From Desulfurococcales archaeon (GTDB taxonomy: Archaea > Thermoproteota > Thermoprotei_A > Sulfolobales > WAQK01), in assembly GCA_027083135.1 (NCBI GenBank), contig JALWQH010000044.1, positions 1 through 43,163 of the forward strand: a stretch of 43,163 bases of DNA, in the 5' to 3' direction. How positions within the stretch are numbered: position 1 is the first letter of the stretch; the number at the start of each line of letters is the position of its first letter. Below, in pieces: positions 1 to 43,163 of the stretch. The notes under the pieces are model-generated. The model did not search any database. It was not told where the DNA came from and worked only from the letters and a program-made list of their open reading frames with translations. The translations under genes and the position numbers were made by a program.

Positions 1-1
1 C

Positions 2-187
2 ACGCCATTATCATTCATCCTTGCAGGCATCATGCTTGCAGCCACAGGCTTCATAATAGCAGTGTCAGCAGGGCTTAACTACAAGTACAAGATGATCGAG
101 CTTGCTGCTGCGGGGCTTGGCTCAGCCGCTTTGACCTTCCTTATAGGTAAGGCTGCCTCCATCATCCTAGGTATAAATATAGGCTGA
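2..187 (+). CDS. VIT1/CCC1-family membrane transporter, C-terminal fragment
   Basis: The gene begins before the window; the last 61 codons are visible, ending in TGA at 185-187. The peptide has two hydrophobic segments, around SFILAGIMLAATGFIIAVSAG and GLGSAALTFLIGKAASIILGI. The closing pattern, a short basic loop (NYKYKMIE) followed by a glycine-rich helix ending in IGKAAS..LG, resembles the last helices of the VIT1/CCC1 (DUF125) iron/manganese transporter family. Family membership is inferred from this tail only; the metal-binding part is outside the window. It converges on the Lrp-type gene with a 7-base gap. Confidence 0.5.
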   Translation, partial: TPLSFILAGIMLAATGFIIAVSAGLNYKYKMIELAAAGLGSAALTFLIGKAASIILGINIG

Positions 188-194
188 GGTAAGG

Positions 195-641
195 CTACTC
201 CTTAACCATTTCAAGAATTATTGCGGGGCACACTCTCTTCACGCCAGGCATCCTGGATATCTCGTCGTGTATTTTCGCCAGCTCCTCTCCATTGGAGGCC
301 CATATCAACGCCATGATCGAGTGGTCCCCCGAGGTTATTGCAAGCATCCTCACATACCCCTTATCCTTAAGGGATGCTATGATGTCGAATAGATGCTCGG
401 GCTCCACGTCCACTCCAGTATAAGATACAGCCTTGTAGCCAAGCTTGCCTGGATCCACCAGTATGGTATACCTCTTGATAAGCCCCATGCGCTCAAGCTT
501 CCTTACTCTATTAATAACAGCTACATCACTTATGCCGAGTCTTTCAGCAAGCTCCGTGTAAGGCGTCCTAGCGTTCTCCATAAGCATCTCTATGAGCCTT
601 CTATCCTTATCGTCAAGCCCCATACCTCTGGCACCCCTCAT
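195..641 (-). CDS. Lrp/AsnC-family transcriptional regulator
   Basis: A typical small Lrp/AsnC protein of 142-148 residues. The N-terminal helix-turn-helix starts at LDDKDRRLIEMLMENART and continues through YTELAERLGISDVAVINRVRKLERMGLI. The C-terminal half is a RAM (ligand-binding and oligomerisation) domain ending in MPGVKRVCPAIILEMVKE. Two starts are possible: ATG at 641, preceded by GGGGTGATAAT, and ATG at 623, which gives the more usual MGLDDKDRR terminus. Such proteins act as feast/famine regulators; the effector cannot be read from the sequence. It stands alone, convergent with the upstream membrane protein gene. Confidence 0.88.
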   Translation of the reverse strand: MRGARGMGLDDKDRRLIEMLMENARTPYTELAERLGISDVAVINRVRKLERMGLIKRYTILVDPGKLGYKAVSYTGVDVEPEHLFDIIASLKDKGYVRMLAITSGDHSIMALIWASNGEELAKIHDEISRMPGVKRVCPAIILEMVKE

Positions 642-925
642 ATTATCACCCCGGATGCGCGGCGCCTGCGGGGAGCCTAGAACCCCTCATCCTCTTTAAA
701 CCCGGCTCCTCTTCACGGCTTCTCAGCAGCCATGTAGTCCCAGACTCCTCCCTCATTATTTCATGCCTAGGCACCATCAACCTCACCACACGCTTCCCTA
801 GGGCACACGGATTTCACGAGGCACCCTGTATTTCTCTCTTTTACTCTCCTAATATAAACCTGTTGTAAGGCTAAAATACAAGCTTAGAAATTTAAGTAAA
901 TATTGGAGGATAATTAACCGGATGT

Positions 926-1669
926 GTGGAAATGACTTACACTTTGCTTAGGCTTAGTGATGTGCGGAGATGCAGGATCTTGGGGAGGGATAATAGGTTC
1001 ACGGTAGCTGTGGTTGTTGAGGGGGAGGGGGAAAGCAAAGCCTACATCAATAATACTGGACGCTTATTCGAATACATGGTGCCTGGAAGACTAGCCTACT
1101 GTACTGCTAAGAGGGAGGGGCGTCTACCCTACAGGCTTTTCGCGGTCAGTGAGGAGGGCTTAGCAGCCCTTATAGATACATGGCTTCAGATGAGAGGGTT
1201 CGAAAAAGCCGTTAGCGATGATATGCTGCCATGGATGAGGGGGTGTAGCATAGCTCGGAGGAACCCGCGTGTGGGTGGCTCGATCCTAGACTACCTAGCA
1301 CTATGCCGCGGAGAGAGGGTTTGGATTGAGGTTAAAAGCGCAGCTATGAGGGGGCCTGGAGGATACGCCATGTATCCTGACTGCCCCAGCCTTAGGGGTC
1401 GTAGGCATATTTTAGAACTCATGAATCTTTCCTTAAATGGTGAGAGGACACTACTCGTCTTCATCGCAGCTATACCTGGCGCTAAGGGGTTTAAACCCTA
1501 TGAGAAAGGCGACCCCAAGATAGCTAGACTGCTCTCAGAGGCTGCGAGCATAGGGGTAGGTGTAAGGGCATTATCCCTACACTACGATCCAGCTTCCAGC
1601 AGCATAGTGTTGGAAAACCCTGATCTCCCCGTAGCCCTGGGCAACACGAATATTCCCCTGGGATCATGA
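926..1669 (+). CDS. sfsA: SfsA-family protein (sugar fermentation stimulation protein homolog)
   Basis: About 247 residues. The SfsA family layout is clear: an N-terminal OB-like part (DNRFTVAVVVEG....AYINNTGRLFEYMVPG) followed by a nuclease-like domain with ILDYLALCRGERVWIEVKSA, YAMYPDCPSLRGRRHILEL and a late FKPYEKGDPKIARLLSEA..GV segment. The D...EVK arrangement resembles a PD-(D/E)XK nuclease core, as noted for this family. The cellular role in archaea is unknown. The start is GTG 926 or ATG 932. A TATA-like stretch (aatttaagtaaat, about 888-900) lies 26-38 bases upstream, so the mRNA may be leaderless or nearly so. The archease gene follows after 18 bases. Confidence 0.8.
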   Translation: MEMTYTLLRLSDVRRCRILGRDNRFTVAVVVEGEGESKAYINNTGRLFEYMVPGRLAYCTAKREGRLPYRLFAVSEEGLAALIDTWLQMRGFEKAVSDDMLPWMRGCSIARRNPRVGGSILDYLALCRGERVWIEVKSAAMRGPGGYAMYPDCPSLRGRRHILELMNLSLNGERTLLVFIAAIPGAKGFKPYEKGDPKIARLLSEAASIGVGVRALSLHYDPASSSIVLENPDLPVALGNTNIPLGS

Positions 1670-1687
1670 TGTATAGGGGATGGCTGT

Positions 1688-2125
1688 ATGGATGAGTATC
1701 CGCCCTTCGAGCATCTCGAGCATACTGCCGATGTGCTTATAGTCGCTTATGGTGGAAGCCTCGAGGAATTATTTGAGAATGCGGCGCGCGGGGTCTTCGA
1801 GGTCATAACTGATACCAGCAGGGTTGAACCAAGGGTTGAGAGAAGCGTTGAGAGCAGGGGGATGGATCTAGAGCAACTCCTCTACAAGTGGATAGAGGAT
1901 CTACTGTATATTCATGAGACTGAGGGACTGGTCCTAGGCTACTTCAAGGTTCACAGTATTAGGAGGGTTGGCAAGGATTATGTTCTTAAAGCTACTGTTA
2001 GGGGGGAGAAGTTTGATGAGAGTAGGCATGAGTATAGAACCATGGTTAAAGCCATGACTTACGCCCAGATGAGCATTAAGAAGATCAATGATGCCTGGAA
2101 GGCCAGCTTCGTCGTGGACATATAG
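1688..2125 (+). CDS. Archease, RtcB tRNA-ligase activating factor
   Basis: 145 residues, normal for archease (formerly DUF101). It opens with FEHLEHTADVLIVAYG, the family hallmark with its conserved His and Asp, and contains LYKWIEDLLYIHETEG and VKAMTYAQMSIKK, which match the conserved metal-binding and core segments. Archease speeds multiple turnover of the tRNA-splicing ligase RtcB by promoting guanylylation. That fits an organism with tRNA introns, such as the tRNA-Glu intron seen further along. It follows sfsA in a likely two-gene transcript. Confidence 0.93.
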   Translation: MDEYPPFEHLEHTADVLIVAYGGSLEELFENAARGVFEVITDTSRVEPRVERSVESRGMDLEQLLYKWIEDLLYIHETEGLVLGYFKVHSIRRVGKDYVLKATVRGEKFDESRHEYRTMVKAMTYAQMSIKKINDAWKASFVVDI

Positions 2126-2254
2126 ACTAGGAGCATTAGCAGACCTCTAGGAATAGATCCTGTGCTACCAGCCGCGCAGCGTTTATGATGTATTCTTATT
2201 CACGCTGGGGAGCCATAGGCTGTGGAATGAGGGCTGAGGCACACTTCACGGTGC

Positions 2255-2821
2255 TTAGTCTATGATGCATCCAACGTTTATTCCATGTTTCCTAAGCGTG
2301 GATGCGCATTTCCTGCAGAAGGCAGGCTCCTTGTAGTCAACTTCATCTATACTGTTACTAAAGCTCATGACGCATCTCTTATTACTGCAGTGTCCGAGGC
2401 CTAGGAGATGGCCTATCTCGTGTAAAACCTCCTTGGCAACCCTCTCCTCGAATGCTTCTCCCCTAACCCCGTAGAAGCTTGGCCTAAGCCTCCTCAGGTA
2501 AACTGATGCCACGCCTCTTCCAGGATCAGCGTGCCCGAATACAAAGTTCAGGCCTGGAACATATGCGTCTATATCGCCCAGTGCGACCAGCAGGTCTCCA
2601 GGCATCCTCCCATGCAGCTCGGCAAGCCATCCGAGAATATAGTCGCTCCTATACTGCATTCTACGCCAATCATAGAACACCATGGGTGGCTGGATTACTT
2701 CGAGGTCCACTAGGACATCCATCCCCAGGCATCTGGAAAGCATGCTTGACGCCTCCTCAACCACGCTGTCCTCGATCCTCGTAAGCCTGGCCAGCACCAC
2801 CAGCAAGAACCATTCCTCCAT
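2255..2821 (-). CDS. amzA: Archaemetzincin zinc metalloprotease (peptidase M54)
   Basis: 188 residues. The zinc site HEIGHLLGLGHC is followed by CVMSFSNSIDEVD with its Met-turn and then FCRKCASTLRKH. This HExxHxxGxxHC, CxM, CxxC arrangement is diagnostic of archaemetzincins, which carry a second structural zinc held by cysteines. The rest of the protein has the usual family length, so it looks intact. The physiological substrate is not known for archaeal members. It lies convergent with archease and divergent from tRNA-Phe. ATG at 2821. Confidence 0.95.
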   Translation of the reverse strand: MEEWFLLVVLARLTRIEDSVVEEASSMLSRCLGMDVLVDLEVIQPPMVFYDWRRMQYRSDYILGWLAELHGRMPGDLLVALGDIDAYVPGLNFVFGHADPGRGVASVYLRRLRPSFYGVRGEAFEERVAKEVLHEIGHLLGLGHCSNKRCVMSFSNSIDEVDYKEPAFCRKCASTLRKHGINVGCIID

Positions 2822-2873
2822 TAATCTGCGTCAAGTTTAAAGAGCACCTGGAAATAAGTGCTGCTTAGCTGAT

Positions 2874-2948
2874 GCCGCCGTAGCTCAGCGGGAGAGCACC
2901 CGGCTGAAGACCGGGTGGTCCGGGGTTCGAATCCCCGCGGCGGCACCA
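2874..2948 (+). tRNA. tRNA-Phe (GAA)
   Basis: The acceptor arms gccgccg and cggcggc pair perfectly. The anticodon stem is ccgg/ccgg around loop ctGAAga, and the T-arm is cgggg TTCGAAT ccccg. The discriminator base is A and CCA is encoded (2946-2948). No intron is present. A TATA-like gtttaaag lies about 32-39 bases upstream. Confidence 0.97.
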
Positions 2949-2968
2949 CTTACCAGGGGTGCTGTGAA

Positions 2969-3685
2969 TTGAAGGCAGTTATACTTGCAGGCGGCTTCGG
3001 GAAAAGGCTTCGACCATACACTTCTGAGAAGCCTAAGCCCCTCGTAGAGGTTGCAGGCAAACCTATACTTGTATGGCAGATAGAGTGGCTGAAGAAGTAC
3101 GGCTTCAACGAGATAGTCCTCCTAGTAGGGTATCTGAGGGAGAAGATAATAGACTATATTGGAAGCGGCTCAAGGCTGGGTGTAAGAGCCACATACATAG
3201 TTGAAGACGAGCCTCTGGGCACTGGAGGAGCACTCAAGAATGCTGAACCAGTGCTGCGTAACGAGGAGTTCTTCATAGCTATGAACGGCGACATAATAAC
3301 AAATCTTAACCCTATGAGGCTTGTCGAGAGGCTTCAGGAGAAGCGTGAAGCTGTAACCATAGCCACTGTTCCTCTTAAAAGCCCCTACGGCGTATTGGAG
3401 ATAGATAGTGAGGGCAGGATTCAGAGCTTCAGGGAGAAGCCCGTGCTAACCGAGTACTGGATAAATGCAGGTATATATGCCATGACGCCTAAAGTGTTCG
3501 ACTACCTCCCAGTGAAAGGAGATATTGAGAGGACGGCTTTCCCGAAGCTGGCATCCGAGAACCTGCTGGGAGCCGTGCGCTACGAAGACGTGTTCTGGAA
3601 GAGCATAGACACCTATAAGGATGTGGAGGAGGCTGCAAGAGAGCTTGCCATGCTAGCCGAGCGCCCTGTCGCCAGCATCTCCTAG
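2969..3685 (+). CDS. Sugar-phosphate nucleotidyltransferase (GlmU/RfbA-like, NTP_transferase)
   Basis: 238 residues from TTG 2969, which sits behind ggggtgctgtgaa just after tRNA-Phe. The N-terminal signature KAVILAGGFGKRLRPYT..KPKPLVEVAGKPIL is the nucleotide-binding loop of glucose-1-phosphate or mannose-1-phosphate nucleotidyltransferases. NGDIITN gives the catalytic Asp, and FREKP and NAGIY are the later core motifs. It lacks the C-terminal left-handed beta-helix of GlmU-like sugar acetyltransferases and ends after DTYKDVEEA. Substrate is not decided: glucose-1-phosphate or mannose-1-phosphate is likely. Its 3' end overlaps the convergent UPRT gene by 33 bases. Confidence 0.88.
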   Translation: MKAVILAGGFGKRLRPYTSEKPKPLVEVAGKPILVWQIEWLKKYGFNEIVLLVGYLREKIIDYIGSGSRLGVRATYIVEDEPLGTGGALKNAEPVLRNEEFFIAMNGDIITNLNPMRLVERLQEKREAVTIATVPLKSPYGVLEIDSEGRIQSFREKPVLTEYWINAGIYAMTPKVFDYLPVKGDIERTAFPKLASENLLGAVRYEDVFWKSIDTYKDVEEAARELAMLAERPVASIS

Positions 3686-4291
3686 GCCCGGCACTATGTA
3701 TCCCTCATCATTCAACCCCTCATCGATTGCCGCCACATAGAACTCTGCTTCAGGCTCAACCCCACTTATCCTCCTAACAGCCAGCGGCGTTGCTATCACT
3801 GCTGCCACTATGGTCCTCCCCCTAGGAGGCATTATTTTGAGAATGCTGACGAGAGTGGAGCCTGTAGCCACCATGGGGTCTGCCAATATGAGGGGAGACG
3901 AGCCTACCTCAGGGATCCTGGTGTAGCTGAGCTCCACCTCAAACCACCCGTCCCGCATGCCCTTCTCCTCAACCCGTCTCGCAGCAACGAATCCGACGCG
4001 GGATCTAGGCATGAATCTAAGCATGCCCTCAACAAGCGGCGCCGCTGCCCTGAGGACGGTTATGATCACGGGTTCATCGGCAACCACTCTTCCTTCAGCC
4101 TTCACTCCCAGAGGAGTTGTAACCTCCACTACTCCTGTGCTGAACGACCTGGCTATCTCGTATCCTATGGCTTCACCTATTCTCTCCAATGCCAGCCTGA
4201 AGACGCTTCTAGGAGTATCCCTATCCCTCAGCACTGTGAGAAGCTCCTGGACGTATGGGTGGTTAATCACATGTATGTGAGGCCTCTCCAT
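3653..4291 (-). CDS. upp: Uracil phosphoribosyltransferase
   Basis: 212 residues from ATG 4291. It converts uracil and PRPP to UMP in pyrimidine salvage. Recognised by HVINHPYVQELLTVLRD near the N-terminus, VLRAAAPLVEGML, the PRPP-binding loop ILADPMVATGSTLVS, and the C-terminal uracil site PGLGDAGDRALG. The reading frame is open further upstream, but MERPHIHV is the family's usual N-terminus. A TATA-like aactatatattcc lies upstream on the minus strand. The C-terminus is coded on the reverse of the nucleotidyltransferase tail, a real convergent overlap of 33 bases. Confidence 0.94.
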   Translation of the reverse strand: MERPHIHVINHPYVQELLTVLRDRDTPRSVFRLALERIGEAIGYEIARSFSTGVVEVTTPLGVKAEGRVVADEPVIITVLRAAAPLVEGMLRFMPRSRVGFVAARRVEEKGMRDGWFEVELSYTRIPEVGSSPLILADPMVATGSTLVSILKIMPPRGRTIVAAVIATPLAVRRISGVEPEAEFYVAAIDEGLNDEGYIVPGLGDAGDRALG

Positions 4292-4334
4292 AAAAGCCCT
4301 TGACAAACATAGAGGGGAGGGAATATATAGTTTG

Positions 4335-4631
4335 TTAGCCTCCCTCCTCCCCTCCCTCAAACTCCTCTTGGAGTAGTTCCAGGGCAACCTCATAGTACTC
4401 TTCAAGCTCCTGTTCATGCTCCTCCTTGGTGCGTAGCTTCCTCTTAGCAGGCTCACTTACCTTCGACGTTGTCACCACGCGTTCCTCCTCGCCCACCTTC
4501 TCTACAACCCTGTATCCCTTCTCGGATCCTTTAGCCTCCATCTCGTATCCGCATTTAGTGCACTTGTAGATTATCTTCCCTCCCCTCTTAACAGGGACCA
4601 TGAGTCCGCCACACTTAGGACAGAACCGCAT
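4335..4631 (-). CDS. TFS/RpoM-like protein with only the N-terminal zinc ribbon
   Basis: 98 residues. The first 30, RFCPKCGGLMVPVKRGG...YKCTKCGYE, form a zinc ribbon nearly identical in pattern to the N-terminal ribbon of archaeal transcription factor S (Rpb9/TFIIS-like). The C-terminal ribbon that carries the catalytic QTRxxDE loop is absent. It is replaced by a charged helical tail rich in Glu (EEHEQELEEYYEVALELLQEEFEGG). If it binds RNA polymerase at the Rpb9-like site it should lack transcript-cleavage activity, which is inference. It precedes upp on the minus strand with a 43-base gap and may be co-transcribed. Confidence 0.75.
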   Translation of the reverse strand: MRFCPKCGGLMVPVKRGGKIIYKCTKCGYEMEAKGSEKGYRVVEKVGEEERVVTTSKVSEPAKRKLRTKEEHEQELEEYYEVALELLQEEFEGGEEGG

Positions 4632-4743
4632 AATCCGCCCCTCTGCTACGCGTCCTTTAAACCCCTACTTTAAAGCCTAATAAACCTAACCAGTATATAC
4701 GCCTACCCATCTATGCCTGCCCGGCTAGTTTAAGGCTCGACCT

Positions 4744-5430
4744 TCAGATGCTTTCTCCCAGCCCCGGTATCTTGAGCCTATCATACACGTATTCCGTGAG
4801 CTTTAGGGACAGGTATATCCAGACAAAGTATATCACAGCTATGGCTAGATACGTGTCGAAAGGCCTGAATGTCAGGGAAGAGATTGTCTGGCCCACTGAT
4901 GTCAGCTCCCTCACCCCTATTATAAGCAGGGCAGCGGTGCTTTTCCCCAGGGATACGAATTCATTGGTCCATGCTGGTATGACTATCCTATACGCCTGTG
5001 GCAGGACTATGTAAGCGAGGGTCTGCCGGAAGCTGAGGCCTAGGGACTTGGCTGCCAGTAACTGGTCCTTAGGTACAGCCTCTATAGCCCCCTTCAAGTA
5101 GCCCTTCTGATAGGCGCCGCTATTCAGCATTAATGCTAGTGCTCCAGCAGTGAACGCGCTCCACCTATAGTTGGTTAACGCTGGTATACCATAGTAGAAG
5201 AGGAGGAGCTGGATTATCAGGGGGCTCCCCCTGAAGAACTCCACGTAAGTATTGATGAGTATTCGGGTCAGCTTCCCCCCATACACGTCGCCTAATGCTA
5301 GGAGGGAGCCTATGATGAATCCCCCGCTTAAACCGAGCGCCGTCATCTCAAGTGTAACTATGAAGCCCTCCACGATGAACCTGGTCCAGTAGGATAGATA
5401 GCCGAAGCCCAGCATCCTATATTCCCCCAT
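4744..5430 (-). CDS. Polar amino-acid ABC transporter, permease 2 (HisM/GlnP type)
   Basis: 228 residues with about five membrane spans. The EAA loop AIEAVPKDQLLAAKSLGLSFRQTLAYIVLPQAYRIVIPAWTNE is the contact site for the ATPase and is typical of the His/Glu/Gln/Arg/opine permease family (3-TM subtype). FYYGIPAL and SLGKSTAALLIIGVREL fit the same family. It is the last gene of a four-gene operon and overlaps the ATPase gene by 14 bases, which suggests translational coupling. With the other permease (6179-6838) it probably forms a heterodimeric membrane channel. Confidence 0.93.
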   Translation of the reverse strand: MGEYRMLGFGYLSYWTRFIVEGFIVTLEMTALGLSGGFIIGSLLALGDVYGGKLTRILINTYVEFFRGSPLIIQLLLFYYGIPALTNYRWSAFTAGALALMLNSGAYQKGYLKGAIEAVPKDQLLAAKSLGLSFRQTLAYIVLPQAYRIVIPAWTNEFVSLGKSTAALLIIGVRELTSVGQTISSLTFRPFDTYLAIAVIYFVWIYLSLKLTEYVYDRLKIPGLGESI

Positions 5431-6172
5431 ATGCTCCGAGAAGCCTCTTGAGGAATGACCTGGCCCTAGGGGTCTTAGGATTCCTAAGCATTATTTCAGG
5501 GGGTGCACACTCCTTTATCAAGCCTTCCTCCATGAAGCATATCTCATCTGCAACCTCCTTGGCGAAGGGAATCTCATGCGTCACCACGAGCATTGTTATA
5601 CCTTTCCTTGCAAGCTCCTCCATCACCTCTATGACCTCCCATGTAAGCTCTATGTCCAGCGACGCTGTAGGCTCATCGAACAGTATTATGTCGGGATCCA
5701 TGGCTAGGGCTCTCGCTATCCCCACCCTCTGCTGCTGCCCCCCGCTCAGCTGTGCTGGATAATGATCAGCCCACTCCTCCAGGTGGACCAGCCTCAACAT
5801 CTCCATTGCCTTCTTCTCAGCCTCCTCATCCTTCATCTTCAACACGTGTTTGAGGCCTAGCTTAACATTGCCTAGGGCTGTGAGATGCCTGAAGAGACTT
5901 GGCTCCTGGAAGACGAATCCTATCTTAGCCCTAATCCTGTTGAGATTCAGGTTGCCGGCATACACGTTTTCTCCTCTGAAGTATATTTCACCCTTAGTGG
6001 GGGGTTCAAGCAGCCCTAGAATTCTGAGCAGCGTTGACTTACCTGAGCCGCTTGGCCCTATGATAACCTTGGTTTCACCCTTCCTAACGCTTATATCAAC
6101 TCCCTTCAACACGTCTAGGCTTCCATACCTCTTCCACAAGCCCTTCCCTTCAAGTATTATTTCCCCGCTCAT
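5417..6172 (-). CDS. Polar amino-acid ABC transporter, ATP-binding subunit (GlnQ type)
   Basis: 251 residues, normal for the family. Walker A is GPSGSGKST, the Q-loop is FVFQEPSLF, the ABC signature is LSGGQQQR, Walker B is DIILFDEPTASLD and the H-loop histidine is in VVTHEI. Sequence around FQEPSLFRHLTALGNV resembles GlnQ/HisP-type subunits. It powers uptake of a polar amino acid. It lies between the two permease genes, 6 bases after the first and overlapping the second. Confidence 0.95.
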   Translation of the reverse strand: MSGEIILEGKGLWKRYGSLDVLKGVDISVRKGETKVIIGPSGSGKSTLLRILGLLEPPTKGEIYFRGENVYAGNLNLNRIRAKIGFVFQEPSLFRHLTALGNVKLGLKHVLKMKDEEAEKKAMEMLRLVHLEEWADHYPAQLSGGQQQRVGIARALAMDPDIILFDEPTASLDIELTWEVIEVMEELARKGITMLVVTHEIPFAKEVADEICFMEEGLIKECAPPEIMLRNPKTPRARSFLKRLLGAYGGI

Positions 6173-6178
6173 ATCTTC

Positions 6179-6838
6179 TCACCTTAACCCATACCTGTCT
6201 TTAAGTCTTGATCCAAGCCTGTCAAGATAATTTGCTATGGGGAATGTCATCATTATGTATAGGAGTGCTCCGGCTAGATAAGGAGCTAGGAAAAGCTTGT
6301 GAGCCCTCCTGAGAATATCTGCATGCATGGTTATATCCAGTACTCCGAGGATGAAGGAGTATGCTGAGTCCTTTATGAGGAGGGCTATCTCGCTTCCAAG
6401 GCCTGGGAGGGCAACTATGAATGCTTGTGGGAGGATTATGTATCTTATTATCTGGGTCTTGGTGAGGCCTAGGGACCGCGCCGCCAATATTTGATCTCTA
6501 GGCACACTGTTCATAGCGCTCTTAAATATCTGGGACTGGTAGGCCCCGCTCCTGAAGCCCAGGGCAGCTATGGCACTCATATAGGGGCTTCTGAAGGGAG
6601 GGAGATACTTCCCAAGGCCGAAGTAGAAGAACAGCATTATGACGAGAACAGGTACGCCTAGGAAAACCTTGACGTACGCGTTTGCCATCGATGCATATAT
6701 TCTCGGAGTATAGAGTCTAACCATTGTTAGGGGTATCCCTATAGCGAAGCCTATGATGAATGCTATGAAGGATATGGATAGTGTTGCAGGCACTCCACGT
6801 AGCAGAAAAATGAAGTCTGAGGTTGAGATCATCCTCAC
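6179..6838 (-). CDS. Polar amino-acid ABC transporter, permease 1 (HisQ/GlnP type)
   Basis: 219 residues with about five membrane segments. The EAA motif reads AMNSVPRDQILAARSLGLTKTQIIRYIILPQAFIVALPGLGSE, parallel to that of the second permease. GVPATLSISFIAFIIGFAIG and GVPVLVIMLFFYFGLG are typical of the 3-TM amino-acid permease family. It lies 31 bases after the binding-protein gene and 6 bases before the ATPase, in the same operon. Confidence 0.93.
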   Translation of the reverse strand: MRMISTSDFIFLLRGVPATLSISFIAFIIGFAIGIPLTMVRLYTPRIYASMANAYVKVFLGVPVLVIMLFFYFGLGKYLPPFRSPYMSAIAALGFRSGAYQSQIFKSAMNSVPRDQILAARSLGLTKTQIIRYIILPQAFIVALPGLGSEIALLIKDSAYSFILGVLDITMHADILRRAHKLFLAPYLAGALLYIMMTFPIANYLDRLGSRLKDRYGLR

Positions 6839-6869
6839 ACCTCATAGGCTACAGCAGCGCTTCCCAGAG

Positions 6870-7724
6870 TTACGGAGGAGTAGTTACATTCCACTTGGCT
6901 TTAATCTGGTCTAGCTCGCCGTTAGCTATCATCTCTGCCAGGACGCCGTTGATCTTCGATACAAGTATATGGGAGTTCTTATTGGCTACGAATGCAACGG
7001 GCCAGTAGGATCTACCGTAGACCACTACTAGTGGAACCTTCTCCGTTGAGATCCACCAGGTCGTTATAGGGGTCTCAGCATACACTGCGTCAATGTTTCC
7101 AGCCTCAAGGTCCTTGAGCGCTGCTCCGAAGTCAGGGTAGGATTTAACCTGGGAGGATGATATGACGCCCTTCTTGACGAGGTCTAACAACTCCTTTAAC
7201 TCTGTGGTACCGCTACCCGTGCCCACAGTCATCTTATACTTAGCTATGTCTGAGAGGGAGCTAAGCCTAGTTATACCCAGCTTCTTAGCCCTGCTTGCAG
7301 TCATTATGAGCTGAACCTGTGTCACGTCATGGTATATTGTGAATGACACCTCTTTGCATCTGTCAGGGGTTATGGAGAAGCCGCTGACCCCCAGATCAAC
7401 CTCCCCGTTCTTAACTGCAGCGATAATTGAGTCGAAGCCCATGGGCTTCCACTTAACAGTTAACCCCAGCTTCTGTGCTATAGTGTTCATGAGGTCGACC
7501 TCGTATCCCACTATCTGGTTTGTCTTAGGATCAATGTACTGGAAGGGGGGCCAGTCAGGAGAAGTTGCGACAACAATGTATCCCCTCTTCTTAACCTTAT
7601 CCCACGTTGTCTGAGCCTTAGAGGTGCCTGAAGGATGGACGAAGGGGTAGATGAAGTAGCCGGCCAAGAACAACACTATAGCTACTACTACAAGGCTTGT
7701 GACGAATACTTTTGAGGAGACCAC
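6870..7724 (-). CDS. Amino-acid ABC transporter substrate-binding protein (SBP family 3)
   Basis: About 284 residues from GTG 7724, which sits behind gggtggtataata. An N-terminal hydrophobic segment (VFVTSLVVVAIVLFLAGYFIYPFV) acts as signal or membrane anchor. The mature part opens with the family 3 signature YIVVATSPDWPPFQYID...VGYEVDLMNTIAQKLG, followed by VDLGVSGFSITPDR and DAVYAETPITTWW. The ligand is likely a polar or charged amino acid, but the sequence does not decide which. It is the first gene of the operon. A TATA-like element on the minus strand lies near 7763-7772 (read as aattatatag). Confidence 0.92.
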   Translation of the reverse strand: MVSSKVFVTSLVVVAIVLFLAGYFIYPFVHPSGTSKAQTTWDKVKKRGYIVVATSPDWPPFQYIDPKTNQIVGYEVDLMNTIAQKLGLTVKWKPMGFDSIIAAVKNGEVDLGVSGFSITPDRCKEVSFTIYHDVTQVQLIMTASRAKKLGITRLSSLSDIAKYKMTVGTGSGTTELKELLDLVKKGVISSSQVKSYPDFGAALKDLEAGNIDAVYAETPITTWWISTEKVPLVVVYGRSYWPVAFVANKNSHILVSKINGVLAEMIANGELDQIKAKWNVTTPP

Positions 7725-7740
7725 TATTATACCACCCACT

Positions 7741-7899
7741 CTGAATAACAATAAAGTAGTTTTATTCTATATAATTCTTCCCTGAGGAGATGTGAAATAT
7801 ATCTGTAATGAATGTTTATGGGACGGCGGGTTACTTTATCTTCAATGCTGTCTGTAGGATGTTGGGTGATGTGTGCTGTATGTTCCTCCAGGCTTCTCT
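7741..7899. promoter_or_regulatory. Divergent promoter region between the ABC importer and threonine synthase
   Basis: This AT-rich interval separates the divergent ABC operon and thrC. On the minus strand aattatatag (about 7763-7772) is well placed for a transcript starting near 7742, just upstream of the binding-protein gene. The plus-strand element is less clear; gaaatatatctg (about 7793-7804) is the best candidate. No riboswitch-like fold was recognised. Confidence 0.4.
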
Positions 7900-9072
7900 A
7901 TGCTTAGGAGGCTTAGATGCACTAGGTGTGGACGCACATATGATCCAGGCAGGCTTAACACGGTATGCCCGTCCTGTGGAGGGGTGCTTTACCCCGAATA
8001 CGACTTAGAACCAGTATCCAGGAGCTTGTTCGAGGGGAGGCCATGGAGTATGGGGTTATGGAAGCACCATGAACTATTGCCCATCAAGAATCCAGAGAAC
8101 ATTGTGAGCCTAGGCGAGGGCGGCACGCCTCTGATAAAGGCTTCAAGGCTGGCCTCCAAGCTCGGGCTGAGAAGCCTCTACATTAAAGACGAGTCACTCA
8201 ACCCTACAGGCATGTTTAAGGCTAGGGGCATATCAGTAGCCCTTTCAAAAGCCCTTGAACTAGGCGTGCATACAGTGGGGATCCCGTCGGCAGGCAATGC
8301 TGGCGCAGCCCTAGCAGCATACGCTGCTAGGGCTGGTGTCAAGGCGGTAATAGTTATGCCTGAAGATACTCCTAGGAGCATTGTAAGGGAGGCTGAGGCC
8401 TATGAAGCTGAGATAATCCTTGTTAAGGGCAGCATAACTGAGGCTGGCCGGATGCTCATGGAGCTTAAGAAGACAGTGGAGTTCTTCGATCTAAGCACAT
8501 TCAAGGAGCCCTACAGAATTGAGGGTAAGAAGACCATGGGCTTCGAGATAGCAGAGCAGCTTGGCTGGAGGATGCCTGACGTCATAGTATATCCTACTGG
8601 GGGAGGGACAGGGCTGCTGGGAATATGGAAAGGATTGGGAGAGCTAGTATCAGCTGGAATACTTGAGGGCAGTATGCCTAGAATGATCAGTGTTCAGAGC
8701 GAGGGATGCAAACCCATAGTAGAGGCTTTCAGAAAGGGTCTGAGCAGAGCCGAACCCTACCCTAACCCTCGGACAATAGCTGCGGGAATAAGGGTGCCTG
8801 CACCCTATGCAGACTACCTTATACTCCGAGTCCTCAGGGAGAGCGGGGGAACCGCGGTGAGTGTAAGCGATGAGAGGATACTTGAAGCTGCAAAGGAGAT
8901 GGCAGTGACGGAAGGTGTGTTCCCATGCCCGGAGGGAGCAGCAACGCTTGCAGGGCTACGTGAACTCATAGATCAAGGACTAGTAGACAGGGATGAAAGC
9001 ATAGTGCTGATCAACACGGGAGCAGGGGTGAAATACATGGATGCCTATGCTGAGGCAGGCCTACTTCCATAG
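7900..9072 (+). CDS. thrC: Threonine synthase
   Basis: 390 residues from ATG 7900; an in-frame GTG at 7873 is an alternative. The N-terminus has a small zinc-ribbon-like unit with Cys at about 7, 10, 23 and 26, common in archaeal threonine synthases. The PLP lysine is in NPTGMFKARG, the phosphate-binding glycine motif is PTGGGTGLLG, and PSAGNAGAALAAYAARAG is the substrate loop. It makes threonine from O-phosphohomoserine. The end VLINTGAGVKY is the usual C-terminal PLP-pocket segment. It stands as a single gene divergent from the ABC operon. Confidence 0.93.
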   Translation: MLRRLRCTRCGRTYDPGRLNTVCPSCGGVLYPEYDLEPVSRSLFEGRPWSMGLWKHHELLPIKNPENIVSLGEGGTPLIKASRLASKLGLRSLYIKDESLNPTGMFKARGISVALSKALELGVHTVGIPSAGNAGAALAAYAARAGVKAVIVMPEDTPRSIVREAEAYEAEIILVKGSITEAGRMLMELKKTVEFFDLSTFKEPYRIEGKKTMGFEIAEQLGWRMPDVIVYPTGGGTGLLGIWKGLGELVSAGILEGSMPRMISVQSEGCKPIVEAFRKGLSRAEPYPNPRTIAAGIRVPAPYADYLILRVLRESGGTAVSVSDERILEAAKEMAVTEGVFPCPEGAATLAGLRELIDQGLVDRDESIVLINTGAGVKYMDAYAEAGLLP

Positions 9073-9242
9073 CATCCAAGCCTCATCAAAGGCTGCATCA
9101 TTACATGTTGATGAAGCCCTACCAATAAGATAAACCGCCATAGGGCATTCTGTTAGTGTCTCCCCCCTCACTGCTAGCCGTCCCTTGAACTATGGGTAAG
9201 GTGTTTATATTTTAGGGGGAGTGCTTGTGTATTGTGATTGCT

Positions 9243-9893
9243 ATGAGGCTGTATGTGGATACTGTGGATCCCCGGGAAATAGATGAAGCTATGGGCAGCG
9301 GAGTTGTCTATGGCGTTACATCCAATCCCTTCCTCTACGCTGAGAGAGGGGTGGAGAGTCTTAGAAGCCTTGTAGAGGAGCTTGAACCCCACGTTAGGAA
9401 CGAGCTCCACGTACAGGTTCCCGGCAGGAGGAACTCGGAGCTCGTGGATAATGCCCTAATGGTCTATGAGGTTAATCCTAGGAAAATAGTGGTTAAGATA
9501 CCTGCTATCGCTGAGGGCTTCAAGGCTATGAGGCAGCTTAAGGAGAGGGGGGTGAGGGTGACAGCCACCGCTGTGACAACGGCTTCCCAGGCTATACTAG
9601 CATCACTGGTAGGCGCAGACTATGTGGCACCATATGTGGGGAGGGTTGATGAGGCTGGGTACGGGGGCATGGAACTGCTCAGAACAATCATAGAGATCTA
9701 TAGGGCTCAGAGGACTGATACCATGATCCTGGCTGCAAGTATGCGTAGCCCCGGGCAGGTTGTGGAGGCCTATAGGCTTGGAGCTGATGCCGTCACCGTT
9801 AAGTACTCCATGTTTAGGAGGCTTATGGAGTCACAGCTAACCGAGGCGATTATGAGGCAGGTTGACGATATTTGGAGGGGGATCAGGCTCTAG
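9243..9893 (+). CDS. TalC/MipB-type transaldolase or fructose-6-phosphate aldolase family protein
   Basis: About 216 residues from ATG 9243, the small class I aldolase fold of the TalC group. MRLYVDTVDPREIDEAM..GVVYGVTSNPF gives strand 1. The Schiff-base lysine is in IVVKIPAIAEGFKAM, and VTATAVTTASQAILASLVGADYVAPYVGRVDEAG covers the following strands, with ILAASMRSPGQV later. The usual KIPTT has become KIPAI. Whether it acts as a transaldolase or as a fructose-6-phosphate aldolase cannot be told. A TATA-like gtttatatttta lies about 32-43 bases upstream. The neighbouring PfkB kinase and hexuloisomerase suggest sugar-phosphate interconversion. Confidence 0.85.
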   Translation: MRLYVDTVDPREIDEAMGSGVVYGVTSNPFLYAERGVESLRSLVEELEPHVRNELHVQVPGRRNSELVDNALMVYEVNPRKIVVKIPAIAEGFKAMRQLKERGVRVTATAVTTASQAILASLVGADYVAPYVGRVDEAGYGGMELLRTIIEIYRAQRTDTMILAASMRSPGQVVEAYRLGADAVTVKYSMFRRLMESQLTEAIMRQVDDIWRGIRL

Positions 9894-9902
9894 TACCAGT
9901 AT

Positions 9903-9923
9903 CCGGAGCTTCAACGTCTCCGG
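9903..9923. terminator. Hairpin between convergent talC-like and pfkB-like genes
   Basis: ccggag (9903-9908) and ctccgg (9918-9923) pair perfectly around a 9-base loop in the 48-base gap between two convergent genes. Position suggests a shared 3'-end structure. No clear T-run follows, so its role as a terminator is a guess. Confidence 0.35.
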
Positions 9924-9941
9924 TGATCCGTGTAGCCGTGC

Positions 9942-10910
9942 TTACAGCTCTATCCTGTATCCATGATTCCTGAGGAAGCTTCTAAGCTCATCTATGCGGG
10001 GTAGCCCTGTCTGGGCTCCTAGCTTGAGGCACTTCAGGGCTGCTGCAGCGTTGGCTACTATGGATGCCTCCCTGAGGCTGAGGCCCTTGACGACGTAGGA
10101 GTAGATGAAGGCCGCGTTGAATGCATCTCCAGCGCCAGTGGTGTCTATGGGCTCTATGCTGAAGGCAGGGGTCTCTATAACCCTGCTATCAGTTACTATA
10201 ATGCTCCCCTTATCGCCGCGTGTTATGACGATTATTTCCGGGCCGTATCTAAGAGCATCCCTAGCAGCCTCGAGCAGATTCTCCCTGCCTGTAAGGGTCT
10301 TTATGCCCAGCTTGTTAGGCATAAGTATGTTTGTGAGTTCAAGCATTGGTTTCAGCCCCTCCAGCCCGTAGTCGTTGACCACGTGTTTCTCCAGGTCGAA
10401 GGAGACTGTAAGCCCCCCCTTCCTAGCAATCCCCGCAGCCTTCACGGCTGTCTCAATCTTTATGGCTGAGGTGTGCAGGGCCTTGGCTGACAGAATATAT
10501 TGTTCGACGCCTCCATCAATGTAGTCTGGGTCGGGGACATTATTCTTGAGCGCTGGATCCATGAATATCATCTTCTCCCCCTCATGGTTCACTGCTATGA
10601 AGTTGACGGCTGTAGGCTTATCCTCATGGATCTTAACGTACTCCACGTCTACCCCCTCCCTCCTCAACGCTTCCAGCAGCATTAAGCCATGCTCATCCCT
10701 CCCCACGCCTCCTATGAAGCCTACTCTGCCGCCAAGCCTAGCCATGCCGACCGTGAAGTTTGCTGTAACCCCTCCTGGAAACCTGCCTGACTCCCTGAAG
10801 AAAATCTTCCCATCAACCTCCGGGAACCCGTCGACCTTTAGGATCCAGTCTATGCATATCTCCCCTAAGCCAACCACATCGAGGCTCTTGGAGCTTATAT
10901 TAACACCCAT
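9942..10910 (-). CDS. PfkB/ribokinase-family carbohydrate kinase
   Basis: 322 residues. VVGLGEICIDWILKVDGFPEVDGK at the N-terminus, GGVTANFTVGMARLGGRVGFIGGVGRDEHG, and the C-terminal signature DTTGAGDAFNAAFIYSYV with catalytic Asp and anion hole place it in the PfkB family. It phosphorylates a sugar or nucleoside; the substrate cannot be assigned from sequence. The start ATG 10910 abuts the stop of the upstream hexuloisomerase gene (one-base overlap), so the two are probably co-transcribed and linked in sugar-phosphate metabolism. Confidence 0.9.
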   Translation of the reverse strand: MGVNISSKSLDVVGLGEICIDWILKVDGFPEVDGKIFFRESGRFPGGVTANFTVGMARLGGRVGFIGGVGRDEHGLMLLEALRREGVDVEYVKIHEDKPTAVNFIAVNHEGEKMIFMDPALKNNVPDPDYIDGGVEQYILSAKALHTSAIKIETAVKAAGIARKGGLTVSFDLEKHVVNDYGLEGLKPMLELTNILMPNKLGIKTLTGRENLLEAARDALRYGPEIIVITRGDKGSIIVTDSRVIETPAFSIEPIDTTGAGDAFNAAFIYSYVVKGLSLREASIVANAAAALKCLKLGAQTGLPRIDELRSFLRNHGYRIEL

Positions 10911-11539
10911 TACTCAAGGTTTGCATGGCGAATAGATATTAATTCTTCCCCCACCCCCAGCCTACCCATGATCTCGGAGGCGATGCTGTCAAGCACTGAT
11001 AGGGCAGCAATGTCGAACAGCGATGTGAAGGGGGCGTAAGACTCCCTCTCAACAAGCTTCGTCTTACCTGGAACCACCAGCACCACGTCAGCCATCCTGC
11101 CCAGAGTACTGTCGGGATGAGCCGTCAACACTACTAGGAATGCTCCAAGCTCCCTAGCCCTCCTCCCAATACACACAGGGCTAGTAGTCTCACCGCTCCC
11201 AGACACTATCAGCACAACATCCCCCCTCCTAACAGAGGGGTTTATGGTCTCCCCCACCACGTAGGATTCTACACCAATATGCATAAGCCTCTGAGCAAAA
11301 CACCTGGCGACAAGCCCAGACCTACCAGCACCATACACAAACACCCTCCTCCTAGACACAATCTCATCAACAACCCTGCCAACAGACAGGAAATCCACAG
11401 CCTCCCTAACCCTACGCAGATGAGAAGCTATCTCATCCAAAGACCTATAAAACCTGGACTCAGCTACACCCCCCAACCAACATCTCCCAACAACCATACG
11501 CAGACAAAACTTAAGAGCTTCATCCCACCCACAAAGCAT
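10910..11539 (-). CDS. hxlB: 6-phospho-3-hexuloisomerase (SIS domain)
   Basis: A single SIS domain of about 185-209 residues. VFVYGAGRSGLVARCFAQRLMHIG and GDVVLIVSGSGETTSPVCIGRRARELGA are close to 6-phospho-3-hexuloisomerase (PHI), and the C-terminal SLFDIAALSVLDSIASEIM also matches. PHI interconverts hexulose-6-phosphate and fructose-6-phosphate; in archaea it works with hexulose-phosphate synthase to make ribulose-5-phosphate. No synthase gene is seen in this window. The N-terminus is uncertain: the open frame begins at 11539, but conserved sequence starts at about SRFYRSLDEIASHL. It overlaps the PfkB gene by one base. Confidence 0.85.
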   Translation of the reverse strand: MLCGWDEALKFCLRMVVGRCWLGGVAESRFYRSLDEIASHLRRVREAVDFLSVGRVVDEIVSRRRVFVYGAGRSGLVARCFAQRLMHIGVESYVVGETINPSVRRGDVVLIVSGSGETTSPVCIGRRARELGAFLVVLTAHPDSTLGRMADVVLVVPGKTKLVERESYAPFTSLFDIAALSVLDSIASEIMGRLGVGEELISIRHANLE

Positions 11540-11590
11540 CTCTCACCAGAGACCCCCGGAAAAGAGCAGGATACTCAAAAGCAAGGCACT

Positions 11591-12141
11591 ATGATTCTTT
11601 CCGAGGGAGGCCTGAGGTAGACAAGGCATAAAACCGAGAATACGGTAATGAAGAGTTCGACGGGTATGGAGCCAAGCTGACAGTAAAGACGAAATAAATC
11701 ACATTGAAATAATAAAATAAGGCTTCTCAGAAGAACCAAGTATACGTAGCTAAGAGCATAATTCTAAATAACTCTAAGAGAGATTGTTCTGAAGCCCAGC
11801 TAGTCTCTAGACTATCAACTCCGAGGCGTACGGCTCTTTCAATTCACAAAATAATAACATTAGTGAGGATAACTAGGCGGGCAGGGATGAGGAAGAACGT
11901 GCACTCCCATATCCTGAGGCTTACGAGGGCAACCATGCTTGCATCGAGGCTGACAGACAGAAAAACGATGCTAGTATTTGGTACTCGACTGGAAAACAGT
12001 AGATATGGTGAAAAGATATACTCACTTAACAACGAGGATGATGACAGGGCACTCCTGGCCACCAAGACTTGTCCGAGACTCAGAGACCATACACTCATCT
12101 ACGCTTCTCTGGTGGAGGCTTCGTGGCTCTGCTATGTGTAG
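11591..12141 (+). pseudogene. Decayed archaeal tyrosine recombinase/integrase (C-terminal half)
   Basis: The frame 11716-12141 is open for 141 codons with no start at its 5' end. It contains TALSIHKIITLVRITRRAG, VHSHILRLTRATMLASRLTD and MLVFGTRLENSRYGEKIYSL followed by NNEDDDRALL. These align in order with archaeal XerC/D-like integrases: the HxxR box, the FGW.Q.S segment (Trp lost) and the nucleophile Tyr in the YVHLSG..DDAIL segment. Upstream, MILSEGGLR (11591 on, box I) and EFDGYGAKLTVKTK (about 11659-11700) appear in other frames, with stops between. This indicates a recombinase broken by frameshifts and nonsense changes. The N-terminal DNA-binding part is not recognisable. Family identity is from motif recognition only. 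Confidence 0.7.
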
Positions 12142-12148
12142 AGGGATG

Positions 12149-13240
12149 CTAGGAGGCTGTGGTTCTCCTTCGGTGCAGTATGTAGAGGCTTGCCGCGATT
12201 AGTGTGGCGGTTATGGCGAGGATTAGGAGGATATTCTCTAAGGCATGCTCCGTGCCTCCGGCTTTTTCCCCTAGGTGTATATTGGTATACACGAGCTGTA
12301 ATGCCCATGTTCCTCCTCCCTGAGGCGTGGAGGGGAGGAGCCACCCCACTCCTATGGCCTTATATAGGATATCGTCGATGTAGCCCTCCATTAAGCCTTT
12401 GCCGAATACGTAGCGTGCCTGGAGCAGGATGCCTGAGGAGGCATCATAGTACATTGCCTCAGGTGTTATGGGGGCTAGGATGTGTATGCCTGCCTTGGCA
12501 AGTATTAGGCTTGCCTGGAGGCTAGTTATGTTCTCGGATGCCTTTATGCCGAGCAAGCGGAGGATCCCCGTGTAGTTTTTAGAAGCCTTGGCGACGATCA
12601 CTTGGCCTCCCTTCAGGGTTTTACCATCTACCTTGATGGCAGGGGCTTCCCCCACGGCAGGGCCTAGTACATCCATCGCGGCGTAAAACCTGGTGGAGAG
12701 ACCTGAGGGTAGAGTAATGTTGGATGCAATGATGATCGTCGTGTTGGCTCTCCGCTTCCCGGGGAGCCAGTAGGGCCACCACCCTATCCTACGCCCCTCT
12801 ATATATGATGACCCGTCACTTAGCCGCACACTGATCCTCCGTGTAAAGCTTAGCCTGGAGTGCTTCTCCACGGTGGAATTCACAAGCCTACCTGTTCCGA
12901 GAGACCTGTAAGCCAGTGTCTCGTTAACATCTATGAATGTTAGGTTGACCAGAACCTCAGCCCATGTACTGTTAACGGCTAGGACACGCCACTCGTAAAC
13001 CATGTCCCGGCACGTGATCGTGTGCTCCTTCACCAGTACATTGCTACGGCTTATCACAAGGCCCCCCTCCCCAACGAAACGAGCCTCAATAGCCTCAGGC
13101 CTTATATAGGAGCCTCCCCCAAGGTAGAGGATCTTGTACCTAGCATATGATCCTGCAGCCGGCATGCTGGGGGCTCCTTGAGCCAATGCTGGTGCTAGGA
13201 GAAGCACTGCGAGGAGGAGAGGGGGGAGGAATCCTTTCAT
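12149..13240 (-). CDS. Secreted, C-terminally membrane-anchored protein of unknown function
   Basis: 363 residues from ATG 13240. A cleavable-looking signal peptide (GFLPPLLLAVLLLAPALAQG) is followed by a roughly 300-residue extracellular part rich in beta-type sequence with several potential N-glycosylation sites (NST, NLT, NTT, NIT, NYT). One C-terminal transmembrane helix (LENILLILAITATLIAASLYIL) ends in a basic tail HRRRTTAS. I recognise no enzymatic domain. Such type I surface proteins are common in Desulfurococcales. Its 3' end lies 7 bases from the end of the decayed recombinase on the other strand. Confidence 0.72.
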   Translation of the reverse strand: MKGFLPPLLLAVLLLAPALAQGAPSMPAAGSYARYKILYLGGGSYIRPEAIEARFVGEGGLVISRSNVLVKEHTITCRDMVYEWRVLAVNSTWAEVLVNLTFIDVNETLAYRSLGTGRLVNSTVEKHSRLSFTRRISVRLSDGSSYIEGRRIGWWPYWLPGKRRANTTIIIASNITLPSGLSTRFYAAMDVLGPAVGEAPAIKVDGKTLKGGQVIVAKASKNYTGILRLLGIKASENITSLQASLILAKAGIHILAPITPEAMYYDASSGILLQARYVFGKGLMEGYIDDILYKAIGVGWLLPSTPQGGGTWALQLVYTNIHLGEKAGGTEHALENILLILAITATLIAASLYILHRRRTTAS

Positions 13241-13498
13241 CAAGTTATACCCTCTATATTTTATCCTGCAGCCCCTATATATAGCATAGCCTTAATATAG
13301 GTGCGATATTGGGGCAGAACACGGCGTGCCATTATTCTCCACGAACTCTGATCCCTAGCTTAATATCAGCCCCTTAAGAGAGGGTCAGTATTTCCGGCTC
13401 TCTTCACCTGTTGTTTTCAAGAGACCCTCTTCACATCATCCCGTCTTAGTGTTTTGGAGGGTAGGTTTTATAAAATGCCCTCTTGATCAGGGTTTTCG
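13241..13498. promoter_or_regulatory. Intergenic region with the tRNA-Gly promoter
   Basis: No gene is seen. The TATA box ttttataaaat (about 13466-13476) lies 23-33 bases upstream of tRNA-Gly. Minus-strand TATA-like sequence around 13275-13283 (ctatatata on the plus strand) is suitably placed for the divergent secreted-protein gene. A short hairpin with aagagag/ctctctt arms lies near 13376-13405. Confidence 0.5.
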
Positions 13499-13577
13499 GC
13501 GGCCGTCGTCTAGCCTGGACTAGGACGCCGGCCTTCCAAGCCGGCGATCCCGGGTTCAAATCCCGGCGGCCGCACCA
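13499..13577 (+). tRNA. tRNA-Gly (TCC)
   Basis: The acceptor arms gcggccg/cggccgc are perfect. The anticodon stem is ccggc/gccgg around loop ctTCCaa, and the T-arm is ccggg TTCAAAT cccgg. The discriminator is A and CCA is encoded (13575-13577). No intron. A good TATA box lies upstream. Confidence 0.97.
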
Positions 13578-13584
13578 TGCAGGG

Positions 13585-14277
13585 TTATTCTTGTAGGGCT
13601 TGTTTCAGTGCTTTTAATGCGTGTATTCTGGCTGTGTTGTAGAGCTTTACGTCTCCCAGTGGCTTCTGGAAGAGTAGGGGGAGCTCCGTGCATGCTAGGG
13701 CTACTCCCTGGGCTCCTCTGCCCACTAGTCTCCGAGCTATCTCGGCTACTATGAGCCTTGACTCGGGCTTGACTATCCCCTTGGTGAGTTCACTGTATAT
13801 TATCTTGTTCACAGCCTCTATGTCCCGTGGCTCGGGGATCAAGGCTTCTACGCCGTGTCTGGCCAGCATATCCTTGTAGAAGCTTTTGGTTAGCGTTGTC
13901 TTGGTGCCTAGGAGGCCTATCCTCCTCACACCATCTTTTTTCAGCTGTTCTGCCAGGGCGTCCACTATGCTTATCAGGGGTATTGGGCTGGCGGAGCTCA
14001 GCTCATCGTAGAACATGTGAGGTGTATTGGCAGCTATTAGGGCGAAGTCTGCTCCAGCCCTGCTAAGGGAATCGATCGCCTCTCTGAGCATCTGGGCCGC
14101 GGCTCCCAGCTCCCCCCTCCTCACATGCTCGGCGAACCTACCGAAGCTGACGCTGTGAATAATTATCACAGGATATTTCTCATCCCCCCTAAGCCTACGA
14201 TACTCCTCTACAATGGTTTTATAGTAAAGTATGGTTGACTCGGGGCTCAGCCCTCCTACTATGCCTATCCTCCTCAA
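13585..14277 (-). CDS. Aspartate/glutamate racemase family protein
   Basis: 230 residues, the normal length. RRIGIVGGLSPESTILYYKTI opens the protein. FALIAANTPHMFYDEL supplies the first catalytic-site segment, although the usual catalytic Cys position reads ANTPH (Thr in place of Cys), as in some aspartate racemase-family members. GVALACTELPLLF has the second catalytic Cys. With only the second cysteine present, racemase activity is uncertain and a one-cysteine mechanism or another substrate is possible. Convergent with tRNA-Gly, with a 7-base gap. Confidence 0.85.
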   Translation of the reverse strand: MRRIGIVGGLSPESTILYYKTIVEEYRRLRGDEKYPVIIIHSVSFGRFAEHVRRGELGAAAQMLREAIDSLSRAGADFALIAANTPHMFYDELSSASPIPLISIVDALAEQLKKDGVRRIGLLGTKTTLTKSFYKDMLARHGVEALIPEPRDIEAVNKIIYSELTKGIVKPESRLIVAEIARRLVGRGAQGVALACTELPLLFQKPLGDVKLYNTARIHALKALKQALQE

Positions 14278-14340
14278 AGATCCCTCCCAGCAGCACTGCT
14301 AAGCATCACCTATATATTCCCTAAGGGTGTAGGTGGGTGA

Positions 14341-14835
14341 GTGGTGTCAGGGTTAGAGGCTGGAGGAGAGGCTGCCAGCGGGGCCTTGATGCAGCTGCTA
14401 TACTATCTTGTAGGCTTTATACTAGTCATGGCTGCACCAATACTGGCGGCAATAATCTATGGCTCAGCCTCCCTCCAGCTCATGACCTTCAGCTTCATAA
14501 TCTACGCCATCCTGGCCGGAATAGTTGAAGGCATGGTTAACAGCCCAGTAGTAGCTGCATCCATAGATATAGCCCTCATACTCACAATGATCTCCAACTA
14601 TGCCTCCATATATTCCACGAGGATCGAGGGCTTCATGAAGGCCAGTGTAAGCATATGGCCCCTAATAGTGGTTGAAAGCTACAACGGCCACACAGTATTC
14701 GCCCCCGACTTCACCCAGCTATCCCTCCTAACCCTCCTCTACATCCACCGCAGAGGACTAGTAAGAATAATGCGCTCAGCCTACGGGAAGCTGAGGAGCA
14801 GTGGGCCCCGGGTTGAAGCAGAGCAGGAGGAGTAA
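14341..14835 (+). CDS. Small integral membrane protein of unknown function
   Basis: 164 residues with about four hydrophobic segments (LLYYLVGFILVMAAPILAAIIYG, LMTFSFIIYAILAGIVEGMV, VAASIDIALILTMISNYASI, FTQLSLLTLLYIH) and a charged C-terminal tail. The start is GTG 14341 or 14344 behind aggtgggtga; ATG 14389 is possible. No family was recognised. It lies just upstream of tRNA-Glu and outside the integrated element. Confidence 0.65.
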   Translation: MVSGLEAGGEAASGALMQLLYYLVGFILVMAAPILAAIIYGSASLQLMTFSFIIYAILAGIVEGMVNSPVVAASIDIALILTMISNYASIYSTRIEGFMKASVSIWPLIVVESYNGHTVFAPDFTQLSLLTLLYIHRRGLVRIMRSAYGKLRSSGPRVEAEQEE

Positions 14836-14853
14836 AGAGTTATAAAGCACATC

Positions 14854-15147
14854 TCATTGAGGATTAGAAGGCGTGCCGCGGTAGTATAGCCCGGCCAAGT
14901 ATGCGGGCCTCTCGAGCCCGTGTCCAGGTATGCGTGGGTAATGCCAGCCTGGCGGGAAACCCGGGTTCAAATCCCGGCCGCGGCACCACTCATTATTCCT
15001 TGCTGCTTCAACAAGCTGTTCAATCTTGTGGCATGGTCCTAGTGATTTTGTAATCTTTCGTTTTAATCCTGGGTCCCACCACTCCTTAACCAGGTAGTAG
15101 TGTCCCTTAACCTTCTTTACCCTGTAGAACACAGTGCTTATCCCCAC
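14854..15147 (-). CDS. int: SSV-type integrase, N-terminal part int(N), split by integration
   Basis: It starts at GTG 15147 and reads VFYRVKKVKGHYYLVKEWW..KRKITKSLGP, which parallels the SSV1 integrase N-terminus (an RYYVYKLEY...ERYVGP pattern). It then passes through the att repeat and into host sequence, where the last 15 codons are accidental. About 55 residues precede the att-coded segment. The fragment alone has no catalytic residues. It overlaps the primase 3' end by 41 bases in another frame. In the excised circle it continues in frame into int(C) at 22899-23655. Confidence 0.88.
   Translation of the reverse strand: MGISTVFYRVKKVKGHYYLVKEWWDPGLKRKITKSLGPCHKIEQLVEAARNNEWCRGRDLNPGFPPGWHYPRIPGHGLERPAYLAGLYYRGTPSNPQ
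14875..14988 (+). tRNA. tRNA-Glu (CTC) with a noncanonical intron
   Basis: The acceptor arms gccgcgg (14875-14881) and ccgcggc (14978-14984) pair perfectly. The anticodon stem is cgggc/gcccg around loop ctCTCga, and the T-arm is ccggg TTCAAAT cccgg (14961-14977). CCA is encoded. Forty bases lie between the anticodon stem and the T-stem, where about five are expected, so an intron of about 35 bases sits in the variable region (roughly 14922-14957). It can fold as ccagg...cctgg next to cccg/cggg, a relaxed bulge-helix-bulge. TATA-like gttataaag lies at 14839-14847. Its 3' part forms attL of the element. Confidence 0.9.
14903..14988 (+). repeat. attL: left 86-bp attachment-site repeat
   Basis: Identical over 86 bases to 23656-23741. 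It runs from the base before the anticodon stem of tRNA-Glu, through the whole intron, to the encoded CCA. Flanks differ at once on both sides (t before and c after here; a before and a after at the right copy). On the minus strand it codes for DLNPGFPPGWHYPRIPGHGL of the integrase. Confidence 0.95.
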
Positions 15148-16606
15148 TTCTTATTTCCCCCGTACCTGGTTTTAGCTTTGCCTCCATACCTACTGGGGAA
15201 ACAATTCGAGGCCTCTCTAATATATAGAATCTCACGGTCTTCGAGGGTGGTTCCTCTATTTTGCCTGGCCCTACGTCCACCCATTTCCCATTTACGAGGA
15301 ATTTTCTGCCTAGGAGGCCTTTCTGGGCGAGCATCCTCAGGATCCTCGAGTAGCTGCTCCACTCCTCAGCGCTCAGAGCCCCCTTCTTGGACTCCAGCCA
15401 CCTCTTAAAATCATCGTAGCCGAATTCCCGCAGACCAGTCTCCTCGAGAAACCTGCCCACCAAGCCTAGGCTAGAGGGGTTCCAGGCCTCTTTACCCTCA
15501 GGTTTTAGTTGTTTTGCGCGGCTGAGGGTGTAGGATACTGGGTCTCGGGTGTAGCCGCAGTTCAGGCATAGGCCTAGCTCCTTCATCTTCCTGCAGCTGG
15601 GCATCCTGTAATCCTTCCTGTAGATGTATTCGACCTGGTAGCGGGTTATGCTTTCCCTATAGTCCTTAGCGAAGCGTTTAAACAGGCTTATGGCTGCTTC
15701 AGGCGGGTATCCTAGGCGCTTAAGGTAGACCACCAGCCATACCCTCTGCATGTGGTCTGGGTCCCCAGAGTCCCTCAGAGTCTTCAATATGTTCCTTATG
15801 CAGGGGGGAGCCGCCTCGCTGTCCACGAGCTCTATGGGGTCCTGAGGTAACATTAGCTTCGTGGGCTTGGCATGCGTCCTGGGCCTAAGCCTCCTGGCCT
15901 CTATTTTGGGGAGAACCAGTCTGTAGACCACCACGCTCCTGGGATCCAGGGGTTTTAGGAGGCTCCACTCGAACTCCTCTGCCCTTATCCTGGGCTCAAT
16001 TATCCTTGCTAGGCGGGGCTTCTCACCCTCCTTTAGGTTGTAGGTGTAGGGTGGGCGTGAGAGCTGCCTATAATTCTCCACCATGCTGGGATCAACCAGG
16101 GGCTTATCCCTGCACTTCATGGATAGGTACCTGTAGGGCTGGATCAATGCCCGCCATATTGCCGAGTAGCCCTCATAGTCCGTGGGCTTGGATAGGGGCA
16201 CCACGATCCTGGCGCCCTTACGCCCTGTATGGTAGACCACTGGATCCACACCGTAGCCCCGCCTAATGCTCCCAGCAAACTCCAAGCCCCTCTCCACAGC
16301 CCTCTCAGGCTCCTCCTCGCAGTCGAAGTCGTATTGGATGGTGTCGTAGAGCAGGCAGTCCTCGGAGAGCTCGCTGAACAGGCATTCAGGCCTAATGAAA
16401 CCCACCCCCAGCAGCAGGGTATAATCCCTGGCCCTCTGCAAGTCTTTCTCCAATAGGAGTCTGAAACCCTCAACCGTGTACTGCCCTCTATGCTTAAACC
16501 CCGAGCCCCTAGGCGGGCCGCGGCACCAGAAAACCTCCCTAGCCTCAGCCACACCCAGAGGCCCCTCAAACCACTTAAGCAGAAAATCCCTAGCCCAAGG
16601 CTTCAA
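15107..16606 (-). CDS. Archaeo-eukaryotic primase fused to a PriL-like Fe-S-type domain
   Basis: 499 residues from TTG 16606, with ggaggtgg seven bases upstream. The catalytic AEP domain shows YDFD (Asp 93 and 95), YHTGRKGARIVVPL (about 125-138, the sxH-like motif) and VDPSMVENYRQLSRPPYT (about 171-187). Residues 267-350 read PPCIRNILKTL...HMQRVWLVVYLKRLGY...YRMPSCRKMKELGLCLNC, with Cys 269, 338, 347 and 350. That is the spacing style of the primase large-subunit C-terminal iron-sulfur domain. About 150 further residues look winged-helix-like. It should prime, and perhaps extend, DNA for the element. Only the small-subunit core and the PriL-type domain are read from sequence; polymerase activity is inference. 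Confidence 0.85.
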   Translation of the reverse strand: MKPWARDFLLKWFEGPLGVAEAREVFWCRGPPRGSGFKHRGQYTVEGFRLLLEKDLQRARDYTLLLGVGFIRPECLFSELSEDCLLYDTIQYDFDCEEEPERAVERGLEFAGSIRRGYGVDPVVYHTGRKGARIVVPLSKPTDYEGYSAIWRALIQPYRYLSMKCRDKPLVDPSMVENYRQLSRPPYTYNLKEGEKPRLARIIEPRIRAEEFEWSLLKPLDPRSVVVYRLVLPKIEARRLRPRTHAKPTKLMLPQDPIELVDSEAAPPCIRNILKTLRDSGDPDHMQRVWLVVYLKRLGYPPEAAISLFKRFAKDYRESITRYQVEYIYRKDYRMPSCRKMKELGLCLNCGYTRDPVSYTLSRAKQLKPEGKEAWNPSSLGLVGRFLEETGLREFGYDDFKRWLESKKGALSAEEWSSYSRILRMLAQKGLLGRKFLVNGKWVDVGPGKIEEPPSKTVRFYILERPRIVSPVGMEAKLKPGTGEIRSGDKHCVLQGKEG

Positions 16607-16625
16607 AGCCCAGCCACCTCCAGAA

Positions 16626-16760
16626 ACTTTCGACTAGGGAAGTTGGGTAGATGGAGGTAAATGGAAGTGACATACCCTTTTTTCGCGGAAACACGTTTTC
16701 AATTTTCAGCATAGCAACAAACGTCAACCTCCATCTACCTCCATCTACCTCGCCGAAAGT
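16626..16760. repeat. Nested inverted repeat between helicase and primase genes
   Basis: Arms 16646-16665 and 16730-16749 match as an inverted repeat at 19 of 20 positions (core tagatggaggtaaatgga). Outer arms actttcg (16626-16632) and cgaaagt (16754-16760) also pair. The 64-base centre holds ttttttcgcggaaa, which resembles the GTTTTyyCGC motif repeated at 22237-22580. The second arm is itself two tandem copies of ccatctacct. Its place between replication genes suggests an origin, a replication-protein site or a regulatory structure for primase expression; which one is not decided. Confidence 0.6.
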
Positions 16761-16774
16761 ATTCTTGGCTGGCA

Positions 16775-18679
16775 TCATAGTAGCTGCCTCCGCGGCTCGC
16801 CTAACCCTACGAAGAATGTGTAGCCTTTCTCCCGCCTGGTCTTTACTCCGTATCTGGCTAGGGATGCCTTGAGCTCTTTCGTGAACTGGGTGGGGTCTGG
16901 TATCTTCTCTGTGATGCTTGGCTTCTCTTCCTCCTCTTCTTCAGCCTCTTCCCCAAGCTCCTGTTTCGCCTTCTTCTCCGCGTATTCGATTACTAGGTTG
17001 TAGAGGTCTGCCGACTTGATTTTGAGGTCTTTGTCCATCTTCAGCCTGCCCTTTTCTACCAGCTCCATGACGAGCGCGTATGATGGGTTAGAGTAGCGTT
17101 CAAGTGCATCCTCTACATCCATTATTCCCGTGTATGAGTAGGAGCCGCGGTGGTAGGCTAAGCGTAGGGCGTAGAGGCTGCAGATGATCAGGGCTTCTAT
17201 GTCCTGCTCTGCAAGTAGGCTGTCAAGCCTGAACTCCTTTTCCTCAAACGTGTTTTTGAACTCTATTACCTTGAATCTTTTGAGTAGGGCTTTCCTAGCT
17301 TCTCCCTCTTCCTTGATCTTGGGCGGGTCGTTTGAACCTATGTAGAGCTTGTAGGCTGGGTAGTAGTCGAAGGGGTTTCCGTAGAGCCTGCGGCCCGTCA
17401 CTATGTCTCCGCCAGCTATGCTGCGTATTATGCTCCAATCGCTTACCCTGTCTCTTCTGCCCACGTCTGCGGCTATAACGGCCAGCTTGTTGTAGAGTTT
17501 GCCTAGGGTGCGCCACAATGTCTCCTCGTTTGCGCTTCCCAGGTAGCGTAGCCTGGTGGCAGCATAGTTCTCTCTTCCCAGCACGAGGTCTCCGAGGAGC
17601 TTCAGGAGGAAGGTGGATTTACCGCTGTTGGGCGGGCCTAGTAGGGCGAAGATGTCTTTGAAGACTATTGCTCCGAATACCCTGTAGCCTGGGAGCATTG
17701 CGCGTCCAATCATTTCGAGGAGGAAGGCTATGCGGGACTCGAGGAGCTCGGGGGTTATGTCCTCGAACCATGCCCAGGATTCTAGGAGCTTGTATGCTTT
17801 CGGGGATAAGGCTTGCAGCAGGGCTACTATCTGCCTGAATGTTGTGGGCGGAGTATCTATCTCAAGGTATGTCTCTAATCCTTCTCTAAGCTCCTTAACT
17901 AGCCCTGTGTTAAGCTGGTGGGGGATCTTGTGAAACACGTATAGGTTTTTGTCGAAGCCTGTGAGGGCGTCTAGGGGGCTGCCTGTCTCGAGGAACTTCT
18001 CCCAGTTAAACACCCCGTTCTCAAATGCTATTAGGGGTGTATGGGTTGGTTCAAGGATCCTTGAGGCGAGGAGCTCTATCTTATTGTTGAGGATCTCGTC
18101 TACCACGGTCTTAGTTGTTCTCAGGGCCTGCATGTTCTCGAGGTAGCCTCGGATAAGTGTTTTGACGCGGTCTCTGCACTCCCTCCACACTCCTTCTTCG
18201 TAGCAGTGTATGCCTAGGCTTGACAGGCTTCCCCCCATCTTGAGCTTAAGGAAACCCACGTCATGGTCTTCTATCAGCCTCTTCGCGATCTCCATTGCTA
18301 GGAGCTCCTTGTCCGTGGCTTCTCTGGGCACGACTTTTATCCGCCCGTAGAGCATGATCTCGGCTTCCCTCTTCATCAGGAAGTACTCCCAGTTAGCCGC
18401 GTAGAACTCTATGATCTTCCTCACATTGTCGTCAAGCTCATACATGCTGATTTCACGGGGATCAGTGAAGCTCCCATAGCCGTAGAGAACAACATCGGTT
18501 CCTTCGCCTCTGCCCCACACCCAGAAGCCTGTTTTCCTCCCCATGCGTTTCAGGAAGACCACGTAGTCCCCTACACGTATCTTCATCTCCCGCCTCGTGA
18601 TCGCCTCAACCTCGGCCGAAACATCAATGATGCTGGGCCTAGCCACTTCCACGGCTCCCACCCCTTTGACGGGAAGCAT
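16775..18679 (-). CDS. SF3/D5-like replicative helicase
   Basis: 634 residues. A D5_N-like region (about 215-345: IAFENGVFNWEKFL...GFDKNLYVFHKIPHQ) precedes the ATPase. Walker A is GPPNSGKST (about 348-356), Walker B falls in KLAVIAADVG (about 398-407), motif C is KLYIGSNDPP (about 444-453) and an arginine-finger region RKALLKRFKVIEF follows. This order is that of superfamily 3 helicases of the poxvirus D5/P4 alpha type. The N-terminal 200 residues carry no primase motif; the primase is the separate neighbouring gene. A Glu-rich linker and a small C-terminal domain (about 570-634) end the protein. ATG 18679 overlaps the upstream nuclease gene by 41 bases. Confidence 0.88.
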   Translation of the reverse strand: MLPVKGVGAVEVARPSIIDVSAEVEAITRREMKIRVGDYVVFLKRMGRKTGFWVWGRGEGTDVVLYGYGSFTDPREISMYELDDNVRKIIEFYAANWEYFLMKREAEIMLYGRIKVVPREATDKELLAMEIAKRLIEDHDVGFLKLKMGGSLSSLGIHCYEEGVWRECRDRVKTLIRGYLENMQALRTTKTVVDEILNNKIELLASRILEPTHTPLIAFENGVFNWEKFLETGSPLDALTGFDKNLYVFHKIPHQLNTGLVKELREGLETYLEIDTPPTTFRQIVALLQALSPKAYKLLESWAWFEDITPELLESRIAFLLEMIGRAMLPGYRVFGAIVFKDIFALLGPPNSGKSTFLLKLLGDLVLGRENYAATRLRYLGSANEETLWRTLGKLYNKLAVIAADVGRRDRVSDWSIIRSIAGGDIVTGRRLYGNPFDYYPAYKLYIGSNDPPKIKEEGEARKALLKRFKVIEFKNTFEEKEFRLDSLLAEQDIEALIICSLYALRLAYHRGSYSYTGIMDVEDALERYSNPSYALVMELVEKGRLKMDKDLKIKSADLYNLVIEYAEKKAKQELGEEAEEEEEEKPSITEKIPDPTQFTKELKASLARYGVKTRREKGYTFFVGLGEPRRQLL

Positions 18680-19316
18680 AACACCTCAAGGCGTAGGGGC
18701 AGTAGTTGCATAGAATGCTGGGCTCAGGTTTAGGTGGCTTGTCCTCGAGAATTGCTTGGTGGAGCGTCTTGGCTCTCTCCACTAGGAGGCGCCAAAGTTC
18801 AGGGCTCCATTGATGGCGGAATACCTTGACCAGGCCGTCCCTCTTCTTAATATATACTATGTATCCATGCTTGGCTCTCAGCATGTATAGGTAGGCGTTT
18901 AGCTGTAGGCGGTGGCTCTGATAAGGGCTGTCAGGTATCTTGGAAGCAGTCTTCAACTCCACTACAATGTTGTCTTCAGGGTGGTATAGGTCTGCGTGGC
19001 CTGCGAGCTTGAAGCCCCCGAGGTCAGCGTAGGCCTCCACCTCGCTCAGCCAGCCCTGCCCAGCCAAGTAGTCCTGCAACGCTTCATGAACACCATTACC
19101 GATGGCGTAGACTATGAAGCGTGGATGAGCCTCTGATAAGCCATACTTGCGCTCATACCAGGCCTTCCGCAGGCACCCCGTGGCCTCGCTCACATGGATA
19201 ATATTGGGCCTATACTGCCTAGCCCTGCTTCTAGCCATCTCGTAGAACCATCTATACACTACGCTGGTCGTCAGCTCGGCCACGTCTATCACCTCAAACC
19301 CTGTAGGAAGGGGCAT
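18639..19316 (-). CDS. Cas4-like RecB-family nuclease with a four-cysteine cluster
   Basis: 225 residues from ATG 19316; an in-frame ATG at 19361 would overlap the upstream gene more. The PD-(D/E)XK core reads AGHADLYH...IVVELKTASKIP with H...QLNAYLYML as the QxxxY motif. One Cys lies before the core (EATGCLRKAWYE) and three after it (LCNYCPYALRC), as in Cas4/AddB-type iron-sulfur nucleases. No Cas1 or CRISPR array is nearby, so this is a replication or recombination nuclease of the element rather than part of a CRISPR system (inference). Such proteins are frequent in archaeal viruses and plasmids. Confidence 0.87.
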   Translation of the reverse strand: MPLPTGFEVIDVAELTTSVVYRWFYEMARSRARQYRPNIIHVSEATGCLRKAWYERKYGLSEAHPRFIVYAIGNGVHEALQDYLAGQGWLSEVEAYADLGGFKLAGHADLYHPEDNIVVELKTASKIPDSPYQSHRLQLNAYLYMLRAKHGYIVYIKKRDGLVKVFRHQWSPELWRLLVERAKTLHQAILEDKPPKPEPSILCNYCPYALRCYASRQRGGSRGSG

Positions 19317-19684
19317 CCCTCGGTGCCGTAGAGGCCGCAGACCCCCGAGTCTGAGAAGCATGAGGATAAGCAGGGATGCTCCTCGAGGAATTCGTGAAGC
19401 TCTTGGGGTACAAGATATAGGTGAGGCCTCGAGTTCCGCCAGGGTACTAGTAGGCCCAGCCTAGCTAAGTGATGTAACGCTAGGCCCACCTCAGTGTAGG
19501 CGTTCCTGCCCTCGAGGCCCAGGCTCCTCACAACTCTACGCGCACTTAGAGACGAGGCTCCAGGATGAAGCTTAAGGTATGTGAGAACCAGGCCTAAGCC
19601 GCGTCTAAGCCTGATCCTATAAGCCTGCGAAGTGGATTTAGAGGGTGAAAAAATAATTTGGGTTTGGGGGGTCTGTGTCGCCAC
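19289..19684 (-). CDS. Winged-helix DNA-binding protein with Cys-rich tail
   Basis: 131 residues from GTG 19684, behind ggggtgaagaccc. Residues about 25-85 (RGLGLVLTYLKLHPGASSLSARRVVRSLGL....YTEVGLALHHLARLGLLVPW) have the helix pattern and the beta-wing of a winged helix-turn-helix. The tail CLSSCFSDSGVCGLYGTEGCPF has four cysteines that could bind a metal. It lies in the early part of the minus-strand operon and may act in replication or regulation. No closer family was recognised. Confidence 0.62.
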   Translation of the reverse strand: MATQTPQTQIIFSPSKSTSQAYRIRLRRGLGLVLTYLKLHPGASSLSARRVVRSLGLEGRNAYTEVGLALHHLARLGLLVPWRNSRPHLYLVPQELHEFLEEHPCLSSCFSDSGVCGLYGTEGCPFLQGLR

Positions 19685-19690
19685 GGGTCT

Positions 19691-20023
19691 TCACCCCCTG
19701 GCCTCAGCCTTCTGGGGCTGGGGGGTGGGGACCTTCTCAGCCTTTTCATCATACTTGAAGACATCGTAGGCTCCGCTGAAGGGCCACATGCCGCTGCTGA
19801 TTTCCTTAAGGGCTTGGAGTATGTTGTATTCCAGCCAGCCCAGCATTTCCTCCATGAACCGCTTGTTTACTGCGTGCTCGGCTGTCTGCCCCACAGCCTG
19901 CTCCAGGGCTAACACTGTTTGAAGAGCCCCCACCAGCTCAGCCCTAGTCACCAGAGCCGCAACCTCCTCCACCTCCAACTGATTCCCCTGCACCCCCAGC
20001 CATAGGTAGAGGCTACTCACCAC
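19691..20023 (-). CDS. Helical protein of unknown function
   Basis: 110 residues from GTG 20023, which directly follows the TGA of the upstream small gene. The sequence is almost wholly helical and Glu/Ala/Leu-rich (LEVEEVAALVTRAELVGALQTVLALEQAVGQTAEHAVNKRFMEEMLGWLEYNILQALKEI), ending in a Pro/Lys tail. No family was recognised. Tight packing with its neighbours (0 and 6 base gaps) supports it as a real gene of the element's minus-strand operon. Confidence 0.55.
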   Translation of the reverse strand: MVSSLYLWLGVQGNQLEVEEVAALVTRAELVGALQTVLALEQAVGQTAEHAVNKRFMEEMLGWLEYNILQALKEISSGMWPFSGAYDVFKYDEKAEKVPTPQPQKAEARG

Positions 20024-20170
20024 TCACCACCCCTCCTTCTCCCCAACCTCAGCCAGCAGGCCATCAATACTCTCAATGAGTTCCCTCAGCTCCTGCAGCT
20101 CTCTTTCAAGCCTGGCAACCCTTGCCTCAAGGCTCCCCAAGGTTATCGTCCTTGATATCGTCTGAGCCAT
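20024..20170 (-). CDS. 48-residue coiled-coil protein
   Basis: It starts at ATG 20170. Residues 13-41 (SLEARVARLERELQELRELIESIDGLLAE) form a clear heptad coiled coil. The same frame is open to 20638, but that upstream part lies antisense to the AbrB-type gene and across its promoter, so the short form is the real gene. It is the first gene of the minus-strand replication operon. Function unknown; an oligomerising adaptor or small regulator is possible. Confidence 0.55.
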   Translation of the reverse strand: MAQTISRTITLGSLEARVARLERELQELRELIESIDGLLAEVGEKEGW

Positions 20171-20195
20171 TTTTCTACACCTCTTTTCTGTGGTA

Positions 20196-20260
20196 GATAT
20201 TTGTGTCTGCCCCATATAAAGTTTGTGCCAGAAATCTGTGCCAGAAACTAGAGTTTTTAA
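20196..20260. promoter_or_regulatory. Divergent promoter with two 13-bp direct repeats
   Basis: tgtgccagaaa occurs at 20224-20234 and again at 20237-20247, a 13-base period, with a weaker relative (tttgtgtctgcc) at about 20198-20209. catataaag (20213-20221) is a TATA box read on the minus strand and gtttttaa (20252-20259) one on the plus strand. The repeats lie between the two boxes, where a bound regulator could control both directions. The adjacent AbrB-type protein is the obvious candidate. Confidence 0.55.
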
Positions 20261-20293
20261 TCTGTTTCTCCTATTATCTACAGGGAGATGAGG

Positions 20294-20461
20294 ATGGCTA
20301 AGCAGGTTAGCCTCCAGACCAAACAGGCAGGCACCAGCATTTACTTCGTTACTGTGCCCAAGGGATATGTCGAAGCGCTTGGTTGGAAGAAGGGAGACAG
20401 GCTTACTGTCGAGGTCATTGACTACAAAGGCACTAAGGCCATTATCTACTATAAGCCCTAG
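20294..20461 (+). CDS. AbrB/SpoVT-family swapped-hairpin DNA-binding protein
   Basis: 55 residues from ATG 20294, behind gggagatgagg; ATG 20288 is an in-frame alternative. AKQVSLQTKQAGTSIYFVTVPKGYVEALGWKKGDRLTVEVIDYKG has the beta-strand, P-K-(x)-helix and G-W-KKGD turn pattern of archaeal AbrB/SpoVT swapped-hairpin domains. It probably acts as a dimeric regulator of the element. It is transcribed away from the replication operon, with direct repeats in the shared promoter. Too short for an ordinary gene finder but strongly patterned. Confidence 0.8.
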   Translation: MAKQVSLQTKQAGTSIYFVTVPKGYVEALGWKKGDRLTVEVIDYKGTKAIIYYKP

Positions 20462-20702
20462 GCTATGCATCGGCTTCAACCTCGCTTGAACTAGTACTCG
20501 TATAACCACGATAACGTCTCTTCCTATGAGGAAATTCAGCCTCCTACCTAGGTAGACAGCGGCTCTGCCTCCTATCCTGGTAACTTTTCGTGGGCCAACC
20601 TCAATTGTCTCATTAATTATGCGTATTTGGGACTTCACTTGACTCTACCTAGGATGTACTTAATAGCATGTGTGGTTAAAGTAAACCACTAAGTGGACAA
20701 CC

Positions 20703-21458
20703 ATGATGAATGGTAGACCACGCCTAATGGACAACTACCTTGATTACTATGAAGCAATACTAAAGGCCATGGAGGAGTTAGGAGGGCGAGTATCCAGTAA
20801 AAACCAGCTTTTCGAATATGTAAGGGATAAATATAGACTAAAATCAAGAAAGACCTTCTACAAACGCTTATCCGAGCTCATTGAGCAGGGCCTCATTACT
20901 TGTAAACAAGAACCTTCATCAGCAAAGCACAGTGGTTTAGAGTGCCAGCTCGAATACAAATACCAGGCACTCAAAATTCTCGAGGAATCCAGGAAAGCCT
21001 TTCCTGGAATGATGGATATCATTGAGGAAGAAATAGAAAAACACAGTATACAAGTCTCGCCAGACTTTGTGGCAATGACCTTTGTAACCTTTCTCAGCTA
21101 TCTCGTAATGCATCATGTAGGGATGCTATATGTAGCTAGTGAAGCCAAAATTGATAGAATCCTTAGGTATTTAATGGCCAAACGTATCGAAGAGGAAGTA
21201 AGAAAATTCATAGGGTTCTTACCTGAGCCTCAGGGAAGCCCTGAGAAATGGGGAACTGAGCTAAAAAGAATGGCCGACTTTGTAAGAGGAGTATATAAAA
21301 TATGGGCAAAGTCTTGTTCATGTGGTAAGAAAATAGAAAAAATTGTGAAGAGAATGCCCCTCGACTTCTATGCAGAATGTTGGAAGCAAGGTAAAGGTAA
21401 GATAGAATTTAAAACGCAAATGTATGGGATTCAAGCACTATGTCAGAGAATGGAATAA
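20703..21458 (+). CDS. Element protein with N-terminal winged helix, unknown function
   Basis: 251 residues. Residues 10-70 (NYLDYYEAILKAMEELGGRVSSKNQLFEYVRDKYRLKSRKTFYKRLSELIEQGLI) look like a winged helix-turn-helix. The middle is helical with a hydrophobic stretch (VAMTFVTFLSYLVMHHVGMLYVAS). A Cys pair, CSCGKK, and more cysteines lie near the end. Base composition is visibly richer in A/T and lysine codons than the surrounding genes, which suggests a separate history. No family was recognised. A candidate element regulator or maintenance protein. Confidence 0.65.
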   Translation: MMNGRPRLMDNYLDYYEAILKAMEELGGRVSSKNQLFEYVRDKYRLKSRKTFYKRLSELIEQGLITCKQEPSSAKHSGLECQLEYKYQALKILEESRKAFPGMMDIIEEEIEKHSIQVSPDFVAMTFVTFLSYLVMHHVGMLYVASEAKIDRILRYLMAKRIEEEVRKFIGFLPEPQGSPEKWGTELKRMADFVRGVYKIWAKSCSCGKKIEKIVKRMPLDFYAECWKQGKGKIEFKTQMYGIQALCQRME

Positions 21459-21497
21459 GGTTGAAAGAGATAGCGAGAGATAGCGTAGGGATTAGTC

Positions 21498-21641
21498 TTA
21501 TGCTGAGGCTGCGAGCTTCCATGTTTTCTTGTAGGCATCATAGGCTTGGCGTTTCAGTTCTTTCAGTCTCAGAGACCTGAGGGCCTCAAGGTATTCTTTG
21601 AGTGCGTTATATAACTCTGGGCTTATAGAGGACTGTAATCT
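21498..21641 (-). pseudogene. Short helical coding fragment without a usual start codon
   Basis: On the minus strand 47 codons ending in TAA (21498-21500) read ISPELYNALKEYLEALRSLR followed by LKELKRQAYDAYKKTWKLAA, an amphipathic helical peptide with coding-like composition. The frame is closed upstream by TGA, and no ATG, GTG or TTG lies inside the conserved-looking part; an ATA is available at position 6. It may be a truncated gene or a very small gene with an unusual start. Confidence 0.35.
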
Positions 21642-21951
21642 TCAAGAATATTTTCGCTTATGTGGATCCCTATCCCCGTGGTCAGAACGTATATGGTAAC
21701 CCATGTTCTTTGTGGGGGGTTTCTGTCCGTACGGGGTGGATAGCTCGGTATTATATGCTGTGTATTTGTTCTTTCGTTCTTTGGCTTTCTTCCAGGGGCT
21801 GGTTTGCCTTCTTCCCCCGGCTACATGTAGTGTACCTGGGCCCTTCATGTTTTCTTCCAGGGGCTTCTCTTTTCTGGTGGGAGGATGGGGTAACATTATA
21901 CATACGTGGTTATTCTTTCTTCTATTCTTCTGGGTTTGGGTAGGAGTGTTT
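21642..21951. other. Noncoding element segment with a 15-bp direct repeat
   Basis: No convincing gene. tttcttccaggggct occurs exactly at 21786-21800 and 21851-21865, 65 bases apart. The whole stretch is pyrimidine-rich on the plus strand, like 22190-22700. Together they flank the small gene 21952-22188 and may belong to one origin or regulatory region. Confidence 0.45.
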
Positions 21952-22188
21952 ATGAGGAGCTGGGTAGAAGTGATGTGTAGGTGTGGGGAGCCGCTAATGG
22001 CTGATAGGCTCATGACGCTTAAGGAGTGGAGGAGGTATAGGGATATGGCGGGGATACTGATAGACCTGGTGGTCGAGGCAGGCAACGGCGACGAGGCCTG
22101 GAGCATCTACCATGCCTGGCGCGACGGCAAGCTCACCTACAGGCAAGCCCTAGCCAGGCTCAAGAAGCTGGCACGAGAAGCAAAATGA
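21952..22188 (+). CDS. Small helical protein of unknown function
   Basis: 78 residues from ATG 21952; ATG 21997, behind ggggagccgcta, gives 63 residues and may be the true start. The longer form carries CRC before MADRLMTLKEWRRYRDMAGILIDLVVEAG. The second half (DEAWSIYHAWRDGKLTYRQALARLKKLAREAK) is a clean helical pair. The reading frame further upstream is low-complexity and probably not coding. No family recognised. Confidence 0.5.
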   Translation: MRSWVEVMCRCGEPLMADRLMTLKEWRRYRDMAGILIDLVVEAGNGDEAWSIYHAWRDGKLTYRQALARLKKLAREAK

Positions 22189-22704
22189 CCCAGCTCCCCT
22201 CCACTTGTTTTCCATGCTCCTTATATAGTGAGGCATGGTTTTTTCCGCGGCATAATTACTGCAGATGCCTGGTTTTCCGCGGCGGGCCTTGTAGGCATAC
22301 CTGTGAACACGAGCATGTTACTATGTGTGTTTTCCTTTTTCCGTTTTCCAATTCTCTCTTTCCCGAAGTTGCTTATCAGGAGCATAGGTTTTCCCAGACA
22401 TGCACCCTCGGGGAGGCTTGTTTTCCCGCAGCACTGGGATGGAGTAGGGGTGTCTACTAGGCCTACATGTTACTATTGTTTTCCCGTTTCCCTTTTCCCA
22501 ACCAGGATTTTTCTCGCGGCCTCATACCTGTGCCTGCCTGTTTTCTCGCCCAGCCATGCTGAGAACCCATTGTTTTTTCGCAGGACCCCTCTATTCCAGG
22601 TATGCTGGGCTAGCCACATGTTACACCTTTTTCTCTCTTCTCGTTTCTCGCCCTTCCCCGACTCCTCTACTTGCCTGTAGGCCTATGCTCCGCGGCTAGT
22701 CTGT
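22189..22704. repeat. Repeat-rich noncoding region, candidate replication origin
   Basis: The sequence is pyrimidine-rich on the plus strand. CATGTTAC occurs exactly at 22314, 22466 and 22617 (152 and 151 bases apart), each time followed by a 35-45-base C/T tract. Variants of GGTTTT(y)CCGC or TGTTTTyyCGC start near 22237, 22271, 22387, 22419, 22477, 22539 and 22571, several about 32 bases or twice that apart. Open frames across it are composition artefacts. Iteron-like repeats in the largest noncoding part of a self-replicating element suggest its origin; function is inference. Confidence 0.55.
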
Positions 22705-22902
22705 TTAGAGGAAGTAGCGGATCGGATTCCTCGCATGAGGGATCACCTCTACCCTATAGTTTGCCGACCACGCGCCCAATACTCTTCCGTCACTGGCCTC
22801 CACTATGACGACTACCCTGATCATCCGTAGCTTCCCCTTACGCTCAAGCTTGGCCAGCCTGCGCAGCAGCCTGGGATCATCGAAGATGACGGTGTACCTC
22901 AT
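22705..22902 (-). CDS. 65-residue protein coupled to int(C), unknown function
   Basis: It starts at ATG 22902, which overlaps the int stop codon (ATGA), with ggtgaggt just upstream, so translation is probably coupled. The sequence is basic at first (RYTVIFDDPRLLRRLAKLERKGKL) and then alternates as beta strands (MIRVVVIVEASDGRVLGAWSANYRVEVIP). It may be a small DNA-binding or excision cofactor of the integrase, judged from position only. No family recognised. Confidence 0.55.
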   Translation of the reverse strand: MRYTVIFDDPRLLRRLAKLERKGKLRMIRVVVIVEASDGRVLGAWSANYRVEVIPHARNPIRYFL

Positions 22903-23723
22903 GACCTCACCCCGCGCAGCCACTCCGCGTATCTGGGGTAGTGTTTGTCTGCTGCTCCTAGGAGCTGGGCGTAGCTCTGCTCCAACACTGTTCTTGGGCT
23001 TCTTCCCTGGATGAAGTCTATTATGTGGGGCGGTATGTCTAGCTCGGCCATCTTGGTGGCCACGAATTTCCTCAGGTATTTCGGCGGCACCAGCCTCTTC
23101 TTCTCAGCGTAGCTCGTCACCCTCCTATCACTTATGCCTGGCATGGGCTCCACGGGTGTGAGGTGGTAGGCCCACAGGCTCCTCTTCCTGCCCCGTTCTC
23201 TGCCCAGAAGGCATCTCTTAAACCCGCCTAGCTCCACGCACTCTAGCTCCGCGTATTCTTTGATGAGCCTGACGGCCTCCACTAGCCTTAGCCCTGATTC
23301 AAGTAGGATTAGGTAGACCTGCCTGTAGGGCCCCGCCCCCTCGATGCTCTCTAGGATTGCTTGTAGGCCTGGGACCCTGAGGTCGGGCCTAGCCTGAGGC
23401 ACCCTTACGTGCTTGTAGGCCTCGCATGCCGCCTGGTCGCCCTGCAGGCACCTCCACTTATAATACAGCTTGTAGGCCTTAGCGCTCCACCTGTTAGACG
23501 CGTCTAGGGGCCTCCTGAGATACGCGGCGTATTTATGGCAGGTCTCAGGGCTGGTTCCCCGCTCCAGGCACCAGGTTTCCCATAACCCGACATAGTAGGA
23601 GTCAAGGCCCCCGCTCATCACTGGGGAAACACTATTTAAACCACCCATACCCACAGCGGGCCTCTCGAGCCCGTGTCCAGGTATGCGTGGGTAATGCCAG
23701 CCTGGCGGGAAACCCGGGTTCAA
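22899..23723 (-). CDS. int: SSV-type integrase, C-terminal catalytic part int(C)
   Basis: The catalytic domain of a tyrosine recombinase. LESGLRLVEAVRLI holds the first Arg, the hairpin Lys lies near GRKRSLWAYHLTP, YLRKFVATKMAELDIPPHII holds the second conserved basic group, and GRSPRTVLEQSYAQLLG holds the nucleophilic Tyr. The stretch from YLRKFVATKMAE to YAEWLRGV closely parallels the SSV1 integrase C-terminus. Its first codons lie in the att repeat, and the first internal ATG is at 23618. In the integrated state it lacks its N-terminal domain; joined to int(N) it makes about 333 residues, like SSV1 Int. Confidence 0.93.
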   Translation of the reverse strand: MNPGFPPGWHYPRIPGHGLERPAVGMGGLNSVSPVMSGGLDSYYVGLWETWCLERGTSPETCHKYAAYLRRPLDASNRWSAKAYKLYYKWRCLQGDQAACEAYKHVRVPQARPDLRVPGLQAILESIEGAGPYRQVYLILLESGLRLVEAVRLIKEYAELECVELGGFKRCLLGRERGRKRSLWAYHLTPVEPMPGISDRRVTSYAEKKRLVPPKYLRKFVATKMAELDIPPHIIDFIQGRSPRTVLEQSYAQLLGAADKHYPRYAEWLRGVRS

Positions 23724-23741
23724 ATCCCGGCCGCGGCACCA
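23656..23741 (+). repeat. attR: right 86-bp attachment-site repeat (tRNA-Glu 3' fragment)
   Basis: An exact copy of 14903-14988, containing the anticodon arm, intron, T-arm, 3' acceptor strand and CCA of tRNA-Glu but no 5' acceptor or D-arm. It is not a functional tRNA gene. It marks the right end of the element. Confidence 0.95.
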
Positions 23742-23884
23742 AGCTCTTCTAACATTGTTCCATGGAATGCCGGCATAGCTGAGGCTTATATTCTGAGCTG
23801 AAGCGTCCTAGAGTGGGGGGATGTACTGCTGGCTGGGAAGCTATTTGTAGTAGTAGTGTATTATTATGGGATTGGTGCTGGGTT

Positions 23885-25093
23885 TTGGATCCTGTTGTCA
23901 AGTATATTTTGGATAGGAGTAGGGAGCTTAACCCCAGTATTGTTGAGTGGCGTAGGGATTTCCACATGCATCCTGAGCTCGCATACCAGGAGCGTAGGAC
24001 TGCCAGCATAGTTGCCGGGAAGCTGAGGGAGTGGGGCTACGAGGTAGCAACGGGTATTGCTGAGACAGGGGTGGTGGGCCTGCTTAGGGGAGGGGATAGT
24101 GGTGGAACCATAGCTCTTAGGGCTGATATGGATGCCCTCCCCCTAGAGGAGCTCAACGATGTTCCCTACAAGTCGAGGGTTAAGGGGGTTATGCATGCCT
24201 GCGGCCACGACGCGCATACAGCCATGCTGCTGGGAGCAGCCAGAATACTCTCAGAGATCAGGAATAGGCTTCGGGGCAACGTGAAGCTGATATTCCAGCC
24301 CGCCGAGGAGGGTGGGAACGGTGCTGAGAGGATGGTGAGGGAGGGGGTTCTAGAAGACCCCCATGTAGACGTTATCTACGGGATACATGTATGGAGCCTC
24401 CTAGAGTCGGGGAAAATAGGGTTGAGAGAGGGCCCAATACTAGCGGCGGTGGGGGTTATTGAAATAGAGGTTAAGGGTAAGGGAGGGCATGGAGCATACC
24501 CGCATACATGCATAGACCCTATAGTCGCTGGAAGCAGCATAGTCTCCAACCTCCAGTCAATAGTGAGCAGAAACCTGGATCCACTTGAACCCGGAGTGGT
24601 CAGCATATGCTCCTTCCAGGCAGGCAGAGCATTCAACGTGATACCTGAGAAAGCAGTGCTTAAAGGCACGTACAGGGCCCTCACCAAGGAGGCGCTCAGC
24701 CTCATAAGGAGGAGGATCAGGGAGATTGCAGGCAAGACATGCGAGGCCTATGATGTTGAGTGCAGCATAAGGGTTGAAGACAGGACTCCCCCCACGATAA
24801 ATGAGCCTCAGGCCACGAGGTTCGCCAGGAAAGTGCTGGCAGAAGCCTTCGGCGAAGATGCTTTAACCGAGATTAAGCCCAGCATGGGTGGCGAGGACTT
24901 CGCCTTCTACCTGGAGAAGGTGCCTGGAGCATTCATCAACCTTGGAACAGGGAATCCAGCCAAGAAGACCAATATGCCTCACCATAGCCCCTGGTTCGAC
25001 GTCGACGAGGATGTGCTCTACATGGGTGCAGCAATACACTCGCTGCTAGCCTACAGGTTCCTGTCAAGCAGGGGCAGAAACGCTAGGTTGTAG
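23885..25093 (+). CDS. M20D-family amidohydrolase (N-acyl-amino-acid/IAA-conjugate hydrolase type)
   Basis: About 402 residues from TTG 23885 behind ggtgctgggtt; the frame is open further upstream but composition there is not coding-like. WRRDFHMHPELAYQERRTA opens the protein. Metal-ligand motifs are ALRADMDALPLEE, MHACGHDAHTAMLLGAA, QPAEEGGNGAERMVREG, GIHVW and MGGEDFAFY, all intact. The family hydrolyses N-acyl amino acids, with carboxypeptidase and aminoacylase members; substrate not assigned. It lies directly beyond attR on the host side. Confidence 0.93.
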   Translation: MDPVVKYILDRSRELNPSIVEWRRDFHMHPELAYQERRTASIVAGKLREWGYEVATGIAETGVVGLLRGGDSGGTIALRADMDALPLEELNDVPYKSRVKGVMHACGHDAHTAMLLGAARILSEIRNRLRGNVKLIFQPAEEGGNGAERMVREGVLEDPHVDVIYGIHVWSLLESGKIGLREGPILAAVGVIEIEVKGKGGHGAYPHTCIDPIVAGSSIVSNLQSIVSRNLDPLEPGVVSICSFQAGRAFNVIPEKAVLKGTYRALTKEALSLIRRRIREIAGKTCEAYDVECSIRVEDRTPPTINEPQATRFARKVLAEAFGEDALTEIKPSMGGEDFAFYLEKVPGAFINLGTGNPAKKTNMPHHSPWFDVDEDVLYMGAAIHSLLAYRFLSSRGRNARL

Positions 25094-25188
25094 CTTTCTG
25101 TATCAAACCGTGTCTTTCTTTGCCTCTAAGAGCTATTAGGTAAGCCGACGCCGTGTGCCTATCAAAACCATGCCTTCTCATTATTCCT

Positions 25189-25902
25189 TCATGTTCTTTT
25201 GAGTGTGTCGTTCCTCTCGGGTAGGATGCCCAGCCTCCCCTCAAGCATGCATAGAAGCCTGGATACAACTATCCAGGCTTCAAGGCCCTCAGGATAAATG
25301 GAGTATAATTCTTGAAGCCTCTCCTGAACCTCCTTTGAGAAGAAGCCGTGGGGGAAGCCCCCTACAACCACTACTCCATGCTCCCCTAGGATCATGTCGG
25401 CCAGCCTCTCCAAGCCTATGGGCCTCCCCCTCCTTGAGAGGCCTATGATCCTACCCCCACCGATCTCTCCTAGAAGCCTTGTGAAAGACTTGTCTTCAGC
25501 CCTGATCAGGGGTTTGCCTGTGGGGGGAGCCCTGCCAAGAGCTAGGACCTGCTCCATAAGCCCTACAAACCTGTTATAGTTCTTAGGGATCCTTACGGAG
25601 GGGTCGAAGTACAATACCTTGCCTCCAATAGTATGGACGTATACCCTAAGCCTGCCCGACCTGTTAAGAGGGGATGAGAGGAGTTCAAGCAGGGTGAAGT
25701 GGACTATGTCGGGCCTACCCCTCTTCTCCCTCCCTCTAAGCCTCCTCATAGCATCGTAGTGGAGGGAGACGTCGAGCAGTGTTTCCCCAGGCTTCTTCCC
25801 CCTCCTCCTAGCATTACGGTATACGGCTGGATGCCCCCATATTTCAGGGGGAACGAGCTCCAAGCTGGACTCAGCTAGAATAACTGTTACTGGGGACTCC
25901 AT
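25189..25902 (-). CDS. nep1: 16S rRNA pseudouridine N1-methyltransferase Nep1 (Emg1)
   Basis: 237 residues, a SPOUT-class methyltransferase. VILAESSLELVPPEIW opens the protein, LLDVSLHYDAMRRLR follows, VHTIGGKVLYFDPSVRIPKNYNRFVGLMEQVL is the Nep1-specific core, and VVVGGFPHGFF is the SAM-binding knot. It makes N1-methylpseudouridine in small-subunit rRNA and assists ribosome assembly. It is divergent from the RNase P Rpp21 gene, in a block otherwise devoted to RNA processing and translation. Confidence 0.94.
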   Translation of the reverse strand: MESPVTVILAESSLELVPPEIWGHPAVYRNARRRGKKPGETLLDVSLHYDAMRRLRGREKRGRPDIVHFTLLELLSSPLNRSGRLRVYVHTIGGKVLYFDPSVRIPKNYNRFVGLMEQVLALGRAPPTGKPLIRAEDKSFTRLLGEIGGGRIIGLSRRGRPIGLERLADMILGEHGVVVVGGFPHGFFSKEVQERLQELYSIYPEGLEAWIVVSRLLCMLEGRLGILPERNDTLKRT

Positions 25903-25981
25903 AAACCATCATCACGGGTCACATGGATTAAGCTATGCATTAATACGGGCTGCGCGTCACGCGGAGCCTAGGATAAACGGT

Positions 25982-26377
25982 ATGCCGAGGACGCGTAGGA
26001 GAAACGTCAGGGACCTCGTGATCCAGAGGTCTAGGATACTGTACCGCCTCGCCCTAGACTATGCTAGGAGGGGGGATGTGGAGCAGGCTAGGAGGCTTGG
26101 CGAGAGGATAATCCGCCTATCCCTCGCCACCAGGACCAGGCTTCCGAGAAGCATTAGGAGAGGCTTGTGTAGGAGATGCCATGCACCCTTGATCCCAGGT
26201 GTGACGGCCAGGGTGAGGCTCAGAAGGGATGGGAGAAGCGCATATATAAGTGTCGCCTGCCTTAACTGCGGCTGGATAACCAGGTATAGGTATAAGCCTG
26301 AGAGGAGAGCGGAGAGGAGGAGAAGTGCTAAAGAAAAGCATGGTGGCTCAAAGGAGCCCGGACGTGATAATAGGTAA
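25982..26377 (+). CDS. rnp4: Ribonuclease P protein component 4 (Rpp21)
   Basis: 131 residues. The N-terminal helices (VIQRSRILYRLALDYARRGDVEQARRLGERIIRLSLATRTRLP) are followed by a zinc ribbon CRRCHAPL...CLNCGWITRYRY and a very basic tail. This is the Rpp21/Rpr2 fold of archaeal RNase P, which helps the catalytic RNA mature tRNA 5' ends. Its 3' end overlaps the next gene by 38 bases. Confidence 0.93.
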   Translation: MPRTRRRNVRDLVIQRSRILYRLALDYARRGDVEQARRLGERIIRLSLATRTRLPRSIRRGLCRRCHAPLIPGVTARVRLRRDGRSAYISVACLNCGWITRYRYKPERRAERRRSAKEKHGGSKEPGRDNR

Positions 26378-26630
26378 GCAGGGTTTAAGCGGAGGCATAG
26401 TGGAGGAGCTTAAGCGCAGGCTGAAGGACAAGGAGGTGATAAAGGTTAGGCTTCTGAGAACAGCCGAGAAGGCGGAGAACGCTGATAGGAGGGAGATAGC
26501 ACGCAGGGCGGCTGAGGCAACTGGCTCCACGCTGCTCGAGGTTAGGGGAAGGACATTCATACTGTACAGGCCAGGCCGTAAAGCTATTAAAAGACCCGGC
26601 GACTCCCCTGAAAGGACAAGTCAATCATGA
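26340..26630 (+). CDS. CRM-domain RNA-binding protein (YhbY-like)
   Basis: About 96 residues from ATG 26340. VIIGKQGLSGGIVEELKRRLKDKEVIKVRLLRTA...REIARRAAEATGSTLLEVRGRTFILYRP is the CRM/YhbY fold with its GxxG loop (GKQGLSGG) and LVEVRGRTFVLYR-type last strand. YhbY associates with pre-50S subunits in bacteria; the archaeal role is probably also ribosome biogenesis. It overlaps rnp4 and precedes S19e in one operon. Confidence 0.88.
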   Translation: MVAQRSPDVIIGKQGLSGGIVEELKRRLKDKEVIKVRLLRTAEKAENADRREIARRAAEATGSTLLEVRGRTFILYRPGRKAIKRPGDSPERTSQS

Positions 26631-26640
26631 GTGATGAGTC

Positions 26641-27114
26641 ATGGTCACAGCGCTGGACGCACCCGCAGACAAGCTGATAGAAGCAGTGGCGGAATACCTT
26701 AAGACAAGGGTAACCGAGATAAGGCCTCCGGCATGGGCGCTGCTCGCCAAGACAGGTGTACATAAGGAGCACACGCCCACCGAGCCAGACTGGTGGTATT
26801 ATCGGGCCGCATCCATGCTCAGAAAGCTCTACAGAGCTGGGAGGCCTGTAGGCATAGAGAGGCTTAGAACAGCCTATGGGGGCAGGCTTAACAGGGGGGC
26901 TGCTCCAGAACACTTCGTTAAGGGTTCAGGCTCAGTGGTACGCGAGATACTCCAGCAGCTTGAGAGGGCAGGCCTCGTGGAGAAGGTTCCAGGCAGGGGG
27001 AGGCGTCTAACACCAGCCGGTGTAAGCCTGCTCGACAACATGGCGTTCAACGTTCTCAGAAGCATGGCTGAGAAGAACCCCGAGCTCGCCAAATACCTGG
27101 CCTCAAAGACCTAA
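26641..27114 (+). CDS. rps19e: 30S ribosomal protein S19e
   Basis: 157 residues, normal length. VTALDAPADKLIEAVAEYLKTRV, PDWWYYRAASMLRKLYRAGRPVGIERLRTAYGG, and GSVVREILQQLERAGLVEKV..GRRLTPAG are the conserved S19e segments, with a winged-helix fold. S19e belongs to the archaeal/eukaryotic small subunit head. It starts the large ribosomal-protein run and lies 10 bases after the CRM-domain gene. Confidence 0.96.
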   Translation: MVTALDAPADKLIEAVAEYLKTRVTEIRPPAWALLAKTGVHKEHTPTEPDWWYYRAASMLRKLYRAGRPVGIERLRTAYGGRLNRGAAPEHFVKGSGSVVREILQQLERAGLVEKVPGRGRRLTPAGVSLLDNMAFNVLRSMAEKNPELAKYLASKT

Positions 27115-27160
27115 CACTATATTTAAGCCTCATGTCAACATAGACTTGGAGGGAACAGGG

Positions 27161-27508
27161 ATGTCGGAAGAAGGCTATGATGAGGAGTTGGAGCTGATAA
27201 GGCAGCGGAAACTCCTCGAAATGCAGCGTAGATTGGAGGAGCAGAGGAGGAGGGAGGAGCAGCTTAAAGCCGAGGCCAGGAAGAACGAGATACTTAGAAG
27301 CATACTTGAGCCGAAGGCCCGTGAAAGACTGGCTAACCTCAAGCTAGTCCGCCCAGAGCTTGCAAGCATAGTTGAAAACCAGCTCATAGCTCTAGCCCAG
27401 TCGGGCAGAATACCCCTACCCATATCAGACGAGGTTGTCAAAGAGCTTTTAGCCGAGCTCTACTCTAGGACACACCGCGACATAAGGATAAGGATAAGGG
27501 AGAAGTAG
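27161..27508 (+). CDS. PDCD5-family DNA-binding protein
   Basis: 115 residues from ATG 27161, behind ggagggaacaggg. The N-terminal Arg/Glu helix (LELIRQRKLLEMQRRLEEQRRREEQLKAEARKNEILRSILEPKARERLANLKLVRPELASIVENQLIALAQSGRI) is the PDCD5 family core. Archaeal homologs are small basic helical proteins often sited beside S19e and L39e; the molecular role is unclear, with nucleic-acid or chaperonin binding proposed for the family. It precedes L39e by 12 bases. Confidence 0.93.
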   Translation: MSEEGYDEELELIRQRKLLEMQRRLEEQRRREEQLKAEARKNEILRSILEPKARERLANLKLVRPELASIVENQLIALAQSGRIPLPISDEVVKELLAELYSRTHRDIRIRIREK

Positions 27509-27520
27509 GGAGGGAGAAGC

Positions 27521-27676
27521 ATGGCCCGCAACAAGCCTCATGCAAGGAAGATGCGTCTAGCGAGAGCGTGGAAGAGGAACAGCCCCGTACCCCTATGGGT
27601 AGTCATAAGAACCCTCGGTAAATTCAGGTTCCACCCGCATATAAGGAACTGGCGTAGAAGCAAGCTTAAGGTGTGA
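27521..27676 (+). CDS. rpl39e: 50S ribosomal protein L39e
   Basis: A 51-residue basic protein. [19 protein letters not shown] and [15 protein letters not shown], followed by [10 protein letters not shown], match L39e throughout; the family is always about 50 residues and lines the exit tunnel. ATG 27521 follows agggagggagaagc. It sits between PDCD5 and L31e, the usual archaeal order. Confidence 0.97.
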
Positions 27677-27686
27677 GGGATCAGCC

Positions 27687-27977
27687 GTGAAGGAGAAGGA
27701 CAGCATGGAGTACATCATACCTTTAGACAGGGTTTACTGGGGTAGGAGGAGGAACAGGGCTCCAAGGGCTGTAAGACTGGTCAGGGAGTTCGCGTCCAGG
27801 CACTTCGGAGTAGACAGGGTTCTAATAAGCGATAAGGTTAACAAGCTGATATGGAGCAGGGGGTTGGAGAAGCCTCCTCGGAGAATAAGGGTGAAGATAG
27901 TGAGGCGAGGGGAAGAGGAGGAGAAATACGTGTACGTCCTCCTCCCCGACGAGGAGCCTCCAGAGGAAGAGGAGTAG
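27687..27977 (+). CDS. rpl31e: 50S ribosomal protein L31e
   Basis: 96 residues from GTG 27687. EYIIPLDRVYWGRRRNRAPRAVRLVREFASRHF..DRVLISDKVNKLIWSRGLEKPPRRIRVKIVR is the L31e core; the tail is acidic (DEEPPEEEE). It follows L39e by 10 bases and precedes aIF6 by 14 bases. Confidence 0.96.
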   Translation: MKEKDSMEYIIPLDRVYWGRRRNRAPRAVRLVREFASRHFGVDRVLISDKVNKLIWSRGLEKPPRRIRVKIVRRGEEEEKYVYVLLPDEEPPEEEE

Positions 27978-27991
27978 CGGGGCGCCGCCTC

Positions 27992-28675
27992 ATGCCCCTT
28001 GAGAGGCTCAGCATCTATGGGAACCCGAACATAGGGGTCTACCTGTTCGCCACAGATACTTATGCACTCATACCTCCAGGCCTAGAGGAGAAGACTAGGA
28101 GGATCATAGGCGAAGCCCTAGATCTCGACGAGGACCGCATAGTTGAGACAACCATAGCTGACATGAGGATAATAGGAGTAATGGTTGCAGGCAATGATAA
28201 CGGCCTCCTCCTACCCAGAATAATTAGCAGTGGGGAGGAGGCCTCTCTCCGCAGAACGCTGGGAGACCTCATAAACATAGAGGTCCTTGACTCCAGGCTC
28301 ACAGCCCTAGGCAACGTTATCCTGGCGAACGATAATGCAGCAGTAATATGCCCGGACTTCGAGGACAAGGTAGCCGAGACCGTGAGGAACACCCTGGGAG
28401 TAGAGGTGGAGAAGAGGAGCATAGCCTACATACCGACGGTAGGCTCCCTAGGAGTAGTGACAAATAAGGGAGGAGTACTCCACCCAGACGCCTCGGACGA
28501 GGAGCTTGAACACCTTGCAGACCTCTTCAAAGTCCCCTTAGACATAGGTACAGTTAACTTCGGGGTTTCATTTATAAAGACCGGGCTTGTGGCTAATAGT
28601 CGAGGAGCCCTGGTGGGCGAGTATACGACTGGACCCGAGCTCGCCCGCATCCAGAAGGCTCTGCAGCTGGATTAG
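27992..28675 (+). CDS. eif6: Translation initiation factor aIF6
   Basis: 227 residues from ATG 27992; the frame is open upstream only because it is a shadow of L31e. The five pseudo-repeats of the IF6 propeller are visible as repeated segments (GNPNIGVYLFATDTYALIPPG, IIGVMVAGNDNGLLLP, NVILANDNAAVICPD, GSLGVVTNKGGVLHPD, GLVANSRGALVGEYTTGPELARI). aIF6 binds the large subunit and blocks early joining with the small subunit. It lies between L31e and L18Ae, the conserved archaeal arrangement. Confidence 0.97.
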   Translation: MPLERLSIYGNPNIGVYLFATDTYALIPPGLEEKTRRIIGEALDLDEDRIVETTIADMRIIGVMVAGNDNGLLLPRIISSGEEASLRRTLGDLINIEVLDSRLTALGNVILANDNAAVICPDFEDKVAETVRNTLGVEVEKRSIAYIPTVGSLGVVTNKGGVLHPDASDEELEHLADLFKVPLDIGTVNFGVSFIKTGLVANSRGALVGEYTTGPELARIQKALQLD

Positions 28676-28686
28676 GGGTGTACGTG

Positions 28687-28947
28687 ATGAGCGATGTGAA
28701 GACATACAGGGTTACGGGGCGCATGCTCATAAGCCACGACCATATACCGAGATGGCAGAAATTCACGGTTGAAGTGCGGGCCCTCAGACCCGAGCACGCG
28801 GCTGAGAAGGTGTACTCCACTCTTGGAAGCAGGCATAAGCTTAGGAGGAAGCATATAAGGATACTCTCAGTCGAGGAGATAAGCCCCGAGGAGGCTAAAA
28901 GCAGGTATGCACAGCAGATTATAAGCCTTAAAGGGTGGGTTCGTTGA
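28687..28947 (+). CDS. rplX: 50S ribosomal protein L18Ae (LX)
   Basis: 86 residues from ATG 28687; GTG 28678 is an alternative. TYRVTGRMLISHDHIPRWQKFTVEVRALRPEHAAEKVYSTLGSRHKLRRKHIRILSVEEI is the LX fold. It overlaps the prefoldin gene start. It is part of the archaeal-specific large-subunit set beside aIF6. Confidence 0.95.
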   Translation: MSDVKTYRVTGRMLISHDHIPRWQKFTVEVRALRPEHAAEKVYSTLGSRHKLRRKHIRILSVEEISPEEAKSRYAQQIISLKGWVR

Positions 28948-29399
28948 GCACAGGCGAGGAGAAGAAGGTCGTAGTAAGCCTTAACACCATAATCGAGCAG
29001 CTGGAGCTTCTACGCAGATCTATTGAGAGGCTGCAAGCACTGATCAATGAGCTCTCAGAGGTCCTGGAGGATCTGAGGAGGGCTAGGGAAGCCATAGACA
29101 AGCTCTCAGGATCAAAGGAGCCTGAAGCACTAGTACCCCTCAGCACCAGGGGCGCCGTGTTCGCCAAGGCCAGGATCACCGACACGGAGAAATTCATGGT
29201 TCACCTGGGGGGAGACGTGTACGGCGAACTCGGTCCAAAGGAAGCCATGGACGCTTTGCTGAAGCTTGAGGGGGAGACAAGCTCGTCGCTCAACAAGCTT
29301 GTAGCAGAGCTAAACAAGGAGGTAGAGCAGTACAATGCTCTACAGCAAATACTTGTAGCCGCCCAGAAGCAGCAGGGCGGCGGGCAGGGGCAGAGCTAG
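28935..29399 (+). CDS. pfdA: Prefoldin subunit alpha
   Basis: 154 residues from GTG 28935. TTG 28944, inside the LX stop (TTGA) and behind gggtgg, is an equally good start. Two long coiled-coil helices (about 15-60 and 105-145) flank a beta-hairpin part with ALVPLSTRGAVFAKARI and KFMVHLGGDVYGELGPKEAMDAL, the prefoldin alpha pattern. The protein forms the a2b4 hexameric chaperone with the beta subunit, which is not in this window. Gln-rich tail. Confidence 0.94.
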   Translation: MGSLSTGEEKKVVVSLNTIIEQLELLRRSIERLQALINELSEVLEDLRRAREAIDKLSGSKEPEALVPLSTRGAVFAKARITDTEKFMVHLGGDVYGELGPKEAMDALLKLEGETSSSLNKLVAELNKEVEQYNALQQILVAAQKQQGGGQGQS

Positions 29400-29414
29400 G
29401 GCAGGGTACCCGTA

Positions 29415-30320
29415 TTGTTCGACAAGATAAGGAGCACCTTCAAGGGATTCCTGGAGAAGATAACCACTAAGGAGCTTAGGGGGGAGGAGCTTCTAGAAGC
29501 CTTAGAGGAGCTTAAAATACAGCTCGTGGAGAGCGATGTAGCCTTCGATGTAGCTGAGAAGCTTGCTGAGAGCCTTAGGGAGAGGCTTGAAGGCCGCAGA
29601 GTCTCACGCAGCGAGGATTTGGGGAGGATAGTCGGCGAGGCTCTCCGAGAGTCCCTAAGCGAGGTTTTCAAGGGTCTAAGGGCCCCAGACCTCGTGGAGG
29701 AGGCTAGATCCAAGTGTAGGGGAGGCGAGTCTCTCAGAATAGTTTTCCTAGGAGTCAACGGTGTCGGAAAGACCACCACCATTGCTAAAATAGCATACAT
29801 GTATAGGGAGAACGGCATAACACCAGTAGTCGCGGCTGCAGATACCTTTAGGGCTGGAGCCCAGGAGCAGCTGAAGATACATGCATCGAGGCTGGGAATA
29901 CCAATAGTCACGGGGAGGTATGGAGCCGACCCAGCCTCAGTGGCCTATGATGCAATAGCCCACGCCGAGGCTAAGGGTTTCTGCGTAGTCCTAATAGATA
30001 CTGCTGGGAGAATGCATACCGATAGAGACCTGGTGGAGGAGTTGAAGAAAATTGTAAGGGTCTCCAAGCCACACTACAAGGTGTTGATCCTCGACGCCCT
30101 TACAGGGAACGATGCTGTTGAGCAGGCCAGGTTCTTCGACCAGGCTGTAGGGGTAGACATGGTCATACTAACCAAGATCGATGCTGACGCTAAGGGAGGT
30201 GGAGCCATAAGCGTCGCCTACACCATAGGGAAGCCGATAGCATACGTGGGTGTAGGGCAGGATTATAAGGATCTACTGCGCTTCGATCCCGAATGGTTCA
30301 TAGGCAGAATACTGGGATAA
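29415..30320 (+). CDS. ftsY: Signal recognition particle receptor FtsY
   Basis: 301 residues from TTG 29415. A short N domain (LLEALEELKIQLVESDVAFDVAEKLAESL) precedes the SRP GTPase. G1 is GVNGVGKTTTIAKIA, then AADTFRAGAQEQL, DTAGRMH, LTKIDADAKGGGAISV and GVGQDYKDLLRFDPEWF. It lacks the long acidic A domain of bacterial FtsY, as usual in archaea. It receives SRP-ribosome complexes at the membrane and lies next to SecE. Confidence 0.97.
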   Translation: MFDKIRSTFKGFLEKITTKELRGEELLEALEELKIQLVESDVAFDVAEKLAESLRERLEGRRVSRSEDLGRIVGEALRESLSEVFKGLRAPDLVEEARSKCRGGESLRIVFLGVNGVGKTTTIAKIAYMYRENGITPVVAAADTFRAGAQEQLKIHASRLGIPIVTGRYGADPASVAYDAIAHAEAKGFCVVLIDTAGRMHTDRDLVEELKKIVRVSKPHYKVLILDALTGNDAVEQARFFDQAVGVDMVILTKIDADAKGGGAISVAYTIGKPIAYVGVGQDYKDLLRFDPEWFIGRILG

Positions 30321-30385
30321 GTGAGGGTAAAGCACCAAATTACATATAAATCCTGGTTCTCCTAGGTTGGCTAGGGCCTCACGCA

Positions 30386-30580
30386 ATGGTAGACATAGTG
30401 GGCATGCTCAGAGACCTATGGGTGTCGTGGAAACGCATATTGAGGCTGGCCAAGAAGCCTGATGACGATGAGTTCAAGCTGGCCTTAAAGCTAACCATGC
30501 TGGGCTTCCTCGTGGTGGGGGGCATAGCCTATATAATACACCTCATAGCCACGTGGTTCAAGGTGAGCGGAGGGATCTAG
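30386..30580 (+). CDS. secE: Preprotein translocase subunit SecE (Sec61 gamma)
   Basis: 64 residues. An amphipathic N-terminal helix (VDIVGMLRDLWVSWKRILRLAKKP) is followed by one transmembrane helix (LTMLGFLVVGGIAYIIHLIATWF), the archaeal SecE/Sec61 gamma architecture. It is the clamp subunit of the SecYE channel. It precedes spt5 by 2 bases; the secE-spt5-L11 order is conserved across prokaryotes. Confidence 0.95.
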   Translation: MVDIVGMLRDLWVSWKRILRLAKKPDDDEFKLALKLTMLGFLVVGGIAYIIHLIATWFKVSGGI

Positions 30581-30582
30581 CG

Positions 30583-31056
30583 ATGAGCGCTGAGGAGAGG
30601 CCGAGGACAGCGTTCTACGCTGTCAGGACAACGGCTGGCCAAGAGATCAACGTGGCCCTGCTCATGGAGATAAGGGCTAATGCGCAGGGCCTAGACGTAG
30701 CCTCAATCATAGTTCCCCCAGGGGTCAGAGGCTACGTGGTCATAGAGGCTCCAGGCCTCCACGTAGTCTACTCGCTTATGCGTGACATGAAGCATGTTAA
30801 AGGCCAGGCTCCAGGCGTATTCAGGACAGATGAGCTTGAAAGAGTCCTTAAACCCAAATCCCCCATAGAAGTCATATCAGCGGGGGACATGGTGGAGATA
30901 ATAGCTGGGCCCTTCAGAGGGATGAAGGCCCAGGTCGTCCGAGTCGACAAGGCTAAGAACGAGGTCGTCCTAAACGTCTTGGAGTCCGCCTTCCCCCTCC
31001 AAATCACGGTTCCAGGGGACCATGTGAAGCCTACTAGGCGTGAGGGAGGAGGTTAG
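30583..31056 (+). CDS. spt5: Transcription elongation factor Spt5 (NusG homolog)
   Basis: 157 residues from ATG 30583. The NGN domain ([22 protein letters not shown]...[25 protein letters not shown]) is followed by one KOW domain ([52 protein letters not shown]). It binds the RNA polymerase clamp, with Spt4 as partner. Placed between secE and L11 as expected. Confidence 0.96.
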
Positions 31057-31061
31057 CCGAG

Positions 31062-31574
31062 ATGGGTAAGAAGAAGATCATTAGCATAGAGGTTGAGGGA
31101 GGCAAGGCTACGCATATTCCCCAGCTGAACTCCACTTTGGCGCCTCTGGGGATAAGCGTGGCTGAGGTTGTTGAGAAGATAAATGAGAGGACGAGGATGT
31201 TTGAAGGCATGAAGGTGCCGGTCAGGGTCACAGTGGACCTCGACACCAAGGAGTATGAGATAACAGTGGTCACGCCTTCAACAACATCCCTGCTCCTCAG
31301 GGCGGCTGGAGCCAAGGCCCCCTCAGGAGACCCCATGCATCAGAAGATAGGCGACATATCCTTCGAGGAGATAGTTAAGGTAGCCTTAATCAAGAAGCCC
31401 GAGCTGCTTGCTAAGACCCTTAAAGGCGCGGTTAAGACAATCCTAGGTTCAGCTAGAAGTATAGGACTGCTAGTCGACGGGAAGGATCCTAAGCAGGTTT
31501 CAAGAGAGGTGGATGAAGGCCTCTACAACGCCCTCCTCGAGAAATACGGGGAGGAGTGGGAGAAGACGGGGTGA
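31062..31574 (+). CDS. rpl11: 50S ribosomal protein L11
   Basis: 170 residues. [25 protein letters not shown] replaces the bacterial GGxAxPxPPxGPALG motif; [33 protein letters not shown] is the N-domain strand pair, and the C-domain contains [24 protein letters not shown]. It binds the GTPase-associated region of 23S rRNA. ATG 31062 is preceded by ggaggaggttagccgag. It begins the L11-L1-L10-L12 stalk operon. Confidence 0.95.
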
Positions 31575-31581
31575 ACGTGAA

Positions 31582-32232
31582 ATGTCATTCATAGATAAGG
31601 AGGTGCTCAAAGAATCGCTCCGCAAGGCTTTGGAGCGCTCAAAGAAGAGGAGGTTCAAGCAGACGGTCGAGATGACCATAGTGCTGAGAGACATTGATCC
31701 CAAGAGCCCTGAGGGAAGGTTCAGGGAGACCGTGATCCTCCCCCACGGCAGAGGGAAGGATGCAAGAATATGCGTCGTCGCTGAGGGGGACATGGCTCTC
31801 AAGGCTAAGAACATGGGCCTACCCCGCGTCCTCGGCAAAAACGATCTCCAAGGCATGAGTAGGAAGGAGGCTAAGAAGATAGCCGAGGAGTGCGACTGGG
31901 TTCTAGTGCGGACAGACCTGATGCCCCTAGCAGGCAGGATCCTTGGCCCTGCTCTAGGGCCTAGGGGGAAGGTGCCTGTACCAGTACCCCCCAACGCGGA
32001 TATAGGAGTCTTCGTTGAAAGGTATAAGAAGGCGGTATACATGAGGAACAAGGATCAACCCCAGCTAATGGTCCCCATAGGCACGGAGGACATGGATCCA
32101 GAGAAGCTTGCGGAGAATGCTCAGAGAGTATTAGCCGCAATAGAGCCTAAACTGAGGAGCCCCACACACAATATAGCCAGGATCATCGTTAAGACAAGCA
32201 TGGGGCCTCCAGTAGAAGTTCCCCTGAGGTGA
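31582..32232 (+). CDS. rpl1: 50S ribosomal protein L1
   Basis: 216 residues from ATG 31582, behind ggtgaacgtgaa. KRRFKQTVEMTIVLRDIDPKSPEGRFRETVILPHGRGKDARICVVAEGDMALKAK opens the protein. LMPLAGRILGPALGPRGKVPVPVPPNAD is the L1 signature, and the end NIARIIVKTSMGPPVEVPL is intact. Archaeal L1 often autoregulates its own mRNA; no obvious copy of the rRNA-like target was recognised here. Confidence 0.96.
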   Translation: MSFIDKEVLKESLRKALERSKKRRFKQTVEMTIVLRDIDPKSPEGRFRETVILPHGRGKDARICVVAEGDMALKAKNMGLPRVLGKNDLQGMSRKEAKKIAEECDWVLVRTDLMPLAGRILGPALGPRGKVPVPVPPNADIGVFVERYKKAVYMRNKDQPQLMVPIGTEDMDPEKLAENAQRVLAAIEPKLRSPTHNIARIIVKTSMGPPVEVPLR

Positions 32233-33245
32233 TGGTGGTGAGCATGCAGGTAGCGGCTAGGAGGATACCTGAATGGAAGATAAGGGAGGTGGAGGAGCTT
32301 GCAGGCCTGCTACGCAGGTACAAGGTGTTCGCAATAGCATCCCTGGAAAACCTACCCACAAAACAGTTGCAGATCATTAAGAAGAGGCTCCGCGGTAGAA
32401 TACACTTCAAAGTCACTAAGAACACCCTCATGGAGAGAGCGCTGAGGAAGGCAGGCATACAAGGCTATGAGCAGCTCCTCCAGTATCTAACAGGCCCCAA
32501 CATATTCCTATTCACCGATCTCAATCCATTCGAGCTTGCCAGGCTCCTGGAGAAGGAGAAGGTAAGCATACCTGCGAAGGCAGGCATGGTCGCTGACAAG
32601 GAGATAGTGGTGCCTGAGGGGAATACGGGGATTCCTCCAGGACCCATGATGAGCGTGTTTGGAAGGCTTAAAATACCGACCAAGATGCAGGGGGGAACCA
32701 TATGGATAGCGAGAGACACTGTTGTGGCAAGGCCTGGGGACACTATAAGCCCTGAGCTTGCAAGCCTGCTGCTGAAGCTCGGAATAGAGCCGTTTGAAGT
32801 AGGCTTAAAGCTTAAGGCTGCATGGGAGGACGGCCTGGTATACCCTGCTGAGAAGCTGAAGATAGATGTGGAGGAGCTTAGAAGCCAGGTCATGGAAGCC
32901 CACCTCAATGCGCTTAAGATAGGCGTAGAGATAGGGTATCCTGAGCCAGAGGTCCTGAAGCTCAGTGTGGCTAAGGCGTATCAGGCCGCACTAGCCGTGG
33001 CGGCTGAGGCAGGCTATGTAACACCAGAGACAGTGGAGGCTGTTCTAGCGAGAGCTCAGGCCTCAGCATGGGCCATAGTTGCAGCCCTAGGGGATAAGGC
33101 AGGCGAGCTGGGGATAGAAGCCCCCGCAACGATCAGCGCTGAGAAGAAGGAGTCAGAGGAGAAGAGGGAGGAGGAAGAGGAGGAGAAGGAGGAAGAGGCC
33201 AGCGAGGAAGACATAGCAGCAGGCCTAGGAGCACTATTCGGCTAG
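32232..33245 (+). CDS. rplP0: 50S ribosomal protein L10 (acidic stalk protein P0)
   Basis: About 333-338 residues. ATG 32232 overlaps the L1 stop (TGATG); ATG 32244, behind ggtggtgagc, is also good. RIPEWKIREVEELAGLLRRYKVFAIASLENLPTKQLQIIKKRLRG and the rRNA-binding TKNTLMERAL are typical, and GMVADKEIVVPEGNTGIPPGPMMSVFGRLKIPT is the domain-II linker. The C-terminus has helical spines that dock L12 dimers and ends in [13 protein letters not shown]. The last 89 bases are identical to the end of the L12 gene. Confidence 0.96.
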   Translation: MVVSMQVAARRIPEWKIREVEELAGLLRRYKVFAIASLENLPTKQLQIIKKRLRGRIHFKVTKNTLMERALRKAGIQGYEQLLQYLTGPNIFLFTDLNPFELARLLEKEKVSIPAKAGMVADKEIVVPEGNTGIPPGPMMSVFGRLKIPTKMQGGTIWIARDTVVARPGDTISPELASLLLKLGIEPFEVGLKLKAAWEDGLVYPAEKLKIDVEELRSQVMEAHLNALKIGVEIGYPEPEVLKLSVAKAYQAALAVAAEAGYVTPETVEAVLARAQASAWAIVAALGDKAGELGIEAPATISAEKKESEEKREEEEEEKEEEASEEDIAAGLGALFG

Positions 33246-33629
33246 AAGAATAATTTTATAAGCACCAGTCCATCCCCCATAAGGTGGGTCCGACAGGATT
33301 AGGAGGTGACTCGCGATAGAGTACATCTATGCAAGCCTGCTCCTCCACTCAGCAGGCAAGGAGATAAACGAGGAGAACTTGAAGAAAGTGCTGGAGGCTG
33401 CTGGAATAGAGGTTGATGAGGTTAGGATAAAGGCCCTGGTGGCAGGGTTAAAGGAGGTTAACATAGATGAGGCGATAAAAACCGCAGCCCTGCCTGTAGC
33501 AGCAGCGGCTGCGCCTACACCCGCCACGCAGGCAGCGCCCGAGGAGAAGAGGGAGGAGGAAGAGGAGGAGAAGGAGGAAGAGGCCAGCGAGGAAGACATA
33601 GCAGCAGGCCTAGGAGCACTATTCGGCTA
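33156..33629 (+). repeat. 89-bp identical 3' ends of the L10 and L12 genes
   Basis: 33156-33244 and 33541-33629 are identical base for base, coding for the same Glu-rich hinge and the [13 protein letters not shown] tip in the same frame. Both end at the stop codon (TAG against TAA). Shared protein tails are normal for archaeal stalk proteins, but complete synonymous identity points to recent gene conversion. The feature spans both copies and the sequence between them. Confidence 0.9.
33249..33309 (+). promoter_or_regulatory. Internal promoter and Shine-Dalgarno ahead of the L12 gene
   Basis: aattttataagc (33252-33263) is a good TATA box in the 70-base gap between L10 and L12, and would start a transcript near 33285. 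aggaggtga (33301-33309) is a full anti-16S complement six bases before the ATA start. A separate promoter would help supply L12 in excess of L10, as the stalk needs several dimers. Confidence 0.6.
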
Positions 33630-33630
33630 A
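33316..33630 (+). CDS. rpl12: 50S ribosomal protein L12 (acidic stalk protein P1) with apparent ATA start
   Basis: 104 residues. Reading from ATA 33316 gives (M)[20 protein letters not shown], the canonical N-terminus of archaeal L12, which forms the dimerisation helices. In frame, TGA lies at 33307-33309 and only CTC and GCG come between it and ATA; no ATG, GTG or TTG is available before TTG 33379, which would delete the first 21 residues. A perfect Shine-Dalgarno lies six bases upstream of the ATA. The rest is normal: an Ala-rich hinge, a Glu-rich segment and the [13 protein letters not shown] tip that binds translational GTPases. Confidence 0.93.
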
Positions 33631-33675
33631 TCATAACCCATATTTTAGAGCCCCCACTGCAGGGGAAGCGTGGAT

Positions 33676-33709
33676 TATTGCCCGCACCATTATTAACTAG
33701 CGGGCAATA
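33676..33709. promoter_or_regulatory. 10-bp palindrome around the alaS promoter
   Basis: tattgcccgc (33676-33685) and gcgggcaata (33700-33709) form a perfect 10-base inverted repeat. The 14-base centre, accattattaacta, contains the best TATA-like sequence for alaS, whose start is 34 bases downstream. It could be an operator, or a hairpin ending the L12 transcript. Confidence 0.5.
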
Positions 33710-33742
33710 TTCTCCCTCAACGATTAGGGAGATGAAGCAGTG

Positions 33743-36514
33743 ATGCAGGCGTCAAGCAGAGGCGAGCCCAGCGAATATAAGCTTGAGTTCTTCACGGATA
33801 ACGGCTTCATGCGTAAGCGCTGCAAGGTGTGCGGAGCGTATTTCTGGACTCTTGATCCTGGGAGAGAGGTCTGCGAGGACACACCGTGCGTCACCTATAG
33901 GTTCCACGAGGTTCCGCGCAGAGTTGGATCAATGAGTGTTAGGGATGTGAGGGAGAGGTTCATAAAGTTCTTTGAGAGGAACGGGCATACTCCTGTGAAG
34001 CCTAGGCCCATCGTCGCTAGGTGGAGGGACGACCTATACCTAACCATAGCGAGCATAGTTGTATTCCAGCCCTTCGTGACCTCGGGGCTTGTGCCTCCGC
34101 CTGCAAACCCGCTGGTCATCTCGCAGCCCTGCATAAGGCTTGAGGACATAGACAATGTCGGCATAACGTTTGGACGCCACCTAACAAGCTTCGAGATGGC
34201 TGCACACCACGCATTCAACTATCCTGGTAGAACAGTGTACTGGAAGAACAGGACCGTTGAGCTGGCCTACAGGTTCTTCACAGAGGAGATCGGCATACCC
34301 CCCGATGAAATAGTGTTCAAGGAGTCATGGTGGGAGGGAGGGGGAAACGCGGGGCCCAGCTTCGAGGTCACGGTCGGAGGACTGGAGCTGGCAACACTTG
34401 TCTTCATGCAGTATAGGATTAGGGGCGGGGAATATGAGCCCATCCCCCTGAAAATCGTTGACACAGGCTACGGTGTTGAACGCATAGCATGGTTCACGCA
34501 GCGTGAAAGCTATACGGCGTTCGACGCCATATTCAGGGGACTCGTAGATAAGTTCAGGGAGAAGCTTGGCGTGGATAAGCCTCCCATGAAGATTATGAGA
34601 GGTGGGCTTAGGTTGGCGGGGAGGCTTAACCCCGACAACCCTGAAAGCGTGGAGGAGTTCTACAGGAAGCTTAGCGTGGAGGCAGGGTACAGCGTGGAGG
34701 AGTTGAAGCAGATCCTGTTAGAGCAGATCGCTGTCTACGGGCTCCTGGATCACACTAAGACCCTTGCCCTAATGCTTGGAGACGGAATAGTGCCGTCTAA
34801 TGCTGGTGAAGGCTATCTCGCCAGACTAGTGTTGCGCAGAGCCATGAGGCTTATGAGGAGAATAGGCGTGGAGGGAGGGCTAGAGGAACTCGTAGACATG
34901 CAGATAGATTTCTGGGGCAGGGATTTCCCCCAGCTGGCCGAGCATAGGGACTATATTCTCGACGCCATCCGCTACGAGGAGGACAGGTATAGGCAAACCC
35001 TCAGCAAGGGGGAAATACTTATCAAGAGAATGCTGAGGAAGAAGAGGAGGCTTAGCCTAGACGACCTAATACTCCTCTACGAGTCGCACGGCCTGCCCCC
35101 AGACCTCGTGGCAGACAAGGCGGCTGAAATGAGGGTTGAGGTACACGTGCCTGCAAACTTCTACTCACTTGTAGCGTCAAGGCATAAGGCTCCCAGAACA
35201 ATTAGAAGGAAGGATACTCCAGGGATCCCTAGAGCAGTGGCTGAATGGGCCTCAAGGTTCGAGGAGACTAGACGCCTATTCCACGAAGACCCCTATGCCA
35301 GGAGATTTAAGGCAAAGGTGCTGGGCGTTAAGGACGGCTACATAATCTTAGATCAAACAGCATTCTACCCGCGTGGAGGAGGGCAGGATGCAGATACAGG
35401 CCTACTAGTCTCAGGGAACCTAAGCCTACGAGTCGTCGACACGGTTAAGGTGGGCGGAGTAGTGCTCCACAGGGTGGATCCAGCAGGCCTCCCCCCAGGC
35501 TTGAAGGGCAGGATCATTGAGGGAGTAATAGACTGGGAGAGAAGATACCAGCTGATGCGCCACCACACTGCCACCCACATAATACTGGGAGCTGCTAGGA
35601 GGGTTCTCGGAGACCATGTATGGCAGGCCGGCGCCGAGAAGACTGTTGAGAAGGCCAGGCTGGATATAACGCACCACAAACCCCTCACTAAGAGCCAGGT
35701 AGCCGAGATAGAAAGGCTTGCAAACAAGGTGATCCTTGAGAGGAGGAGGATTAATACAAGGATGATGGAGCGCAACACTGCTGAGGAGACGTATGGGTTC
35801 AGGCTGTATCAGGGAGGCGTGCCCCCAGACCCTGTGATAAGGGTAGTAGAGATCGAAGGCTGGGATGTGGAGGCCTGCTTCGGCACACACTTGTCAAACA
35901 CGGGTGAGGTCGGCGCAATAAAGATCATAAACGTGGATAAGATACAGGACGGCATAGTTAGATTGGAGTACGTTGCAGGTACAAGGGTTGCTGAAGAGTA
36001 TGGTAGGCTTGAAGGCCTAGTAGAGGAGGCTGCAAGACTGGTTGATGCTTCCCCTAGAGAACTGCCTAGAAGGCTCTCCAAGGTTCTCCAGGAGTTCGGG
36101 GAGGCTAAGAGGAGGCTTTCAGAGTATAGGAGAATGTTCGTGGAATCCTCGGTGAGGGAGGCTGAGGAAAACGCGCGTAGGCTGGGGAGAATATTGTTCT
36201 ATGCCTGGGCCCCCGTGATCCAGGATGAGGATGCTGTGAGGGAGGCTCTGAGAAGAATGACAGACAGTAATCCTGAGATAGTTGTTCTAGCAGCCTATAG
36301 GAGGGGGAAGCAGACCATAGTTGAAGCCGCTGCTGGGAGCATTGCTGTTGAGAGGGGGTTTGATGCATCCAGGATGCTGGCATTGCTTCTCGGAAGAATA
36401 GGGGGGCGTGGCGGAGGTAGGAGAGGCCATGCAACAGGCTTTACAAGCATGAGGCCTGAAATAGTTGTCGAAGAGGCATGGAGGCTGGCGGAGGAGACGT
36501 ACGGCTCAGCATAG
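33743..36514 (+). CDS. alaS: Alanyl-tRNA synthetase
   Basis: About 923 residues from ATG 33743 (GTG 33740 also in frame). The archaeal N-terminal extension with CKVCGAYFW precedes the class II catalytic domain (VRERFIKFFERNGHTPVKPRPIVARWRDDLYLTIASIVVFQP; GYGVERIAWF). The editing domain has HHTATHIILGAARRVL and ACFGTHLSNTGEVG, giving the zinc-site His and Cys. The C-Ala domain has GGRGGGRRGHATGF. All core motifs are present, so the enzyme should be active and editing-competent. The DUF434 gene overlaps its 3' end. Confidence 0.97.
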   Translation: MQASSRGEPSEYKLEFFTDNGFMRKRCKVCGAYFWTLDPGREVCEDTPCVTYRFHEVPRRVGSMSVRDVRERFIKFFERNGHTPVKPRPIVARWRDDLYLTIASIVVFQPFVTSGLVPPPANPLVISQPCIRLEDIDNVGITFGRHLTSFEMAAHHAFNYPGRTVYWKNRTVELAYRFFTEEIGIPPDEIVFKESWWEGGGNAGPSFEVTVGGLELATLVFMQYRIRGGEYEPIPLKIVDTGYGVERIAWFTQRESYTAFDAIFRGLVDKFREKLGVDKPPMKIMRGGLRLAGRLNPDNPESVEEFYRKLSVEAGYSVEELKQILLEQIAVYGLLDHTKTLALMLGDGIVPSNAGEGYLARLVLRRAMRLMRRIGVEGGLEELVDMQIDFWGRDFPQLAEHRDYILDAIRYEEDRYRQTLSKGEILIKRMLRKKRRLSLDDLILLYESHGLPPDLVADKAAEMRVEVHVPANFYSLVASRHKAPRTIRRKDTPGIPRAVAEWASRFEETRRLFHEDPYARRFKAKVLGVKDGYIILDQTAFYPRGGGQDADTGLLVSGNLSLRVVDTVKVGGVVLHRVDPAGLPPGLKGRIIEGVIDWERRYQLMRHHTATHIILGAARRVLGDHVWQAGAEKTVEKARLDITHHKPLTKSQVAEIERLANKVILERRRINTRMMERNTAEETYGFRLYQGGVPPDPVIRVVEIEGWDVEACFGTHLSNTGEVGAIKIINVDKIQDGIVRLEYVAGTRVAEEYGRLEGLVEEAARLVDASPRELPRRLSKVLQEFGEAKRRLSEYRRMFVESSVREAEENARRLGRILFYAWAPVIQDEDAVREALRRMTDSNPEIVVLAAYRRGKQTIVEAAAGSIAVERGFDASRMLALLLGRIGGRGGGRRGHATGFTSMRPEIVVEEAWRLAEETYGSA

Positions 36515-37176
36515 TCGGGGAGGCTGCAAGGGATTACAAGTATCTTCTAAGCAGAGGTTACCCTAGAACCCCCTCCCTCAGCCTCGTAGCCTCCAAGCAT
36601 AGGCTCACGGCAAGGGAGCGCATGCTGCTATACAGGTGTATACATCCTTCAGCCGAGGCGTCAGCCATACGGAGCAAGATAATAGCCTCCGAGAGGGTGG
36701 CTGGTAGAAGCATAGTTGTAGACGGCTTCAACAACATCATTACTGTTAGAGCAGTGCTCCACAGAGAACAAGTCTACGTATGCGATGACGGGGTTCTCAG
36801 AGACCTCTCACTGATGCATGGGAGAATAATAATAGACGAAGAGTTCAGGAGGATCATCGCATTAATACTCGACACCCTTAGAAAACTAGGGGCAGACAGC
36901 ATAACAGTATTCTACGATAGACAGGTAAGCCGCAGCGGGGAACTAGCCTCCTACACACGGATGATGCTGACCCACCTAGGATTAATGGGAACAGCCCTAA
37001 CCAGCATGAGAAACGACGTAGCAGTGATGAAGTCAGGCCAAACAGTATCAACAAGCGACATAGTCATACTCCTAAAAGCCCGGGCAGTATTCGACACACC
37101 AGGCTACATAGCCCGATCCCATAACGCCAGGATAATAAACATAGCAAGCCTCATCAACCAGGAGGCGAAGCCCTAA
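36478..37176 (+). CDS. DUF434/DUF5616-domain protein
   Basis: 232 residues. Residues about 12-60 (GEAARDYKYLLSRGYPRTPSLSLVASKHRLTARERMLLYRCIH) match the DUF434 N-terminal pattern. The C-terminal part (SIVVDGFNNIITVRAVL, VCDDGVLRDLSLMHG, ITVFYDRQVSRSGELA, SDIVILLKARAVFDTPGYIA) has several Asp residues in a Rossmann or PIN/NYN-like layout. Function unknown; a nuclease-like role is speculation. It overlaps alaS by 37 bases, so it is probably co-transcribed. tRNA-Arg follows. Confidence 0.75.
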   Translation: MEAGGGDVRLSIVGEAARDYKYLLSRGYPRTPSLSLVASKHRLTARERMLLYRCIHPSAEASAIRSKIIASERVAGRSIVVDGFNNIITVRAVLHREQVYVCDDGVLRDLSLMHGRIIIDEEFRRIIALILDTLRKLGADSITVFYDRQVSRSGELASYTRMMLTHLGLMGTALTSMRNDVAVMKSGQTVSTSDIVILLKARAVFDTPGYIARSHNARIINIASLINQEAKP

Positions 37177-37207
37177 TAAACACGCATACAGGACAATATT
37201 CCTCGGC

Positions 37208-37285
37208 GGGCCCGTCGCCCAGCCAGGATAGGGCGCCGGCCTTCTAAGCCGGTGGTCCGGGGTTCAAATCCCCGCGGGCCCGCCA
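37208..37285 (+). tRNA. tRNA-Arg (TCT)
   Basis: The acceptor arms gggcccg/cgggccc are perfect. The anticodon stem is ccggc/gccgg around loop ctTCTaa, and the T-arm is cgggg TTCAAAT ccccg. The discriminator is G and CCA is encoded (37283-37285). No intron. Confidence 0.97.
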
Positions 37286-37363
37286 CTTGAACTCTTACAC
37301 TAGGTTATTCGTTTCCAGGCCTTCATCAAGGAAGAGTTTCCGGTAAAGGAGAGGTGATGTCGA

Positions 37364-37972
37364 ATGAGGGTTGATCTTGGTGCCTTTGTGCCTGTCCTTA
37401 AGGGCTGGATGCTATGTATTGATGAGGCTTGCTGTGATTGCATGATACGTGTCCACTTACCTGATTGGGCAGGGAATCTCGGTGAGCGTGAGAAGGTGTA
37501 TCTGGCCCTTTACCTTGCATCCAGGCGTCTACTCGACTATAGATTAGCTGCTTCCATGCACGTCTACTTGGTGAGGAACAGGGTTGCATTAAGGCCGGAG
37601 ATAATGGTAAAAGCCCTCAGAGACGCTAAAATAGCTTCTAGAATTCCGCGAGCCGTAGAGGAGGAGAGCCCCTACGTGTGGGAGGCAGTGCTCTACAAGG
37701 GCATACTCTATGCACAGCAGATACTGAGCCTCGACAAGCCTATCATAGTTAAGGTGGAGCCTCCGAGGGATAAGCATGACCGGGAGAAGCTAAGAGTACT
37801 ACTTGAGGGGAAGAGGGTAACCGTCAAGGACAGAACCTACCACATTGGAGGACTAGTCAAAAAGCTCGGCGGACAGAGAATAGCCCCCTGGACATACCTA
37901 CTGCCCAGAAGGAATGTGCCAAAACTACTTAAGCAAGTAAATTCAAGAGCACGAGTCAACGTGACAGGATGA
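37364..37972 (+). CDS. Protein of unknown function
   Basis: 202 residues from ATG 37364, with a strong Shine-Dalgarno (gaggtga) six bases upstream, which fixes the start. The N-terminus is Cys-rich (MLCIDEACCDCMIRVHLPDW). A helical middle (LALYLASRRLLDYRLAASMHVYLV) leads to a basic C-terminus with VKVEPPRDKHDREKLRVLLEGKRVTVKDRTYHIGGLVKKLGG and a final KLLKQVNSRARVNV that suggests RNA or DNA binding. No family recognised. Well-formed and probably expressed. Confidence 0.62.
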   Translation: MRVDLGAFVPVLKGWMLCIDEACCDCMIRVHLPDWAGNLGEREKVYLALYLASRRLLDYRLAASMHVYLVRNRVALRPEIMVKALRDAKIASRIPRAVEEESPYVWEAVLYKGILYAQQILSLDKPIIVKVEPPRDKHDREKLRVLLEGKRVTVKDRTYHIGGLVKKLGGQRIAPWTYLLPRRNVPKLLKQVNSRARVNVTG

Positions 37973-38021
37973 GACTATGTGTGCGGAGAACCACTCATAA
38001 CCTAGTCTCTTCGGAAAGGCT

Positions 38022-38138
38022 CTAAGCAGGAGCGATGAAGAGGCCCCGGATAAACTTAGCCTGCTTCTCGGCCAATATCTCGGCGACTATGCTATGGAGT
38101 TCGAAGCCTCTATCCTCTGATGTTAGAGGCTTGATGCC
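38022..38138 (-). pseudogene. C-terminal remnant of a gene
   Basis: On the minus strand 38 codons before TAG (38022-38024) read GIKPLTSEDRGFELHSIVAE then ILAEKQAKFIRGLFIAPA, which has normal protein-like composition and helix pattern. A stop (TAA) closes the frame upstream at 38139-38141, and there is no start codon. It is probably the surviving tail of a gene lost when the region containing the ATPase was rearranged. Family unknown. Confidence 0.4.
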
Positions 38139-38197
38139 TTATTTAAATAAGGGTTTATTACTTATGGGGGGTGTAAGCTACTTATGGGGGGCGTAAG
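38139..38197 (+). promoter_or_regulatory. Palindromic TATA element and 20-bp tandem repeat before the ATPase gene
   Basis: ttatttaaataa (38139-38150) is a perfect palindrome and could serve as a TATA box in both directions. It is followed by tacttatggggggtgtaag (38159-38177) and tacttatggggggcgtaag (38179-38197), two near-identical copies 20 bases apart that end exactly at the ATG. Each copy has a G-run that could act as ribosome-binding site or regulator site. Confidence 0.6.
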
Positions 38198-39301
38198 ATG
38201 CTGTTCGACATTTCGCCTAAGGAGAGAAGGGAGGATTTCTATGATAGGGAGGGTGAGCTGAGGAGCCTGGTTGAGGCTTTGAGGCTTGGAGAGAGGCTGG
38301 TTGTTGTTTATGGTGCTAGGAGGATTGGCAAGTCAAGCCTAGTAAGAGTGGGTGTGAGGGAGATCAGGGCTCCGTATGTATTAGTGGATGTCCGGAAACT
38401 GTATTTTGAGGAAGGTTCTGTGAGGCCGGCTGGCTTTGTGGCCTGGCTAGTTGATGCTATGAGGATGCGTTCTAAGTGGTATGAGAGGATAGGGTTTAGA
38501 TTGGGCGATGCTTTAAGCAGGGTGAGGGGGATCCATGCAGCTGGATTCGGCGTGGAGCTGGAACTTAAGGCTAGGCCCAGATTAACTGAGGTCCTAGAGG
38601 CTCTTGACGAGTGGTGCGGCGAGCATGGATGGAGGTTTGCCATAGTGTTCGATGAGGCCCAGTATCTCAGGTTCTCGAACACCAGGTATGATGGCATTAT
38701 AGCATGGGCTATTGATAATCTGCCTAACCTTACCTTCATCCTCACCGGGAGCGAGGTCGGAGTGCTAAGGGAGTTCCTCCGCCTAGAGGATCCTGAGGCA
38801 CCCCCCTACGGCAGGTACCGGAGAGAAATATTCTTGGAGAAATTCACGCCGCGGCAGGCACTCGGCTTTCTAAAAGCAGGGTTCAAGGAGCTAGGCCTAC
38901 AAGTCAGAGGAGCCGAGCTGGAGGAGGCTGTGGACAAGCTGGACGGAATAGTGGGGTGGCTAACCCTATACGGCTACAAGAGGAGCATTAGGAGAACACC
39001 CCACAGGAAAACACTTGAAACAGTATTCGAGGAGGGAAGCCGCATAGTCCTAGCAGAGCTGTCTAAAATCATAGAGTACTCCAAGGCCCGGTACACTGCT
39101 ATACTCAAAGCAGTGGCCCAAGGTGCAACAAGATGGCGGGATATAAAGACCTATGTGGAAGTCAGGACTGGTGAACGGATCCCCGATAACAGGTTCACAC
39201 AGCTCCTCGGAAACCTGGTGAAATACGGGTACCTGGTTAAGCAGGGTGACGAGTACAGCATACCCGACCCCATGGTAAAACACGCAGTGAAAAACCTATA
39301 G
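38198..39301 (+). CDS. Archaeal AAA-type ATPase (PF01637 family, STAND-like)
   Basis: 367 residues. RREDFYDREGELRSLVEALR precedes Walker A (VVYGARRIGKSSLVR) and Walker B appears in AIVFDEAQYLRFS. FILTGSEVGVLREFL is the sensor segment typical of the archaeal ATPase family, and EIFLEKFTPRQALGFLKAGF follows. The C-terminus is a winged-helix or DUF234-like tail (ILKAVAQGATRWRDIKTYVEVRTGERIPDNRFTQLLGNLVKYGYLVKQ). These genes are highly variable in copy number between archaea and are often accessory; function is not established. Confidence 0.9.
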   Translation: MLFDISPKERREDFYDREGELRSLVEALRLGERLVVVYGARRIGKSSLVRVGVREIRAPYVLVDVRKLYFEEGSVRPAGFVAWLVDAMRMRSKWYERIGFRLGDALSRVRGIHAAGFGVELELKARPRLTEVLEALDEWCGEHGWRFAIVFDEAQYLRFSNTRYDGIIAWAIDNLPNLTFILTGSEVGVLREFLRLEDPEAPPYGRYRREIFLEKFTPRQALGFLKAGFKELGLQVRGAELEEAVDKLDGIVGWLTLYGYKRSIRRTPHRKTLETVFEEGSRIVLAELSKIIEYSKARYTAILKAVAQGATRWRDIKTYVEVRTGERIPDNRFTQLLGNLVKYGYLVKQGDEYSIPDPMVKHAVKNL

Positions 39302-39496
39302 CTCCATCACCTAGCACAGCGTAAAACACATGCAATGTTCCCCCTTCTATCTTCGCACAGCTACATGGATACGCGACACCATGAGGAAACCAACGTAACG
39401 TATGTGTCCATGAAATATCATGCAATGCACCTCTACTAATTGTTCTTCTAGGCTTCTCTTCGCTTACGATGCTTTTAGTTAGTTTTCAATATTTCC
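39302..39496. other. Noncoding stretch after the ATPase gene
   Basis: No gene, repeat or clear regulatory site was recognised. Two short related pieces, atgcaatg, occur at about 39331 and 39420. It leads directly into the decayed gene that begins near 39497. Confidence 0.4.
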
Positions 39497-39968
39497 ATGA
39501 GCGGGGTTAGCCCTTGATACAGGCTCCTTAGCTTCACCTACTACTCAGAGTTCCTTCTTCTCAAAGTACGCGCACCACAGCTAGTATTGCCAAAATGTTA
39601 TAGGAAGGCTGTCTGGAGGCTGATAGTGAAAGCAATGAGCGGGGAGAATGCAAGATTCGTGTAGAGCAGGTTAGATAGGTTCAGCGTGAGTGAGGCATGC
39701 TACTAGGACCTGCCGAGGGAAACCAACTCCCAATACCCAAGATGCATGGAGAGCCTCAACCAGCTAGCCCTAGGCGGAACGTGGAGGCCCTAGGCGCATT
39801 AGGGCCTAAGGAATGCAGGGCAGATGGAGAGCCGTTCTCGGCGAGAGGCAGTAGGCTTCTATCGCCGGGAGAAAGCTTCAGAGTGAATTGGAGAAGCTAG
39901 GGAGAGAATTCGAGGACTATCTAAACGAGGAACTCCAAGCTATGGTCAAACCGCTGGGAGAGCCGTAG
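39497..39968 (+). pseudogene. Decayed protein-coding gene of unknown family
   Basis: From ATG 39497 one frame reads YRLLSFTYYSEFLLLKVRAP, AVWRLIVKAMSGENARFV and CMESLNQLALGG, broken by TGA or TAG at four places. After about 39790 coding character moves to another frame, ending in KLQSELEKLGREFEDYLNEE then LQAMVKPLGEP and TAG at 39966-39968. Hydrophobic and helical patterns with a closing coiled coil look protein-like throughout. This is a gene inactivated by several nonsense changes and at least one frameshift. Family not recognised. Confidence 0.45.
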
Positions 39969-40092
39969 TCTGCGGGATCCATTAAATGGATAGCCAGTTT
40001 AAACGGTAATGGTGCTCTAGATTTTTAGAACTTTTTGTTTTAAGAGCTAGCTTTATGGGTTCCTGCGAGCAAATATATTTGGTGGCTATAGT

Positions 40093-40660
40093 ATGGCCGG
40101 TACACGGCTGTGGATTTTAGCTATCATGCTGCTGGTTCTTTTTGCGGGAGGAGTGTATGGCTATACTTGGCACAGTAATAGTAGCAGCTTACATGAGGCT
40201 AATACAGTAGGTACTCAAACCATGTCTCAGCCTTTAAGAGGACATATCGAGGACATAACTGAGCCCCCATTAAAATTCTGCGGCCCTACATTTACTGAAG
40301 AAATACCTGAACTCAAAATCACTGTTACCCTATCGAATTCTAGTGTAAGGGTTGGTGAGACATTATGGATGAAGGTTGAGCTCATAGGTGGAAAGGCATG
40401 CAGCGTTAAGCTATTGAGATTGAGCCTTGCGAACTCCAAGGGCCAAAAAGTATACGATACCTATGTATGGTTGCCTCATAGGACTCTAGCTCCAGGAATT
40501 TTAGCTCCTGGGGAGGAGACAATATAATATTGCATGGAGAGCATTAAGACATCCTTCGGCAAACATTGATGTAGTTCCAGGCAACTATACATTCATAGTA
40601 AAGGCAAGCGTTAATGGCAAGAAAGTAGTAGTGAAAGGCCTAGTGGAAGTGGTGAAGTAA
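40093..40660 (+). pseudogene. Secreted BsuPI-like protein with a single frameshift
   Basis: ATG 40093 begins a signal or anchor helix (LWILAIMLLVLFAGGVYGY), then a Ser-rich linker and an Ig-like beta domain (LKITVTLSNSSVRVGETLWMKVELIGG...LRLSLANSKGQKVYDTYVW...LAPGEET). TAA stops this frame at 40525-40527. One base over, the frame continues YNIAWRAL...VPGNYTFIVKASVNGKK and ends at TAA 40658-40660. LAPGE...W...PGxY is the closing pattern of BsuPI-type intracellular proteinase inhibitor domains. One extra base near 40522 breaks the gene; a sequencing error or a real mutation are both possible. Confidence 0.6.
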
Positions 40661-41104
40661 CATGCATGCCAGCCAGCGTATTTTATTATAATAAATAATG
40701 ATTATTGGTATTACCTCGGTCTAACTGTTCCTGTATTACCTGCGTAATGCTACCTGTGGAAGCTTCCTGTTGATAGAGCTAGTGTTCTATCAACAATGAT
40801 CAATATGGCGGCAATTATTGCCAGGTATAAGCCTATCTTCCCAGCAGGCTTCTCTCCGTCATTCCATCATTATAGTTATTTTAGTGCAGGCATTAATTAC
40901 TACTCTTAGATAATGCTCTTCATTTATCTACAGGTTATTTACATAGAACCTACATGTTCGGTATGCGCAGTATCTATATAAAAGTTTATTACTGTAAATA
41001 AGCTTAGAGTATTTATAGGTAAATATCCTTATTAAACTAATAATTACTTAATATTTATATTATGTATAATTCATCGAGCTGTTGGTGGAATCCCGCAAAT
41101 TATA
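40661..41104. other. AT-rich intergenic region with one hairpin
   Basis: No gene was found. A 9-10-base inverted repeat (tgttgataga at 40768-40777, complementary to ttctatcaaca ending 40795) could form a hairpin about 110 bases after the preceding gene. The right half (40950-41100) is very AT-rich and resembles spacer sequence. Confidence 0.4.
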
Positions 41105-41434
41105 TTATTTCTTAAATATTTGGCCTGTTGTGAGGTCTATGCCTATTTTTCTCACCTTGAGTTTCCAAATCTTCTCAGGGGCTCCTCCCCCCTTCTCACG
41201 GTAGCCTGCCATCTCGATTATCCCTGCCTCTTCAAGTGTTGAGAGGTGGTAGTATAGTGTTGAGCGGGGCATGCTGAGCCCTCTCTCCTGGAGGGCTGCA
41301 TATATTTCGTTTGTTCCCTTTGCCCCGTGGCTTAGGGTTTCAATGATGCTTCTCTTAGGCTCCATAAGTAGAGGCCTTAATATCATCATAAGCGATTTCA
41401 GGCTTCTCTGAGCCCCCCTCATCCATCTAGGCAT
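41105..41434 (-). CDS. ArsR-like winged-helix transcriptional regulator
   Basis: 109 residues. EPKRSIIETLSHGAKGTNEIYAALQERGLSMPRSTLYYHLSTLEEAGIIEMAGYREKGGGAPEKIWKL is a winged helix with recognition helix SMPRSTLYYHLSTLEEAG and a beta-wing, as in archaeal ArsR/MarR-type regulators. No metal-binding cysteines are present. A 10-base palindrome surrounds its promoter, so autoregulation is likely. It lies upstream of, and on the same strand as, the three-gene cluster reading from 42884 to 41615. Confidence 0.82.
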   Translation of the reverse strand: MPRWMRGAQRSLKSLMMILRPLLMEPKRSIIETLSHGAKGTNEIYAALQERGLSMPRSTLYYHLSTLEEAGIIEMAGYREKGGGAPEKIWKLKVRKIGIDLTTGQIFKK

Positions 41435-41456
41435 AATATCACAATACTTCCCTCCT

Positions 41457-41529
41457 TTATCTCCTCTTATAATTCCACCTACTATGAGGAGATAAGTTGT
41501 AATATCATATTAAGGAATCATATTAAGGA
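41457..41529. promoter_or_regulatory. Operator-like palindrome and 13-bp tandem repeat upstream of the ArsR-like gene
   Basis: ttatctcctc (41457-41466) and gaggagataa (41486-41495) form a perfect inverted repeat. The 19-base centre contains aattataag on the minus strand, the best TATA box for the regulator. Next to it, atcatattaagga is repeated exactly in tandem (41504-41516 and 41517-41529). A winged-helix dimer bound to the palindrome would cover the TATA box. Confidence 0.6.
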
Positions 41530-41614
41530 TAGCCACGTAGCAGGCTTCATATTGCCTGGTTGAAACGACAATGATAAACAGGCTTTTAGAGAAAACATCT
41601 AGCGAACATCTACA

Positions 41615-41962
41615 TTATTTTCTATGGCTGCCATTTCCCCTTAGGGATCTCAGCGGAGTGTGCTTGCTCCATTCATGGGCTGCTAGGCTCAGTATTCCTG
41701 GAAGGCTTGTATGCTTCTCAAGGCGTGCCTCATAGGTCTCTGCGAGGCTTTCAGCTAGGTTGCCTGGTACTCCACCCCGCCTCAAGGCTTTCAGGAACCG
41801 CCTCTTATTCCTCCACTTCATGTAGGAGAGCCTGATCCTAAGGTATGCTGCTAGGCTCAGTATTCTAGCTACCACAAGTACTGTTAGCCCAGCTATATTC
41901 AAGATGTAGCCTATTCTCCTAAGCTTCCTCAGCATCCCTATCCACGCATTCTCTGAGGACAT
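41615..41962 (-). CDS. Small membrane-associated protein, member of a local gene cluster
   Basis: 115 residues. One hydrophobic helix (IGYILNIAGLTVLVVARILSLAAYL) is followed by a very basic stretch (RIRLSYMKWRNKRRFLKALR) and a motif GGVPGNLAESLAETYEARL. The same motif, as SGVPENLAAEMTKEYMEKR, is found in the protein at 42414-42884. The gene overlaps its upstream neighbour by 44 bases. No family name recognised. Probably a membrane-linked partner of the other two cluster proteins. Confidence 0.6.
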   Translation of the reverse strand: MSSENAWIGMLRKLRRIGYILNIAGLTVLVVARILSLAAYLRIRLSYMKWRNKRRFLKALRRGGVPGNLAESLAETYEARLEKHTSLPGILSLAAHEWSKHTPLRSLRGNGSHRK

Positions 41963-42365
41963 ACTTATAGCGATGCCCGCTGGTCTTAAGCTTGATTACT
42001 GCTCCACGCTCCTCCAAGCCTAGGAGCCTTTCACGCACAATTCTCCTAGAAGACGTTCCACGTATCATCCTAACCCTACGGGCAGTCTCAGATATTGTTA
42101 GAGGCCTGCATTCTGAGAGAGCCTCGATAATAGCCCTACTTATGGGATCAGCTCCGCCAAGAGGCCTGAGGGTCAAGATACTTCTCCTCGCAGCCTCCAG
42201 TGCCATTGATGCCGGCATAGATAACGCTGTGACGAGATCTATTGCAGCATTCATTAGTCTTGCCTCAGAGCTGTTTTCACCTAGGAGGGATTCTATTCGG
42301 CGCAGCCTATCAATAACTAGGGCCAGCATCCTCTCTAGTCTCTCCAGCCTCTCCTCTAGATCCAA
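41919..42365 (-). CDS. Coiled-coil and winged-helix protein
   Basis: 148 residues. An N-terminal coiled coil (DLEERLERLERMLALVIDRLRRIESLLG) is followed by a helical middle and a winged helix (ISRAIIEALSECRPLTISETARRVRMIRGTSSRRIVRERLLGLEERGAVIKLKTSGHRYKYVL). It probably regulates transcription, perhaps of its own cluster. It lies between the two proteins sharing the GVPxNLA motif. Confidence 0.68.
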   Translation of the reverse strand: MDLEERLERLERMLALVIDRLRRIESLLGENSSEARLMNAAIDLVTALSMPASMALEAARRSILTLRPLGGADPISRAIIEALSECRPLTISETARRVRMIRGTSSRRIVRERLLGLEERGAVIKLKTSGHRYKYVLRECVDRDAEEA

Positions 42366-42413
42366 TGTAGATCCACCTGGATTAGAAGAAAATAGGGTGG
42401 CGTAGAGCAGAAG

Positions 42414-42884
42414 CTACTCTTCCTCTCCTCCCTGCTCCTCTAAGCCTTCAAGCCTTCTCAGCTTCTCCAACGCCTTCTCGATCTTCTCCCTCTTCTCAGG
42501 ATACTCCTCCTTCAGCCTCTCCAGTAGCTGTATGGTTTTATCTAAGCCCTCCTTATGGGGGGCTCCGCTCCTCATCCTTGCACCCATGCCTCCGAAGGAT
42601 TCTAGGAGGCTGCCTAGGCTTGGAACAGCGTTCAGCCTCTTCTCCATGTATTCTTTCGTCATCTCTGCCGCGAGATTTTCAGGCACACCTGAGTCGACGA
42701 GCCTCTTGTAGAATGAGGCCACCTCGACTCCTAGCTTCTCCCCGCTGAGGCTGTCTAGAATAGTGTTTATTATATCCATTAGTGGCTCCTTAAGGCCCTT
42801 GAGGAAGCCCGATACAGCGTCGAGAACCTCCTTAAGCTCCACCGCCTCACTCTTCTCCTCGGACACATGCATCACCACTGACAT
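42414..42884 (-). CDS. Helical soluble protein with the GVPxNLA motif
   Basis: 156 residues, charged and helical. The sequence FYKRLVDSGVPENLAAEMTKEYMEKRLNAVPSLGSLLESFGG shares SGVPENLA..MT.EY...R with the membrane-linked protein at 41615. The C-terminus is a coiled coil (LLERLKEEYPEKREKIEKALEKLRRLEGLEEQ). No family name recognised; similar small proteins seem to be archaeal-specific. It is the first gene of the three-gene minus-strand cluster. Confidence 0.6.
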   Translation of the reverse strand: MSVVMHVSEEKSEAVELKEVLDAVSGFLKGLKEPLMDIINTILDSLSGEKLGVEVASFYKRLVDSGVPENLAAEMTKEYMEKRLNAVPSLGSLLESFGGMGARMRSGAPHKEGLDKTIQLLERLKEEYPEKREKIEKALEKLRRLEGLEEQGGEEE

Positions 42885-42938
42885 GTATGAATGGTCACTC
42901 TAATCAAGGTTCATTATCACTTGTGGTCAGCCTTCTGC

Positions 42939-43163
42939 TCACTCTTCTACTAGGTTCTTGTATATTTTTCCTTGTTTCATTACTAGTGTTATGTTGTTTG
43001 GGTTTTGGAGTGTTTCTGGGTTTTGGGTGGGGTTTCCTCTGACTAGTATTATGTCGGCTAGCTTCCCCTCCTCAAGTGTCCCCGTCTCGTCTAGGAGGCC
43101 TGCAGCCTCAGCCGCATTCCTAGTAGCAGCAACCAAAGCATCAACCGGAGACATACCAATCTT
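42939..43163 (-). CDS. Amidohydrolase (imidazolonepropionase-like), C-terminal fragment
   Basis: The gene continues beyond the window end; the last 74 codons are visible. MSPVDALVAATRNAAEAAGLLDETGTLEEGKLADIILVRGNP and LVMKQGKIYKN form the C-terminal strand-rich cap common to imidazolonepropionase-type amidohydrolases. Catalytic residues lie outside the window, so substrate cannot be judged. Confidence 0.8.
   Translation of the reverse strand, partial: KIGMSPVDALVAATRNAAEAAGLLDETGTLEEGKLADIILVRGNPTQNPETLQNPNNITLVMKQGKIYKNLVEE

Follow-up and report, generated by a model that had tools for sequence, protein, structure and literature searches.

A tRNA-Glu gene, its intron and the attachment site

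The window analysed here, the whole 43,163-nt stretch of DNA, carries on its forward strand a regenerated tRNA-Glu(CTC) gene of the host (14875..14988; anticodon 14911-14913), which scores 48.8 bits as a tRNA in Rfam, is called tRNA-Glu with anticodon CTC by ARAGORN when introns are allowed, and is the only full-length match in the host genome. A 36-nt intron on the same strand (14923..14958) is located in the variable region at nucleotides 45/46, while the canonical position is 37/38. Its removal leaves a normal 78-nt tRNA; an intron-containing tRNA-Glu, given as the target in the preliminary description of the locus, is indeed what the tRNA models recover. A possible BHB pairing (CCCG-TGT-CCAGG/CCTGG-CGGG-AAA) can be read by eye and is absent from the computed fold.

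The segment 14903..14988, adjoining the functional tRNA, recurs as a direct repeat at 23656..23741 with 86 of 86 positions identical and a spacing of 8,753 bp; neither copy is assigned a strand. The pair is the only long direct repeat in the 14-25 kb part of the window. It starts in the anticodon stem and ends at the CCA, and the entire intron is contained in it, the second copy of the intron lying at 23676-23711. A regenerated tRNA gene and direct repeats at both ends are what SSV-type integration leaves behind. The same holds for the integrase, whose N-terminal part, Int(N), is a 97-aa ORF on the reverse strand (14854..15147) that reads through att into host DNA, and whose catalytic part, Int(C), lies on the reverse strand at the other end of the element (22899..23741) with the second att copy inside it. 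Rejoined across one att copy, the halves form a single open frame of 333 codons with a GTG start at 15147, the length previously proposed for the excised gene, and the tRNA intron supplies 12 in-frame codons of that frame. Int(C) matches Pfam Phage_integr_3 (PF16795, 8e-31, above the cut-off), phrog_5127 in PHROGs (1e-78) and the SSV1 integrase structures 3uxu, 3vcf and 4dks (E about 1e-26; 3uxu 9e-27), by which the suggested resemblance to SSV1 integrase is confirmed for the C-terminal part. The R, K, R and Y positions are conserved in the alignment, and the enzyme is predicted to catalyse integration and excision.

The two further genomes from the host family, G001 and G002, retain the tRNA-Gly(TCC)/tRNA-Glu(CTC) pair, and the next conserved DNA after it corresponds to the window from about 25.2 kb onward; neither half of the element can therefore be present in them, and by synteny the element is absent from the tRNA-Glu(CTC) locus in both sister-genus genomes. 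These boundaries, like the gene content and family relationships described below, are read from sequence. That the 86-bp repeat is instead an unrelated tRNA duplication, the alternative that had been named as fatal to the integration model, is practically negligible, being refuted already by frame and synteny: 3' halves of tRNAs can become duplicated, but the repeat runs from the anticodon stem to CCA, the integrase frame passes through it, and both ends of the element are missing from the sister genomes. The repeat identity, the split frame and the synteny together bear out exact integration of the SSV type. The proposed circle of 8,753 bp with its junction at 23741/14989 agrees with the repeat coordinates, whereas the proposed empty-site junction at 14902/23742 is wrong, as it would remove both att copies; the corrected junction is 14988/23742 or, equivalently, 14902/23656.

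Since the sister genus carries an orthologous intron of 37 nt with no element at the locus, the intron predates the insertion: the host had it first, and attP now carries it. The element as importer of the intron into the host was rejected on the same grounds.

Replication genes and other cargo

The replication set announced in the preliminary description is present, and all of it is encoded on the reverse strand. The single-chain primase (15107..16606) combines an AEP domain (residues about 1-245) with a PriL C-terminal Fe-S domain (256-362), followed by a conserved C-terminal region, perhaps a winged helix, at 371-466. The primase-PriL fusion is borne out by the match to PF04104 (1e-16), by DFD and RPPYTYN-type motifs in the alignment and by profile matches to PriS and PriL/PriX in the PDB; the domain assignment rests on these profiles, the AlphaFold model of the primase alone having a pLDDT of 38. 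By tblastn the primase matches nothing in the phage collection and, up to E 1, nothing in the collection of plasmids, from which pTN2 is perhaps missing. A parallel in architecture is PolpTN2 of the Thermococcus plasmid pTN2, likewise a single-chain AEP and PriL fusion, for which a winged helix at the C-terminus has been predicted (PMC3973330, PMC5862659). In both enzymes the motif II His is replaced, by Gln in PolpTN2 and by Arg here, but PolpTN2 has more than 900 residues against about 500, and the pTN2 helicase belongs to SF1 whereas that of the element belongs to SF3.

This SF3 helicase of P4/D5 type (16775..18679) carries the Walker A motif GPPNSGKST and matches TIGR01613 at 1.5e-21. Among plasmids, the matches that cover the greater part of the protein are to pRN-like archaeal ones, with 26% identity to their Reps over 64-75%. 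It is followed by a PD-(D/E)XK nuclease (18639..19361) that falls within the Cas4 family by TIGR00372 (74.9 bits, cut-off 65), as had been suspected, and is 86-87% identical to its counterpart in a second element of the same genome. Neither cas1/cas2 nor a CRISPR array lies beside it, its neighbours within the element being the helicase and small ORFs that match no Cas protein. Scans of genome contigs with the nuclease, and of viral and genome contigs with the helicase and primase, returned no relatives.

Three small conserved genes follow on the reverse strand. Their products are a 131-aa protein (19289..19684), probably a winged helix, which is 75% identical in the second element and 37-40% identical in L098, L100 and L101; a 110-aa protein (19691..20023), 58% identical in the second element; and a 56-aa probable coiled coil (20024..20194), 67-77% identical there. 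The forward strand encodes a predicted AbrB/MazE-like DNA-binding protein (20288..20461; PF04014, 2.6e-6) with homologues in L094 and L102, and a 251-aa protein (20703..21458) whose match to PF22194 (E 0.011, below the cut-off) weakly suggests a winged-helix regulator. Between it and a 72-aa reverse-strand ORF without a family in Pfam or PHROGs (22705..22923) lies an ORF-poor, repeat-containing region with no assigned strand (21460..22700), a candidate origin. The window contains seven matches to a TTTTCC(C)GCGG-like pattern, where 1.5 are expected; four of the seven fall in this region, at 22239-22519.

A probable integrative plasmid and its proposed integration cycle

What kind of element is this? 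The preliminary description left the choice between an integrative plasmid and a virus with unfamiliar structural proteins. The genes shared across the family are those for replication and the integrase, the helicase matches pRN-like plasmids, and no virion protein was found in Pfam, NCBIfam or PHROGs; the element is therefore most likely an 8,753-bp integrative plasmid of SSV type. The helicase is its only pRN-like part. In pRN plasmids, pSSVx and pSSVi included, the Rep is a single polypeptide of prim-pol, helix bundle and SF3 helicase; the element encodes its AEP-PriL primase and its helicase in separate genes, and the Cas4-like nuclease is a further difference.

The remaining readings are all improbable in our estimation. 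A satellite like pSSVx or pSSVi, a pRN-like replicon spread in helper-virus particles and excised by a borrowed integrase, is unlikely, even though the element is a small replicon with an SSV-type integrase and pSSVi, an integrated plasmid interacting with SSV2 and discussed together with suicidal integrases, offers a published precedent (PMC8371274). The nearest integrase, 64% identical, does lie on a virus-like IMG/VR contig (L211) and targets the other tRNA-Glu; the integrase module evidently travels with viruses too, a point against the plasmid reading. The resemblance to L211 is nevertheless confined to the integrase and att region, and no structural or packaging gene in common was found. 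A stranded remnant that has lost its mobility is quite unlikely: integration does split the integrase, but the att copies still agree at all 86 positions and none of the main frames is interrupted, which points to a recent integration or to an element that still cycles. Very unlikely, finally, is a complete provirus whose structural proteins escape recognition. Most SSV integrases are viral, and six small genes of the element have no assigned function and may have a virion or packaging role. Against this, primase, helicase, nuclease and integrase fill about 5.1 kb of an element that is only about 9 kb long, the genes conserved across the family are those of replication, and the earlier remark that recognisable virion genes are lacking agrees with profile searches of the cargo in Pfam, NCBIfam and PHROGs; no Fuselloviridae VP1/VP3 or other structural gene was matched among the scanned ORFs by Pfam or a structural PHROG.

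How would such a plasmid use an interrupted tRNA gene? The circular form would presumably replicate with its own AEP and PriL-CTD primase and SF3 helicase, while its 333-aa integrase gene would house attP. Strand exchange, by analogy with SSV1 probably in the anticodon loop, would insert the plasmid into tRNA-Glu(CTC), restoring the tRNA 3' half with its intron because attP carries the intron as integrase codons, and leaving the integrase as two parts, Int(N) and Int(C). With its gene split, the integrated state would probably persist for as long as no related, undivided integrase is supplied in trans.

The integrase belongs to the same family as the SSV-type (suicidal, Phage_integr_3) integrases of Fuselloviridae (SSV1, SSV3, SSV4), whose genes likewise contain attP and become split upon insertion into the 3' half of a tRNA. 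It is, however, just 34-35% identical to them, and its attP, unlike theirs, holds a tRNA intron coding 12 residues. The attP of L211 equals that of the window minus exactly the 36 nt of the intron and with one anticodon base changed; SSV3 and SSV4 have the same tRNA-Glu attP without intron as L211. Integrase matches in the phage collection comprise 61 records, all viruses of Sulfolobales. Among thaumarchaeal integrated elements, 10 of 39 tRNA insertions lie in intron-containing tRNA genes and the integrase of one cryptic element is split and resembles that of SSV1; an intron inside the coding attP of a suicidal integrase, as found here, is not described in the portions of that report considered (PMC6563490). 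One proposal, by Randau and Soll, is that introns shield tRNA genes against integrating elements; another, by Sugahara et al. (2012), is that attP sites act as vectors of introns (both as cited in PMC3293823). The present element deals with the intron by having a copy of it within attP, where it codes for integrase residues, so that the same 36 nt are intron, part of a recombination site and protein code, a triple use that renders both ideas testable.

The element family and the alternation of PriL and PriX

The element belongs to a modular family distributed over several families within the order of the host, and the second member in the same genome resides in tRNA-Leu. Seven other elements (L025, L019, L023, L024, L094, L098, L101) have comparable split integrases whose halves rejoin in frame, and the order primase-helicase-Cas4 is kept in L094, which occupies a different tRNA in a different host family. 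The family primases are single chains in which the AEP catalytic domain is joined to either a PriL Fe-S C-terminal domain, as in eight of 13 including the window primase, or PriX, as in the other five including that of the second resident element. This alternation, the second element itself and the part that the intron plays in attP are additions to the preliminary description. The PriX domains match the PriX structures 4wyh and 5of3_C; divergence in the 13-primase alignment was too high for a pattern scan.

In Sulfolobus PriSLX, PriX can stand in for PriL-CTD as the priming module, and Holzer et al. built a chimera with PriX in place of PriL-CTD to demonstrate that the function of the Fe-S domain is fulfilled by PriX (PMC5700102). 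The family differs in fusing either PriL-CTD or PriX directly behind the catalytic AEP, and in that its fusions sit on mobile elements, unlike the engineered chimera, of which it is the natural version. A search of open-access text yielded no previous account of AEP-PriX fusions.

A tree of PriX over 97 columns, in which two mobile branches are very long, places the mobile PriX domains outside the PriX of family f6 hosts and not in one clade; it does not settle the direction of transfer. We offer only as a speculation, more probably wrong than right by a wide measure, the combined proposal that mobile single-chain primases exchange PriL-CTD and PriX, that mobile elements and not chromosomes shuttle or originated the Sulfolobales-type PriX, and that tRNA introns move between genomes in the attP sites of suicidal integrases. 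Mobile elements become candidates in the history of PriX, and because both primase forms occur in nature, one of each in this genome, related natural enzymes can serve to compare what the Fe-S cluster does.

Element boundaries and the split integrase

The window corresponds to contig C44 (43,163 bp) from a 57-contig genome of 1.75 Mb with 99.6% completeness. Two perfect 86-bp repeats (14903-14988 and 23656-23741) bound the 8,753-bp element. A tRNA gene (14875-14988), recognised by Rfam and identified as tRNA-Glu(CTC) by ARAGORN with introns allowed, has the left copy as its 3' portion. On the minus strand, one frame starting at 15147 reads through the left att copy and a second extends from the right att copy to 22899; joined over a single att copy, they give an integrase of 333 codons. 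In its catalytic portion this integrase matches both the SSV1 integrase domain of known structure (E about 1e-26) and the Pfam archaeal phage integrase family (8e-31).

The most likely reading of the sequence is that the element is a small replicating plasmid integrating by its own integrase. With cleavage positioned as in SSV1 (PMC8371274), integration would occur at the tRNA anticodon loop and would restore the tRNA, intron included. The integrase gene would be lost through the act of integration, and excision would probably depend on a trans-acting relative of that integrase, the situation reported for SSV2 and pTN3 (PMC8371274).

The intron within att and its history

Taking out 36 nt (14923-14958) leaves a normal 78-nt tRNA-Glu, which puts the predicted intron in the variable region at position 45/46. 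On visual inspection, the intron flanks can pair as a bulge-helix-bulge (CCCG-TGT-CCAGG with CCTGG-CGGG-AAA), a motif that free-energy folds of the tRNA do not display. The intron lies entirely within att and equals exactly 12 integrase codons, and the integrase frame is therefore unshifted. An orthologous 37-nt intron occupies the same place in both other genomes of the host family (G001 and G002, of a different genus), where the tRNA-Glu locus lacks the element and the DNA next to a tRNA-Gly/tRNA-Glu pair corresponds to the window from about 25.2 kb onward; the intron of the host therefore predates this insertion. Numerous further genomes in the order carry an intron-free tRNA-Glu matching 74/74. 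An M20-type peptidase gene directly beyond attR (23813-25093, plus strand) is likewise absent from G001 and G002 in the interval that separates the tRNA from the genes downstream.

The nearest integrase is encoded by an 18.2-kb IMG/VR contig (L211, 9787-10806, plus strand); it is tRNA-Glu-specific, unsplit, 339 aa long and 64% identical to that of the window over 328 residues. In DNA alignment, the internal attP of L211 is identical to that of the window element but for the absent 36-nt intron and one anticodon base (TTC versus CTC). The att stretch is read in different frames (VVPRPGFEPG in L211 versus WCRGRDLNPG in the window) while its integrase flanks are conserved, and the att-coded linker is therefore free to vary. 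The spindle-shaped viruses SSV3 and SSV4 have an intron-free attP in common with L211 over about 58 nt. The simplest history would be that a tRNA-Glu-targeting integrase lineage gained the intron in its attP within an intron-bearing host, for example by attL-attR exchange. If cleavage falls in the anticodon loop, the intron of the functional tRNA would derive from the element, and the one in Int(C) (22899-23741) would be the host's own; the two copies are identical, so host and element would have matched on meeting. No likeness to the window element was detected in the remainder of L211, a virus-like contig on which most of the other scanned proteins lack informative family matches.

Replication cargo and a second resident element

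The minus-strand genes begin with a primase that contains a PriL Fe-S domain (PF04104, 1e-16). Next in order come a P4/D5-type SF3 helicase (TIGR01613, 1.5e-21), a Cas4-like nuclease that passes the NCBIfam cut-off, a protein that is probably of the winged-helix type, and two small proteins; beyond these, the plus strand encodes one AbrB-like protein and another of 251 aa. None of the scanned element proteins matched virion families in Pfam, NCBIfam or PHROGs. Among plasmids, the helicase matches two over most of its length, both crenarchaeal and of pRN-like size, NC_002101 (6,959 bp) and NC_005562 (7,598 bp), which we take to belong to the pRN family. An ORF-poor stretch of 1.2 kb (21460-22700), in which TTTTCC(C)GCGG-like motifs cluster, is a weak candidate for the origin. 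Between the primase and helicase genes lies an imperfect 23-nt inverted repeat with a 58-nt spacer (16646-16749).

The same genome harbours a second element (C34:38877-48996; 10,063 bp) in tRNA-Leu, with a 57-bp att (56/57) and an integrase likewise split that rejoins in frame (396 aa). Matches between the two elements stand at 86-87% for the Cas4-like protein, 75% for the winged-helix protein, 58% and 67-77% for two small proteins, and 79% over 96 residues for the C-terminal region of the primase. The C34 element differs in its replicative ATPase; it also carries an SSV DnaA-like ATPase together with a homologue of PolB1-binding protein 2 (PF22511, 9e-25) through which the host polymerase might be recruited. 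With the primase as query across the order, related elements were found in several host families. Split integrases rejoin in frame in seven elements besides that of the window, the C34 element included, at various tRNA genes, and a member from another host family (L094) keeps the primase-helicase-Cas4 order with an AbrB-like gene beyond. Elsewhere in the genome, an intact 322-aa tyrosine-recombinase-like protein (C54:28198-29166; plus strand of L018, 1069-2037), downstream of an SRP54-like gene, is possibly a chromosomal recombinase.

Primase modules

An alignment of 13 family primases reveals a common catalytic domain with DFD, a Gly-Lys-Gly region, an Asp and an RxPYT motif; against PDB, the primase profile hits PriS as well as NHEJ polymerases. 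The middle-domain profile matches PriX and PriL in PDB, and this domain is PriL-CTD in 8 of the 13 primases and PriX in the other 5. Kazlauskas et al. (PMC5862659) describe PriCT, PriL and PriX as related in structure, and PolpTN2-like proteins (AEP-PriL primases) as confined to Thermococcales; we found no earlier description of AEP-PriX fusions in the open-access literature. Both types occur in the present genome, PriL in the window element and PriX in the C34 element. Host families f5, f6 and f11 are the only ones in which a separate chromosomal PriX gene was found, a distribution suggesting that the order is the one to which Sulfolobaceae belong. Apart from that of the C34 element, the present host has no PriX, and PriX is absent from all eight other hosts of PriL-type primases, whereas several hosts of PriX-type primases do have it, a difference that may merely reflect relatedness. 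A chromosomal gene of family f5 (G016:C2, L213 495-1559, minus strand; G026:C16, L189/L214) is an apparent direct fusion of the PriL N-terminal domain (in G016, PF04104 positions 3-86, below the cut-off) with PriX, and resembles the PriL-PriX chimera engineered by Holzer et al. (PMC5700102).
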